NCBI GenBank assembly: GCA_020073545.1 | Contig: JAIQEZ010000022.1 | Span: forward strand, 1-48,417 | Reading direction: 5' to 3' | DNA from: Terriglobia bacterium | Lineage (GTDB): Bacteria; Acidobacteriota; Terriglobia; UBA7540 | Length of the DNA stretch: 48,417 nt | Shown: positions 1 through 48,417 of the stretch, piece by piece | Layout: every line of letters begins with the position of its first letter | How positions within the stretch are numbered: position 1 is the first letter of the stretch | Notes under the pieces: generated by a model | Seen by the model: only the letters and a program-made list of their open reading frames with translations | Databases searched by the model: none | Told to the model about the DNA's origin: nothing | Position numbers and translations under genes: made by a program

Positions 1-226
1 ATGAGCACTGGTTCCTGAGCCTGGGGGAAGCGCGGGAGACGATTGAGGCTTGGAGGAAGGATTATAACGAGGTTCGGCCCCACACTTCGTTGGGGAATCG
101 GACCCCGCAAGAATTCGCAGGCGCCGGGGCGGCTCTCCCCCCCGAGCCGCCCCGGAGAGAAGAACAAAAGCAAAAAACTACCCTGGAACTCGCATTATGA
201 TTGGTACAGAAAACGGGGGCAGGTCA
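1..226 (+). mobile_element. IS3-family insertion sequence, right end (partial)
   Basis: The first 200 bases encode the C-terminus of an IS3-type DDE transposase. The element appears to end near 226, where the outward-facing terminal sequence reads, on the minus strand, TGACCTGCCCCCG, a typical start for an IS3-family terminal inverted repeat. The left part lies outside the window, so the target duplication cannot be seen. The end sits inside a minus-strand gene (227-648), which it truncates. Confidence 0.85.
3..200 (+). CDS. IS3-family transposase orfB, C-terminal fragment
   Basis: The frame is open from the window edge to a TGA at 198-200 and gives about 65 residues. It contains the diagnostic C-terminal part of the rve integrase core: WFLSLGEAR, then [17 protein letters not shown], then TPQEF. 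The Glu in the EAR...EAWR block is near the third acidic catalytic position in IS3 transposases. The 5' part is outside the window, so whether the transposase is intact is unknown. An unrelated overlapping frame at 43-243 is ignored because it lacks any family signature. Confidence 0.88.
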
Positions 227-648
227 GCCCCGACGGCTTCTAGGTTCCTTTTCATCTCTCCTGACAGGTTGAAGTTTGTCCCCCGCTCTCTCACCAAACC
301 AATCACGCGCTGACATGCGATGCCCCTTGCCAACAGTGTGAAAATCTGTATCCAATAGAGCGGTCCATTCTCTGATCTACTGGTCTCGTTCTGGCTCTCG
401 ATGCCTTCCGGTGCGCTGGTGGATCCCTCTGCGGCTTCGGTTGCATCTGGCCGGGTGACCAGGTCCTGAGCCGCTTTGAAATTAATCCCTTGGTGTTCAA
501 CCACCCGCCCACCTGATAGGTCCTCCAATCCATGATGTGCAATCCCGACCCCATCGTCGTTCATCGCCGGTCCCTGTTGGGCGCGCAACAGGCCCCCGAA
601 GCTGAGCGCCAGACCCACTATCGTCACGCCAAAAGCAGGGAATCTCAT
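227..648 (-). pseudogene. Secreted helical-repeat protein truncated by IS insertion
   Basis: The ATG at 648 has a good ribosome site (CTGGAGG, 6 nt upstream). The product begins with a Sec signal peptide ending LLRAQQ. The mature part has two related helical blocks: GGRVVEHQGINF and, better preserved, LLARGIACQRVIGLVRERG followed by TNFNLSGEMKRNLEAVGA. This pattern (Val-x2-Leu-Val-x2-Arg-Gly-x-Asn/Asp-Phe) recurs in acidobacterial secreted proteins of unknown function. The IS3 end begins directly after the codons for GA(D), so the natural C-terminus is lost. The frame reads 16 more codons into the IS, stopping at 178. The first repeat is more degenerate, which suggests decay. Confidence 0.6.
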
Positions 649-870
649 TCGGGCCTCCAGCAGGGGCGGGGTTGGTCGCCTACCTGTTACCTTGGCGGCC
701 AGCGATGCATATGTTACCAGGAATCGCCCGGGGAGCCCACCACGTAGTCGAGGCTAGTTCGCGGTTTGAATTAACTGCGGACCCGTGCATATGAAAGAAC
801 CCACGGTTGGGAGAGCACCAAGCGTGGCATCCCACTCTCTCGAGGATGTCGGGACAGGCTCCGGACGGCG
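649..870. other. Intergenic, nothing recognised
   Basis: Upstream of the truncated gene and downstream of the LOG-family gene. No convincing coding frame, promoter hexamers or strong terminator hairpin was seen. Confidence 0.5.
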
Positions 871-1428
871 CTACAGATTCTTGCGCAGATGTTCCACGGC
901 CTGCTCCGGGGTCTGGAAGAGCGTGACGATATCCATGGCGGCTGCCACCCAACCGGGGTCGCCTTCGTTGAGCTGGCCTTCTTGCTGCAAGCAATCGATG
1001 ACGGGCTGCCAGTAGGGCGCCATCACCAGGAGCGGCTTGCGCCCGCCCACGGTCTCGGAGAGGCTCGATTTATTCATCATCTCCCACGCCAGCGCCAGCT
1101 CGGCGAGTGTTCCGGTGCCGCCGGGAAGGACGATGTAAGCGTCGCCGCGTGCGAGGAGCGTCATCAAGCGCTCGCTGAAAGTCTCGGCGCGGACTTCCTG
1201 CACGATCCAGGGATTGGCCGGACGGGACCAAAGAACGCACGTGATCCCGATGGTATGCCCGCCGGCTTCGCGCGCGCCTCGCGCCGTTGCCTCCATCAGG
1301 CCTCCGTAACCACCATTGCAGACCGCGTAGCCGGCTTCGGCCAGCAGACGGCCCAAACGTTGCGCCTCGACATAAGCCGTGCTGCCTTCACCGGGCAAAG
1401 AGCTTCCAAATACTGTGACGGTTTTCAT
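871..1428 (-). CDS. LOG-family protein (TIGR00730/lysine-decarboxylase-like)
   Basis: A Rossmann-fold protein of 185 residues. Visible family marks are VFGSS near the N-terminus, NGGYGGLMEATARGA (phosphate-binding Gly motif with conserved Arg) and PGGTGTLAEL, the LOG signature. Characterised relatives are cytokinin riboside 5'-monophosphate phosphoribohydrolases or nucleotide 5'-phosphate ribohydrolases, so nucleotide hydrolysis is the likely reaction; the substrate is not predictable. I chose ATG 1428 because GGGGAAG lies just upstream and the protein then begins MKTVTVFG, as in the family. A GTG seven codons upstream is possible. It is co-directional with dacB but separated by 180 bp containing an inverted-repeat element. 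Confidence 0.85.
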   Translation of the reverse strand: MKTVTVFGSSLPGEGSTAYVEAQRLGRLLAEAGYAVCNGGYGGLMEATARGAREAGGHTIGITCVLWSRPANPWIVQEVRAETFSERLMTLLARGDAYIVLPGGTGTLAELALAWEMMNKSSLSETVGGRKPLLVMAPYWQPVIDCLQQEGQLNEGDPGWVAAAMDIVTLFQTPEQAVEHLRKNL

Positions 1429-1466
1429 TCTTCCCCGCGGTGTTCTCAACCAACCAGAATTCTCGG

Positions 1467-1582
1467 AGGTTGATGAAAAACATGGTAACGCCGACCTTTA
1501 GGTCGGCACGTGCTGCTAAAACTCAGCGCTACAACACGCCCTCAACCTGGTCAGAGGCCGCGAGGACATTCTTCATCAACCT
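1467..1582. repeat. MITE-like inverted-repeat element
   Basis: AGGTTGATGAA at 1467-1477 is repeated in exact inversion at 1572-1582, bounding a 116-bp segment with no coding capacity. Just inside the left arm, GCCGACC-TTTA-GGTCGGC (1490-1507) is a perfect 7-bp hairpin. Terminal inverted repeats, short length and lack of genes fit a miniature non-autonomous element. It lies between the LOG gene and dacB and could also act as a transcriptional break. Confidence 0.5.
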
Positions 1583-1608
1583 GCTAGGGCACGCATATTG
1601 CTATACCC

Positions 1609-3261
1609 TTACCGCCGCTTCGAAAACCATCTGTAAATCTCCAGGGTAATCGCGTCGAGCGTGGCTGAGCCCACCTTGTCCTTGAGGGGATGATTGTTCG
1701 CGAGGATCGAGAAGGCCAAGCGTCTTCCTGAGGGCAGGTCCATATAGCCCGAGAGCGTGTTGACGTGCTCGACCGAACCCGTCTTGGCGTGGATTTTGCC
1801 CCTCACGCGATCCTGCGTCAAATGATTGGCCAGTGTGCCGTCGATGCCTGACACCGGCAAGGAATCGAAAAACGCCGGGAAGCGCGGCGAGCGCGCCATA
1901 TAGAGGAGCAACTTCACGACGGCGTGGGGCGCCACCAAGTCTTCTCGCGAGAGCCCCGAGCCATCGGAGAAATAAGTCTCACCTGGCAGGATGCCGACCT
2001 GCTCGGCGGCAAAGCTATTGAGCACTTCCAGACCCACGGTCAAGCTGCCGTAGTTGTTCACGACGCGGCCCAGGGTTCGCAGCAACATTTCCGCGTGCAG
2101 GTTTTGGCTCTCCTTGTTGGTCGCCTTGATCGCTTCGCGGAGCGGGGGCGAGTCGTGTTCCGCGAGCACCACCCGAGCCGGTGACTTGGAGAAGGGGTCC
2201 GGCAGGGAGGCGGCCTCCCGGCGCGTGAAGTGGCGAACCTCCACCTGCCCCTTGACCGCGATGCCCCGCGCTTCGAGGGCGCGCCGAAAGAGTTCCGCCA
2301 CCAACTGGGGAGGGTTCGCGATGGCCACGGTATCGGTATCCTCTCCGGCATCGACGGGAATCTGGCCCCAAACGTCCAGTTGCATCGAACCGGGCAGACG
2401 CTCAACAAAAATGCGCTTCTCCGTTCCTGTGGCACTGGTTTCAACCCGATTTTTCAACGTGTAGTAATCGGGCACCGGGTCGAGGCGTACCTCGGCGGCG
2501 TCGCCAGCCTTTGCACCCGGTTTAACATGCAGCGTGAGCGCGTTGTCGTTGAACGCCAGCGCCGTGACGGGCGCCCCGTAGCCCCATTCGAGGTCGTCAG
2601 CAGCCCAGTTCGGCGCGAAGGGTTCCCAAAGAAAGTAACTATCGTCGGCGACCAGCGTCCCCCCGACCTCGCGCACTCCGCGCGCTTTGACTTGGTCGGC
2701 CAAATCCTCCAGGAACTTGTCTGCAGGTTGCTGCGGGCCCTTGAACGTGTACGGAAAAGTGCGGCTGCCGAGATTCGGATCGCCTCGCCCCACGAAGTAG
2801 AGATCCCCGACTCGCCCTTGCGCATCCGGGGCAGCATCGCTTTCCACGGTGGTGCGAAAAACGTAATCGGGGCCCAGCTTCTCGATCGCCGCGGCGGTGG
2901 TGAACATCTTCAGGTTGGAAGCCGGGATGTAAAGGTGTTGCGCGTCGCGGCGATAGAGCAATCTCCCGCTGGGCGACTCGACAACTTCGATGCCCCAGAA
3001 GCCACGTCGTGCATCGCTCGTGCGCAGGATTTGGTCGATGCGCCGGTCAAGCGATGATTCCTTGGCGGCGCGGGGGAGAGGGGCGGCGGGATTGTTTCGG
3101 CTCTGAGCGTTTCCCGATCTTGTCAGCGGCAGCCGTGGGACGGGGCGAGCTTCCGCCGGAAAGAGGGACGCTGCCGTCCCTACCACGAGGGCGGCGAGAA
3201 GCAAGCCAGGCAGAAAACCGGGGAGCTTGCCGGAGTGAGGTTGGGTTCGAGGTTGGCCCAT
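1609..3261 (-). CDS. dacB: D-alanyl-D-alanine carboxypeptidase/endopeptidase (PBP4, S13)
   Basis: A periplasmic peptidoglycan hydrolase of 550 residues, the usual size for the S13 family. A signal peptide (hydrophobic LPGLLLAALVVG) is followed by a Pro/Arg linker. The penicillin-binding catalytic motifs are all present: SxxK as S115-N-L-K118 (PASNLKMFTTAA), the SxN-equivalent region YFSDGSGLSRED, and KTGS at K493 (HAKTGSVEHV). The long insert between motifs one and two is characteristic of PBP4. ATG 3261 is chosen with GAGGGG 5 nt upstream; a GTG directly before it is possible. It follows hemB by 8 bp, so the two are probably co-transcribed. Expected role: cleavage of terminal D-Ala or cross-bridges during cell-wall recycling. 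Confidence 0.93.
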   Translation of the reverse strand: MGQPRTQPHSGKLPGFLPGLLLAALVVGTAASLFPAEARPVPRLPLTRSGNAQSRNNPAAPLPRAAKESSLDRRIDQILRTSDARRGFWGIEVVESPSGRLLYRRDAQHLYIPASNLKMFTTAAAIEKLGPDYVFRTTVESDAAPDAQGRVGDLYFVGRGDPNLGSRTFPYTFKGPQQPADKFLEDLADQVKARGVREVGGTLVADDSYFLWEPFAPNWAADDLEWGYGAPVTALAFNDNALTLHVKPGAKAGDAAEVRLDPVPDYYTLKNRVETSATGTEKRIFVERLPGSMQLDVWGQIPVDAGEDTDTVAIANPPQLVAELFRRALEARGIAVKGQVEVRHFTRREAASLPDPFSKSPARVVLAEHDSPPLREAIKATNKESQNLHAEMLLRTLGRVVNNYGSLTVGLEVLNSFAAEQVGILPGETYFSDGSGLSREDLVAPHAVVKLLLYMARSPRFPAFFDSLPVSGIDGTLANHLTQDRVRGKIHAKTGSVEHVNTLSGYMDLPSGRRLAFSILANNHPLKDKVGSATLDAITLEIYRWFSKRR

Positions 3262-3269
3262 CACGCCCC

Positions 3270-4241
3270 TCAGCCCAGCAGGCGGGCCACCTCTTTGGCG
3301 TAATAGGTGAGGATGATGTCAGCCCCCGCGCGGCGAATGGAGGTCAACGTTTCGAGAATGGTTCGCTCGCGATTCATCCAGCCCAGGCGCGCTGCGGCTT
3401 CGATGAGCGAATACTCGCCGCTGACCTGGTAAGCCGCGATGGGAACATCAAACTCGCGCCGCGCGAGCGCAATGATGTCCAGGTAGGGAAGCGCGGGTTT
3501 TACCATGACGATGTCCGCGCCTTCCTCGAGATCGAGCGCGATCTCGCGCAGGGCCTCGCGCTGATTGGCGGGGTCCATCTGATAGGACTTGCGGTCGCCG
3601 AACTTGGGAGCGGAATCCGCCGCCTCCCGGAATGGGCCGTAAAAGGCCGAGGCGTACTTGGCCGCGTAGGCCAGGATGGGCACTTGCGTGAACCCGTGCG
3701 CGTCCAGGTCTTTTCGAATGGCTCCCACGCGGCCATCCATCATATCGGACGGGGCGACAATGTCGGCGCCGGCCTCGACCTGCATTCGGGCGGTTTTCGC
3801 CAGAAGCGGCAAGGTCGAGTCATTATCGATCTCGCCGTTCTTGATCAGACCGCAGTGGCCGTGGCTGGTGTATTCGTCCAAGCAAACATCACAGATGACG
3901 AGCAGATTCGGCGCGGCTTTCTTCACGGCGCGCACGGCACGCTGCACAATGCCGTCCGGATCGTAAGCGCCGGAGCCGACTTCATCTTTGCTTTCCGGAA
4001 TGCCAAACAGAATCACCGCCGGAATGCCGAGGTCGTGGACGGATCTGCACTCCTCGGCCAGCCCGTCCACCGACCAGCGGTAGTTGCCCGGCATGGATTT
4101 GATCTCATCTTTAACCTTCGTGCCCGGGCAGACAAAAAGCGGGTAGACGAGAGAGCTCACGTTCAGGTGGGTTTCGCGCACAAACCCGCGAAGCGCTTCC
4201 GTACGCCGCAGTCGCCGTGGCCGGTGAATTGGGAAGGGCAT
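3270..4241 (-). CDS. hemB: Delta-aminolevulinic acid dehydratase (porphobilinogen synthase)
   Basis: Condenses two 5-aminolevulinate molecules to porphobilinogen in tetrapyrrole synthesis. 323 residues, full length. The Schiff-base lysines are visible as K195 ([17 protein letters not shown]) and K248 ([12 protein letters not shown]), and DRKSYQMDP and YQVSGEY are family blocks. The catalytic metal site reads D-V-C120-L-D122-E-Y-T-S-H-G-H-C130-G. The classical zinc enzymes have C-x-C...C and the magnesium type A-x-D...D, so this one is mixed (Cys, Asp, Cys). Start ATG 4241 has GAAGGA 8 nt upstream. It is followed 8 bp later by dacB. Confidence 0.96.
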
Positions 4242-4253
4242 GGCGTTGTCCTT

Positions 4254-4320
4254 CGTCCGTCGTCAGTTGTCCGTTGTCAGCATTGAGCTTTCTCGTCGAT
4301 CAAACGCTTGACGACGGACG
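4254..4320. repeat. 12-bp inverted repeat between lptD and hemB
   Basis: CGTCCGTCGTCA (4254-4265) and its exact complement TGACGACGGACG (4309-4320) flank a 43-nt spacer containing further TTGTCCGTTGTC-type near-repeats. The spacing is long for a factor-independent terminator. It may be a dispersed simple-sequence element. Confidence 0.4.
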
Positions 4321-4335
4321 GCGCACAACGGGCAA

Positions 4336-6702
4336 TCAGTACAGTCTTTCCCGCGGCTTCAAGTTACCGAAGGTTCCCACGTTGGCAAGCGAGAGCGCCA
4401 CGCGGTACTGATTCTCACGCCGTAGCGGCCCCAGATCGAACCGCCGGTACTCCATATCGATTGCGAAACACCCAAAATTATAACTGACCTGCCCGACCAC
4501 CTGCTGCGCTATTTTCTGCGCAAAGTTGTAGTCGATGCCGAACGCGCCGCTGAACCCCTTGCGATTCACGTCACCATAAGTCGCCACCGTACGCAGCAAG
4601 TGAAAGGAAGGCAATTGCGAGACGGGAGTGGTCGGCGCAACCGGCGTATTGAACGAGGCCGTGCGGTTGATGAAAAAGTCGGTGAAAGCCAGTCCCAACA
4701 ACCCCCGGCGCACGTGAGAAGTTATGCCGGCGTTCAGTACACCGCCGCTGGGGCTGAGGTCTGTGCGGATTTCCGTATCGTAGCTCGAGAAGGGGGCGAA
4801 TTTGAGCACGGACACGATGGGCGAAAGCCGCTGGCCATGCGCGAAAGCAAATCCCGTGAGTGTGATGGTCGGATCAAGGACATTGTTCTGGCCCTGCACC
4901 AGCGCGCCGCCAAAGGTGGGATCGAAGTAATACTTCTGCGACAAGCGCCAGGAGAAGATGTCCCGCGCCGTGGGACGGTCAGGGGAGCTATCCGGCACAT
5001 CTTTGCGCGCCAAAAGGGTATTGGTCAGTGAGTATTCGACCTCATTGGTTTGGGCGAAGATGTCCATTTGGTCAAAGCGCACGACGTCGAGAACGCGCTC
5101 CGGATCGCGGACGCGCACCAAGTGATATTGAATATCAGGCTCAATCACGTGTTTGAGGCGATGCCCCGCATAAGTTCTGGCCAGCACCTTTTCGAGCGAA
5201 GGCGGCCGCAAGTCGAACCCGAATTCGGCGAGCAGGCGATTGATGGGATCGTGGTGGGGCCCCAGGCTGGCGTCATAATACGTGGCCCGAAATCCGATCG
5301 TGGGAGTGAAGTGAACATGCCAGAATTCCTTCGGACGCAGCAGGATTTGCGGGTGAATGTCCAGGCGCTCGCTCAGCTCCGGAATCACCAGCCCAGGCTC
5401 GGTGCGGCCCACGGCCTCCGCGGAGGTCTGGAGGGAAAAATAGACGGGCCAGGTGCCGATCTGCTTGTCGACGCCCGAAAAGTCAAAACTCGGAGTGCGG
5501 CGAATGATGACGGAATTCCCCGGAACTTGCGCCGACGAGAGGAAGTTCTGGTAACGCTCGGCTGAGATATTGAAGCTGTAAGCATCGAAATTCTTGCTGA
5601 GGAATCCGGACTGCACGGCTTCCGAACTGACGGCTTGCGCGAAGTTTTCCGAGTACGTCAATCGGAACGCCAGCGTGTTGATGTAGTCCACGTTCAGCAC
5701 GCCGCGGAAGCCGTAACCCAGGTCGTCGGCTTTAGCCACGACGCGTACGTTCTCGCCGGGGGCGCGAAGAGCCCGGTCAGGGTTCTTATCGTTCACACCG
5801 AAGTAGTCGACGATGAGGTCGCTGTTCTGACTGGGCCGAACCCGAAATTCCCCTCGTTGCGAAACCCCGCGCTTACTATAGTCCGCAAGGCCCAACATCA
5901 GATCGGCGCTGGGATTGATGGCCCAGAAGAATCCGCCGCCAATAATGTAGCCCTTCTGCGTGGAATTCCCGATATGGGGAAGCAAGAATCCCGTTTGCCG
6001 AGGTTCGCGCGCGATCGAATTCACCAGGAAGGGGGTGTAGAAGAAGGGGATGCCCAGAAGACGGAAGAGCGCCCCGTGCGCGACCACCTTATCGTTGACG
6101 GTGATGCGGGCCTGCCGCACCGAAACCGACCAGCCCTGCTTCTCACACTCGCAAGAGGTCATGCGGCCGTGATGCACAATGTAAGTATCCTCATCCACGC
6201 GATCCACGGTGGCGCCCCAAAAATAAAAGGGGCTCTCCGTCCTCAGCACGCGCGGCCGGGGACGCACCTTGGGATGGACGAAGCCCGTTCCGTTGCTAAA
6301 CCACCCCTGCTTGGTCCGAACGTTGTAGTGAACCTCCTCGGCCGCCAGATGGCTCTGCGGGTCATTGAAAACCACGTGGCCGCGAGCCATCACCTCGCCG
6401 GAAGCCTCATCATAGGAAGCCTCGTCCGCATTCAACTGCATGCCTTCGTAGACAATTTCCACGTGGCCGCGCAGGTGGTAGGTGTTCTTGTCCCTCTCTT
6501 GGGAGTCCGCGCGGATACTGATGACTTTTCCGGAACTCTGAAGTTCCGGCGGAATGAGGGCCTGCTGCGCGCCAGAAGTTGAAACCAGGGCCGAAAGGAG
6601 CGTGCAAGCGGCGGAGAGCCGCAAGCCTACACGTGGGTGAAGAAGGCGAAGAAGGGGAAGATCCATGAGTGCGCGCAGACCGGTCATTTTACTCGAAAGC
6701 AC
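4336..6702 (-). CDS. lptD: LPS-assembly protein LptD (OstA/Imp)
   Basis: The outer-membrane beta-barrel that, with LptE, inserts lipopolysaccharide into the outer leaflet. 788 residues, in the normal family range. A signal peptide ends near SGAQQA. An OstA/LptA-like jelly-roll follows (YHLRGHVEIVYEG, ADEASYDEASGEVMARGHV), then a large barrel domain with FSWRLSQKYYFDP and a C-terminal strand. YNFGCFAIDMEYRR near the end is the conserved penultimate-strand block. The start is uncertain: GTG 6702 and ATG 6687 both lack a clear ribosome site. It implies an asymmetric LPS-bearing outer membrane. It is divergent from the RDD gene. Confidence 0.92.
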   Translation of the reverse strand: MLSSKMTGLRALMDLPLLRLLHPRVGLRLSAACTLLSALVSTSGAQQALIPPELQSSGKVISIRADSQERDKNTYHLRGHVEIVYEGMQLNADEASYDEASGEVMARGHVVFNDPQSHLAAEEVHYNVRTKQGWFSNGTGFVHPKVRPRPRVLRTESPFYFWGATVDRVDEDTYIVHHGRMTSCECEKQGWSVSVRQARITVNDKVVAHGALFRLLGIPFFYTPFLVNSIAREPRQTGFLLPHIGNSTQKGYIIGGGFFWAINPSADLMLGLADYSKRGVSQRGEFRVRPSQNSDLIVDYFGVNDKNPDRALRAPGENVRVVAKADDLGYGFRGVLNVDYINTLAFRLTYSENFAQAVSSEAVQSGFLSKNFDAYSFNISAERYQNFLSSAQVPGNSVIIRRTPSFDFSGVDKQIGTWPVYFSLQTSAEAVGRTEPGLVIPELSERLDIHPQILLRPKEFWHVHFTPTIGFRATYYDASLGPHHDPINRLLAEFGFDLRPPSLEKVLARTYAGHRLKHVIEPDIQYHLVRVRDPERVLDVVRFDQMDIFAQTNEVEYSLTNTLLARKDVPDSSPDRPTARDIFSWRLSQKYYFDPTFGGALVQGQNNVLDPTITLTGFAFAHGQRLSPIVSVLKFAPFSSYDTEIRTDLSPSGGVLNAGITSHVRRGLLGLAFTDFFINRTASFNTPVAPTTPVSQLPSFHLLRTVATYGDVNRKGFSGAFGIDYNFAQKIAQQVVGQVSYNFGCFAIDMEYRRFDLGPLRRENQYRVALSLANVGTFGNLKPRERLY

Positions 6703-6776
6703 TTTGTTCTTTCGAATGATTTTGCTAAGATGCTTCCAGGTGCGACAAACGCTGCTTGGAGGGCTCAGGACCTGCG

Positions 6777-7934
6777 GTGAAATGCCCTAAATGTGGATTT
6801 GTAAGCTACTCCGGCCTTACGCAGTGCAAGAAGTGTGGCTACGAGTTTGTGAAGCCTACAACCCGGGAACCTTCTTCGTCTGTCACTTCCCTGTTTCCGG
6901 GTGGACTTCACTCGTTTCCTTTCCCCTCACCGGAAGCACCCCCCGAACCGAGCGACGATTCAGTCAGGGCAGAGCCGGAGTTACCAACTCCGGAAGCCCC
7001 CTTGCCTGCGTGGGCGCCGGAATCTCCCCCCACCGAAAGCGCGCCCCCGGCGAACCTTCCCCAGGCGGACGAACCCGCGCAAGGCTGGAAAGAGGAACTC
7101 TCGGAACGGGTCGAGAGTTTCCGCAAGAGGCGAGCCCGGCTGCAGCGCGGCGCAGATTCCGCGGGAAATCTTGAACTGAATTTCGAGGACTCCGGCGGAC
7201 CTGGCGAACCTGTCTTTGTCGATGACACCGCTGGGAGCCCGGAGGAAGGCGTGCCGGGCTTCGATCTGGAATTAGGTGATTCCGTGGCGCCGTACCCACA
7301 GGGCCCCCTGCCCCTTGAGACCCTCTCTATTGAAAAGGCGGGTGCAGATTCGATGCAATTCGGAACCGGGCCCACGCGTATCGAGGAAACCTGGCTTGGG
7401 GAGGCTGCGCCGGAAAGCGAGCCGATGGAAATCCCCGTGGGCTCATCAGAAGAGGTGACGGAGCCAGGGGAAGAGGCGCCCGAGGGAATGCTCCCGGCGC
7501 CGCTAAGCCGTCGCTTCCTCGCCGGCTTGATGGATGCCCTGGTGTTGGTTCTGGGTGCCGCCTTGTTCGGGATCATCTTTTGGCGCTCGGGCGGACACAT
7601 GTCGTCCAGTTCCATCAACTTCGCGGTCTTGGGCGTGGTCGCCCTCATTTTCATCTTTGCTTACTTCGGGTTGTTTACTGCCCTCACTTCCACCACCCCC
7701 GGACTACTGCTGATCGGCTGTGAGATCCGTAACCTGCATGGGGCCTATCCGACTCCGCGGGAGTCTTTCTGGCGCGCCTTCGGCATCCTGGTTTCACTGT
7801 CGGCGCTCATGCTGGGTTTCGTCTGGGCCTGGGTGGACAGCGACACCCTGACGTGGCACGACCGCATGTCGGGAACATTCATTACTGAGGCGTGGACGGC
7901 GCCCGAGACTTCCAACCTGGAGACGGAGTCCTAG
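6777..7934 (+). CDS. Zinc-ribbon + RDD-family membrane protein
   Basis: The N-terminus is a zinc ribbon, CPKC-x11-CKKC, seen as KCPKCGFVSYSG then QCKKCGYEF. A Pro/Glu/Ser-rich, low-complexity linker of roughly 230 residues follows. The C-terminal 140 residues are an RDD domain: PLSRRFLAGLMDALVL (the Arg and Asp that name the family), two to three hydrophobic helices, TTPGLLLIGCEIRN and a closing WHDRMSG. RDD proteins are poorly understood; some act in Na+/H+ antiport. GTG 6777 is preferred because it opens directly before the zinc ribbon with AGGA 6 nt upstream. TTG 6756 would add seven residues. The likely location is the inner membrane with the ribbon cytoplasmic. Confidence 0.75.
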   Translation: MKCPKCGFVSYSGLTQCKKCGYEFVKPTTREPSSSVTSLFPGGLHSFPFPSPEAPPEPSDDSVRAEPELPTPEAPLPAWAPESPPTESAPPANLPQADEPAQGWKEELSERVESFRKRRARLQRGADSAGNLELNFEDSGGPGEPVFVDDTAGSPEEGVPGFDLELGDSVAPYPQGPLPLETLSIEKAGADSMQFGTGPTRIEETWLGEAAPESEPMEIPVGSSEEVTEPGEEAPEGMLPAPLSRRFLAGLMDALVLVLGAALFGIIFWRSGGHMSSSSINFAVLGVVALIFIFAYFGLFTALTSTTPGLLLIGCEIRNLHGAYPTPRESFWRAFGILVSLSALMLGFVWAWVDSDTLTWHDRMSGTFITEAWTAPETSNLETES

Positions 7935-7997
7935 CCCCGTGCCCGCCGCCGCTCTCACCGCGCGGCTCTGACCGACGGCACTGCCCACGAGTTCCCC

Positions 7998-8156
7998 ATG
8001 GGAAAGGGACGGTTCGTTAATCAAAAGCTCGGCAAGCGCGTGAGCCGCAAGTTCGATCTGCTCAAATCGGAACTTGCCAGCCGCACTAAGCGGAAGTTTT
8101 CCAGCGCACTGGATTTCAGGCTTCCCAAGAAGGGGCCCTCCCGCGAAGAGCAATGA
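7998..8156 (+). CDS. Possible small basic protein, 52 aa
   Basis: An ATG-initiated 52-codon frame rich in Lys and Arg (MGKGRFVNQKLGKRVSRKF at the N-terminus, ending PSREEQ). No recognised family and no clear ribosome site. It sits in the otherwise empty gap between the RDD and S41 genes and just ahead of a hairpin. It could be spurious. Confidence 0.3.
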   Translation: MGKGRFVNQKLGKRVSRKFDLLKSELASRTKRKFSSALDFRLPKKGPSREEQ

Positions 8157-8157
8157 C

Positions 8158-8190
8158 AAGTGACCCGCGACGAGCTTGCTCGTCACTTTT
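8158..8190 (+). terminator. Hairpin with short T run
   Basis: GACGAG-CTTG-CTCGTC (8169-8184) is a perfect stem that can be extended by AAGT/ACTT, followed by ACTTTTC. Its position after the RDD gene and possible small ORF fits a weak intrinsic terminator. Confidence 0.5.
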
Positions 8191-8365
8191 CACTCGTCGC
8201 TGCTTGTTGCCCGGCACTGCCTTCCGGGGGAGGCCACCTGCCCCGTGAGCCCTGCTGGTACCGTTCCAACTCAATCCGGCGAGCCTTGGCATCGGTGACG
8301 AGGCCCCTTCCTTTCGGCTGGCTATCTCGGGATGGCTAACGCCGAAGAAGCGCGCCGCGCGGCTC

Positions 8366-8394
8366 GTGCATCCAAGGAAAGGGCGTGTTATAAT
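8366..8394 (+). promoter_or_regulatory. Putative sigma70 promoter of the S41 gene
   Basis: A perfect -10 hexamer TATAAT occupies 8389-8394, 47 bp ahead of the start codon. The -35 region at about 8366-8371 (GTGCAT) is weak. The gene's ribosome site AAGGAG is at 8426-8431. Confidence 0.5.
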
Positions 8395-8441
8395 TTCGGT
8401 GTCGGGGCTGCGTAAACCCGGGATTAAGGAGCTTTCCCAGC

Positions 8442-9659
8442 ATGACAAACCGCATTCGGGTCACACTCATTTCGGTTTCCCTCATCCTAATGTCCTACGT
8501 CGTCGTGGGAGGGCTGCTGGGCAAGAACGATAGCTCTTCTGAAAAGACCTATCGCGACCTGGGCGTTTACAGCGAGGTCCTGAATCGCATCAAGCAGGAG
8601 TACGTTACTGAACCGGACCTGAAAAGAGTTACGGACGGCGCCATCCGGGGGCTGCTGGAGTCGCTGGATCCTTACAGCACCTACCTGACTGCGGAGCAGT
8701 ATCAGGAATACATGCGAAACCCTGATCCGGGGCCGGCGGATGTGGGGATTTTCCTCTCCAAGCGGATGGGGTATGCCACGGTGGTGTCGGTGCTTCCGGG
8801 AGGTCCGGCGGAGAAGGCTGGCATCAAGCCGGGTGACCTGATCGATCAGGTCGATAGCACCTCGGCCCGCGAGCTCTCGGTCCTGCAACTGGAACGCCTG
8901 CTGGCAGGAAAGCCGGGTACGAACGTGACAGTTACAATCGTCCGCGAAGCCCGGGGCGAGCCTCAAAACATCAGCGTCACGCGTGCTGCCCTGAACTACC
9001 CTCCCGTGATCATTAAGATGGTGGAGGGCGAGACAGCCTACCTGCGTGTCGCTACCTTCAATCATGGTAAGGCCCACGAGATTGCGGTCAAACTCAAGGA
9101 GCTCGAAGCGCAGGGTGCGCACAAGACCATTCTGGACCTTCGGAACTGCGCGGGAGGCGACGTGCAGGAGGCCGTAGATACGGCCAGCCTTTTCCTTGAC
9201 AAGGGCTTAGTGACCTACATTTCGGGTCAGCGTTATCCCCGTCAGAACCTGGAAGTCCATCCGACCGGCCCGGTCTCGAAGCTGCCCCTGGTGGTCCTGA
9301 TCAACCAATCGACCGCTGGCCCCGCGGAAGTGGTGGCCTCGGCGATTCTGGGCAACAAGCGCGGCGAGGTGGTGGGTGTGCGCAGCTTTGGGGTCGGCGT
9401 TTATCAGAAACCCATTCCGGTCGGCGATGGCTCCGCCTTGCTGCTTTCCGTGGCCAAGTACTACGGGCCTGATGGAAAGGCCATCCACGACAACGGCGTC
9501 ACTCCCAGTGTGGTCCAGCCTGCCAGCGGTGACGCGGACAACCCCGATGACGAAGGTCAGCCCGAGGAACCTGAGCGCTTCGGCGGCAAGGATGACCTGC
9601 AGCTTCGCAAGGCTATCGAGATTTTGAACCAAGCCGCGACGGCGCCCAAGGCCGCTTGA
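8442..9659 (+). CDS. S41-family C-terminal processing peptidase homologue, catalytic dyad lost
   Basis: 405 residues with an N-terminal membrane anchor (VTLISVSLILMSYVVVGG), a helical region (YSEVLNRIKQEYV, LLESLDPYSTYL), a PDZ domain (about 100-180, with GGPAEKAGIKPGDLI) and an S41 core. In active CtpA/Prc enzymes the catalytic Ser lies in N-x-G-S-A-S-A-S-E. Here the block is NQSTAGPAE (288-296) with Gly293 at that place. The general-base Lys of TFGKG is Val318 (SFGVGVYQ). Both catalytic residues are therefore absent while the fold blocks (LDLRNCAGG, AKYYGPDGKAI, GVTPSVV) remain. It is probably a pseudoprotease or periplasmic scaffold. AAGGAG lies 10 nt before ATG. It is followed 3 bp later by the deacetylase gene. 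Confidence 0.88.
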   Translation: MTNRIRVTLISVSLILMSYVVVGGLLGKNDSSSEKTYRDLGVYSEVLNRIKQEYVTEPDLKRVTDGAIRGLLESLDPYSTYLTAEQYQEYMRNPDPGPADVGIFLSKRMGYATVVSVLPGGPAEKAGIKPGDLIDQVDSTSARELSVLQLERLLAGKPGTNVTVTIVREARGEPQNISVTRAALNYPPVIIKMVEGETAYLRVATFNHGKAHEIAVKLKELEAQGAHKTILDLRNCAGGDVQEAVDTASLFLDKGLVTYISGQRYPRQNLEVHPTGPVSKLPLVVLINQSTAGPAEVVASAILGNKRGEVVGVRSFGVGVYQKPIPVGDGSALLLSVAKYYGPDGKAIHDNGVTPSVVQPASGDADNPDDEGQPEEPERFGGKDDLQLRKAIEILNQAATAPKAA

Positions 9660-9662
9660 CCA

Positions 9663-10904
9663 GTGCATTATCTGCCCCGCAAGAAGGCCAACAACTCCCC
9701 GCACCCTGGAGCCTCCGCTCCGCCTCCTTGTTCGTCAGGGTTCCGTAACCCTCGAGTGTTGATTCCAGCTCACGGCCCTCGCCCTTGGGGTCGAAGACCC
9801 GCCGCGGCGCCATTTCTTCTGCTCCTGTCCCTGCTTCTAGCCCTGGCACCGAGCGCCTGCCGTTGGTTTCGTCCTCAACCTCCAAGCGAGTCGGAACGCC
9901 GCGAGTTGGTGGACCGATTCAAGGATCTGATCGCGAGCACCGGGGGCTCCCAGGTCTGGATCAAGCGACCGGCCAGTTCCCGTCATGGGCAAAGACCCGA
10001 CACGTCCCTGCAAGTGCTGGCGACCTCGAGCGCTTACCGGGCGGTGCTGGCGGCTCTGCAGCGCGAGTCTGAACAGGAAGAACTGGAGCTTAGGAAGGCA
10101 GAAGGGAACAGCAGAGGCGGATTGCACGCGGTCGACCTTAGTGTCACGCGGCAGGGGCAACGCCTCTGCCGAATCCACCTGCGTGAGGTGCCGCGCCTGC
10201 TGCGCGCCGCGATCGTGATCGACGACCTGGGTCAGGACCTGGAGGCGGCGCGTAAGCTCCTGACGCTCCCCTATCCCCTCACCTTTTCGGTTCTGCCTCA
10301 CCTGCGCTACTCAGAGGCGACCGCCGAGGAAGTTCACCGCGTCGGTCGCGAGGTGATGCTGCACTTGCCCATGGAAGCCGAGCCGGGTGCGCATCCGCTC
10401 CCCGGCGAAGGAGCCATCCGCACGGGGATGAGCAACGCTGAAGTGCACCGGGTTGTCCAGAATGACCTGGCCACAGTTCCCTTTGCGGCAGGGGTGAACA
10501 ACCACATGGGATCACTCGCCACGAGAAACTGGCCGCTGATGGCCGACGTCATGAAAGTTCTGGCGGAACGCCGCCTCTATTTCATCGACAGCCGCACCAC
10601 GGCGGATACCGTGGCGCTTGAGGCGGCACGACGGCAGGGTCTGCCGGCCTTTTACCGCGCAGTTTTTCTGGACGACACGGGAACTGTCCCTTACACCCTG
10701 GGGCAATTGCGTGATTTCCGCCGTTTCGTAGAAGAACGAGGCGCGGGCTTGGCCATCGGGCACCCGCACGCCACGACCCTGGAAGCGCTGACGAGGTTCT
10801 TGCCGGAACTTGAGCAGGCGGATATTGAGATCGTTCAGGCTTCCGAACTCGTTCGCCTACCAGAGGTCGCGCGCCTGCACCCGCTGTCCAAGCCCGGCTC
10901 CTGA
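9663..10904 (+). CDS. Divergent polysaccharide deacetylase family protein
   Basis: A NodB-like (beta/alpha) fold of the divergent polysaccharide deacetylase family. The C-terminal 240 residues carry AAIVIDDLGQD, TFSVLPHLRYS, VMLHLPMEAEP, VNNHMGSLAT, YFIDSRTTAD and GLAIGHPHATT, all family blocks. The family often sits next to ctp/envC-type genes and is exported. An N-terminal hydrophobic segment (FLLLLSLLLALAPSA followed by Cys) suggests a signal or lipoprotein-like anchor. That segment starts about 50 residues in, so the GTG at 9663 may be too early; in-frame GTG 9757 is an alternative. The 3-bp gap to the S41 gene indicates one operon. Confidence 0.85.
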   Translation: MHYLPRKKANNSPHPGASAPPPCSSGFRNPRVLIPAHGPRPWGRRPAAAPFLLLLSLLLALAPSACRWFRPQPPSESERRELVDRFKDLIASTGGSQVWIKRPASSRHGQRPDTSLQVLATSSAYRAVLAALQRESEQEELELRKAEGNSRGGLHAVDLSVTRQGQRLCRIHLREVPRLLRAAIVIDDLGQDLEAARKLLTLPYPLTFSVLPHLRYSEATAEEVHRVGREVMLHLPMEAEPGAHPLPGEGAIRTGMSNAEVHRVVQNDLATVPFAAGVNNHMGSLATRNWPLMADVMKVLAERRLYFIDSRTTADTVALEAARRQGLPAFYRAVFLDDTGTVPYTLGQLRDFRRFVEERGAGLAIGHPHATTLEALTRFLPELEQADIEIVQASELVRLPEVARLHPLSKPGS

Positions 10905-11300
10905 TGCTGAACCTGAATTCCCCAGGCCAGACACTCCCCGTAGGACCGGTGGCTTGATGACTGGACCCGCCTGAGCTTGCCTGCGGCAAGCAGGCAGGCA
11001 GGGCCCCGCCCGGCGGGATCCACCTTCGCCACCCCCCTGGCGGCAGCCGCACAGACGCGTGAGAACACAGCCCGGGGCGTCATGAGCTTCATGGACAACT
11101 TGCAAGAAACGCTGCGTCGCGTATTATGCGGCAACCACTTAAGACGCCAGTAAATTTCAAGTGCGTATCTGACAGGTTGACGTAAAATGGCTGAGACGGT
11201 TTTGCGCGTTGGATGTCCTCGGGAAGCAATACCCGAAAGCGGGCTTATCTGGAAACCCTAGCAACACCAGTTACGCTGTCTGAAATGGAGGAATTGAATC
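10905..11300. other. Intergenic with a hairpin
   Basis: GCTTGCC-TGC-GGCAAGC (10975-10991) forms a perfect 7-bp stem in a CAGG-rich context and may end the upstream operon, though no T run follows. A TTGACG hexamer at 11177-11182 might be a -35 element but lacks a good -10. No coding frame with family similarity was seen. Confidence 0.5.
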
Positions 11301-11684
11301 GTGAAAAAGGTCTCACAGTTTTCGAAACCAGGGTTGGTCTTGCTGCTGGTGATCTTGGCTTGCGCGCTTGGCTTCCTCGTCAGCGCACGGTCAAGTTCGA
11401 ACGCACAACAGACCGTGTCGTTGGCCGGGACGACATGGTCAGGAACTGACTCCGATGGTGACCACTACGTATTCACTTTTGAAGAGGATGGCACGCTTGC
11501 CTACACATCGCCCACCGGGTCCTTTAGGAACGCGAAATGGAACCAATTCAAGACCGCCGTGTATCTGCAAATGAATGATCACTATTCTGAGTATCTGGGC
11601 GCTGCCGACGGCGACACCATTGAAGGCAAAGCATGGAACATAAAGCAACGAACCTGGACCTGGAGGGTGAGCAGGAATAGATGA
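11301..11684 (+). CDS. Small secreted protein of unknown function
   Basis: GTG start with GGAGGA 8 nt upstream. It encodes 127 residues: a signal peptide (LVLLLVILACALGFLVSA), then about 95 residues with alternating beta-like pattern (LAGTTWSGTDSDGDHYVFTF, GKAWNIKQRTWTWRV). The layout of a short Gly-Thr-Trp opening and repeated strands resembles small lipocalin- or META-like barrels, but I cannot assign a family. It stands alone between the deacetylase gene and the hicBA region. Confidence 0.65.
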   Translation: MKKVSQFSKPGLVLLLVILACALGFLVSARSSSNAQQTVSLAGTTWSGTDSDGDHYVFTFEEDGTLAYTSPTGSFRNAKWNQFKTAVYLQMNDHYSEYLGAADGDTIEGKAWNIKQRTWTWRVSRNR

Positions 11685-11779
11685 ACGGCTCGCAACCTGA
11701 CCAGGCGCTCCGGGGGACGGGGATTCCACGCCATCCCCGCCCGTGAGCTTCGGCGTGGGACAACCTCGGGGATAAGCCC

Positions 11780-11947
11780 GTGGGCACTAAAGGACAGGCG
11801 GTGATTGTGGTTCCTTTGGTCGTCGGGGCCCTGAGTGGCGTCTTTGCGGCTGTGGGGCGCCTCATGGCAAGCGCCCTGGGCATCCCGAATCAACTGCACC
11901 TCGCGGCGACGGTGCGCGCCACCGGAGTTGGCATGCTGTGGAGCTGA
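11780..11947 (+). CDS. Possible 55-aa membrane protein
   Basis: A GTG-initiated frame with GGGGATAA upstream. The product is mostly hydrophobic (AVIVVPLVVGALSGVFAAVG, then GVGMLWS at the end), consistent with one membrane helix. Unknown family. It ends 45 bp before an attC-like palindrome, a layout that would fit a gene cassette, but coding evidence is thin. Confidence 0.3.
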   Translation: MGTKGQAVIVVPLVVGALSGVFAAVGRLMASALGIPNQLHLAATVRATGVGMLWS

Positions 11948-11989
11948 TGTTCGAAGCGTTCTGCATTGGGCCATGGGTGCAACGGCTCC

Positions 11990-12052
11990 GGCTAACTCCC
12001 CTCTGAAGCGGCCCGGTGCGAGACAGCGGGCTGCTCGAACTTGGCGTTAGAG
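11990..12052. other. attC-like palindromic site (weak)
   Basis: CTAAC (11992-11996) pairs with GTTAG (12046-12050). AGCGGCCCG (12007-12015) pairs with CGGGCTGCT (12027-12035) with one mismatch. Spacers on both sides are 10 nt and the loop is 11 nt. The order and the GCGTTAG end resemble integron attC sites. The outer boxes depart from the RYYYAAC/GTTRRRY rule at one or two positions, and no integrase is in the window. Confidence 0.25.
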
Positions 12053-12064
12053 AGCCGTGGCGCC

Positions 12065-12091
12065 TTGAACAACGGCGAACTGCGATATAAT
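12065..12091 (+). promoter_or_regulatory. Putative hicBA promoter
   Basis: TTGAAC (12065-12070), 15-bp spacer, perfect TATAAT (12086-12091), 32 bp before hicB. The spacer is shorter than ideal. HicB proteins commonly repress their own promoter, so an operator may overlap. Confidence 0.5.
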
Positions 12092-12123
12092 GGCAACGGG
12101 TAAGAGAAACACCAGGAGGCTCG

Positions 12124-12339
12124 ATGGCGAACGAATTTACCGCCGTATTTGAACGCGATGGGGAATGGTACATAGCTTACTGCCCTGAGATTCCTGGAGC
12201 CAACGGGCAGGGCAAGACTAAGGATGAAGCTCGTGCTAGCCTGGCGGAGGCAATTGCTCTTGTCCTGGAAGACAGGCGGCAAGACGCTCTGCGCGGAATT
12301 CCACCCGAAGCCGAACTCGAAACCGTAACCGTCAAGTGA
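12124..12339 (+). CDS. hicB: HicB-family antitoxin
   Basis: 71 residues with the HicB partial RNase-H-like fold: FTAVFERDGEWYIAYCPEIPG, GQGKTKDEARASLAEAI, and a C-terminal tail. It lacks a long DNA-binding C-terminal extension, so autoregulation may be through the short tail or absent. AGGAGG is 4 nt before ATG. It overlaps hicA by 4 bp (GTGA), so the pair is translationally coupled. Antitoxin-first order differs from the classical hicAB arrangement but is common. Confidence 0.9.
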   Translation: MANEFTAVFERDGEWYIAYCPEIPGANGQGKTKDEARASLAEAIALVLEDRRQDALRGIPPEAELETVTVK

Positions 12340-12533
12340 AAAGAAGCACTTTGCTCCAGCACCTGCGCAAGCACGGCTGCAATCTCAAGCGCGAAGGTCG
12401 TGGCCACTCGTTGTGGTGTAACCCTCAAACTGGCGCCATCGAAGCCGTGCCACGTCACACGGAGATCTCAAACCTGCTCGCGAACAAGATCTGTCGCAAC
12501 CTGTCAGTTCCTGAAATCGGACAGGAGAGATAA
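12336..12533 (+). CDS. hicA: HicA-family mRNA interferase toxin
   Basis: 65 residues, dsRBD-like YcfA/HicA fold: LLQHLRKHGCNLKREGRGHSL followed by the basic, aromatic strand and PRHTEISNLLANKICRNL. The His in GRGHSLW is at the expected catalytic position. Toxins of this family cleave mRNA and are neutralised by HicB. GTG 12336 overlaps the hicB stop, which fixes the start. Both genes look intact, so the module may be functional. Confidence 0.9.
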   Translation: MKRSTLLQHLRKHGCNLKREGRGHSLWCNPQTGAIEAVPRHTEISNLLANKICRNLSVPEIGQER

Positions 12534-12822
12534 GGCTCTCCGACAACGGCATCCACCCGCCGACGCACCGAGCACCCGCCTGATGCCGAGCGTCAGGCCC
12601 CGCGAGTCCCTGCCCGGATCTGACCGTCCGCACGTCTCGTGCAAGTCCGCCGGGAGAATCCCTAATCACAGTTGATGAGCAAGGAGCTAAGCACGCCCTC
12701 CCGGGGGCGAAGGCGAGACGGGCCGGAGGACAGAGGATATCGTCTGACCAAGCGTTGCAGCGAATTCACATGGCTCGGCACCTGAGCCGAGCGTTCAGTG
12801 GAAGGGATTTTGGAGTGAGCTG
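12534..12822. other. Intergenic, nothing recognised
   Basis: Between hicA and the convergent secreted-protein gene. GC-rich, with a CCCTCCCGGGGG palindrome-like stretch near 12690; no gene or clear promoter. Confidence 0.45.
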
Positions 12823-13476
12823 CTACTTTCCGGCGGAGGGAATCTCCAGGGTGACATCGCGGTCCAAGCGCATGCCTACCAGCGAGCCCGCAGCCAAACC
12901 CGCCTGTTTACCTTTGGGCAGGAGGACCGCCGTCATGATGCCCACAGACCCCAGAAAAATGGCGGTGCCGGGGCCGATGGCGGCTCCTAAAGCGGCCGGC
13001 GCCACCATGATAAGGGCTTGCTCTTTGCGGTTGGCGCCCCGTCCTTTCAGTTCACCTTCCGGGCCCACGTTGGGGTCGCCGCCGCTTTCGCTGGAAAACA
13101 CCTCGGTTAACGAACCCAGGATGGCCACTTTCTGGCCGTTGGGCAGTTCCACCGTGTCGAAGATGACGGTGAGATAACCACCCTTGCCCTTGCGTCCGGC
13201 AGGCCTAACCTCACCCACGTGGCCATCGACGCGGATTCCCTTCGACAGCACGTCGCGGTCTTCGACCGCCACCGGATCGATCAAGGTCGTCAGGATGCGG
13301 TCGCCTACCTTCGAGGTCTTGGAATCAATGGTGGTATGCAACTGCAGTTTGAACTCCGTGCCTTCCGGGATCGTGATCTCGTCGATGTCGGGCTTCTCTT
13401 GCTGTGCGAGGAGCGGTGACGCCATGCTCAGGACGAGTGAGCCAGCCGTCAGCAGTGCCAGGATTTTCGCCTTCAT
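12823..13476 (-). CDS. Secreted protein with TrbI/VirB10-like barrel segment
   Basis: Sec signal peptide (MKAKILALLTAGSLVLSMA..LLAQQ) then TIPEGTEFKLQLHTTIDSKT, VGDRILTTLIDPVAVED, DVLSKGIRVDGHVGEVRPAG and GYLTVIFDTVELPNG. This pattern (inducing large cross-domain strands, 'G-T-x-h-x-l-x-L-x-T') occurs in secreted acidobacterial proteins resembling the conjugation TrbI/VirB10 beta-barrel. A Gly/Ala-rich hydrophobic segment (APAALGAAIGPGTAIFLGSVG) follows and may be membrane-associated. ATG 13476 is chosen because GGGGGAA lies 7 nt upstream. Function unknown. It is convergent with hicBA. Confidence 0.65.
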   Translation of the reverse strand: MKAKILALLTAGSLVLSMASPLLAQQEKPDIDEITIPEGTEFKLQLHTTIDSKTSKVGDRILTTLIDPVAVEDRDVLSKGIRVDGHVGEVRPAGRKGKGGYLTVIFDTVELPNGQKVAILGSLTEVFSSESGGDPNVGPEGELKGRGANRKEQALIMVAPAALGAAIGPGTAIFLGSVGIMTAVLLPKGKQAGLAAGSLVGMRLDRDVTLEIPSAGK

Positions 13477-13659
13477 GCGCATTTCCCCCAAGCGTTGACC
13501 AAACGCCATGCCGAACCTGGCGGTTTTGCCTGGTTCCTCAATTTCACCACTAAAAGGCCGACGCAGTCAAAGACAAAATAACCTCCAGGCCCGAAAGGCC
13601 CTCCTCCCTTTCGATGCCAGTCCGGCTCCAGGGTTGGATGGGACGAAGGTGCTAGGTTC

Positions 13660-13695
13660 CAGGTGTCAGGTGCCGGGGCTGAAACCTGACACCTG
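13660..13695. terminator. Strong palindrome downstream of phoU
   Basis: CAGGTGTCAGGT (13660-13671) and ACCTGACACCTG (13684-13695) form a perfect 12-bp stem with a 12-nt loop, 11 bp after the phoU stop. No U-run follows on the minus strand, so it is terminator-like but could equally be a 3'-stabilising hairpin or a dispersed repeat. Confidence 0.55.
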
Positions 13696-13706
13696 ACACC
13701 TGAAAG

Positions 13707-14369
13707 CTACTCGCGGGTCTCGGCGTGATGGCGAACGTCCACGCCCTGCACCAGGAAGAGGACATCCTCGGCGATGTTGGTGGCGTGGTCGGCAAGCCGT
13801 TCCAGGTTGCGCGCCACGAACATCAGGTTGATCCCCTGGCGAACCGTCTTGGGGTCGCGCTCCATGTAGCTGATTAGCTCCGTGTAGACGGAGCCACACA
13901 ATTCGTCCACGGCGTCATCAGAAACCAGCACGTTGCGGGCGAGCTCCGCGTCCTTCTTCACAAAGGCGTCGAGACTTTTGCGGATCATCGACTGGACACG
14001 GTCGGCCATCAGCGGGATGTCGATGAGGGGCTTCATCAGCGGCTCGTGCATCAGGGAAAGCGCGCGCTCGACGATGTTGACCGCCAGGTCGCCCATGCGC
14101 TCCAGGTCGTTGTTGATCTTGATGGCCGCGGTGATAAATCGCAGGTCCGTCGCCATGGGCTGCTGAAGGGCCAGGAGCCGCGTGGCCAGATCGTCGATCT
14201 CGATCTCCATGCGGTTGATCTCTGCTTCGTTGTGGAGCACCCGTTGCGCCTGCTGCGCGTCTTTCTCGGCGAGGGAGAGAACACTTCTGTGAACAGAGTC
14301 TTCCACCAGCCCGCTCATCTCCAGCAGGCGGCTTCGCAAGTAGTCGAGTTCCTCAACAAAGTGGCGCAA
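13707..14369 (-). CDS. phoU: Phosphate-transport regulator PhoU
   Basis: 220 residues, two PhoU three-helix repeats. Each carries the family E/D-rich metal motif: INNDLERMGDLAVNI in repeat one and VARNLERLADHATNI in repeat two. PhoU links the Pst transporter to the PhoR kinase and dampens Pi uptake and Pho-regulon expression. The start is TTG 14369 with GGGGAA upstream, which gives the family-like N-terminus MRHFVEELDYLRSRLLEM. It is the last gene of pstSCAB-phoU, separated from pstB by a 200-bp spacer with hairpins. The histidine ends HHAETRE, an ordinary tail. Confidence 0.95.
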   Translation of the reverse strand: MRHFVEELDYLRSRLLEMSGLVEDSVHRSVLSLAEKDAQQAQRVLHNEAEINRMEIEIDDLATRLLALQQPMATDLRFITAAIKINNDLERMGDLAVNIVERALSLMHEPLMKPLIDIPLMADRVQSMIRKSLDAFVKKDAELARNVLVSDDAVDELCGSVYTELISYMERDPKTVRQGINLMFVARNLERLADHATNIAEDVLFLVQGVDVRHHAETRE

Positions 14370-14463
14370 GCGTGGATTCCCCTTTCATTCTACGCGAGGA
14401 TTTTAGAGTCCTCAGTCAGAAGTTAGCTCGCAAAGTCTTCCCGTCGTGGGCGGCAGCTCCACA

Positions 14464-14535
14464 GCCCCCGCAGGGGCGCAAGGTAGTAGCCCCGGCTCAC
14501 GCCGTGGGCTGCGGTCTTTCGCCCGCTGCGCGGGC
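14464..14535. repeat. Cluster of three hairpins between pstB and phoU
   Basis: GCCCC-CGCA-GGGGC (14464-14477); AGCCCCGGC-TCAC-GCCGtGGGCT (14488-14510, one bulge); GCCCGC-TGC-GCGGGC (14521-14535). In the pst transcript they could act like REP hairpins that set phoU expression apart from pstB. Confidence 0.5.
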
Positions 14536-14567
14536 TCACTTCACCGACGAATTTCCAACTCAGAACA

Positions 14568-15410
14568 CTAGCCAAACCTCCCGGTAATGTAATCTTCAGT
14601 TTCTTTCCGCGCGGGCGTCTTGAAAATGACCGCGGTCTTGTTGAATTCAATTAGCCGTCCCATCAGGAAGAAGCCCGTGTAATCGGCAACCCGCGCCGCC
14701 TGCTGCATGTTGTGTGTGACGATGACCATCGTACACAGGTCCTTCAGGTTGAACAACAATTCTTCGATCTTCGCCGTGGCGATGGGATCAAGCGCCGAGC
14801 AGGGCTCATCCAGCAGTAACGCTTCCGGTTCAACCGCTAGCGCACGCGCGATGCAGAGGCGCTGCTGCTGGCCGCCCGACAGCGCGTAGGCGGACTTGTG
14901 GAGTTGGTCCTTGACTTCCTCCCAGAGCGCCGCCCGCCGCAGGCTTCGCTCCACCGCCTCAGCCAGCGTGCTGTGGCGGTCCATTCCATTGACGCGTAAA
15001 CCGTAGGCAATGTTGTCGAAAATCGACTTGGGAAACGGGTTGGGCTTCTGGAAGACCATCCCCACTCTCCGCCGCAGGCCGACGACATCCAGCGAAAAGA
15101 TGTCCTCGCCGTCGAGGAACACTTCACCCTCGGGGCGCGCGTGAGGCACGGTCTCGTACATCCGGTTCAGAATCCTCAGGAAGGTGGTCTTGCCGCACCC
15201 CGAGGGCCCGATGAGGGCAGTGATGCGCCCAGTGAGAATCTGCAAACCGATCGAATAAAGCGCCTGCCGGCCCCCGTAATAGAAATCCAGCCCGGTCGCG
15301 CGCATCTTGAGGTCGCTCGGCCAGGCGGGGGTTGTTGCCGGGGCACGCGCCGTGGAGCGGGATTCTTCAGTCGTTTTCACCATAGTCGAAACACTCGCTG
15401 CAAGAGTCAC
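14568..15410 (-). CDS. pstB: Phosphate ABC transporter ATP-binding protein
   Basis: ATPase of the PstSCAB high-affinity phosphate importer, 280 residues. Walker A is GPSGCGKTT, the Q-loop lies in [12 protein letters not shown], the signature is ALSGGQQQR, Walker B is [13 protein letters not shown] and the H-loop is VTHNMQQA. The first 33 residues are a low-complexity extension absent from most PstB proteins. GTG 15410 has GGAAGG about 8 nt upstream and begins only 3 bp after the pstA stop, so it is preferred. In-frame ATG 15383 would shorten the extension. Confidence 0.96.
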
Positions 15411-15413
15411 AGT

Positions 15414-16265
15414 TTAGGCCTTCCCGAAAGATATCCCCCTGGAAACCAGCAGACGCGCCCCAATATTGGCCACCAGCACTAACGCCAAGAGAACCAACCC
15501 GGCCGCCCAGGCTTGCCGATGCCAATCGTCGTAGGGAGCAATCGCGTAGGTGTAGATCATCACCGGCAGTGAGGCGATGGGCTGATTCCAGCCCGAACTC
15601 CAGAAGCGGTTGCTGAAGGCGGTGAAAAGCAGGGGAGCGGTTTCGCCCGCCACGCGAGCCAGGGTGAGCATAACGCCGGTGACGATGCCGCGCATGGCCG
15701 CGGGCATGACCACCGTCGCGACGGTTTTCCACTTGCTCGTTCCGAGCGCCAGGGCGCCTTCCCGCAGCGTTCCCGGGACCGACCGCAAGGACTCCTCCGT
15801 GGTGCGCACCGCGATGGGAATCATCATCACCCCCAGCGCCAAGCCACCCGCGAGTGCAGAGAAATGGTGCATGGGCAGGACAATGATCGTGTAGGCGAAA
15901 ATTCCCATCACGATCGAGGGCACGCCGTTGAGCAGGTCCGTCGTGTAGCGGACGACAAACGAGAACGTCTGCCCTCCGAATTCCGCCAGATAAACACCCC
16001 CCAGAATGCCCACGGGGACGCCCACCAGCGAAGCAAGCAGCAGCAGCTTGCCGCTGCCCACAATGGCATTAGCCATTCCGCCGCCGGTCTCGCCCACCGG
16101 CGTGGGCAAATGGGTAAAGAAGGCCCAGTTGAGCGACTTGCCGCCATACCACAGGAGATAACCCAAAATGAAGAAGAGGATAGAAACCGTGACCAGTGCG
16201 CACAAACCGGTGAGGCTGAGCATGAAGACATTCACGAATTTGCGCCAGCGGGTGCGAAAGCTCAT
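15414..16265 (-). CDS. pstA: Phosphate ABC transporter permease PstA
   Basis: Inner-membrane permease, 283 residues with about six hydrophobic helices. The binding-protein-dependent transport loop (EAA motif) is seen as EESLRSVPGTLREGALALG-x-SKW. Other family marks are GGVYLAEF and NGVPSIVMGIFAY. ATG 16265 overlaps the pstC stop by 4 bp, indicating coupling. It pairs with PstC to form the channel energised by PstB. Confidence 0.95.
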   Translation of the reverse strand: MSFRTRWRKFVNVFMLSLTGLCALVTVSILFFILGYLLWYGGKSLNWAFFTHLPTPVGETGGGMANAIVGSGKLLLLASLVGVPVGILGGVYLAEFGGQTFSFVVRYTTDLLNGVPSIVMGIFAYTIIVLPMHHFSALAGGLALGVMMIPIAVRTTEESLRSVPGTLREGALALGTSKWKTVATVVMPAAMRGIVTGVMLTLARVAGETAPLLFTAFSNRFWSSGWNQPIASLPVMIYTYAIAPYDDWHRQAWAAGLVLLALVLVANIGARLLVSRGISFGKA

Positions 16266-17245
16266 CCCTGTGCAGCCCCTTTTTGCGTGGTCGCTATAAT
16301 CACCAGACGCGCCAGCCCGTTAATAAGAATCGTGAGCAGAAAGAGCACGAGCCCCAGCTCGATCAAAGCTTCGAGATACAAATCGCCCGTCGCTTCCGTG
16401 AACTCGTTGGCGATCACGGCCGCGATGGTGTAACCGGGAGCGAAGAGGGAGGCGCTAATCCTGGGATCGTTGCCGATCACCATGGTCACCGCCATGGTTT
16501 CCCCGAGCGCTCTCGCCAAGGCCAGAAAAACCGAAGCCATGATCCCCACCCGGGCGAAAGGCACCACCACCTGCCAGGTGGATTCCCACTTGGTCGCCCC
16601 CATCGCCAACGCTGCTTCGCGTTGCTCCACCGGCACCGCCATCAACACTTCCCGCGAAACGGAGATGATGAAGGGAACGATCATGACGGCCAGGACGAGT
16701 CCGCCGGCCAGCATGCTGACGCCGTAAATGGGTCCCTGGAAGAAGGGTAGAAATCCCAAGGTCGTCTTGAGGAACGGCATCACCCCTTTGCGCAGCACTG
16801 GCACCAAAATGAAAATTCCCAGTAAGCCATAGATGACGCTGGGCACCGCGGCCAGCAACTCGATCACGAACGTCGTTACGTTGGAGATGCGTGGGGGAGC
16901 AAGCTCCGAGAGGAAAATGGCCGCCCCCACACCGAGGGGCACCGCCACCAAAAGAGCCAGCGCCGAGGAAACGACCGTGCCAAATATGAACGGCAAGGCG
17001 CCGAATTCTCCACTCACCGGATCCCAGGTTTTTCCGAGGAAGAAACTGAACCCGAACTTGTGGCGGGGTAGAGTGGAATTGGTATAGAGCTGGTAAACTA
17101 GCATCACCGTCACCACGATGATGCTGGCGGCGGCCAGCAGGGTGATTAGGTGAGCGACCTCGTCACCCCGGCGCAGCCGCTTGATGAATTCCCACGTGCG
17201 CCCCGGCGGGCGCACGTGGTCAACGGTAGTTGGAGCACTCGCCAT
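16262..17245 (-). CDS. pstC: Phosphate ABC transporter permease PstC
   Basis: 327 residues. N-terminal cytoplasmic stretch, then six or so membrane helices. Family blocks: GTVVSSALALLVAVPLGVG, FLSELAPP, AVPSVIYGLLGIF and the EAA-type loop VPVEQREAALAMGATKWES. It begins 1 bp after the pstS stop, so translation of the two is probably linked. Confidence 0.95.
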   Translation of the reverse strand: MASAPTTVDHVRPPGRTWEFIKRLRRGDEVAHLITLLAAASIIVVTVMLVYQLYTNSTLPRHKFGFSFFLGKTWDPVSGEFGALPFIFGTVVSSALALLVAVPLGVGAAIFLSELAPPRISNVTTFVIELLAAVPSVIYGLLGIFILVPVLRKGVMPFLKTTLGFLPFFQGPIYGVSMLAGGLVLAVMIVPFIISVSREVLMAVPVEQREAALAMGATKWESTWQVVVPFARVGIMASVFLALARALGETMAVTMVIGNDPRISASLFAPGYTIAAVIANEFTEATGDLYLEALIELGLVLFLLTILINGLARLVIIATTQKGAAQG

Positions 17246-17246
17246 G

Positions 17247-18302
17247 CTAGTTGATTTGCCCGATGGCTTTCATTTCTCGCGCCACAACGTCCTTGGGGAG
17301 TTTGGCGTAGCTCAAGCCTTCCGCATCGTTCTGCCCAGTCGTCAGCATCCAGTGGAGAAAGTCCTTGATGGCCGTCTTCTTGGGCGCATCTTGGATGTTC
17401 GCCGGAATCAGCAGGTAGGTAAAACTGCAAATTGGGTAGGCGGCCTTGCCCTGCGCGTTGGTAATGGAGACGCGGAAGTCCGCAGGCATCATCTTGGCTT
17501 CACCCGCCGCGGCCGCTGTCGTGCTGGCAAGATCAGCCTTAACGAAGGCGCCCGCGGAGTTCTTGACCCGGCCGTATGGCAACTGGTTTTGCATGGCGTA
17601 AATCAACTCGACGTACCCGATCGCGCCGGGGGTCTGCTTCACGAGCCCCGAAACGCCCTCGTTGCCTTTGCCACCCAAGCCCACCGGCCAGTTCACTGAG
17701 GTGTTGCGCCCGACTTTGGTTTCCCAATCCTTGCTGACCTTGCAGAGATAGTCGGTCCACACAAACGTTGTGCCGCTGCCGTCCGAGCGATGGACAACGA
17801 CGATATCCTGGTCGGGCAGGTTCACACCCTGGTTCGCGCCGGCGATGGCCGGATCGTTCCACTTGGTGACCTTGCCCAAGAAAATGTCAGCCAGCGCCTC
17901 GGCCGTGAAGTTCAGTTCCTGGCTGACTCCCTGGATGTTGTACGTGGGAACGACTGCGCCCAGCACCGTGGGGAAGTGCAACACCTGGAACTTGAAATCT
18001 TTGAGCATCTGGTCGTTGAGGGGCATATCGGAAGCACCGAAATCCACCGTTCCGGCTTGCAGTTGGCGGATGCCACCTCCGGACCCGATGGATTGGTAGT
18101 TGATTTGGATGTCGGGATGAACCCGGTTGTACTCGGTGAACCACTTGGAATAGATCGGGTACGGGAAGGTTGCTCCCGCCGCATTGATTAAGAGTGGAGA
18201 TGGGGCAGGGGCCGCCGCAGGGGAATCGACAAGCGTGATGACTCCCGCCGCAATCAGTGCCGCGCCCAAAGCGATCGTAGCGATTGAAGATTTGAGTTTC
18301 AT
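17247..18302 (-). CDS. pstS: Periplasmic phosphate-binding protein
   Basis: High-affinity Pi-binding subunit, 351 residues. Signal peptide MKLKSSIATIALGAALIAAG, mature part opening with INAAGATFPYPIYSKW, then YQSIGSGGGIRQL and VDFGASDMPL, the phosphate-binding loops, and HRSDGSGTTFVWTDYL. ATG 18302 has GGAGGAG 7 nt upstream. It is the first gene of the pst operon and is preceded by two Pho-box-like modules. Confidence 0.96.
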   Translation of the reverse strand: MKLKSSIATIALGAALIAAGVITLVDSPAAAPAPSPLLINAAGATFPYPIYSKWFTEYNRVHPDIQINYQSIGSGGGIRQLQAGTVDFGASDMPLNDQMLKDFKFQVLHFPTVLGAVVPTYNIQGVSQELNFTAEALADIFLGKVTKWNDPAIAGANQGVNLPDQDIVVVHRSDGSGTTFVWTDYLCKVSKDWETKVGRNTSVNWPVGLGGKGNEGVSGLVKQTPGAIGYVELIYAMQNQLPYGRVKNSAGAFVKADLASTTAAAAGEAKMMPADFRVSITNAQGKAAYPICSFTYLLIPANIQDAPKKTAIKDFLHWMLTTGQNDAEGLSYAKLPKDVVAREMKAIGQIN

Positions 18303-18336
18303 GTTGGCTCCTCCACCGTCAGTGTTGTGGAAGTGT

Positions 18337-18353
18337 GTTACGGCGGAATTAAG
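18337..18353 (-). promoter_or_regulatory. Pho-box-like site A upstream of pstS
   Basis: On the minus strand CTTAAT and CGTAAC start exactly 11 bp apart (complements at 18348-18353 and 18337-18342). PhoB-type regulators bind direct repeats of 11-bp period. The site lies 35 bp before the pstS ATG and has a sister copy 72 bp upstream. Confidence 0.55.
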
Positions 18354-18408
18354 TCACGGTTATTCCCAGATTTAGGTGCTCGGCAGGTAATCATTTTCGG
18401 GCGGGAAT

Positions 18409-18425
18409 GTTACGGGGAGATTAAG
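18409..18425 (-). promoter_or_regulatory. Pho-box-like site B upstream of pstS
   Basis: Same CTTAAT-N5-CGTAAC arrangement (complements at 18420-18425 and 18409-18414). The surrounding 28 bp match site A with about six mismatches, so the two form a long direct repeat 72 bp apart. Confidence 0.55.
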
Positions 18426-18868
18426 CCTCGGTTGCGTGAGGATAAAGGGGGGCACCGACAGATTGCCACCCTTCGGAGGTCACCTCGCTATGGACGGCAC
18501 GGCGAGCCGGGATGCGCTCGTCGACATGAAATACAGTGACCTGCGCCGTCTTAATGCAACTGCCCAATCTGATAGGTGAGGATGGCGTAATGAATCTGGT
18601 AATCGTGTTTTGCAGTGGTATTCGCGATCTGCGCCTGGAGCTTGAGGGGATCGACGCAGATCAGGATCTTCCGTGTGCGGCCTCCGAGGGGGGCGCGCCG
18701 GCGCGGGTAGGCCGACCATCGGATTTCGCACGGTGAGGTGTGTCGGATCGCCGAGCACAGCGAGTTCGTTCCCCGCGACCCCGGAGAATACTCCTACACG
18801 GCTGGGCAGTTCGAGATGAGGGTTGGTTAGTTGCAGTCAAGCTGGGGAAGTCGGGTTGAGGATGGAGC
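18426..18868. other. pstS-porin spacer
   Basis: Apart from the possible TolC relic I see no gene here. Composition is as GC-rich as the surroundings. Confidence 0.45.
18551..18680 (-). pseudogene. Possible C-terminal relic of a TolC-type outer-membrane protein
   Basis: A minus-strand frame ending at TAA (18551-18553) reads KILICVDPLKLQAQIANTT and then KHDYQIHYAILTYQIGQLH. The pattern Asp-Tyr-x2-Ala/His-Tyr-Ala-x-Leu-x-Tyr-Gln-x-Gly is the usual end of the last TolC helix. There is no start, no upstream body and no partner gene, so it would be a remnant in the pstS-porin gap. The assignment rests on about 40 residues. Confidence 0.35.
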
Positions 18869-18890
18869 GGGGGGTGGATGACCACCCCCC
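18869..18890 (-). terminator. Hairpin at the porin gene 3' end
   Basis: GGGGGGTGG-ATGA-CCACCCCCC is a perfect 9-bp, very stable stem 15 bp beyond the porin stop codon. No U-run follows on the minus strand, so termination may be factor-assisted. Confidence 0.65.
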
Positions 18891-18904
18891 CTGAAGCTCG
18901 CAAA

Positions 18905-20635
18905 CTAGAAAGTGAATTGTAGTTGGCTCTGAAGGCGGTACTGCGCACTTGTGCCTTTCTGCACATTCACGAAGAAATTCCGGGCGGGGTCGTCCCCGGC
19001 CAGTTCATTCTGGATGAACAACAGGTTTTGCCAAGCCATGTGCTTGTTGAAACCTAGGTCAATCCGGATCATGTGAGTTCTGAGGTTCACACCGGTACCC
19101 GTCCCGACGTCGTCGTCCGTGATTTGGGAGATCATGGAATTGGCCTGCTTGTAAAAGAAGGCATACTTGACCGCGACGTCGCCAAATTTCTTGGTCTCCC
19201 CCGCGGAGAGCTGACCCATGAAGGCGTAGCCATAGAAGTCAGCGCCAAAATTCTGCGCCCCGTGGAATTCCAGAGATATGGGCCAAGCCTGCCGGCTTGA
19301 CTTCCAACCGTTGTGGTCAAGTCGATAGACCACCTGGCCGATGTGATAGCTACTTGCGGTGAGGATGGCTCCACCCTTGGTGGTCGTCCCGTTCCCCGCT
19401 CCGCCGAACCCCCCGGTCAAGACGGCCCCATAGAAGGAGTTGCCCAGAAGGGGATACCCGGAAGACAGCGAAGCCAGTTGGATGGAGTTAGGATTTCGCC
19501 AGAACTCCATGTTGAAGGCGAATTGATTCGACCAGTGCTCGCTGGATGCGGTTACAGTGATCCCCTGATCAAACATGTTCGTGCTGGGCACCTTTCGTCC
19601 GGGCGGGAAGCCGGCAGCGACATAGGCACAGGCGGCTGGAGGCGTGGCTGACGCGCACTGCTCTGCAGTCGGCAACACCTGGACGTTGGGGTTGGTGAAA
19701 ATGTACTGCCCGGCCCGGACGTCAACTGTCACCTTGCCAAGCGAACTGGTGGAGAAGGGCTTTTGGATCACTTGTTGGAACCCGTCGAGTCGGACGTCAT
19801 CGTCGATCAGGAACCTGGCGTTGTCGGCGAAGACCTCCGACATCCTTCCACCGCGGAAGCTGAGGTTCTTGGTGGGATGGTAGTCGCCCCACACCTCGCT
19901 GAGGAAGATCGGTCCCCGGGCGACGCTTCCGTTGAAGTCAGAGTCGAAACTCAGCGGAGAGTTGAAGGTCCCCGACCCCAATTGAAGGTGGACGGCGGTC
20001 TGCTCGTTGGCCGCCCTGTCAACGTTGAACCGCAACCGGTACCGCGCCCTGACGTTCTGCTGGGGCCCCGCAACACTGTTGGAAGAGCGGAAGACGTTGT
20101 CCGAGCGCAGGCGAAAGTCTCCGCTGAGTTTGAATCCGGCCAAGCCCTTATTGAGGGCGTCCAGCGTTTTGTCGAGGTGGTCGACCTTCTTGGTGTAGCC
20201 CTGCATCTCGGCCTGGGTCACAGGAGCCGCGCCAGGGTTGGGTACAGGGGCAAGTGTAGCTCCAGCCGCCTTCGGGGCGGCGGGAACCATGGGAACGGCG
20301 CTGGCCACCTGGCCCAGGTTCGGCGATTGGGGCTGCGCAGCCTGCTGCGCGGCCGCGGCAGGGCTCAAGAGTTGCTCCAGAAGCCGTCTTTGGTCGTCCA
20401 GAGCTTTCTGCAGCTGCTCAATCTGCTTCTGTTGCAGAGCCATCTGTTCCTTCAACGCCGTGACTTGATCATTGGCGCCTGGATCTGATTTTGTGGCCAC
20501 CTCTGCGGAGGCGACGGTTTGCTCCTTCGGAGGAGAGGGGCGGTCATTGGCAAAAATCAAGATGGGCGACAAACCCATCAGAAGCGCCGCCAAACCCACG
20601 ACCGTAGATGTGACGAGCCTGCGTGTCTGCATCAT
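18905..20635 (-). CDS. Putative outer-membrane porin with coiled-coil N-terminus
   Basis: 576 residues. Signal peptide (VGLAALLMGLSPILIFA), then a coiled coil of about 40 residues (VTALKEQMALQQKQIEQLQK), a Pro/Ala linker and a long beta-barrel (FKLSGDFRLRSDNVF, RARYRLRFNVDRA, FRGGRMSEVFADN) ending in Phe, the usual barrel signal. The layout is that of putative porins with an N-terminal trimerising coil. Adjacent pst genes and an upstream Pho-box-like array suggest phosphate or polyphosphate as substrate; that is inference. ATG 20635 has AAGGAG 4 nt upstream; ATG 20632 is also possible. Confidence 0.8.
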   Translation of the reverse strand: MMQTRRLVTSTVVGLAALLMGLSPILIFANDRPSPPKEQTVASAEVATKSDPGANDQVTALKEQMALQQKQIEQLQKALDDQRRLLEQLLSPAAAAQQAAQPQSPNLGQVASAVPMVPAAPKAAGATLAPVPNPGAAPVTQAEMQGYTKKVDHLDKTLDALNKGLAGFKLSGDFRLRSDNVFRSSNSVAGPQQNVRARYRLRFNVDRAANEQTAVHLQLGSGTFNSPLSFDSDFNGSVARGPIFLSEVWGDYHPTKNLSFRGGRMSEVFADNARFLIDDDVRLDGFQQVIQKPFSTSSLGKVTVDVRAGQYIFTNPNVQVLPTAEQCASATPPAACAYVAAGFPPGRKVPSTNMFDQGITVTASSEHWSNQFAFNMEFWRNPNSIQLASLSSGYPLLGNSFYGAVLTGGFGGAGNGTTTKGGAILTASSYHIGQVVYRLDHNGWKSSRQAWPISLEFHGAQNFGADFYGYAFMGQLSAGETKKFGDVAVKYAFFYKQANSMISQITDDDVGTGTGVNLRTHMIRIDLGFNKHMAWQNLLFIQNELAGDDPARNFFVNVQKGTSAQYRLQSQLQFTF

Positions 20636-21023
20636 TTACTCCTTGATTTGTAGTATGAGACTGCCCGGGGTGATCCTCACACCCCCAGCGCAAGACCTAC
20701 CTGGTTGTCTGCCAATCACGGTCTATCCTGCAGGAAGGCGATTACCTGAATATGAGGAAGATGTGACAAGTAGATTACATCGTCAGGCCCGCACCACGGT
20801 GCCCTCCGCAAGGGTCGCGTCACAGAAAAGTACATCCTGACCTCCCTGCGGCGACAGATTTCCCGCCGCTGCATCTCGGTAGTGATCCGCTTAGCCGTTT
20901 GGGTGACCATCCCCGTCACCTCTGGCCTGCCTGCAAGGGCACAAGGCAATCGCCGGGAGTCACGCCAAGCACGGCTTGGGCAAACGCTCATGGGGCATTA
21001 CCTTTGGCTGGTGAGTTTTGGTG
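20636..21023. other. Porin promoter region
   Basis: Contains the PhoB-like half-site array (20741-20779). Downstream of it on the minus strand, GATAGA (20727 to 20722) could serve as a -10 element 13 nt beyond the last half-site. No gene was seen in the remainder. Confidence 0.45.
20741..20779 (-). promoter_or_regulatory. Four PhoB-like half-sites at 11-bp intervals
   Basis: Read on the minus strand: TGTAAT, TGTCAC, CCTCAT, GGTAAT, with complements starting at 20774, 20763, 20752 and 20741. Exact 11-bp spacing and the TGTCAC/TGTAAT forms resemble the enterobacterial Pho box (TGTCAT repeats). It lies about 105 bp upstream of the porin start. Confidence 0.55.
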
Positions 21024-21509
21024 TCAGTCCTCGGCGCCGGCCACGGCGGGTTCATTCTCGCGATCTCCCGGCCGCGGCACGATGGCGACGGATTCCGGTG
21101 GCGGGGCTGCGGGGGCCAGCTCGCGACGGCGGGCGAGGGCGTTCTCCGCCGCGATCCGCACCACGTGCAGGAGCTCCGGCGCAGCGAGCGGCGGGACGAT
21201 AAAGTCGAAGGCGCCGCGCTCAATGGCCTGGACGTAGAAGCTCACGTCTACGAGCGGCGCCACCACAATCACGTTCACCGGCGCGGAGGCTTTCGCCGCC
21301 AGGGTCAAAAGATCTGCCCAGTTGCCATCGGCAAGCTGGACGTCCGTGAACACCAAGTGCGGGGGTCGATCGGACCAGAGAGCCAGCGCTGCTTCTCCGC
21401 AATTCTGGGCGGTGCGGATCTCCATCGACTGCTCTTCCAGCGCCAGCCGCAGAGCGTCGAACGGACCGGGTCGGGCCTGCACGAGCAGGGCCTTAATCTT
21501 CTCCTCCAT
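21024..21509 (-). CDS. Degenerate response-regulator receiver-like protein
   Basis: 161 residues with a CheY-like alpha/beta pattern. Asp56 in HLVFTDVQL occupies the phospho-acceptor place. The acidic pair after strand one is missing (ALLVQARPG instead of a D-D motif), the Thr/Ser after strand four is Ala (VIVVAPL), and the Lys before the final Pro is Pro106 (DFIVPPL). Normal phosphorylation chemistry is therefore doubtful. The tail is acidic/Pro-rich. AGGAGGGG precedes ATG. It overlaps the upstream membrane-protein gene by 17 bp. A paralogue lies at 35217-36014. Confidence 0.7.
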   Translation of the reverse strand: MEEKIKALLVQARPGPFDALRLALEEQSMEIRTAQNCGEAALALWSDRPPHLVFTDVQLADGNWADLLTLAAKASAPVNVIVVAPLVDVSFYVQAIERGAFDFIVPPLAAPELLHVVRIAAENALARRRELAPAAPPPESVAIVPRPGDRENEPAVAGAED

Positions 21510-21798
21510 AACCCCTCCTCTCCCACGCAGGGCCCGGAGCTGCGGGGCTCCCAGTTGCCTGGGCGACCGCGCGGCGCGAGGCTCCCACCACAGCTCGTTC
21601 GGGCGGGTCTTGCTGCGTGCCTCGGAGCTGCGGGGTCTCGAATTGATCGCCGGAGGCGGGAAGAGTTTGCATGAGATTGAGGAGGAATTGCAGGCGTGCG
21701 TCCTGCCGCTGGCTCGACATCATGTGCGCGAGGCAAAGCCCGATCGCGAGGAGTAGTACGATCGCCATAGCGATCGCAGCATTGGGCATGAAATCCAT
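21493..21798 (-). CDS. Small membrane protein coupled to receiver-like gene
   Basis: About 101 residues: one N-terminal membrane helix (AAIAMAIVLLLAIGLCLA), a short helical block (ARLQFLLNLMQTLP) and a polar, Pro/Ala-rich tail. No family recognised. The start could be ATG 21798 or 21789; neither has a strong ribosome site. Its 3' end overlaps the start of the receiver-like gene, so the two products are likely co-translated and may act together at the membrane. Confidence 0.5.
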   Translation of the reverse strand: MDFMPNAAIAMAIVLLLAIGLCLAHMMSSQRQDARLQFLLNLMQTLPASGDQFETPQLRGTQQDPPERAVVGASRRAVAQATGSPAAPGPAWERRGYGGED

Positions 21799-21989
21799 GA
21801 TTGCGTTCCGCAGCCAGTGTGCCTCCCGCCCATTAAGGACACTTGAGGGAATGGTGAAGGGCAGGTTAAATATCGGTGCCCCGGGCGTTTCCCCTCTATG
21901 CTCGGGGGACCCGGCGCGCAAAGAGGGCGGCGAGGGCAAGGAGCGATATCGCGGCCCGAAACGCTGCCCCGAAAAAACCTGGCGGGTTG

Positions 21990-21998
21990 TGTTAGAAT
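21990..21998 (+). promoter_or_regulatory. Extended -10 element ahead of miaA
   Basis: TG-T-TAGAAT (21990-21998) fits an extended -10 without a good -35. Transcription would begin near 22005, at the first possible miaA start, which argues for a later start codon or leaderless translation. Confidence 0.4.
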
Positions 21999-22004
21999 TT
22001 TGGC

Positions 22005-23213
22005 GTGGCAATCCAATCAACAACGCAAGAAGATGGACGTGCCTCCGTGGTCGTTTCCCCGGAAGGCCACTCCGGTTCGCGCCATTCGACCCCGAGTCTC
22101 TCTGAGGTTCTTTCGATCAAGGATGGGGATTCCGACTCGCTGGCTGGGGGCGGCAACGGAGCTGCCGCACTCCCGCGGGCGCAAGCGCACCAGAGGCCAG
22201 AGCCGGGCGTGGGTGACTTTCCCCTGATCGCGATCGTGGGCCCCACGGCCGCCGGCAAGTCCGCGCTGGCCCTGGCGCTGGCGGAGCGGTTGGACGGCGA
22301 GATTGTGAACTACGACTCCGTGCAACTGTACCGCGGGTTCGACGTAGGTTCGGGGAAGCTGGCGCCCGCGGAGCGGCACGGCATCGCGCACCACCTGCTG
22401 GATTGCCTGGAACCGAGCCAGGTTTTCACGGCGGGAGATTATCGGCGCGAGGCGCGCAAGGTCCTGGCCGATCTGCGCGCGCGGGGGAAGCTGCCCATCT
22501 TCGCCGGCGGCACGGGGCTTTACCTGCGGGCGTTGTTTCTCGGACTCTTCGAGGGACCGGCGCGCTCCGAAGACTTGCGGGAGCGATTACGGGCGATGGC
22601 TGCCCGCCATGGGCGGGAGTTCTTGCATCGCCTGCTGGCGCGCCTGGATGCGCCGGCGGCCGTCCGCATTCAGCCCCGCGACACGCAGAAACTGATCCGC
22701 GCGCTGGAGGTGTGCATCCTGGCGCGGCAACCGCTCTCGACGCTGCACGCGCGCGGGCGAGCGGGTCTGGGGGGTTTTCGCGTCATCAAGATCGGCCTGA
22801 ATCCGCCCCGGGCACAGCTTTACGATCGGATCAACCGGCGCGTGGAAAGCATGTTCGCGGCGGGCCTGTGGGATGAGGCGCGGGCCATGTTCAGCCGCCC
22901 GGACGCGGAGCGCATCAAAGCCCTGGGCGCTTTGGGCTATCGGCAAGCGTGCGCTGCGCTGGAAGGGAAGATGCGCCGAGGGGAAGCGCTGGGCGCGACG
23001 CAAATCGCCACCCGGCATTACGCAAAGCGCCAGATGACCTGGTTCCGGCGCGAGGCGGACATTACTTGGTTCGAAGGGTTCGGCGACGACCCGCACGTTC
23101 AACGCCGCATTATGGAGACCCTGAGCCGGAGGCTGGTCGCCGCAGAGGGAACAGTACTTGCACCCTCTGAGGTTTCGCCAGCACCGCGATTTTCGCGTCA
23201 GGGCAACTTTTGA
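22005..23213 (+). CDS. miaA: tRNA dimethylallyltransferase
   Basis: Adds a dimethylallyl group to N6 of A37 in tRNAs reading UNN codons. Core motifs: Walker [12 protein letters not shown] (79-86 in the long form), [47 protein letters not shown] and [10 protein letters not shown] near the end. The frame is open from GTG 22005, but MiaA normally places its P-loop within about 15 residues of the start. The first 65 residues are polar, unlike the family and possibly untranslated; in-frame GTG 22209 would give a normal-length N-terminus. It is the first gene of miaA-hfq-hflX, a classical cluster. Confidence 0.94.
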
Positions 23214-23242
23214 ACATCGTCACAATAAAAAGAGAGAAAAAC

Positions 23243-23488
23243 ATGGAAAAGCAACCGCAGAACATTCAGGACGGTTTTTTGAATTCCGCCCGTAAGGAAA
23301 AACTCCTGGTGACGGTTTACCTCTTGAGCGGGGTCAAGCTGACCGGACGCATCCGGAGTTTTGACAGGTACTCGCTCATCCTGGAGAGTAACCACCAGGA
23401 GCAGATGGTATTCAAGCACGCAATTGCCACCGTCGTGCTGCCCCGCGCCAGCACCGCGCCGGCCACCTCGGCAATTCCGGAGGGATAG
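23243..23488 (+). CDS. hfq: RNA chaperone Hfq
   Basis: 81 residues, Sm-like hexameric RNA chaperone that pairs small RNAs with mRNAs. Sm1 is seen in [38 protein letters not shown], with the conserved Gln, Phe and Asp. Sm2 is [10 protein letters not shown], where Phe replaces the usual Tyr of YKHA. The C-terminal tail is short and Ala/Pro-rich. ATG 23243 gives the family start [14 protein letters not shown] 33 bp earlier would add residues that are not family-like. The gene follows miaA closely. Confidence 0.96.
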
Positions 23489-23510
23489 AAGCATTCGACG
23501 CTCGAAAGTC

Positions 23511-24782
23511 TTGGAGAGAGCATTTCTGGTGAGCTGGGAATCCACCCGGCGCTCAGGCGTGACCTTGGGCAGCGCGGACGCCGAGGATTCCCTGCGGGAA
23601 CTGCGGGAGCTCGCTACGAGCGCCGGGGCCCAGGTGGTGGGGACGTTGCTGCAACGTTCCCCCGAGCCCGACCCGGCCACGCTGCTGGGGCGCGGCAAGG
23701 TTCACGAAGTGCGCACGCAGGCGCGCACCACCGCCGCGGACCTGGTGATCCTCGACCACGACTTGACCCCCACGCAGCTTCGCAACCTCGAGAAATCACT
23801 GGACCTGAAGGTCATCGACCGCACGCAGATCATCCTTGATATCTTCGCCCGCCGGGCGCGCAGCCGCGAAGGCCAGCTCCAGGTGGAACTGGCGCAGTTG
23901 AACTATCTGCTGCCGAGGCTCGCGGGGCGGGGAACCCTGCTCTCGCGTTTGGGCGGCGGCATCGGCACGCGCGGTCCCGGCGAGCAACAGCTCGAGTACG
24001 ACCGGCGGCGCATCCGGCGGCGCCTCCGTCACCTGACGGAGGCTATCGAGTGCGTCCGCTCGCAGCGGGCGCTGCATCGCGCCCATCGGCGTGACCAGAA
24101 CTTTCAGACCGTGGCGCTGGTGGGATACACGAACGCGGGAAAGTCCACGCTGTTCAACGCCCTGACCTCGGCGGAAGTGGTGACTTCCGCGCGCCTGTTC
24201 GCCACGCTCGATCCCACCGTGCGGGCACTGTCCCTGGCCTCTCACCGGCCGGCGCTGCTTTCCGATACCGTAGGCTTTATTCGCAAGTTGCCGCCGCACC
24301 TGGTCGCGGCCTTCCGCGCTACACTCGAAGAGCTGGAGGGTTCGAGCCTGCTGCTGCACGTCACAGACGCTTCCGACGCGCAGCGCGACTCGCAAGACGC
24401 GGCCGTGGAGGCGCTGCTGGAAGAGCTGGGCGTAGTCTCCACGCCCCGTCTGCACGTATGGAACAAGGTGGACCTGCTGGAACCCGGGGAGCGGCGCAAA
24501 CTCGCGGCCGACGCCGCCAACGTCAGTATCTCCGCCCAGACTGGGGAAGGTTTGGAAGTTCTACGACAGCGGATTGACGAAGCACTGGCCGCCGATCCGC
24601 TCGTGGAAGCGGATTTCGAGCTTTCGCCGGGCGACGGCAAGCACTTGGCGTTGCTGCACCGCACCGGAACCGTCGTTTCCACGCAGTACGAAGCAGGCCG
24701 AGTCCGGGTGCGAGCGCGGGTCCCCGAGTCGGTGCGGGAGAGGCTGAGAGCTTCCACGCTAAGTGCCGTCGAAGAGCCGTAA
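23511..24782 (+). CDS. hflX: GTPase HflX
   Basis: Ribosome-associated GTPase that splits stalled ribosomes. HflX N-terminal domain (RAFLVSWES, LLGRGKVHEV, LVILDHDLTPTQLRNLE), then the diagnostic SRLGGGIGTRGPGEQQLE. The G domain shows G1 GYTNAGKST, G3 DTVGF, G4 NKVD and G5 SAQTG. The start is uncertain: TTG 23511 retains the conserved ERAFLV, while GTG 23529 has the better ribosome site (GGAGAGAG, 8 nt). The frame extends upstream into hfq, which I regard as non-coding overlap. Third gene of miaA-hfq-hflX. Confidence 0.93.
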   Translation: MERAFLVSWESTRRSGVTLGSADAEDSLRELRELATSAGAQVVGTLLQRSPEPDPATLLGRGKVHEVRTQARTTAADLVILDHDLTPTQLRNLEKSLDLKVIDRTQIILDIFARRARSREGQLQVELAQLNYLLPRLAGRGTLLSRLGGGIGTRGPGEQQLEYDRRRIRRRLRHLTEAIECVRSQRALHRAHRRDQNFQTVALVGYTNAGKSTLFNALTSAEVVTSARLFATLDPTVRALSLASHRPALLSDTVGFIRKLPPHLVAAFRATLEELEGSSLLLHVTDASDAQRDSQDAAVEALLEELGVVSTPRLHVWNKVDLLEPGERRKLAADAANVSISAQTGEGLEVLRQRIDEALAADPLVEADFELSPGDGKHLALLHRTGTVVSTQYEAGRVRVRARVPESVRERLRASTLSAVEEP

Positions 24783-25184
24783 GTGCTTGCTAATCTGAGG
24801 GGAAAGAGCTTGTGGAAATCGTTGTGGAAAACGCACGCTCATCTGCCCGAGACGGGAAGGCCATGCCAGCCGCCATTCATGCGGGTGCGCGAGGGATGGG
24901 AGGATTTTGCCTTTTGATTTCAACGAGTTACGGGCTACGATCACGACAAGCTGTCTAGCGGGGGGACAGAAATCGACTTGGCTAGACGGGTATTTCCGGG
25001 GCGGAGTTTTGCACAATGTTGAAGCACTCGCGGCGCAGGCTTCGCGTAGCCCCCGGCCCTCCGGCTGTCCGCATAAACTCAGCCTCTCCTAGTTCTAGCC
25101 TCGGTTCATAGCGGAAGTCACACTGGGGTTCGCGCTCTCCCTGCGCGCTTCGGAAAGCCTTACAAGCCTGGCCTTCCCACACGT
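24783..25184. other. hflX-serS intergenic
   Basis: No gene recognised. It begins with two TTGTGGAAA-type words (near 24809 and 24821) that resemble, but do not match, DnaA boxes. The serS promoter lies at its right end. Confidence 0.45.
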
Positions 25185-26550
<1,366 letters not shown>

Positions 26551-27064
26551 CGTAGTGTCTACGAAATACCTCGACAATCCGCTTGCCGTAGCCGGTAGCG
26601 CAGCGCGGCCTCTGGCCGCAACCGAACATGGCGTGGGGTCGTGTAGGGCCGGCCGCTCCGAGCGGGGGGCCCCGGCCCAGATCGCCAAAGGGGTGGCCCT
26701 ACACGCGCGACGAAGAATGTCTGGTAAGAAAACAAGAAATTACGACCTGGCATTGCAGGGCCCGTGCTCCGGCGCGGCTTCTCGCCGCGCCGCAGTGGCG
26801 CGGACCTTTAGTGTTTGTTGCCAAAACACTAAAGGCCGGCGCTCCAGAATTCGCTAGACGCAATTCCCTGCAGGAGTGCCCGCCAGCATGATCATGGTCC
26901 CCCCGTGCAACCCGCCATGGCGCGCAGGCATCCTCTATCCCAAGGGCGACGCCGGTTTACCGTGTATTTGGCAGTCCCACCTTCGCAGGCTTCATAGTAT
27001 TATAGTGAAGGCAGGGCTATCCGGAGGCACTGAGTCCGGGTCAACCAGAAGCGAATCGAACAAC
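26551..27064. other. serS downstream region with hairpin array
   Basis: No gene seen. Its left half is packed with palindromes (see the repeat entry). A TATTAT at 26998-27003 near CATAGTATTATAG might be a -10 for the following small gene, without a well-spaced -35. Confidence 0.45.
26605..26835. repeat. Array of four palindromes downstream of serS
   Basis: GCGGCC-TCT-GGCCGC (26605-26619); GTGTAGGGCC (26641-26650) with GGCCCTACAC (26695-26704) enclosing an inner CCGCTC/GAGCGG; CGGCGCGGC-TTCTC-GCCGCGCCG (26770-26792); CCTTTAGTGTTT (26805-26816) with AAACACTAAAGG (26824-26835). The last could end serS transcription; the group resembles a REP-like cluster. Confidence 0.6.
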
Positions 27065-27418
27065 TTGAGACGGCTTGACAAATCTCGGCGCCGATATTGG
27101 GTGCACGCCCTCGTCGTGGGTTTGGCGCTCACTGGTGAAATCCACCTCTTCTCAGTCGAAATTCTTCACCATCATGACGCGGCTGTTGCAGTTTGCCGGA
27201 TTGGCCACGAGGGTGCATCGTACCTACACGCGAGCCAGGACGTCAGCCCTCTTTGTCCCCTCTGCCAGCTTGTTCGCAGCAGTTCCGTTCGCCCCGCAGT
27301 CCGGTCTCTTATCGCGAACCCGTGTAGTGAAGCGGCTTACCACCTGATCGCTCGCAACGCAAAGTACTCCTACCGCCTTGCACAAACCCTTCTCGCCCGC
27401 TCCCCTCCGCTCTCCTGA
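27065..27418 (+). CDS. Small His/Cys-rich exported protein upstream of TonB receptor
   Basis: Up to 117 residues from TTG 27065 (GTG 27101 also possible; neither has a good ribosome site). A basic N-terminus and hydrophobic helix (HALVVGLALTGEIHLF) are followed by a His cluster (ILHHHDAAVAV), YLHASQDVSPLCPLCQLV with a CxxC, and a basic tail. The His cluster plus C-P-L-C suggests metal binding; the shape resembles DUF2946-like small proteins near metal-uptake genes. It ends 50 bp before the TonB receptor gene. Family membership is inference. Confidence 0.45.
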   Translation: MRRLDKSRRRYWVHALVVGLALTGEIHLFSVEILHHHDAAVAVCRIGHEGASYLHASQDVSPLCPLCQLVRSSSVRPAVRSLIANPCSEAAYHLIARNAKYSYRLAQTLLARSPPLS

Positions 27419-27468
27419 AAGTTCTACGACATCCCGGGTCAACCCAAGAACTCTCAGGAGGTAACGAA

Positions 27469-30144
27469 GTGACTTCTCGAACCATTTCTCGATTATCTTT
27501 GCCGTCATGGCGGTTGGCGGGCGCGCCTCGCGCCGGCCGCGCGGCCTCGTACAGTCGGCTTGCGACGGTCACACTGGCCCTGTGGCTCCTTTCCACCGCC
27601 AGCCCGCGGATGTTTGGTCAAAGCCTTGGTACTTCGGGAACTATCCAGGGGTCCGTCTTTGATCCCTCGGGCGCTGTCCTTATTGGAGCGAAGGTTGAGA
27701 TTCGCAATCCCGTCTCCGGTTATGATCGAAGCACGACAACCGACGCGTCCGGCCACTTTGAGTTCTCGAACGTTCCCTTTAACCCTTATCACCTGGCAGT
27801 GAGTGCCACCGGCTTCCAGGATATCGCTCAGGATGTCCCGGTCCGCACGTCCGTGCCGATCGACCTCAAGTTCACCATGCAAATCGCCACCGCCGCAACC
27901 GTCGTGACCGTTCAGGGAGAAGCGGCGGACCTTATTGAGCAAACGCCCACAGCCCACACCGACGTGGATCGCACCCTGATTGACAGATTGCCGATTGGGA
28001 ACCAAGGCATCGGTTTGAGCGAAGTCATCGCCAACACCTCGCCTTCGGTAGCGGCCGACGCCAATGGTTTCTTTCATCCCGCAGGAGACCATGCCCAGGC
28101 TCAAATTTCGCTGGACAACCAGCCCATTACTGACCAGTACAGCAAAATCTTTTCCAATCAGCTCCCACTTGATGCCGTTCAGTCGCTGGAGATCGTGACG
28201 GGAGCCCCCCAAGCCGAATACGGAGATAAAGACAGCTTGGTGATCAACGCCGTGAGCCGGTCCGGAATCGGCGATACAACTCCTCACGGCAGCTTCTCGA
28301 CGCAGTATGGATCGTTCGGCACGCCGGCGACTAACTTCACTCTCGGGACCGGAGGAAACAAGTGGGGGAACTTCCTGGCAGGGTACTTCACCAACTCCAG
28401 CCGCTTCCTGGACACCCCGGAATTCGGGAACTTCCACGATAAAGGAAACGGAGAAGGTGTGTTTGACCGGATCGACTTCAACCCGACGGAAAAAGACACC
28501 TTGCACCTCAACCTTCAGGTCTCGCGCTCCTGGTTTCAGATTCCTAATACTTACGATCAATTGGCGGTCACCCAGGACCAGCACCAACAGATTCGGTCCA
28601 TCAATATCGCTCCGGGATACACGCACCTTTTCGGCCCGAGCCTTCTGCTCAGCATCAACCCTTACGTCCGTATTGACCACGTCCAGTACTTCCCCGGTCC
28701 TGATCCCTTCTCCGACTTGCCAGCCACTCTGGTGCAAGACCGGCGCCTGGGCGTTTACGGAGCCCGGGTCGATCTGGCTTATTCGAAGGGCATCCACAAC
28801 GCCAAGGTGGGAGTGCAATACAAGTACAACGCTCTGACGGAAGGGTTCGGCGTCGGCATCACCGATCCCACCTTCAATGCGGTCTGCGTGGAGGCCAGCG
28901 GCAACGCAGTTACCGACCCGAGTATCACGAACCCCAACAACTGCGCGGCGGCAGGGTATCAGACAAACCCTGCTTTCCTGCCAGGATTGCTTCCCTTTGA
29001 CCTTACCCGCGGAGGCCAGCTCTTTGATTTTCACGGTCGCGCGGCGGTCAGGGAAACTGCCCTCTATGCCCAGGACACCATAACCCTCCACCAGTGGACT
29101 CTGAATGTGAGCCTGCGCCGCGACTTCTATAATGGTCTCAGCTATGCGGTTCAAACCGAGCCACGAGTGGGCGTGGCTTATGCGGTCAAACCGACGAACA
29201 CGGTGCTGCGTTTCTCGTATGGCCGCTTTCTGGAGACCCCCTATAACGAAAATCTGGTTTTGTCGAGCGCTACGGGCGCGGGCGGGCTGGCCACGAATGT
29301 CTTCGGGGCCTTCGCAGCGGCGCCCCTGCAATCCGGCCGGCGAAACCAGTACAACGCCGGGTTCGAGCAGGCCATCGGTCGCTGGTTGGTTGTGGATGTG
29401 GACTATTACAATAAACGCACCCACAATGGCTACGATTTCGACGTGCTCTTCAATACGCCTCTGGCCTTTCCCATCAGTTGGAATAGATCCAAGCTCGACG
29501 GCATCGGAGCCCGAGTCAATCTGGCGAACTATCACGGATTCACGGCGTACTCGGTGATGGGCCACAACCGCGCCCGATACTTTCCTCCGGAAAATGGGGG
29601 CGTGATCTTTAACAATCCGGTCAACACCTCGGTCTTCCGCATCGACCACGACCAAGCATTCCAGCAGGTCACCCACTTTCAATACCAGTTCCCCAAGCGG
29701 GGTCCCTGGATTGCGCTCACCTGGAATTATCAAAGCGGCCTGGTGGCAGGCGCCGTGCCGGATCTCGCCTCAGCTCTGGCTCTCGATGGAGATCAGCAGG
29801 CGGCGATCGGGTTCTTCTGCGGCAGCAATGTTGCGAGCCTCACAAACCCGATTACCTCGTGCAACGTACCCTATCCGCAGTGGGGCGCGACGCGCCTCGC
29901 GATCCCGGCTCCGGGCACTGAGAATGACGACACCCATCCCCCCCGCGTAGCTCCACGGCACCTCTTTGACCTCGGCACGGGCATCGACAACATCTTTCAC
30001 ACCGATCGCTTCAAGGTGAATCTGCAATTCACGGTCATCAACCTGACCAACCAGGAAGCTCTCTACAACTTCCTATCTACCTTCAGCGGCACGCACTTTG
30101 TGACTCCGCGCGTGTGGCAGGGCCAGATCAAGTTCGTGTTCTGA
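27469..30144 (+). CDS. TonB-dependent receptor with carboxypeptidase-regulatory-like domain
   Basis: 891 residues. After a basic, hydrophobic leader, residues about 57-140 form a CarboxypepD_reg-type beta-sandwich (GTIQGSVFDPSGAVLIGAKVEI, DASGHFEFSNVPFNPYHL). A plug region follows (SLDNQPITDQYSKIF, AVQSLEIVTGAPQAEYGDKD), then a long barrel ending GQIKFVF with terminal Phe. This architecture is very common in Acidobacteria (Oar-like). Substrate unknown; the metal-flavoured neighbours (His/Cys-rich protein, CDF exporter) hint at a metal complex. GTG 27469 has AGGAGG 7 nt upstream. No TonB/ExbBD genes are nearby. Confidence 0.9.
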   Translation: MTSRTISRLSLPSWRLAGAPRAGRAASYSRLATVTLALWLLSTASPRMFGQSLGTSGTIQGSVFDPSGAVLIGAKVEIRNPVSGYDRSTTTDASGHFEFSNVPFNPYHLAVSATGFQDIAQDVPVRTSVPIDLKFTMQIATAATVVTVQGEAADLIEQTPTAHTDVDRTLIDRLPIGNQGIGLSEVIANTSPSVAADANGFFHPAGDHAQAQISLDNQPITDQYSKIFSNQLPLDAVQSLEIVTGAPQAEYGDKDSLVINAVSRSGIGDTTPHGSFSTQYGSFGTPATNFTLGTGGNKWGNFLAGYFTNSSRFLDTPEFGNFHDKGNGEGVFDRIDFNPTEKDTLHLNLQVSRSWFQIPNTYDQLAVTQDQHQQIRSINIAPGYTHLFGPSLLLSINPYVRIDHVQYFPGPDPFSDLPATLVQDRRLGVYGARVDLAYSKGIHNAKVGVQYKYNALTEGFGVGITDPTFNAVCVEASGNAVTDPSITNPNNCAAAGYQTNPAFLPGLLPFDLTRGGQLFDFHGRAAVRETALYAQDTITLHQWTLNVSLRRDFYNGLSYAVQTEPRVGVAYAVKPTNTVLRFSYGRFLETPYNENLVLSSATGAGGLATNVFGAFAAAPLQSGRRNQYNAGFEQAIGRWLVVDVDYYNKRTHNGYDFDVLFNTPLAFPISWNRSKLDGIGARVNLANYHGFTAYSVMGHNRARYFPPENGGVIFNNPVNTSVFRIDHDQAFQQVTHFQYQFPKRGPWIALTWNYQSGLVAGAVPDLASALALDGDQQAAIGFFCGSNVASLTNPITSCNVPYPQWGATRLAIPAPGTENDDTHPPRVAPRHLFDLGTGIDNIFHTDRFKVNLQFTVINLTNQEALYNFLSTFSGTHFVTPRVWQGQIKFVF

Positions 30145-30210
30145 CGGGGATTCGCCTCAGCCCGACGAGCGTGTCTGTTTGGTGGGAGGGCGGGGTGGAA
30201 CCTGTCCCGG

Positions 30211-30231
30211 CAATCCCGCGAGGCGGGATTG
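30211..30231. terminator. Hairpin between convergent genes
   Basis: CAATCCCGC-GAG-GCGGGATTG, perfect 9-bp stem, 66 bp after the TonB receptor stop and before the CDF stop on the other strand. It could work in both directions; there is no T run. Confidence 0.55.
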
Positions 30232-30353
30232 CGCTACAATTCACCTCATGTTGCCCTTGCGCCGGTTGCGGCCATTTTTGATTTGGTCTCTGTCGGGTCG
30301 TTCACCGACCATCCGATAATCTGAAATCGACGTCCCCCACATGCCACATCGCG

Positions 30354-30383
30354 CCTACCACCTACCGCGTACTGCCTACTGCC
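30354..30383 (-). repeat. GCAGTAGG-type repeat, copy 1
   Basis: Read on the minus strand it begins GGCAGTAGGCAGTACGC. It matches, in inverse orientation, the copy at 31461-31490, so the CDF gene is flanked by inverted copies. Confidence 0.5.
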
Positions 30384-30477
30384 TCGGTCCGGGGTCGGAA
30401 AGACAGGGAATAGGTCACAGGTGAGAGGGAACAGTAAGAACCGGGACCAGCAAGTCCCTCCTGTCGTCTATAACCTG

Positions 30478-31386
30478 TTATCTGTCGGGTGCCGAGTCCG
30501 GCATGTAGATGTGGAATTCGCCGGGCGGGTGGGTGTGCTCGAATTGTATCGTGGTGTGATGGATTCCGAATTCGCGGGCCAGCGCTTCACGGATTTGGTG
30601 GGCGATCTGCTCGCTTTCGGAAGTGGGCATGTCCAGAATGTGAACGTGGCAGGAGAGCGCGTGGGAACTCGATCCCAGGCTCCAGATGTGCACGTCGTGG
30701 ACTTCTTTAACCCCCGCGACGCCCAGCATGCAGGTCGCCACGCCCTCCAGGCTCATACCTTTGGGTAAGCTCTCGAGCAGGATGTTCGCCGAGTCGGTGA
30801 TGATCCCCACGGCCGTCCACAAAATCATCCCCGAAATCAGAAAGGCGATGGCGGGGTCAATGATGGTCCGGCCGGTCGCGCGAATCAGCCAGGCGCCCGC
30901 GATGATCGCGAGGTTGGAAAGCGCGTCGCCGAGGTTGTGGATGAACACCGCGCGGAGATTCAGGTCGCTTCGCTCACTCGCCAGGGCGAAGGAGATTCCG
31001 CCGTTCACCACCAGGGCGACCGCGCCGACGATCAGCATCGTGCCGGAGGCGACGGGCACGGGCCGCAGGATTCGCTCGTAGCCCTGGTAGCAGAGAAACA
31101 GCGCAACGCCCACCAGGATCAGGGCGTTCACGAAGGCCGCCAGGACTCCCGCCCGCTGATACCCATAAGTCCTTTGCTGGTCGGGGGGCCGGCGCTCGAG
31201 ATAGAGCGCAATCCAGGAGAGGACGAGCGTGGGAACGTCGGTAAGGTTGTGCCAGCCGTCGCTTACCAGGGCCAGGCTGTGGGCGAGCACCCCGGCCACG
31301 AATTCCGTGGCCACGAGGCCGAGCGTCGCCAGCAGCGCGATTCTTACGACCCAGCTCGCCAGCCGCGGATGGTGGTGTGAATGCAC
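30478..31386 (-). CDS. Cation diffusion facilitator (CDF) family metal exporter
   Basis: 302 residues, zinc/cadmium/cobalt-proton antiporter family. His-rich N-terminus (MHSHHHP), six membrane helices, the intramembrane metal-site residues in SDGWHNLTD (helix 2) and IHNLGDALSN (helix 5), and a cytoplasmic C-terminal domain with VHDVHIWSLGSSSHALSCHVHI and a His-rich tail (FEHTHPPGEFHIY). This matches CzcD/ZitB-like exporters. The start is GTG 31386. Convergent with the TonB receptor. Confidence 0.92.
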   Translation of the reverse strand: MHSHHHPRLASWVVRIALLATLGLVATEFVAGVLAHSLALVSDGWHNLTDVPTLVLSWIALYLERRPPDQQRTYGYQRAGVLAAFVNALILVGVALFLCYQGYERILRPVPVASGTMLIVGAVALVVNGGISFALASERSDLNLRAVFIHNLGDALSNLAIIAGAWLIRATGRTIIDPAIAFLISGMILWTAVGIITDSANILLESLPKGMSLEGVATCMLGVAGVKEVHDVHIWSLGSSSHALSCHVHILDMPTSESEQIAHQIREALAREFGIHHTTIQFEHTHPPGEFHIYMPDSAPDR

Positions 31387-31460
31387 TCGGGTTCCCGCGC
31401 CATTCTAGTCCATCGCCAGAGCGCGACGCAACGAAGGAGAACCGCAGGCAGGAAGCACTC

Positions 31461-31490
31461 AGCAGTAGGCACTACGCAGTGGGCAGTGAG
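31461..31490 (+). repeat. GCAGTAGG-type repeat, copy 2
   Basis: AGCAGTAGGCACTACGCAG and following bases; inverse partner of 30354-30383, on the other side of the CDF gene. About 23 of 30 positions agree. Confidence 0.5.
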
Positions 31491-31682
31491 CGCCTTGTGT
31501 GAGTCGCGATGGAGCCGGGTTGACAAGTGACAGGGACGGAGTGATCGGGCGATGAAGTCATGGAATGAATCGAAGGCTCAGCCTTTCAATGGCTCGAGCA
31601 CCCGAGCCTCTTGGTCGTCCCACCGCGGCGGATCTTCGACCCCGGTGGAGAGGGATATGGAATTTGGGGTGGCGTCGCGAGA

Positions 31683-32108
31683 TCAGACCAGCTTGGCCGT
31701 CAGGCTAATCTGGACTCCCGCCAGCGCCTTGGAGACCGGGCAGCCTTTCTTCGCGTCCTCAGCATGCCTGTCGAATGTTGCGGCGTCGATGCCGGGAATC
31801 TGGGCTTCGGTGTTGAGCTCAATCCGGGTGATGCCGAAACCCTCACCGACCTTCTCCAGATGCACCCGGGCCGTGGTGTGAATGCGCGTGGGCGTAAAGC
31901 CCGCGCGGCCCAGTCCGGCCGAGAGGGCCATGGAAAAGCAGCCGGCATGTGCCGCCCCAATCAGCTCTTCCGGGTTGGTGCCCGTGCCGCTCTCGAATCT
32001 GGAGGCAAAGGAATAGGCGCCCTCGTAAGCGCCACTGCCGAGCTTCATCGTCCCTTTGCCTTCGCGGAGATTGCCTTTCCATTCGGCTTCTGCGGTTCGT
32101 GCTGCCAT
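31683..32108 (-). CDS. osmC: OsmC-family peroxiredoxin
   Basis: 141 residues. The OsmC/Ohr fold reduces organic hydroperoxides through two cysteines, seen in AAHAGCFSMALS and KKGCPVSKAL. The spacing and the family start (AEAEWKGNLREGKG, SFASRFESGTGTNPEEL) fit OsmC rather than Ohr. ATG 32108 has AAGGAG about 9 nt upstream and gives the family start; an upstream ATG at 32222 would add 38 unlike residues. It is divergent from the Crp/Fnr gene. Confidence 0.92.
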   Translation of the reverse strand: MAARTAEAEWKGNLREGKGTMKLGSGAYEGAYSFASRFESGTGTNPEELIGAAHAGCFSMALSAGLGRAGFTPTRIHTTARVHLEKVGEGFGITRIELNTEAQIPGIDAATFDRHAEDAKKGCPVSKALAGVQISLTAKLV

Positions 32109-32548
32109 TTTGGTTCGCTCCTTGAATGAGATGTTCAGGATTTCACATCGTTCAGAAGAAGCCACAACCTGTGCGGTCGCACCCGCACGGTCACTCCTTG
32201 CAGCGAGGTCGTGGAATTCCACCCTAAACTTTCAGTATAACACTTTCGGCGGCATCTCCATCGATCAGCCCCACGCGGGCCCCGCCTGTCGGGAGGATGA
32301 GGACCCTTTGGTAGTAAGTCAGTTTCCGACCAGAGCGTATCTGGGTCTTGGGTCCGCCACGCCCGTGGTGGTGAGATATCCGAGTGCGCCGTTAGACCTC
32401 AGCCTGCGGGGTTCCAGGGGCTTAATGCCGAAGCATCCTTCAAGGTTGCTTGTCGGATGTGTCGGGGTGGGCGCTGGCGCGAGGCGCAAAGTCGATGAGG
32501 CTCTTGAGCGGCGGGTGGAATCTGTGGTAGAAATATGCCGATCCGAGG
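32109..32548. other. Divergent promoter region osmC/crp-like
   Basis: For the regulator, TTGAGC (32504-32509), 18 bp, TAGAAA (32528-32533) is a modest promoter candidate. No gene recognised. Confidence 0.4.
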
Positions 32549-33211
32549 ATGGCAGCAAAATCCCATAAACGCGTCCCGACCTTGAACCCGAAGGCTATCC
32601 TGGCAAGAGTCTGCGAGGGGAAAAGTATTGCGACCTACCGGCGGAAGCAAGTGATCTTTGCGCAGGGCGATCCGGCCGACGCGGTCTTCTACGTACAAAA
32701 AGGTCGGGTGAAGCTGACCGTGGTCTCCAAGCAGGGGAAGGAAGCCATCGTTGCCCTGCTGGGCACGGACGACTTCTTTGGTGAGGGATGCCTGGCAGGG
32801 CAACTTCAGCGCATGTCGACGGCCACGGCGAATGAAGACACAACCGTTCTTCGTGTCCGCAAAAAGGCCATGATCCGGCTGCTGCACACCGACCCAAGAT
32901 TCTCGGAGCTCTTCACGGCCCACCTGCTCTTCCGCAACATTCGATTTGAGGAGGACCTAGTCGATCAACTGTTCAATTCGAGCGAGAAGCGGCTGGCACG
33001 GGTTCTGCTTCTGCTTGCTCACTTTGGCAAGGATGGCAAGCGGGAGCCGGTGATTGCGAAAATCAGCCAGGAAACACTGGCCGGAATGATCGGCGCGACC
33101 CGGTCGAGAGTCAGTCACTTCATGAACAAATTCCGCAAGCTCGGCTTCATCGATTACAACGGCGGCATGCGGGTTCACAGTTCGCTCCTCAATGTAGTTC
33201 TCTATGACTAG
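32549..33211 (+). CDS. Crp/Fnr-family transcriptional regulator
   Basis: 220 residues. Cyclic-nucleotide-binding beta roll (VIFAQGDPADAVFYVQKGRVKL, ALLGTDDFFGEGCLAGQ) and C-terminal winged helix (ISQETLAGMIGATRSRVSHFMNKF). It lacks the N-terminal cysteine cluster of Fnr, so it is not an iron-sulphur oxygen sensor. The effector is unknown. This type (with RRKQVIFAQGD) is frequent in Acidobacteria and often multi-copy. The ribosome site (CCGAGG directly before ATG) is poor. It lies between osmC and the radical SAM pair and could regulate either. Confidence 0.88.
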   Translation: MAAKSHKRVPTLNPKAILARVCEGKSIATYRRKQVIFAQGDPADAVFYVQKGRVKLTVVSKQGKEAIVALLGTDDFFGEGCLAGQLQRMSTATANEDTTVLRVRKKAMIRLLHTDPRFSELFTAHLLFRNIRFEEDLVDQLFNSSEKRLARVLLLLAHFGKDGKREPVIAKISQETLAGMIGATRSRVSHFMNKFRKLGFIDYNGGMRVHSSLLNVVLYD

Positions 33212-33278
33212 AGTCGCCCGCTCGCGAATGCCTTGGGCCGACAAAGGCCCGAGTCGAGTCCCTTTCATCATGTGAAAT

Positions 33279-33470
33279 GTGAGCAATATTATACAGATTT
33301 TCGCGCCCGAAGATGTTAACCTAGGGAAGCTTGAGGCGGATCTCCGCACTCCGAAACGGGCTCGCGAACGAAAATACTGCCTGGATGGATGCTGTTGCAG
33401 TACGTACGGACTCAACTGCTTCCTGAGATCGGCCCCGTCACTCAACTCCGTGCCCCGAGGCGAAAAGTAA
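33279..33470 (+). CDS. Possible Cys-rich small protein abutting radical SAM gene
   Basis: A 63-codon frame from GTG 33279 whose TAA directly touches the radical SAM ATG (TAAATG). Residues 34-47 read CLDGCCCSTYGLNC, five cysteines in fourteen residues, after an acidic/basic leader-like segment. A leader plus Cys-rich core beside a radical SAM gene is the layout of some RiPP precursors. The ribosome site is not convincing, and the frame may be chance. Confidence 0.3.
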   Translation: MSNIIQIFAPEDVNLGKLEADLRTPKRARERKYCLDGCCCSTYGLNCFLRSAPSLNSVPRGEK

Positions 33471-35042
33471 ATGAATATTCTGCTCTATAACCCGGACAAC
33501 GAAATCACCAACAACTTCATGCCGCATCTTTGGATGTTCCTCCTGAAATCGCTCACGCCGCCCGGCCACAAAGTGTTTTTGGTTGATGGCAACGCGAAGC
33601 GTTTGACCAAGGAACAACTGGTCGATTACATCCGGGAGAATCACATCGACCTCGTGGGGATTGGCGCCATGACGCGCATGATCCGGAAGGCTTACTCGAT
33701 GGCGGATGCCGTGCGGGCAGCGGGCGTCCCCGTTGTGATGGGAGGTCCACACGTCACCGAGGTGCCCGACGAACCGCTGGGACGTGACGGTGAACCTCGC
33801 CACGCTGACGCTGTGGCCCTGGGGGAGGCCGACCAGACCTGGCCGGCCATCGTTGCCGATGCCGAGCGCGGAGAGCTGAAGGAAATCTATGCCCCACTAA
33901 ATATGGACGGCAAAGAGGTCAAGCCTTCCCTGGATGACTACCCGGTGATCCCCTGGGACCGCATGGACCTTGACCAGTTCAACCTGATCAAGCATTTCCC
34001 CAGGATGGCGCGGCGCCTGCTGTCACTTTTCGGCATGACGTGGCAGAGCTTCCACCTGCTTCCGATTGAGACCGGCCGTGGCTGTCCCTACGGGTGCGAG
34101 TTCTGCACGGTGACGGGTTTCTTCGGTGACTCGATCCGGTTCCGGTCGAATGAAAGCGTCGTCAATGAACTGCTGATGCTGAAGGCACTGGAGAAGCACC
34201 AGAAAGGAAAGGTCGCAGTCTTCTTCATCGACGACAACTTCGCGATCAATCCCCGGCGCACCAAGTCCTTACTGCGTGAGATCATCGCACGCGGCGCCCA
34301 GGTGCCCTGGGTAGCGCAAATCAGCGTGAACCTGCTGCGCGACGAGGAATTGATCTCCCTGATTGCCCAAAGCGGCGGCAGGTGGATCTTCATAGGCCTC
34401 GAGTCCATTGACCCGGAGAACCTCAAGAGTGTCAGCAAAGGATTCAACAAGCCGGGCGAATATAAGCCTATTCTGGAGCGCCTCGCGCGACACAACCTTT
34501 ATGCCATCACCTCCTTCATTTTTGGGATGGATAGCGACCGCCCGGGTGTGGCGGCGCGCACGCTGGAGGTGATTCGCTCCTGGCCGCCAGGGCTTCCTGT
34601 ATTCGGGTTGCTGACGCCCTACCCTTCGACTCCGCTCTATGACCGGTTAGCTGCAGCCGGCCGGCTCCCCCGCCCGAAACACTGGTTGGAGTTCAAAGCT
34701 TTCACCATGGACTTCACACCTTTAGGGATTACCGCCGAGCAAGCGGAGGCGGAGCTTTGCCAGGCCTGGGCGTCGTCTTACAGTCCCAAGACCATCGCCT
34801 CCGCCATCAGATGGTTGGAATCGAAGTCTTTTCCCGATCGCCTGATTCATCTGCTCGGCTGTCTGGCCTTCCGGGGAATTTATTTTCCGCAGATGAAGCG
34901 GCGGGAATGGGTCGGGGTCCTTCTCCAAAACCGAGGTCCCATCCTCCGCCTGCTCGCCCAGGCGCTGGAACTCAAGTTCAAGCCGCGGCCGCGCAAGCCC
35001 TTCTCTCTCGATCCCCAACTACCGGCCCAGCGCACAGCCTGA
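33471..35042 (+). CDS. B12-binding-type radical SAM protein
   Basis: 523 residues. N-terminal Rossmann-like cobalamin-binding-type domain (NILLYNPDNE, VDLVGIGAMTR-like block, VVMGGPHVTEVPDE), then a radical SAM domain with C205-PYG-C209-EF-C212 in RGCPYGCEFCTVTG. The C-terminal part (FGLLTPYPSTPLYDRL, WLEFKAFTMDFTPL) resembles the DUF4070-bearing group. The typical DxHxxG cobalamin motif is not seen. The reaction is unknown; relatives include methyltransferases and rearrangement enzymes for lipids and tetrapyrroles. The ATG follows the preceding small ORF stop without a gap. Confidence 0.88.
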   Translation: MNILLYNPDNEITNNFMPHLWMFLLKSLTPPGHKVFLVDGNAKRLTKEQLVDYIRENHIDLVGIGAMTRMIRKAYSMADAVRAAGVPVVMGGPHVTEVPDEPLGRDGEPRHADAVALGEADQTWPAIVADAERGELKEIYAPLNMDGKEVKPSLDDYPVIPWDRMDLDQFNLIKHFPRMARRLLSLFGMTWQSFHLLPIETGRGCPYGCEFCTVTGFFGDSIRFRSNESVVNELLMLKALEKHQKGKVAVFFIDDNFAINPRRTKSLLREIIARGAQVPWVAQISVNLLRDEELISLIAQSGGRWIFIGLESIDPENLKSVSKGFNKPGEYKPILERLARHNLYAITSFIFGMDSDRPGVAARTLEVIRSWPPGLPVFGLLTPYPSTPLYDRLAAAGRLPRPKHWLEFKAFTMDFTPLGITAEQAEAELCQAWASSYSPKTIASAIRWLESKSFPDRLIHLLGCLAFRGIYFPQMKRREWVGVLLQNRGPILRLLAQALELKFKPRPRKPFSLDPQLPAQRTA

Positions 35043-35216
35043 GCATCTGAACAGATGGGCTGGGCACCGGCGCGGACGGACCCGCCCCGCCTGCGTTGAT
35101 CTTCCGACCAAGATTGTAGGGAATCCCCTCCTGAAGCAGTCGTGAGCAACCATGCTCGGCACCGCCGCAGTGAGGATTTGCGGACACGGAAGGGGATCAG
35201 AGCGTTCTGGGCCCTG
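35043..35216. other. Intergenic after radical SAM gene
   Basis: CATCTG-AA-CAGATG (35044-35057) is a short palindrome just after the stop. Nothing else recognised. Confidence 0.4.
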
Positions 35217-36014
35217 CTATGCGGGACGCGCTTGCGCTTCTCGGCGGCTCAGAACGTTCTCGATGGCGCAGCGTACGACGTGGGTGAGCTGATAACCGGT
35301 GAGAGGAGCAACAATAAAGTCAAACGCGCCCCCGGTGATCGTTTGGAGGTAGAGGCCGGCATTCGCCGGGCGCGCCACGACGATGACGTTCACGGGCTTG
35401 GGGGCCTTCATCGCCAGGCTCACCACGTCCGCCCAGATGCCGTCCGGGAGCTTGGGCTGAGTGAAGATCAGGTGCGGTGGGTTCGGTCCCGCCAGCAGAG
35501 GCTGAGCTTCCTGGAAACTCCGCAAGGAGCACACCTTCACAGACTGAGCTTCTAGAGCCGATTTCAGCGCATCCAGAGGGTCTCCGAGTTCGTGCAGGAG
35601 CAGTGTCGAGATTTCTTCGGACCCAGGATGTCGTGTGGGCCCCAGGGGCCAATACCCGCGGTTCTGGAAATGCTTTTCGGGCGGCGGCGGTGCGTGGGAA
35701 ATCCTCAGCGTCCTGTCCGTTCCGCCCGCACGCTTTGTGTGTGGGTAGTGCTGGGCTCGGTATTCCCGGACATCCAGCTCTTCGATACACAGATCGGCTT
35801 CCGCGCGCGACTCTTGTGTCTCCCCCTTCAATTCCCGCTGCAGCCGGGCAGAACTGATGCCGGGGCCATCCTGGAATTTCAAGCGGTCCGCACTGAACTC
35901 CTCGGATCGGATTTTGACCGTGAACTCGCGGGCCTCTCGGGGTGGATCGACAACGTGAAAAGTATATATACGAGAACCAACGGAATTATCCAAGCCGACG
36001 TACTGTATGTACAT
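35217..36014 (-). CDS. Fusion of unknown domain with degenerate receiver
   Basis: 265 residues. Residues 1-95 (MYIQYVGLDNSVGSRIYTFH, DPPREAREFTVKIRSE, RLKFQDGPGISSARLQREL) form a conserved-looking domain I know only as an acidobacterial hypothetical. Residues about 133-260 are a receiver fold paralogous to the protein at 21024-21509 (shared: PPHLIFTQPKLPDGIWAD, PVNVIVVA, GAFDFIV-P-L). Here the phospho-acceptor Asp is Gln186, and the acidic pair and conserved Lys are also absent, so it cannot act as a normal phosphoreceiver. ATG 36014 has AAAGG 8 nt upstream; an upstream ATG at 36071 is less likely. Confidence 0.7.
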   Translation of the reverse strand: MYIQYVGLDNSVGSRIYTFHVVDPPREAREFTVKIRSEEFSADRLKFQDGPGISSARLQRELKGETQESRAEADLCIEELDVREYRAQHYPHTKRAGGTDRTLRISHAPPPPEKHFQNRGYWPLGPTRHPGSEEISTLLLHELGDPLDALKSALEAQSVKVCSLRSFQEAQPLLAGPNPPHLIFTQPKLPDGIWADVVSLAMKAPKPVNVIVVARPANAGLYLQTITGGAFDFIVAPLTGYQLTHVVRCAIENVLSRREAQARPA

Positions 36015-36254
36015 GGCAGCAACCTTTCGTGATCTCTGAGAGCGTGGAGCCACCGCGTCCCTGGTGGGCAATCGGCGTTAAGGATTCACGCTTGCGTCCT
36101 CGTGCCGCGTTCACGGGGGGGGCCGAACCTGGATGACTGTTTACGACCGGTGTACGAGCGCCGGCGCTGGTACACCAGTCTCCCCATAGTCACGACTTCA
36201 ATCCGCAGAGCTCGATGGCATGATCGACATGAGGCGGAACCCCGGGCGCGACGA

Positions 36255-36437
36255 TCAGCCTCCGCGCCTCTTCAGGGCATCTTGGTCTTCAACCACTTGG
36301 AAGACCGCCTCAGATACCGTTAGCTTTCTCACGCCCACGCGGCAAAAATACACCGTCGTATGATGGCGGGCACACTCCAAGATCGTGCCCCATCCGAACC
36401 TGCCGTGGCGAACGTATTGCCCAAGCTTCAGTTTCAT
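36255..36437 (-). CDS. DUF3553-like small protein
   Basis: 60 residues. KLGQYVRHGRFGWGTILEC, then TTVYFCRVGVRKLTV and a short helix. This is the small SH3/Tudor-like barrel (DUF3553, also at the end of UvrD-type helicases, 'VRHxxFGxGxVL'). GGAG lies 6 nt before ATG. It starts 14 bp after the RRM gene stop, so both are likely in one transcript; a nucleic-acid-related role is plausible. Confidence 0.7.
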   Translation of the reverse strand: MKLKLGQYVRHGRFGWGTILECARHHTTVYFCRVGVRKLTVSEAVFQVVEDQDALKRRGG

Positions 36438-36451
36438 TGGCTGCTCCGTAC

Positions 36452-36778
36452 TCAGAAGCGCCCGCCGCGTCCGTAGCGACCTCGGTCACCTCGGTCGCCA
36501 CCGCCTGGGCCTCTGCCAAACCCCGTCCGCTGGGGCTTCGCCTCATTCACCGTCAACGCACGGCCCTCAAGAGACTGACCATTCAATCCGGCGATTGCCC
36601 GCTGGAGGTCTTCGCCTTCAGCAAGCTCGACAAAGCCGAATCCCCGCGGCGTCCCCGTCATCTTGTCGCGAATCACCACCGCCGACGCCACTTGAAAGCC
36701 GGCTTGAGTGACAAAATCGTTGAGTTGACCGTCGGTCGTGCTATGGGGAATATTACCTACGAAAAGTTTAGTAGCCAT
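36452..36778 (-). CDS. RRM-domain RNA-binding protein
   Basis: 108 residues. One RNA-recognition motif with RNP2 KLFVGNIP and RNP1 RGFGFVEL, then a Gly/Arg-rich tail (GFGRGPGGGDRGDRGRYGRG). Proteins of this kind in bacteria resemble cold-inducible cyanobacterial Rbp proteins. ATG 36778 has GGAGG 6 nt upstream and gives the domain start MATKLFVG. A second RRM gene lies at 40427-40780. Confidence 0.93.
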   Translation of the reverse strand: MATKLFVGNIPHSTTDGQLNDFVTQAGFQVASAVVIRDKMTGTPRGFGFVELAEGEDLQRAIAGLNGQSLEGRALTVNEAKPQRTGFGRGPGGGDRGDRGRYGRGGRF

Positions 36779-36878
36779 CCGATCCTCCAATTGAAAGCGG
36801 CCTTGGGAGGTCCGCCGGGTTACGTTCACTGAAAAACTTGCCTGCGCAGGATGCCGCAGTCAGGGTTGCTTTCTCGTG

Positions 36879-37700
36879 CTAGGGGCGAAAGTTTGGTTTG
36901 TTCGGTACCCTGGCCTTGTCTTGCTCGGCGCGGTCCTCCGTATCTTGTTTCTTCTGACGATCAATTTCTCGTTGGGGAGCCTCTTGCTCGTCCAGCCGGA
37001 TCGCCTCGACGATAGCGGCCCCAGCCAGGGCATCAAGCCGTTTCGAAAATCCCACCATCCCAAAAGTCGGCTGATAGGTGGAACGGAAGAGGTTGAACGA
37101 GTATTGGGAGTCTTCCCAACGCGCGAGGACCACCTCGCTCTCGTTATAGACTTGAGACGAAGAGAAGGTGATCTCGGTGGCGGGGTTTGTGGCAGTCCCG
37201 TACTGCGTCGAAATCGCTTCGACCAGGTCCTTAGTTGTCAGCCCTTCGGTTCTATACCGATCGTAATTGACCACGATCCGATAGAGCTCCCCGTTGTAAA
37301 AGCTGAACAGGATGACCCTGAGCGGGTCCGCTTGGGGTGAAGAACTGAGAGAGAGCCGGGGCTGCCAGGTCAGTTCTTGAATCACCGCCGGACGTTGATG
37401 GATCGCCTTCGCCTCCGACGCTTTCATGTCGACGAGCCTCGCGACCGCGGGCAGGTTCATCCCAAATTGAAAGTCCCGGTACCTGGAAAGGTCGTGCGCG
37501 TCCGTCAGACGCGCCATGGCTGGGTCCGTTGGGAGCCCAGGACGGAGAAAGCTATGGGGTTGCAGGTCCATTTTTTGAATCACCGGAAGGCGTGGGTGGA
37601 TCGCCCTGGCCTCAGTCGATTTCACATCTTGCGCATAAATCAAAGATACCGACAGCATGGCCCAAGAGACTGTGATGGCGATGTCACGAATGCTAATCAT
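36879..37700 (-). CDS. Secreted protein of unknown function with internal repeat
   Basis: 273 residues with a short signal peptide (DIAITVSWAMLSVSLIYAQ). Residues 25-48 and 91-114 are an internal duplication (13 of 24 identical: D-x-K-x2-E-A-x-A-I-H-x-R-x3-V-I-Q-x4-Q-P). A mixed alpha/beta region follows (VILFSFYNGELYRIVVNYDR, LVEAISTQYG), then a helical, charged tail (REIDRQKKQDTEDRAEQDK). Family not known to me. AAGGAG 8 nt before ATG supports the start. Confidence 0.7.
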   Translation of the reverse strand: MISIRDIAITVSWAMLSVSLIYAQDVKSTEARAIHPRLPVIQKMDLQPHSFLRPGLPTDPAMARLTDAHDLSRYRDFQFGMNLPAVARLVDMKASEAKAIHQRPAVIQELTWQPRLSLSSSPQADPLRVILFSFYNGELYRIVVNYDRYRTEGLTTKDLVEAISTQYGTATNPATEITFSSSQVYNESEVVLARWEDSQYSFNLFRSTYQPTFGMVGFSKRLDALAGAAIVEAIRLDEQEAPQREIDRQKKQDTEDRAEQDKARVPNKPNFRP

Positions 37701-37763
37701 GGAAGTTCTCCTTCCGGGGACTTGATACGTTGCGATTGCAGCGCGCGTTCAACTCGACAGAGG

Positions 37764-37955
37764 TCAGCCGAACCGACCCGAGCCAATCGGCTCCAGAGTC
37801 CCTGACACGGTACTGGCTAACTCGGACGCGGCGATGGTCGTCCCTGGCGCATTGTTTTCCAGCACCTTCCGCAAATCTCGGATGCGCCTTCGTTCGAGAA
37901 TCTTGCGCTTTCGTTCCCGGCCAAACCTGGATTTGTCACCATTTCTTCCCGACAC
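37764..37955 (-). CDS. Small basic protein, 63 aa
   Basis: GTG 37955 preceded by AGGAGGG at 4-5 nt. The N-terminal half is strongly basic (SGRNGDKSRFGRERKRKILE, RRRIRDLRKVLENN). The 'RNGDKxRFGRERK' opening recurs, to my knowledge, in small acidobacterial proteins of unknown function, perhaps nucleic-acid binding. The C-terminal half is neutral and less conserved-looking. Confidence 0.6.
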   Translation of the reverse strand: MSGRNGDKSRFGRERKRKILERRRIRDLRKVLENNAPGTTIAASELASTVSGTLEPIGSGRFG

Positions 37956-38088
37956 AGTTCCCTCCTTTCCGTAAGGCGTGGGGCGTGGAACAGAAACATA
38001 CTCTCCTGAATTATGTCTCGCGTGGGCAGAGACAGTCACGTGAGGGGGTGGACTTGCCGCCCCTTACCGGATGCAAGGCCCTTCCACC

Positions 38089-38409
38089 TTAACCTGCGGC
38101 GCGCGCAGCTAGTGTGTGAAACGTCGAGTTGGACACCTCATAGGTTTGAATACTAGGATTTCCTTCGACCACTCGCGCCAGGGCCTTGAGCACCTGTGGA
38201 TACGTTCGGCGGTCGTAAGCATCCGCATCCTCTTTCCGGTCCCACAGACTGATTCCCACCGCTTCCGTTCCACCGGGGACGACGAACGCAATTTCGTCCT
38301 GGAAGCCTCGCAGTTTCCGCAGCACGGGAATGATTTCCTGGTCAAGCGTCCGCGTAAACTCCGCAACGCTGTTGGGCTTCAGATGCATGGAAACGTGGCG
38401 AGCGACCAT
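38089..38409 (-). CDS. ABM-like (antibiotic biosynthesis monooxygenase-type) dimeric barrel protein
   Basis: 106 residues. VARHVSMHLKPNSVAEFTRT, IPVLRKLRGFQDEIAFVV, AVGISLWDRKEDADAY match the short alpha/beta ferredoxin-like barrel of ABM/YgiN-type proteins. The catalytic role is often unproven in these. ATG 38409 has GGAGG 7 nt upstream. It is divergent from the XRE regulator and shares a palindrome-rich promoter region with it. Confidence 0.7.
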   Translation of the reverse strand: MVARHVSMHLKPNSVAEFTRTLDQEIIPVLRKLRGFQDEIAFVVPGGTEAVGISLWDRKEDADAYDRRTYPQVLKALARVVEGNPSIQTYEVSNSTFHTLAARAAG

Positions 38410-38598
38410 GTTAACCTCCCTGGATCTCATCTAAGAGGTTTGATTTCAGATAACCTGAATTAGTTCAGATGACCCGGAAGATGAGAGTGAGAGGACTCAT
38501 CTCCTTAACTAGATTAGGTTAATCTCCTTGACTTGTCAAGTTAAATCTGCTAGTTTGTTGAAGAATTAATCAGGCCTAGTTAAGGCCAGGAGAATCTG
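38410..38598. promoter_or_regulatory. Divergent regulatory region with operator-like repeats
   Basis: AT-rich against its surroundings. Perfect palindrome CTTGAC-TT-GTCAAG (38527-38540) overlaps a TTGACT -35 (38528-38533) with TAGTTT 17 bp later (38551-38556) reading towards the XRE gene. A direct repeat TTCAGATAACC / TTCAGATGACC is at 38445-38455 and 38464-38474. TTAAC-N8-GTTAA (38505-38522) and AGATGAG/CTCATCT (38479-38502) add more symmetry. Autoregulation by the XRE protein is likely. Confidence 0.55.
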
Positions 38599-39456
38599 GT
38601 GAATGTCGCGTGGGTAATCAGGCAGCGCCTTGAACAGTTAGAGCTTGAGCAACGGGACTTGGCAACCGCCGCGCAAGTCACGGAGTCCTACATCTCACAG
38701 TTGCTGACCTGCAAAAAAGTGCCCCCCGCGCCAAGCCGCACTGATATTTATGACAAGATGGGAGATTTTCTGAAGTTCCCGAGTGGTGAGCTTGCGAAGC
38801 TGGCAGACCTGCAACGTAGGGAAGAACTGAAGAAGAAACTCGGGGACCCACCTGCTCCCCTGTTCAAAGAGGTTCGAGAGTCGATTCTCCGCAAGTGCGC
38901 TCCCGACAAAGAAAGGGAGGTACGCGCGATTTTTGAGACCCAGCCTTTCGGCGAACTGGAACGCCTGGTCACCCAGAAGCTTTTGGACGTGGCCAAGAGA
39001 ATTGTCGAGGGGGAACTGGAAAGCGAAAACTGGCTTCGCTTGGTGGCTCGACTGAGCAACCGGAGCTATGAACAGATGCGGGTCATCGTGCTCGAGTTCC
39101 TGGATACGGATATCTTCAACGTGTCGTTGGAGAATTGCAGCGCCTTCCTGGATCCGCTGATTGAATCTTGGGACATCGACTTGGCGAATTTCGGCATGGA
39201 GATTGTTTTGAACCGGAGAGTGGTCCCGGGGCAGCCAATGAGATTTGAGTTTATGGAAAAGGAACGCGAGCAGCCTTCTAGGGAGGAACCTGGATTAAGA
39301 GAATTCCTCCAGGATCGTTCTCTCAGCGGGAATGCCACCCAGGATGAAATTGAGTTTCTAAGGAAGCTCCGGTTCAAGGGAAAGCGGCCCACCCCACTCT
39401 ATTATTACCGTGAATTGCAGAGCCTCAGAGACCCCCTCCATTTTCGCACCCCGTAG
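38599..39456 (+). CDS. XRE-family regulator with large C-terminal domain
   Basis: 285 residues. N-terminal helix-turn-helix: VIRQRLEQLELEQRDLATAAQ, VTESYISQLLTCKKVPPAPS. The rest (to the C-terminus RDPLHFRTP) is helical and charged, with FETQPFGELERLVTQKL, NRSYEQMRVIVLEFL and LRKLRFKGKRPTPLYYYREL; I know it only from acidobacterial regulators. GTG 38599 with AGGAGA 7 nt upstream. Probably controls itself and the divergent ABM-like gene. Confidence 0.8.
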   Translation: MNVAWVIRQRLEQLELEQRDLATAAQVTESYISQLLTCKKVPPAPSRTDIYDKMGDFLKFPSGELAKLADLQRREELKKKLGDPPAPLFKEVRESILRKCAPDKEREVRAIFETQPFGELERLVTQKLLDVAKRIVEGELESENWLRLVARLSNRSYEQMRVIVLEFLDTDIFNVSLENCSAFLDPLIESWDIDLANFGMEIVLNRRVVPGQPMRFEFMEKEREQPSREEPGLREFLQDRSLSGNATQDEIEFLRKLRFKGKRPTPLYYYRELQSLRDPLHFRTP

Positions 39457-39867
39457 ATCATTTCCTGTGAGTACCTTGTCGATGTGGTTCCGGCACGCAG
39501 TCCTCGTCCGGCTGCGCAAAACCCCCATACAACCACTTATCGGGTCAGAACCGGGCAGGTTTTCGACACACGGACGCTCATCCTACGGGGAGACAGATCC
39601 CCATCGCCCCGACGATGATGCAATTAGCACGTTCGCAAATTGTTGCCGTCGGTTCTCCACATCGCTCTCCCAAAGTCGCCCACTCGGAAGTTACTCTCCG
39701 GGCTGCTCCCGACAACTGCCGCCTCCACGGACCCAAGAAATTTGCCACCAAGCTCATGGTCGTTGAACTGACCGACGAAGCCCCTCCGCCAAAACTCCTG
39801 CCAGCCAAGCGCAAGAGAGCCTCTACCCGGCTTTCTCCAGTCACGATATTGGCAAGTGGCAAGTAAG
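39457..39867. other. Region between XRE gene and structured RNA
   Basis: An 83-codon open frame (39615-39866) is present but has no ribosome site and no recognisable motif; I do not call it. If the following RNA is omega-RNA-like, its guide would be encoded at the right edge of this region, just upstream of about 39868. Confidence 0.4.
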
Positions 39868-40110
39868 CGAGAAGGCGGAGTGGCCGACAAGGCTACGAAC
39901 CTTGCGGGGTGAAAGTCCTCGTGCCGTCAATTACCTGTAGTCGGGCGGTTAGCACATCCGGCGCGTATGGAAGCAACGAAGCACGATATGCCCGAACGCA
40001 AGAGCCTCGGCGGCCGCAGGGCGCAGCAGTGGCAGCGACCTGCGAGGCAAGCGAACTCGGAGGCCTGAACATAAGGAAATGTGATCCTGTTTTTGACGCA
40101 ACGTAGAACA
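39868..40110 (+). ncRNA. Large structured RNA candidate, HEARO/omega-RNA-like or group II intron domain I
   Basis: Nested helices are visible: CAAGG-ctacgaa-CCTTG (39888-39904), immediately CGGGG-tgaaagt-CCTCG (39905-39921), long-range TCGGGC (39941-39946) with GCCCGA (39990-39995), CGCAGG (40015-40020) with CCTGCG (40039-40044), and ACAT-aaggaa-ATGT (40069-40082). Unpaired purine-rich linkers include GGAAGCAACGAAGC and GAACGCAAGAG. A stem with a C/T-rich-ACGA-type loop followed at once by GGGTGAAAG recalls IscB-associated omega-RNA (HEARO); GAACGCAAG also occurs in group II intron domain I. No IscB, intron reverse transcriptase or other partner follows, so it is an orphan or relic. Confidence 0.5.
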
Positions 40111-40171
40111 CCGGCGGCCGCGGGTGGAACGATCCCGTGATGAGGAAAGGGGCCGCGTCAGCCCACCGGGA

Positions 40172-40369
40172 TCAATTTTGCGACTCCGACACGGGGGGTA
40201 CGACTACGCTTGCTATCGAGGCTTCATTGCCGGCAGGACTCGTGCTTTCGGCTGGAAGTTCGTTCTGCTTACGGTTGGCGAGTTTTCTCTGTGCGCGGCG
40301 TTCGGCCTTCCCACGCTGCTTTTCCATCCTCTTCATTTCCTTCTGACGCTTCTGGAATGTAGTGGCCAT
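40172..40369 (-). CDS. Small very basic protein, 65 aa
   Basis: ATG 40369 with AAGGAGA 5 nt upstream. N-terminal half MATTFQKRQKEMKRMEKQRG, KAERRAQRKLANRKQN is a charged helix; the C-terminal half is Ser/Pro/Val-rich. To my knowledge the 'TTFQKRQKEMKR' opening occurs in small acidobacterial proteins, function unknown. It lies next to an RRM gene, as does the basic protein at 37764-37955 with the other RRM gene. Confidence 0.65.
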   Translation of the reverse strand: MATTFQKRQKEMKRMEKQRGKAERRAQRKLANRKQNELPAESTSPAGNEASIASVVVPPVSESQN

Positions 40370-40426
40370 CGAGTCTCCTTCGAATCCGAATGCAAGCTGA
40401 CAATACCCCAAACGCTTCGTTTGGGA

Positions 40427-40780
40427 CTACCAGCGAGGTTCACGCGGCTGACGCGGGGCTTCGCGGTAATCTTCGTTAGAGAATCCGCCCGGTCCTCGCC
40501 CTCCACCCTTACTGCTACGCGGTGGGGTCCGCTCCGTCTTGGGACGTGCTTCGTTCACCTTAAGATTGCGGCCACCGAACTCTTTCCCATCAAGGCCAGC
40601 AATCGCCTTGGCCGCTTCTTCATCATTGGGCATTTCCACGAAAGCAAAACCGCGGGCTCGGCCAGTCTCCCGATCCATCGCTACGTGGACCCGTGTAACC
40701 TGCCCGAACCCTTTGAACAGCGCGGTCAAATCGCTTTCCGTCGTTTGGAAGCTCATATTGCCTACAAAGAGGTTTTTCAT
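40427..40780 (-). CDS. RRM-domain RNA-binding protein (second copy)
   Basis: 117 residues. RNP2 NLFVGNMS, RNP1 RGFAFVEM; tail RSSKGGGRGPGGF then Pro/Arg-rich. ATG 40780 has AGGGAG 4 nt upstream. It is a diverged paralogue of the protein at 36452-36778. Expression in cold or stress, as in cyanobacterial Rbp proteins, would be a family-based guess. Confidence 0.93.
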   Translation of the reverse strand: MKNLFVGNMSFQTTESDLTALFKGFGQVTRVHVAMDRETGRARGFAFVEMPNDEEAAKAIAGLDGKEFGGRNLKVNEARPKTERTPPRSSKGGGRGPGGFSNEDYREAPRQPREPRW

Positions 40781-40868
40781 TTTTCTCCCTTGACTACAAT
40801 ACCCCGTCGGAGACGCACAGTTTCGAGCACCGGCGCGGCCGCCCTCCAGGTTTGTCCTACAAAGAGTT

Positions 40869-42626
40869 TTAGACAAAGAGCCGGAAATGGCCCGACCGCG
40901 ACGGATGGCGGAGTTTTCGCAGCACCTTCGCTTCGATCTGGCGGATGCGCTCGCGAGTAACGGCGAAGATCCGGCCGACTTCCTCGAGAGTGCACTCGCT
41001 GTCATCGTCCAGGCCAAACCGCATCCGGATAATTGCTTCCTCGCGAGCCGTGAGCGTTTTCAGCATGGATGCCACTTGTTCCTTCAGGTTGAGGTTGATG
41101 ACTGCGTCCGACGGCGATGCAACAGCCTTATCCTCGATTAAGTCACCCAGGGCCGACTCTCCGTCCTTCCCAATGGGGGTTCCCAAAGACATGGGCTGCT
41201 GCGAAACCTTCTTGGTGCTGCGCACCTTCTCGACAGCTACCTCCAAGCGCTGGGCGATCTCTTCGGAGGTGGGCTCGCGGCCTAGCTCCTGTAGGAGTTG
41301 TCGGCTGGTACGAATCTGCTTAAGGATCGCCCCGAACATGTGTACAGGCACTCGAATCGTGCGCGCCTTATCGGCGATCGCACGCGAGACCGCCTGACGA
41401 ATCCACCATGTGGCATAGGTGGAGAACTTGTACCCTCGGCGCCAGTCGAATTTGTCAGCTCCCCTCATCAGGCCAATATTCCCTTCCTGGATCAAGTCGA
41501 GAAACTCCAGGCCCCGGTTCACGTACTTCTTGGCGATGGACACAACGAGGCGAAGGTTCGCCTCGGTCAGCTCCCTCTTCGCCCGTTCGGCTTCGGCCTC
41601 GCCGCGCAGGATCAGAGCGAGCGAACGTTTCAGGGCGGTGAGCCCGACCTCGCTCGATTTCTCGATCGCCTTTAGCTGCGAGCGGCGCGAACGCAGTTCC
41701 TTGCGTGATGCGGCGACTTTCCCGCGAGCGGCTCCGGTGCGCCGCTCAAGCCGGGCGGACTCGCGCTCCAAGGAATGAATCCGCTCGACCTCGTGCCGTA
41801 ACTTGTCAATCAGGCGCTTCTTTTCGAGCGGGTGTAACCCCATCGAGCGAGCCAGCCGCGACATCTCAACCCGCGTCCGCGACAACTGGCGACGGGCCCG
41901 CAGGTGAGCACGTTGGCTCGATCTCGGAATGTTATTTTGCCGAGCCGCCTGCCTAAGCCCCGCACCGTGGAGCCTCTTAATCTCATCGATAATCCAGAGC
42001 GTGTGGCGGGTCTTCTTCTCGATTTTTTCTGCGGTCAACTCTTCTTCATCGAACTGGACAACTTCTCTAATCGAACGCGTACCGTTGCGCAGCTCCCGGC
42101 CAATTCCGATGAGCTCATTGAGCACCAGCGGAGAACGAGAAATTGTCTTGAGCACCAGCCCGTGGCCGCGCTCCATGCGTTTGGCGATCGCCACCTCGCG
42201 TTCTCGCTTTAACAGCGGTACGCTGCCCATCTCGCGGAGATATAGCCGGACCGGATCGCTGGTTTTGTCCAGAAGGTGTGCGGTCTCGTCGAGTTCGGCC
42301 TCTTCACCGTGGACGGGATCTTCCCGCACCTTGATTTCCACGCGTTCAGGAACCCCGAGCACACCGCGTGCAGCCTTCGCCACAGGAGCGTCTTCGCAGA
42401 TATGGACGTGGTTGCGCTCGAAGGCGGAGAACAGCCTGTCGATCTCCGCCGATGTGTGCGCCTCGCTTGGCAGGATGTCGTTCACTTCGTCATAAAGGAC
42501 ATAACCGCGTTCCTTGCCCAAGTTGATGAGGCTGCTGACCCGGTCATCCTGTTCCTGAAGCACAAGCGACAAAGGTTTCTCCCCTGAACGGACGGCTAAA
42601 ATCAGCATTCCGTTTCTTAAGACCAT
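40869..42626 (-). CDS. RpoD-type primary-like sigma factor
   Basis: 585 residues. Region 1.1-like ([20 protein letters not shown]), region 1.2 ([20 protein letters not shown]), a long basic non-conserved insert, region 2 ([40 protein letters not shown]), region 3 ([16 protein letters not shown] is the 3.2 finger area) and region 4.2 ([20 protein letters not shown]). All sigma70 regions are present, so it should read -35/-10 promoters. Whether it is the housekeeping factor or a paralogue cannot be decided here. The start is uncertain: ATG 42626 or ATG 42608, both with poor ribosome sites. Confidence 0.93.
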
Positions 42627-43197
42627 GCCATTATCGAGAAGATGCTCTGGGCGCCCCTATCGACTCATCGAAACGGCAATTCCTGGAACTCGACTGTCGT
42701 TGACGCGGGGCGACGATGCTCTTTGTGGCCTTAGCGCTGACGGCTGCAATCCTCGCCGGTCGCACGACGCCTATTGTTTAGGAACTATCCTTATCCATTG
42801 TACACCAGTTGCCCGCGTCTCGAGCTTATATTCTCAAAGCTGCGTCCAAGCCGATCGAGGGGCATTCATGCAACGATGTGCGTGCACGAGGCCATCTGGC
42901 CACAGGTCCTGGAGCACGCCCGCCTTGGCAGCCCGTAGCGCCGATATGACCGAGGGCTAGCCGAGATGGAAGATGTCCCGCTCGCCCGCCATGATTTGCA
43001 GGCTACGGGATATGCCTTCGGAGCCATTCAGACCACACGCGGCTATCCATTGAACCGCAGTTTCTGCAACGTGACGGCGTTCAACGGGGCCCACTACCAG
43101 CAGCGACCCATTCCGGATGTTGTGCGGGAATTCCAGCTAAGGACTCTGTCCATCATTTTGCGCGGGATGCCCTTGCCAATGGAAACGGCTTATATAC
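42627..43197. other. Upstream of sigma gene; no gene supported
   Basis: On the minus strand TACAAT (42802 to 42797) could be a -10 for the sigma gene, with no good -35. A 93-codon plus-strand frame at 42966-43247 has no ribosome site or family signature and runs into the transposase relic, so I leave it out. Confidence 0.4.
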
Positions 43198-43366
43198 TTA
43201 GGCAATCGCCTCTAGAAGCTCGGCATCTCCCACAAATGATCTGTTAACTGTGCGGTCACTGCTGGAGCACCTCTGAGAGCCCTGTAAGCCCGAACAAAAT
43301 TGTAATAGGCGAAGTGCAAGGCCACGCCGAACACTGAAAGCATCAGCCCTATCTGAGGCGTCTGAG
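43198..43366 (-). pseudogene. IS1-like transposase C-terminal relic, frameshifted
   Basis: One minus-strand frame reads GVALHFAYYNFVRAYRALRG then GAPAVTAQLTDHLW, the standard C-terminal segment of IS1-like DDE transposases (YYNFVR, TPAM-like, TDHLW). It then meets a stop, and the adjacent frame supplies the expected ending AELLEAIA plus TAA at 43198-43200. So a C-terminal fragment with a frameshift near 43225. No 5' part or inverted repeats were found. Confidence 0.7.
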
Positions 43367-43430
43367 AAGTCTTCTGTGAATAGACACGCCCGCAAGGAGG
43401 TTAAGGGATCTGTTTTGATCCTTCGCGAAA

Positions 43431-43449
43431 ACGGCACCCCCGGTGCCGT
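43431..43449. other. Short perfect hairpin
   Basis: ACGGCACC-CCC-GGTGCCGT, 8-bp stem with 3-nt loop, between the transposase relic and the duplicated module. Function unknown. Confidence 0.4.
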
Positions 43450-43512
43450 GCAAACAAGACGGAGAGCCCAAGGGTATCCTCACCAGGGGCTTGAGCGAGC
43501 AGCAGGCAGAGC

Positions 43513-43735
43513 GGATTTCGGTGGCGATGGAGGGACAAGGAACCATGTCGCGCCATCGGTCGGAGGAGAGGCAGTTTCGGCCCTTGGGATTCTCAGGAGT
43601 TGCGAGACTGGCCCCTTCCGTCGACGCTGGAGGCTCCGAACGCTGAAAACCCGACTGGCCATTGCATTGAGAAGCGGCTTAGGCTATATTACTAGTCGAT
43701 CGCGAAGTCAAAAGGGAAATTCCGGTTTACCTGGG
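43513..43735 (+). repeat. Duplicated module, copy 1
   Basis: About 220 bp matching 44654-44876, best over 43627-43715 (for instance CCGAACGCTGAAAACCCGAC and GGCCATTGCAT shared exactly). It includes a relic of the small ORF of copy 2 (protein level: RTLKTRLAIA conserved) and the start of the next ORF, with ATG changed to ATA (43686). Confidence 0.75.
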
Positions 43736-43920
43736 TGAAGAGAGGGAGCCACGTGTCCTCTATGTTGGCAACCCGATGCTGAAATTGGCTGGTGTAATGG
43801 AGAGTTTTTTTTGCCGATGTGGAGTCGCAAACGAATGTAGGCATAGCAGCCGTCATCCCTGCTCACGAGCTTTACGAAATCCTTCACTCAGACGAATTGA
43901 AGCTGATCCGGGATTTCTAG
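43686..43920 (+). pseudogene. Frameshifted gene of unknown function
   Basis: Homologous at its start to the 21-aa ORF at 44833 (VDRE-x3-EI-x-VY). It reads LVDREVKREIPVYLGEE, PRVLYVGNPMLKLAGVMES, then a run of eight T bases (43805-43812). With one T fewer the frame continues FFADVESQTNVGIAAVIPAH, ELYEILHSDELKLIRDF and stops at 43918-43920. The ancestral start is ATA here. Either a pseudogene, an assembly error in the homopolymer, or slippage; the lost start codon favours pseudogene. Confidence 0.55.
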
Positions 43921-44100
43921 CTTCAGTGTCAAACCGTGGGAGACTGCATCCGAAGGTGGTGGCGGCAGGGGTGAAACCCCGACGTTCCTTGACAGACCGC
44001 GTTGTTGGCACTGCCACCGTTGTGGCGGCATTCAGCTTGGTGATCAGATTTCACTTCGCTTTGGGCCGCGTCGCACCAGCGACGCTGGCGGGAGGACACG
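43921..44100. other. Upstream of bactofilin gene
   Basis: TTGACA at 43989-43994 is a perfect -35 hexamer, but no convincing -10 follows at 16-18 bp. GCCAC-CGTT-GTGGC is a small hairpin near 44012. Confidence 0.35.
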
Positions 44101-44529
44101 ATGGCATTCGGCATGGGCAAACCCACAACGCGTCGGCAGGAGCTTGCCGACTTGCCCGACGACTGGGTCGGCTGGATCGAGCCGGGCCTGGAACTGGAAG
44201 GGAAGATGAAGGTCACCGTCGGGCTCGTCCGCCTGAACTCGCACTTTAAGGGCGAGATCCTTTCGGAGGGCGTGGTGGTGATCCACGACCAGGGAGAAGT
44301 GGAGGGCGATATCCAAGCGAAAGTGGTGAGCGTCACGGGCAAGGTGAAAGGGACGATTCACGCCACGGAACGCGTCGAAATCAAGAAACACGGCATCGTG
44401 CTGGGCGACATCCACACGCCCTGCCTGCTGGTGGACCCCGGAGGGTTCTTCGACGGCCAGTGCCATATTCCTACCCCCGAGCCCGCAACCGAAGCCCCCA
44501 AAGGCGTGGATGCCAAGGACCATCCGTAG
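44101..44529 (+). CDS. Bactofilin / polymer-forming cytoskeletal protein
   Basis: 142 residues. Right-handed beta-helix core of short repeats: IEPGLELEGKMKVTVGLVRL, HFKGEILSEGVVVIHDQGEV, EGDIQAKVVSVTGKVKGTIH, ATERVEIKKHGIVLGDIHTP. Flanked by disordered ends, as usual for bactofilins, which form nucleotide-independent filaments that scaffold envelope machinery. ATG has GGGAGGA 5 nt upstream. Nearby PilZ gene fits a surface/motility-related neighbourhood, but no direct link is shown. Confidence 0.88.
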   Translation: MAFGMGKPTTRRQELADLPDDWVGWIEPGLELEGKMKVTVGLVRLNSHFKGEILSEGVVVIHDQGEVEGDIQAKVVSVTGKVKGTIHATERVEIKKHGIVLGDIHTPCLLVDPGGFFDGQCHIPTPEPATEAPKGVDAKDHP

Positions 44530-44554
44530 AAGATCGGCCCGGTTCCCCGCCAGC

Positions 44555-44573
44555 GCGGCGGCATACCCGCCGC
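44555..44573 (+). terminator. Hairpin after bactofilin gene
   Basis: GCGGCGG-CATAC-CCGCCGC, perfect 7-bp stem 26 bp past the stop. No T run. Confidence 0.45.
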
Positions 44574-44653
44574 AAATCCCCTTCCTCACTAAACCAGGAA
44601 ATCGGCATTGAGAAGGCACTAATGCCAGCAGTGCGGGCGAACCGTAGATCGGA

Positions 44654-44876
44654 CCATATTTCGGCGACGAGGGAGACTAGGGAAGGAAAAATGTCGGAGG
44701 AATGGGGCGAAGAAACGGCAGTTTCGGGCTTTGGCATTGGCAGAAGTGGCAAAACTGGCCGCTTCCCGGGGGGCTGGAGGCACCGAACGCTGAAAACCCG
44801 ACTGGCCATTGCATGGAGAAGCCGTTAGGGGTATGTTACCGGTCGACCGCGAACTCATAATGGAAATTCGTGTTTA
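44654..44876 (+). repeat. Duplicated module, copy 2
   Basis: Partner of 43513-43735. This copy keeps both short ORFs with start codons and leads directly into the PilZ gene. Confidence 0.75.
44691..44828 (+). CDS. Small basic protein, 45 aa, in duplicated module
   Basis: ATG with GGAAGG 4 nt upstream. Sequence runs MSEEWGEETAVSGFGIG, then GWRHRTLKTRLAIAWRSR. Unknown family. The other module copy preserves RTLKTRLAIA-x-RS at protein level although its own frame is broken, which is mild support for coding. Its stop is 4 bp before the next short ORF. Confidence 0.45.
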   Translation: MSEEWGEETAVSGFGIGRSGKTGRFPGGWRHRTLKTRLAIAWRSR

Positions 44877-44898
44877 TTGTGAGGCGCTATCGGAATGA
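44833..44898 (+). CDS. 21-aa leader ORF coupled to PilZ gene
   Basis: MLPVDRELIMEIRVYCEALSE with AGGGG just upstream. Its TGA overlaps the PilZ start as ATGA (44895-44898), the classical sign of translational coupling. It is the truncated counterpart of the frameshifted gene at 43686-43920. Confidence 0.45.
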   Translation: MLPVDRELIMEIRVYCEALSE

Positions 44899-45770
44899 GT
44901 GAAGCTCAAACCCGCCGGACGGACCGGATCGTGCTGGCCATTCCCATCCTCGTGGCCGGTACCGACGCGATGGGATTCGTTTTTGTGGAAGAAACCAAGA
45001 CAGTCGTGGTTAGCCGATACGGGGCCAAAATGATTCTCAAGTGCACCCTTAAAGCCGGTCAGGAGATCAATGTCCGCAACATCGGAACGGGCGAGGAAGC
45101 GGATATGCGCGTCATCGGTCAGATCACCGACTGCCCTGAGGGGTTTTGTTACGGTGTGGGATTCCTCAATCCCTCGGTCAACATCTGGGGGGTTAATTTC
45201 CCTCCGCTCGTTGAATCCGAAAATGCAGTGGCCAAGGTGTTGCTCGAGTGCGCCCGGTGCCACGGCCGTTCGCTGGTTTATCTGAACGAGTTTGAAGTGG
45301 AAGTTTTCCAGGCCCACGAGGCGATCTCACTGCCCTGCAGGTCCTGCAAGGATCATACCCTGTGGAAGCGGCCGGGAAGCGCACCGGCGCCGGCTACTTC
45401 GGCCGTGCCTGGGGCCAAGGCTCCTCCGCCTTCCGCATCCCTCCAGGGGTCATCGGCGCCTCCGCAGGTCAGGCAGGAAAGGCGCAGGGAAAAACGCTTG
45501 AGCCTGCGGATGCAGGCTTGCATCCGGACGAAAGCCCTCGGAGAGGTTGTGGTGATGGCCGAAAACGTCTCGCGCGGTGGGTTCTCGTTCAAAAGCACCG
45601 AGCGGTTTGGCGTGGGTCAGATTGTGGAAGTCTGTGTTCCTTATGCGCCGGGTGCCGGCAATATTTTCTCAAGCGCGCGGATTGCGCATGTGGAAGCGCT
45701 CCCCCAAGAAGGAGTGCACTCGTATGGCGTTACTCACCTGGGTGTGCATCAAGCCTGGCCTGTGAAATAG
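44895..45770 (+). CDS. Double PilZ-like protein with central zinc ribbon
   Basis: 291 residues. Residues 8-105 look like a degenerate PilZ-type barrel (TDRIVLAIPILVAGTD, YGVGFLNPSVNIWGV). The middle has two CxxC knuckles, C119-ARC122 and C148-RSC151, likely a zinc ribbon. A Pro/Ala linker follows, then a PilZ domain at about 193-285 with the c-di-GMP motif intact: R197-x3-R201 (RREKR) and N224-V-S226-x2-G (ENVSRGG). Probably a cytoplasmic c-di-GMP effector. Its start is fixed by the 4-bp overlap with the leader ORF. Confidence 0.85.
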   Translation: MSEAQTRRTDRIVLAIPILVAGTDAMGFVFVEETKTVVVSRYGAKMILKCTLKAGQEINVRNIGTGEEADMRVIGQITDCPEGFCYGVGFLNPSVNIWGVNFPPLVESENAVAKVLLECARCHGRSLVYLNEFEVEVFQAHEAISLPCRSCKDHTLWKRPGSAPAPATSAVPGAKAPPPSASLQGSSAPPQVRQERRREKRLSLRMQACIRTKALGEVVVMAENVSRGGFSFKSTERFGVGQIVEVCVPYAPGAGNIFSSARIAHVEALPQEGVHSYGVTHLGVHQAWPVK

Positions 45771-46329
45771 CCTTCCGGTCTTCCTGCCCCCGTTGTCAGC
45801 GCGTTTCTTCCCGAATTCCCGCGGGCGGGGAGTAGACTTCTTTCAGTTCTCGGCACCACCAAGCGCCCTCCTTGCGCCGCGTATCCGCGTCAGTGAAATG
45901 ACAATCATAATTAATAGTAACTCAGCTCCCTCTCGGTCAGGAACTCGTCCCTCCCGGAGGTGTCTTCCCATCTCAGATGCATAGCCCCACATGCCCTCGA
46001 CCGCCTTATCCAGCGGACACGTGGAATGCCCAGGTCTGGCGAGTCGCTGAATCAGTTCGCCAAGGGTTCCCGTGAAGGGTTGACAGCTCCAGGTCTGGTC
46101 AGAAGCCGGTGTCCGATTAGTGTCTGGAGAGGGCAGAAATCCGGCAATAACTAGCGAAATGCAGCACAAGGACGAGTGGCCCTAACTAATTGAAAATATG
46201 ACGGAATTCATGGGAAACAAAAGCCTTAGTCTGAGCGTCCCTATTGCCGTGTCAACGTACCGCCTCCTGCTGCCAGCAAATCAAGGGCTGAGGGCAGGGG
46301 GCGGGGATTCGTGGACCAAAAACGAGAGC

Positions 46330-46350
46330 GGGGAACCGATTCGGTTCCCC
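46330..46350. terminator. Long perfect palindrome
   Basis: GGGGAACCGATTCGGTTCCCC: 8-bp stem with 5-nt loop (10 bp if fully paired). Isolated, no T run; terminator-like or a protein-binding palindrome. Confidence 0.45.
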
Positions 46351-46626
46351 GTCTCACGTGTCCGTTCTTTTGAGCCGTGGCAGCGTCCGCGGAACGTTGC
46401 CAGCGGTGCGCACCGCAAGAGCGGTGTGGTTATTCCAAAACTGTTGATTCTAAAAGGGCTACTCAAATTCGCGCAAAGTCGCCATCTCCGTTTTGGACCG
46501 TGCTTCACTTGGCTGAAAAGGTTGCGCTCGAAACTGGCCCGGACCGCCGCGCTTGGTACGGTCAAGTTTAGGCTAAGTCTTTCATTCTACATTCGGGCCA
46601 TACGGCGCTGGCGCGGATCGTGGGCG

Positions 46627-46651
46627 TATGAATGTTATGAATGTATGAATG
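46627..46651. repeat. Three tandem TATGAATG units
   Basis: TATGAATGT at 46627-46635, TATGAATG at 46636-46643 and again at 46644-46651. A short tandem repeat in otherwise GC-rich DNA. Confidence 0.6.
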
Positions 46652-46786
46652 GCCGACGTGCCCGCGCGGTGCCAGCGCAGGCAGACCAGAATTGGCGTAC
46701 GTCTCGCGTCAAGGCGCGCCGTGTTGCGCCGCCGGACGGCTGGGGATGTTATGGTTTGCCGAGGCGCGGGTCTTGTAGGGGCGCAC

Positions 46787-48417
46787 CTACTCTTGCGACT
46801 TCGGTTTGAGGGCTGAGAGCGGCCCGCGAGTATCGGTTTGGACTCTTCGAAGAGGCCGGCCAGCGTTCCGGTCGGTGGTTTGGCCATGGTCTAGAGCGAG
46901 TGCGCCGTTGACGAAAACAAAAGATATCCCGGTGGGCGGATCCAGCGGCGCGTCATAGGTCGCATGGTCTTCGATGTGATCGGGGTCAAAGATCACCAGA
47001 TCCGCAGCGTATCCCGCCATCACGCGGCCTCGATGGTTCAGGCCAAATGTGTCCGCTGCGAGACTGGTCATCTTCCGCAGCGCTTCTTCGAGTGTCAGTA
47101 CGTGTGCCTCCCGGACGTAGTGTCCCAAGATCCGAGCAAAGTTGCCGACGCCGCGAGGATGCACAAAGGACTGTTCACCGCCGCGGACAGCACTGTCAGT
47201 CCCAAACGAAGTGTACGGGTCCTGGAGGATGGTCTCGACATCCTCCTCTTTCATATCTGTGTAAACCATCTGAGCTCCGCCGTGCGAGAGCAGGTACAGG
47301 ATAGCGTCGACCTGAGCCCGCAAATCGGGCGCCGATTTGCCTTTCCCGAGGTCCCGCGCCGAGGCCACGTCCGTGATCGTACTGCCTTCCAGCCCCCGGT
47401 CAAACCCGAAGTACGCGATCCTCGCATACGAAAAACTGGGGAACCCCGTTGCCTCAAGCCGGGCAAGAATGCTCTTCACGACGACCGTCCTCCTTGCCGG
47501 ATCGTTTTCTAGCCGCCGCCAGTTTATCTCGTTCCCGCGGAGTTCCTTCGGCAATAGGAGTTCCATAGAAGTCGAAGAGGCGTGGTACCCGTAGACGTCC
47601 AGTGTGATCCGCAGGCCCGCGGATCGCTCATGATCGAGTCTTTCCAGGCGGGCCGCTGCTGAGCCCCATTTACTAGCTACCGCGATCTTGAAATGGGAGA
47701 CATGAAGAGGAGTTCTTGCCATGCGTGCAATTTGGATGGCTTCTTCCAGAGCCTGCTCCCCGGCGATTCCTTCATCTCGCAAGTGCGTGACATACATCCC
47801 GCCATGGCGACCGGCGACCTGAGCAAGCCTCACAATTTCATCGCGCTTGGCGAAGCAGCCCGGCGAATATGCGAGGCCTGAGGAAAATCCAAGTGCTCCT
47901 GCAGCCATGTTTCGCTCGACGATACCGGACATTTTGGCGATAGCGTCATCAGACGCAGCCTCTGCGGAATGGCCCATAATCGCTTCGCGAACTGAGTTAT
48001 GCCCCACGAGGGTGGCCACATTCACTTGGCTCCCGTGTTTCGCCAGACCACTCAGCAAAGCGCCAATCTCTACCGAAGACGTTCCGCAGTTACCTGTGAT
48101 TAGGGTCGTAACGCCTTGCCGAACGAAGTTCGGAGCCCGAAAAGGTCGGTTCCTTGGAATATTACGTTCCACGTGAGTGTGAACGTCAATAAAGCCAGGG
48201 GCGAGCACCTGCCCGTGTGCGTTCAGCCAACGCCGAGCCCGCGCGGCATAGAGGATGCCAACGCTCGAGATTTTCCCGTCGCCAATCCCTACACACAGCC
48301 CTCGGTTTAGCATTCGCTCCCAATCGAAGATCCTGGCATTGTAGATGATCAGATCGAACGTGCCAAGCCGCCTCCGCCACTCCCAAAGCGCGAGAACTCC
48401 AATACCAAGTAGGATAA
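46787..48417 (-). CDS. N-acyl-D-amino-acid deacylase (D-aminoacylase), 5' end outside window
   Basis: Amidohydrolase-superfamily enzyme that releases D-amino acids from N-acyl-D-amino acids. The frame is open to the window edge: before the internal ATG at 48313 come FDLIIYNARIFDWER and, further out, a hydrophobic stretch ILLGIGVLALWEW, perhaps an export signal. Metal ligands in order: HTH (FIDVHTHVE), Cys in TGNCGTSS, His in YVTHLRDEG, His in LHVSHFK, Asp in FGTDSAVR. The closing beta-sandwich has GYAADLVIFDPD and FVFVNGALALDHG. At least 543 residues visible. It may act in the periplasm on cell-wall-derived acyl-D-amino acids. Confidence 0.9.
   Translation of the reverse strand, partial: ILLGIGVLALWEWRRRLGTFDLIIYNARIFDWERMLNRGLCVGIGDGKISSVGILYAARARRWLNAHGQVLAPGFIDVHTHVERNIPRNRPFRAPNFVRQGVTTLITGNCGTSSVEIGALLSGLAKHGSQVNVATLVGHNSVREAIMGHSAEAASDDAIAKMSGIVERNMAAGALGFSSGLAYSPGCFAKRDEIVRLAQVAGRHGGMYVTHLRDEGIAGEQALEEAIQIARMARTPLHVSHFKIAVASKWGSAAARLERLDHERSAGLRITLDVYGYHASSTSMELLLPKELRGNEINWRRLENDPARRTVVVKSILARLEATGFPSFSYARIAYFGFDRGLEGSTITDVASARDLGKGKSAPDLRAQVDAILYLLSHGGAQMVYTDMKEEDVETILQDPYTSFGTDSAVRGGEQSFVHPRGVGNFARILGHYVREAHVLTLEEALRKMTSLAADTFGLNHRGRVMAGYAADLVIFDPDHIEDHATYDAPLDPPTGISFVFVNGALALDHGQTTDRNAGRPLRRVQTDTRGPLSALKPKSQE

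What the first reader, a model, noticed from the sequence alone, without database searches (positions are those of the whole stretch)
39868..40110. Orphan large structured RNA (omega-RNA/HEARO-like or group II intron domain I)
About 240 bp of non-coding sequence folds into several nested helices visible by eye: 39888-39904, 39905-39921, 39941-39946 with 39990-39995, 40015-40020 with 40039-40044, and 40069-40082. A stem capped by a CTACGAA loop and directly followed by a GGGTGAAAG element recalls IscB-associated omega-RNAs; GAACGCAAG also occurs in group II intron domain I. Neither an IscB/IsrB gene nor an intron reverse transcriptase is nearby. Downstream lies only a small basic-protein gene on the other strand. 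If omega-RNA-like, it would be a stand-alone guide RNA whose guide comes from bases just before 39868.
Basis: partly seen in the sequence, partly recalled or inferred. Interest (0 to 1): 0.75.

Follow-up and report, generated by a model that had tools for sequence, protein, structure and literature searches.

The report
Broken copy of a mobile intron
The sequence is not a stand-alone guide RNA but the leftover first quarter of a protein-less, group II-type mobile intron; intact copies are scattered through related soil Acidobacteria and carry an altered form of the motif that normally forms the intron's catalytic centre.

Summary
Window 39877-40082 (+) is the 5' end (model positions 1-212 of 906) of an ORF-less group II-type intron whose remaining three quarters are missing from the window. 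A profile built only from copies in other loci finds it at E=1.8e-50, starting at the intron's first base. Intact copies of about 906-916 nt sit at different sites in several acidobacterial genomes; the nearest Rfam match is group-II-D1D4-4 (RF02003), below the curators' threshold. Mobility of the family is well supported: the exon-binding site EBS1 changes in step with the last 8 bases of each copy's 5' flank (0 of 5039 permutations match; a held-out copy shows 9 Watson-Crick pairs). The window copy is a relic: it lacks EBS1 and domains II-VI, so it should neither splice nor move. The interesting part lies outside the window: the family is consistently ORF-less, and its domain V has AAC where AGC is expected in nearly every copy checked; Rfam's domain V model misses it. 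This is a new variant of a known kind. Whether AAC introns splice is untested.

The parts
39877..40082 (+). 5' fragment (positions 1-212 of a 906-position profile, part of domain I) of an ORF-less group II-type intron; everything 3' of it is lost
   Evidence: nhmmer with a profile built without the window, E=1.8e-50; BLAST 74-77% to four long copies and 80% to a contig-end copy; alignment A1
39903..40074 (+). Match to Rfam RF02003 group-II-D1D4-4, below gathering score (25.7 vs 49 bits)
39904..39922 (+). Covarying hairpin with the GGGTGAAAGTCC element
   Evidence: helix 3: 3 of 6 pairs change on both sides, 100% of cells paired; mapped to window
39923..39949 (+). Covarying hairpin of domain I
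   Evidence: helix 4: 4 of 6 pairs change on both sides, 100% of cells paired
39957..39996 (+). Domain I stem
   Evidence: helices 5 and 6, 97-98% of cells paired
40004..40048 (+). Domain I stem enclosing a variable hairpin; the window copy has lost 7 bases of that hairpin compared with most intact copies
   Evidence: helices 8 and 9
39715..39875 (+). 5' flank (former 5' exon side): 3' end of a small gene and its trailer, 86% identical to a paralogue at G000:C146:6771-6931; the homology stops one base before the intron start
40083..40171 (.). Sequence after the truncation point, with no similarity to the rest of the intron; origin not determined
   Evidence: no further match of the full-length profile in the window and no meaningful domain V match

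Best explanation
The segment is a dead 5' fragment of a retromobile, ORF-less group II-type intron. Inferred course: a full-length copy of about 910 nt, mobilised in trans by a reverse transcriptase from another intron, reverse-spliced into the trailer of a small gene; a deletion or rearrangement then removed everything after base 40082, including EBS1, the catalytic domain V and the branch-point domain VI. What remains should be unable to splice or move and probably has no function. Shown: identity, exact 5' end, truncation, ORF-less intact relatives at different sites, EBS1/IBS1 matching in those relatives, presence of RT genes in nine element-bearing genomes. Inferred: which RT acts in trans, how the truncation arose, that the fragment is inert.
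For: Profile without the window matches it at E=1.8e-50 from model position 1. RF02003 match in window (25.7 bits, E=0.0013) and homologues (27-47 bits). Full-length copies end sharply at GGAGC...CTCTATCCCAAC with mostly different flanks. EBS1 at element position ~279 pairs with the last 8 bases of the 5' flank: mean score 15.4, 0 of 5039 permutations reach it over the same 650-column scan; held-out copy L130 shows 9 consecutive Watson-Crick pairs. Covariation in the fragment's region. No further intron piece or domain V in the window. RT genes in all nine element-bearing genomes tested. Flank homology to a paralogue stops one base from the intron start.
Against: The RF02003 scores of the family are all below the gathering threshold. 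The family's domain V is not found by RF00029, its triad is AAC instead of AGC, and the 5' end is GGAGC rather than GUGYG. EBS2/IBS2 is only weakly supported. In the degenerate copy L131 EBS1 pairing is poor in the expected register. The window copy's own EBS1 is lost, so its insertion cannot be tested directly.
Confidence: 0.94

Rival explanations
1. Stand-alone omega-RNA/HEARO guide RNA using the bases before 39868 as guide for an IscB-type nuclease acting in trans.
Against: No RF02033 match at E<=10 in the region or in the genome (silent control); no PF14239 found (silent control); the homologues continue for 700 nt into a group II-type intron with EBS1/IBS1 pairing; upstream bases are the tail of a paralogous gene.
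Confidence: 0.01
2. Exapted intron fragment: the 5' domain I piece is kept as a functional small RNA or 3'-UTR element of the upstream small gene.
For: Most pairs of the domain I core are still intact in the window, and the fragment lies just after the stop codon of a small ORF (ending 39866).
Against: Identity to intact copies (75-79%) is at the low end of the range among intact copies (75-97%), so descent from an intact copy without special conservation suffices; no other genome searched shares this truncated form at this site; a variable hairpin has already lost 7 bases.
Confidence: 0.04
3. 5' half of a split (trans-spliced or circularly permuted) group II intron whose other half is elsewhere.
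For: A 5' portion is present and the rest is missing; circularly permuted group II introns exist in bacteria (PMC8637638, abstract).
Against: The cut falls inside domain I before EBS1 rather than between domains; no other intron piece in the window.
Confidence: 0.01

Closest known systems
Rfam RF02003 group-II-D1D4-4 (group II catalytic intron D1-D4)
   Same: Domain I architecture and conserved elements (GGGUGAAAGUCC, GAACGCAAG-like, AGGCCUGAACAUAA); match over the full model
   Different: Scores 25.7-46.9 bits in this family, below the 49-bit gathering score; other RF02003 introns in the same genome score 62.5 and 124.7
ORF-less bacterial group II introns that depend on related introns' proteins in trans (reviewed in PMC4424553)
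   Same: No reverse transcriptase inside; RT genes of other introns in the same genomes; signs of mobility
   Different: Here every copy found is ORF-less, across several genera and more distant members of the phylum; domain V is AAC-type and missed by RF00029
Sister ORF-less introns in the same or related genomes (L030 4326-5058, L115, L117, L118, L126)
   Same: ORF-less stretch, distant similarity over most of the profile, domain V hairpin with similar loop and 2-base bulge
   Different: Keep the AGC triad (AGCCGUAC); several lie next to or inside RT-bearing introns
Rfam RF02033 HEARO / IscB omega-RNA
   Same: Compact multi-helix bacterial RNA of about 200 nt, by eye only
   Different: No covariance-model match, no IscB/IsrB found, no guide-like upstream sequence

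Membership tests
Group II intron (the full-length family from which the fragment derives) | Domain I with group II covariance-model match | tested here: met
   RF02003 over model 1-138 in the copies, E down to 6e-8, sub-gathering; window E=0.0013
Group II intron (the full-length family from which the fragment derives) | EBS1-IBS1 pairing with the 5' exon | tested here: met
   0 of 5039 permutations reach the observed score; held-out L130 has 9 Watson-Crick pairs, degenerate L131 fits poorly
Group II intron (the full-length family from which the fragment derives) | Domain V hairpin with AGC or CGC catalytic triad | tested here: not met
   A domain V hairpin is present just before domain VI and aligns to canonical ones, but the triad reads AAC (once ACC, once GAC); RF00029 does not match at E<=10
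Group II intron (the full-length family from which the fragment derives) | 3' end ...AY with branch-point A 7-8 nt from the end | tested here: met
   Complete 3' ends read CUAUCCCRAC, A at -8; that this A is the branch point is inferred
Group II intron (the full-length family from which the fragment derives) | 5' end GUGYG | tested here: not met
   Copies start GGAGC (GGAAGC/TGAGC variants)
Group II intron (the full-length family from which the fragment derives) | Self-splicing / retrohoming activity | not testable with these tools
   needs in vitro or in vivo assay
Group II intron (the window copy) | Domains II-VI present | tested here: not met
   No further profile or domain V match in the window
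HEARO / IscB omega-RNA | Match to RF02033 | tested here: not met
   none at E<=10 for 39600-40400
HEARO / IscB omega-RNA | IscB/IsrB gene adjacent or in genome | tested here: inconclusive
   PF14239 gave no match in the genome, but the controls were silent too

The most novel reading that the evidence does not exclude
The family behind this fragment is a lineage of obligately ORF-less, trans-mobilised group II introns whose catalytic triad is fixed as AAC rather than AGC/CGC, yet which still reverse-splices into new EBS1-matched sites, so that domain V chemistry works with a different triad or with compensating changes elsewhere.
Probability: 0.35. Interest if true: 0.68.

Novelty: new variant of a known kind. 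Interest (0 to 1): 0.38.

Why it matters
The window copy itself is a molecular fossil. It led to a multi-species family of protein-less group II-type introns that the standard domain V model misses. [quoted passage not shown] this family fits that exception. If AAC introns are active, they offer a natural test of how strictly the AGC triad, shared with spliceosomal U6 (general knowledge), is needed, and they look like natural non-autonomous parasites of RT-bearing introns.

Tried and rejected
HEARO/omega-RNA: covariance model, genome search and IscB domain search all negative (the last two with silent controls). tRNA/tmRNA: none in the window. Other Rfam families at gathering threshold: none in the window. 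Exact-pattern scan of viral contigs: none. An RT-bearing version of the same family: none found in the class or phylum samples; nhmmer against 37 RT loci gave only distant matches, to ORF-less introns lying beside RT genes in L090 and L030/L017 (Rfam picture). EBS2: a suggestive but weak signal at column ~230 (p about 0.01 at neighbouring offsets among many tested), not claimed. Folding energy alone as evidence of structure: not significant.

Full report
What was checked first. Rfam at gathering thresholds finds nothing in the window. With relaxed thresholds on 39600-40400 the only match up to E=10 is RF02003, group-II-D1D4-4, at 39903-40074 (+), 25.7 bits, E=0.0013, covering the whole 138-position model; HEARO (RF02033) does not appear. 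Folding energy of the single sequence is ordinary (z=+0.43), so the case must rest on homologues.

Homologues. The segment has two further copies in its own genome (C73, and C17 cut at a contig end) and single copies in G006, G071 and G089. All alignments begin at window 39877-39879 and, except for the C17 copy, end at 40081-40082. The other copies go on for another 700 bases while the window does not. Named contigs with the same motif are Acidobacteria gp2 MAGs. A class-wide search of 399 genomes found members in 14; an RNA model of the domain V region found 16, sister introns included; a phylum sample adds more distant members at 68-72% identity.

Limits. Full-length copies measure about 906-916 nt (849 nt for one with an internal deletion). 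They start GGAGCAGYCGACAA and end GAGCUCUAUCCCAAC, and their flanks mostly differ between copies. A profile of eight long copies, built without the window, finds the window at 39877-40082, E=1.8e-50, model positions 1-212, with no other significant match in the 48 kb. A domain V model built from the family finds intact copies at 93-100 bits and nothing meaningful in the window. So the window holds the exact 5' end and has lost the rest.

Structure. On nine homologues 97% of cells of the predicted domain I structure pair, 15 of 49 pairs show changes on both sides (0/500 shuffles), and slid controls fall to 37-41% paired.

Mobility of the family. Exon-binding site EBS1 was sought without assuming its place: the last 8 bases before each of seven copies were compared with every usable column of the alignment. 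One column (286, element position ~279) stands out, mean score 15.4 against 6.6 for the next column. In all 5039 other assignments of flanks to copies, scanned the same way, none reaches it; the maximum is 13.1. For one copy (L060) the 5' boundary was moved by one base after the first scan, when its intron start was re-read as GGAAGC; the first scan, without this correction, already exceeded its 60 shuffles. Copy L130, not used to find the site, shows nine consecutive Watson-Crick pairs; degenerate copy L131 fits poorly. Target recognition by EBS1-IBS1 is how group II introns choose sites (PMC4424553), so the family has moved by that mechanism. All nine element-bearing genomes tested contain RVT_1 genes, none inside the copies; help in trans is therefore the likely route, as the same review reports for other ORF-less introns. 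The partner is not identified.

Unusual domain V. Just upstream of domain VI each copy has a domain V hairpin (for example AACCGGAC-CUGG-GAAA-CCCGG-CC-GUCCGG) that aligns to canonical domain V of RT-bearing introns. Where those have AGC, this family has AAC, with one ACC and one GAC; no listed copy keeps the middle G, including members from outside the class. Sister ORF-less introns in the same or related genomes keep AGC. RF00029 finds seven domain Vs elsewhere in the genome but none in an intact copy even at E<=10. The 5' end also departs from GUGYG. Under a strict reading two consensus features of group II introns are not met, so the family is filed as a variant. Whether AAC is catalytically active is not known.

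Insertion site. Bases 39715-39875 are 86% identical to C146:6771-6931, the end of an 80-codon gene and its trailer; the similarity ends one base before the intron. In C146 the next bases are TCAGCGTCCAGGACGCC. This is consistent with insertion into the trailer of a paralogous gene, although the 3' side of the site cannot be recognised in the window after the truncation.

Verdict. The segment is real, but a relic; omega-RNA is not supported and group II domain I is right. The family is a new variant of a known kind and worth a splicing test.

Noticed in passing
L030 (G000:C41) about 4290-5160: Apparent twintron: an ORF-less group II intron (RF02003, 62.5 bits) seems to sit inside the domain V of an RT-bearing intron (GAGCCGTATG|gtgccag...), whose domain V remainder follows it.
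   Followed up: partly
L130 (G157:C192) minus strand, 3000-1410: A member of this family appears inserted in domain VI of a sister ORF-less intron (nested introns).
   Followed up: partly
[quoted passage not shown]
   Followed up: no
L002 (G000:C73) and L003 (G000:C17): Two copies in the window's genome follow the same transposase-like coding sequence (...YNKRGTAEQWIKEGK), at the same position.
   Followed up: no
window 39615-39866 and L095 1410-1652 (G000:C146): Small basic paralogous proteins sharing HGPKKFATKLMVVE.TDEAPPPK; function unknown; the window copy has a different N-terminal part.
   Followed up: no
window 36452-36829 and 40427-40781 (-): Two RRM-like RNA-binding protein genes (MATKLFVGNIPH..., MKNLFVGNMSF...), judged from sequence only; the second lies beside a primary sigma factor-like gene at 40869-42626.
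   Followed up: no
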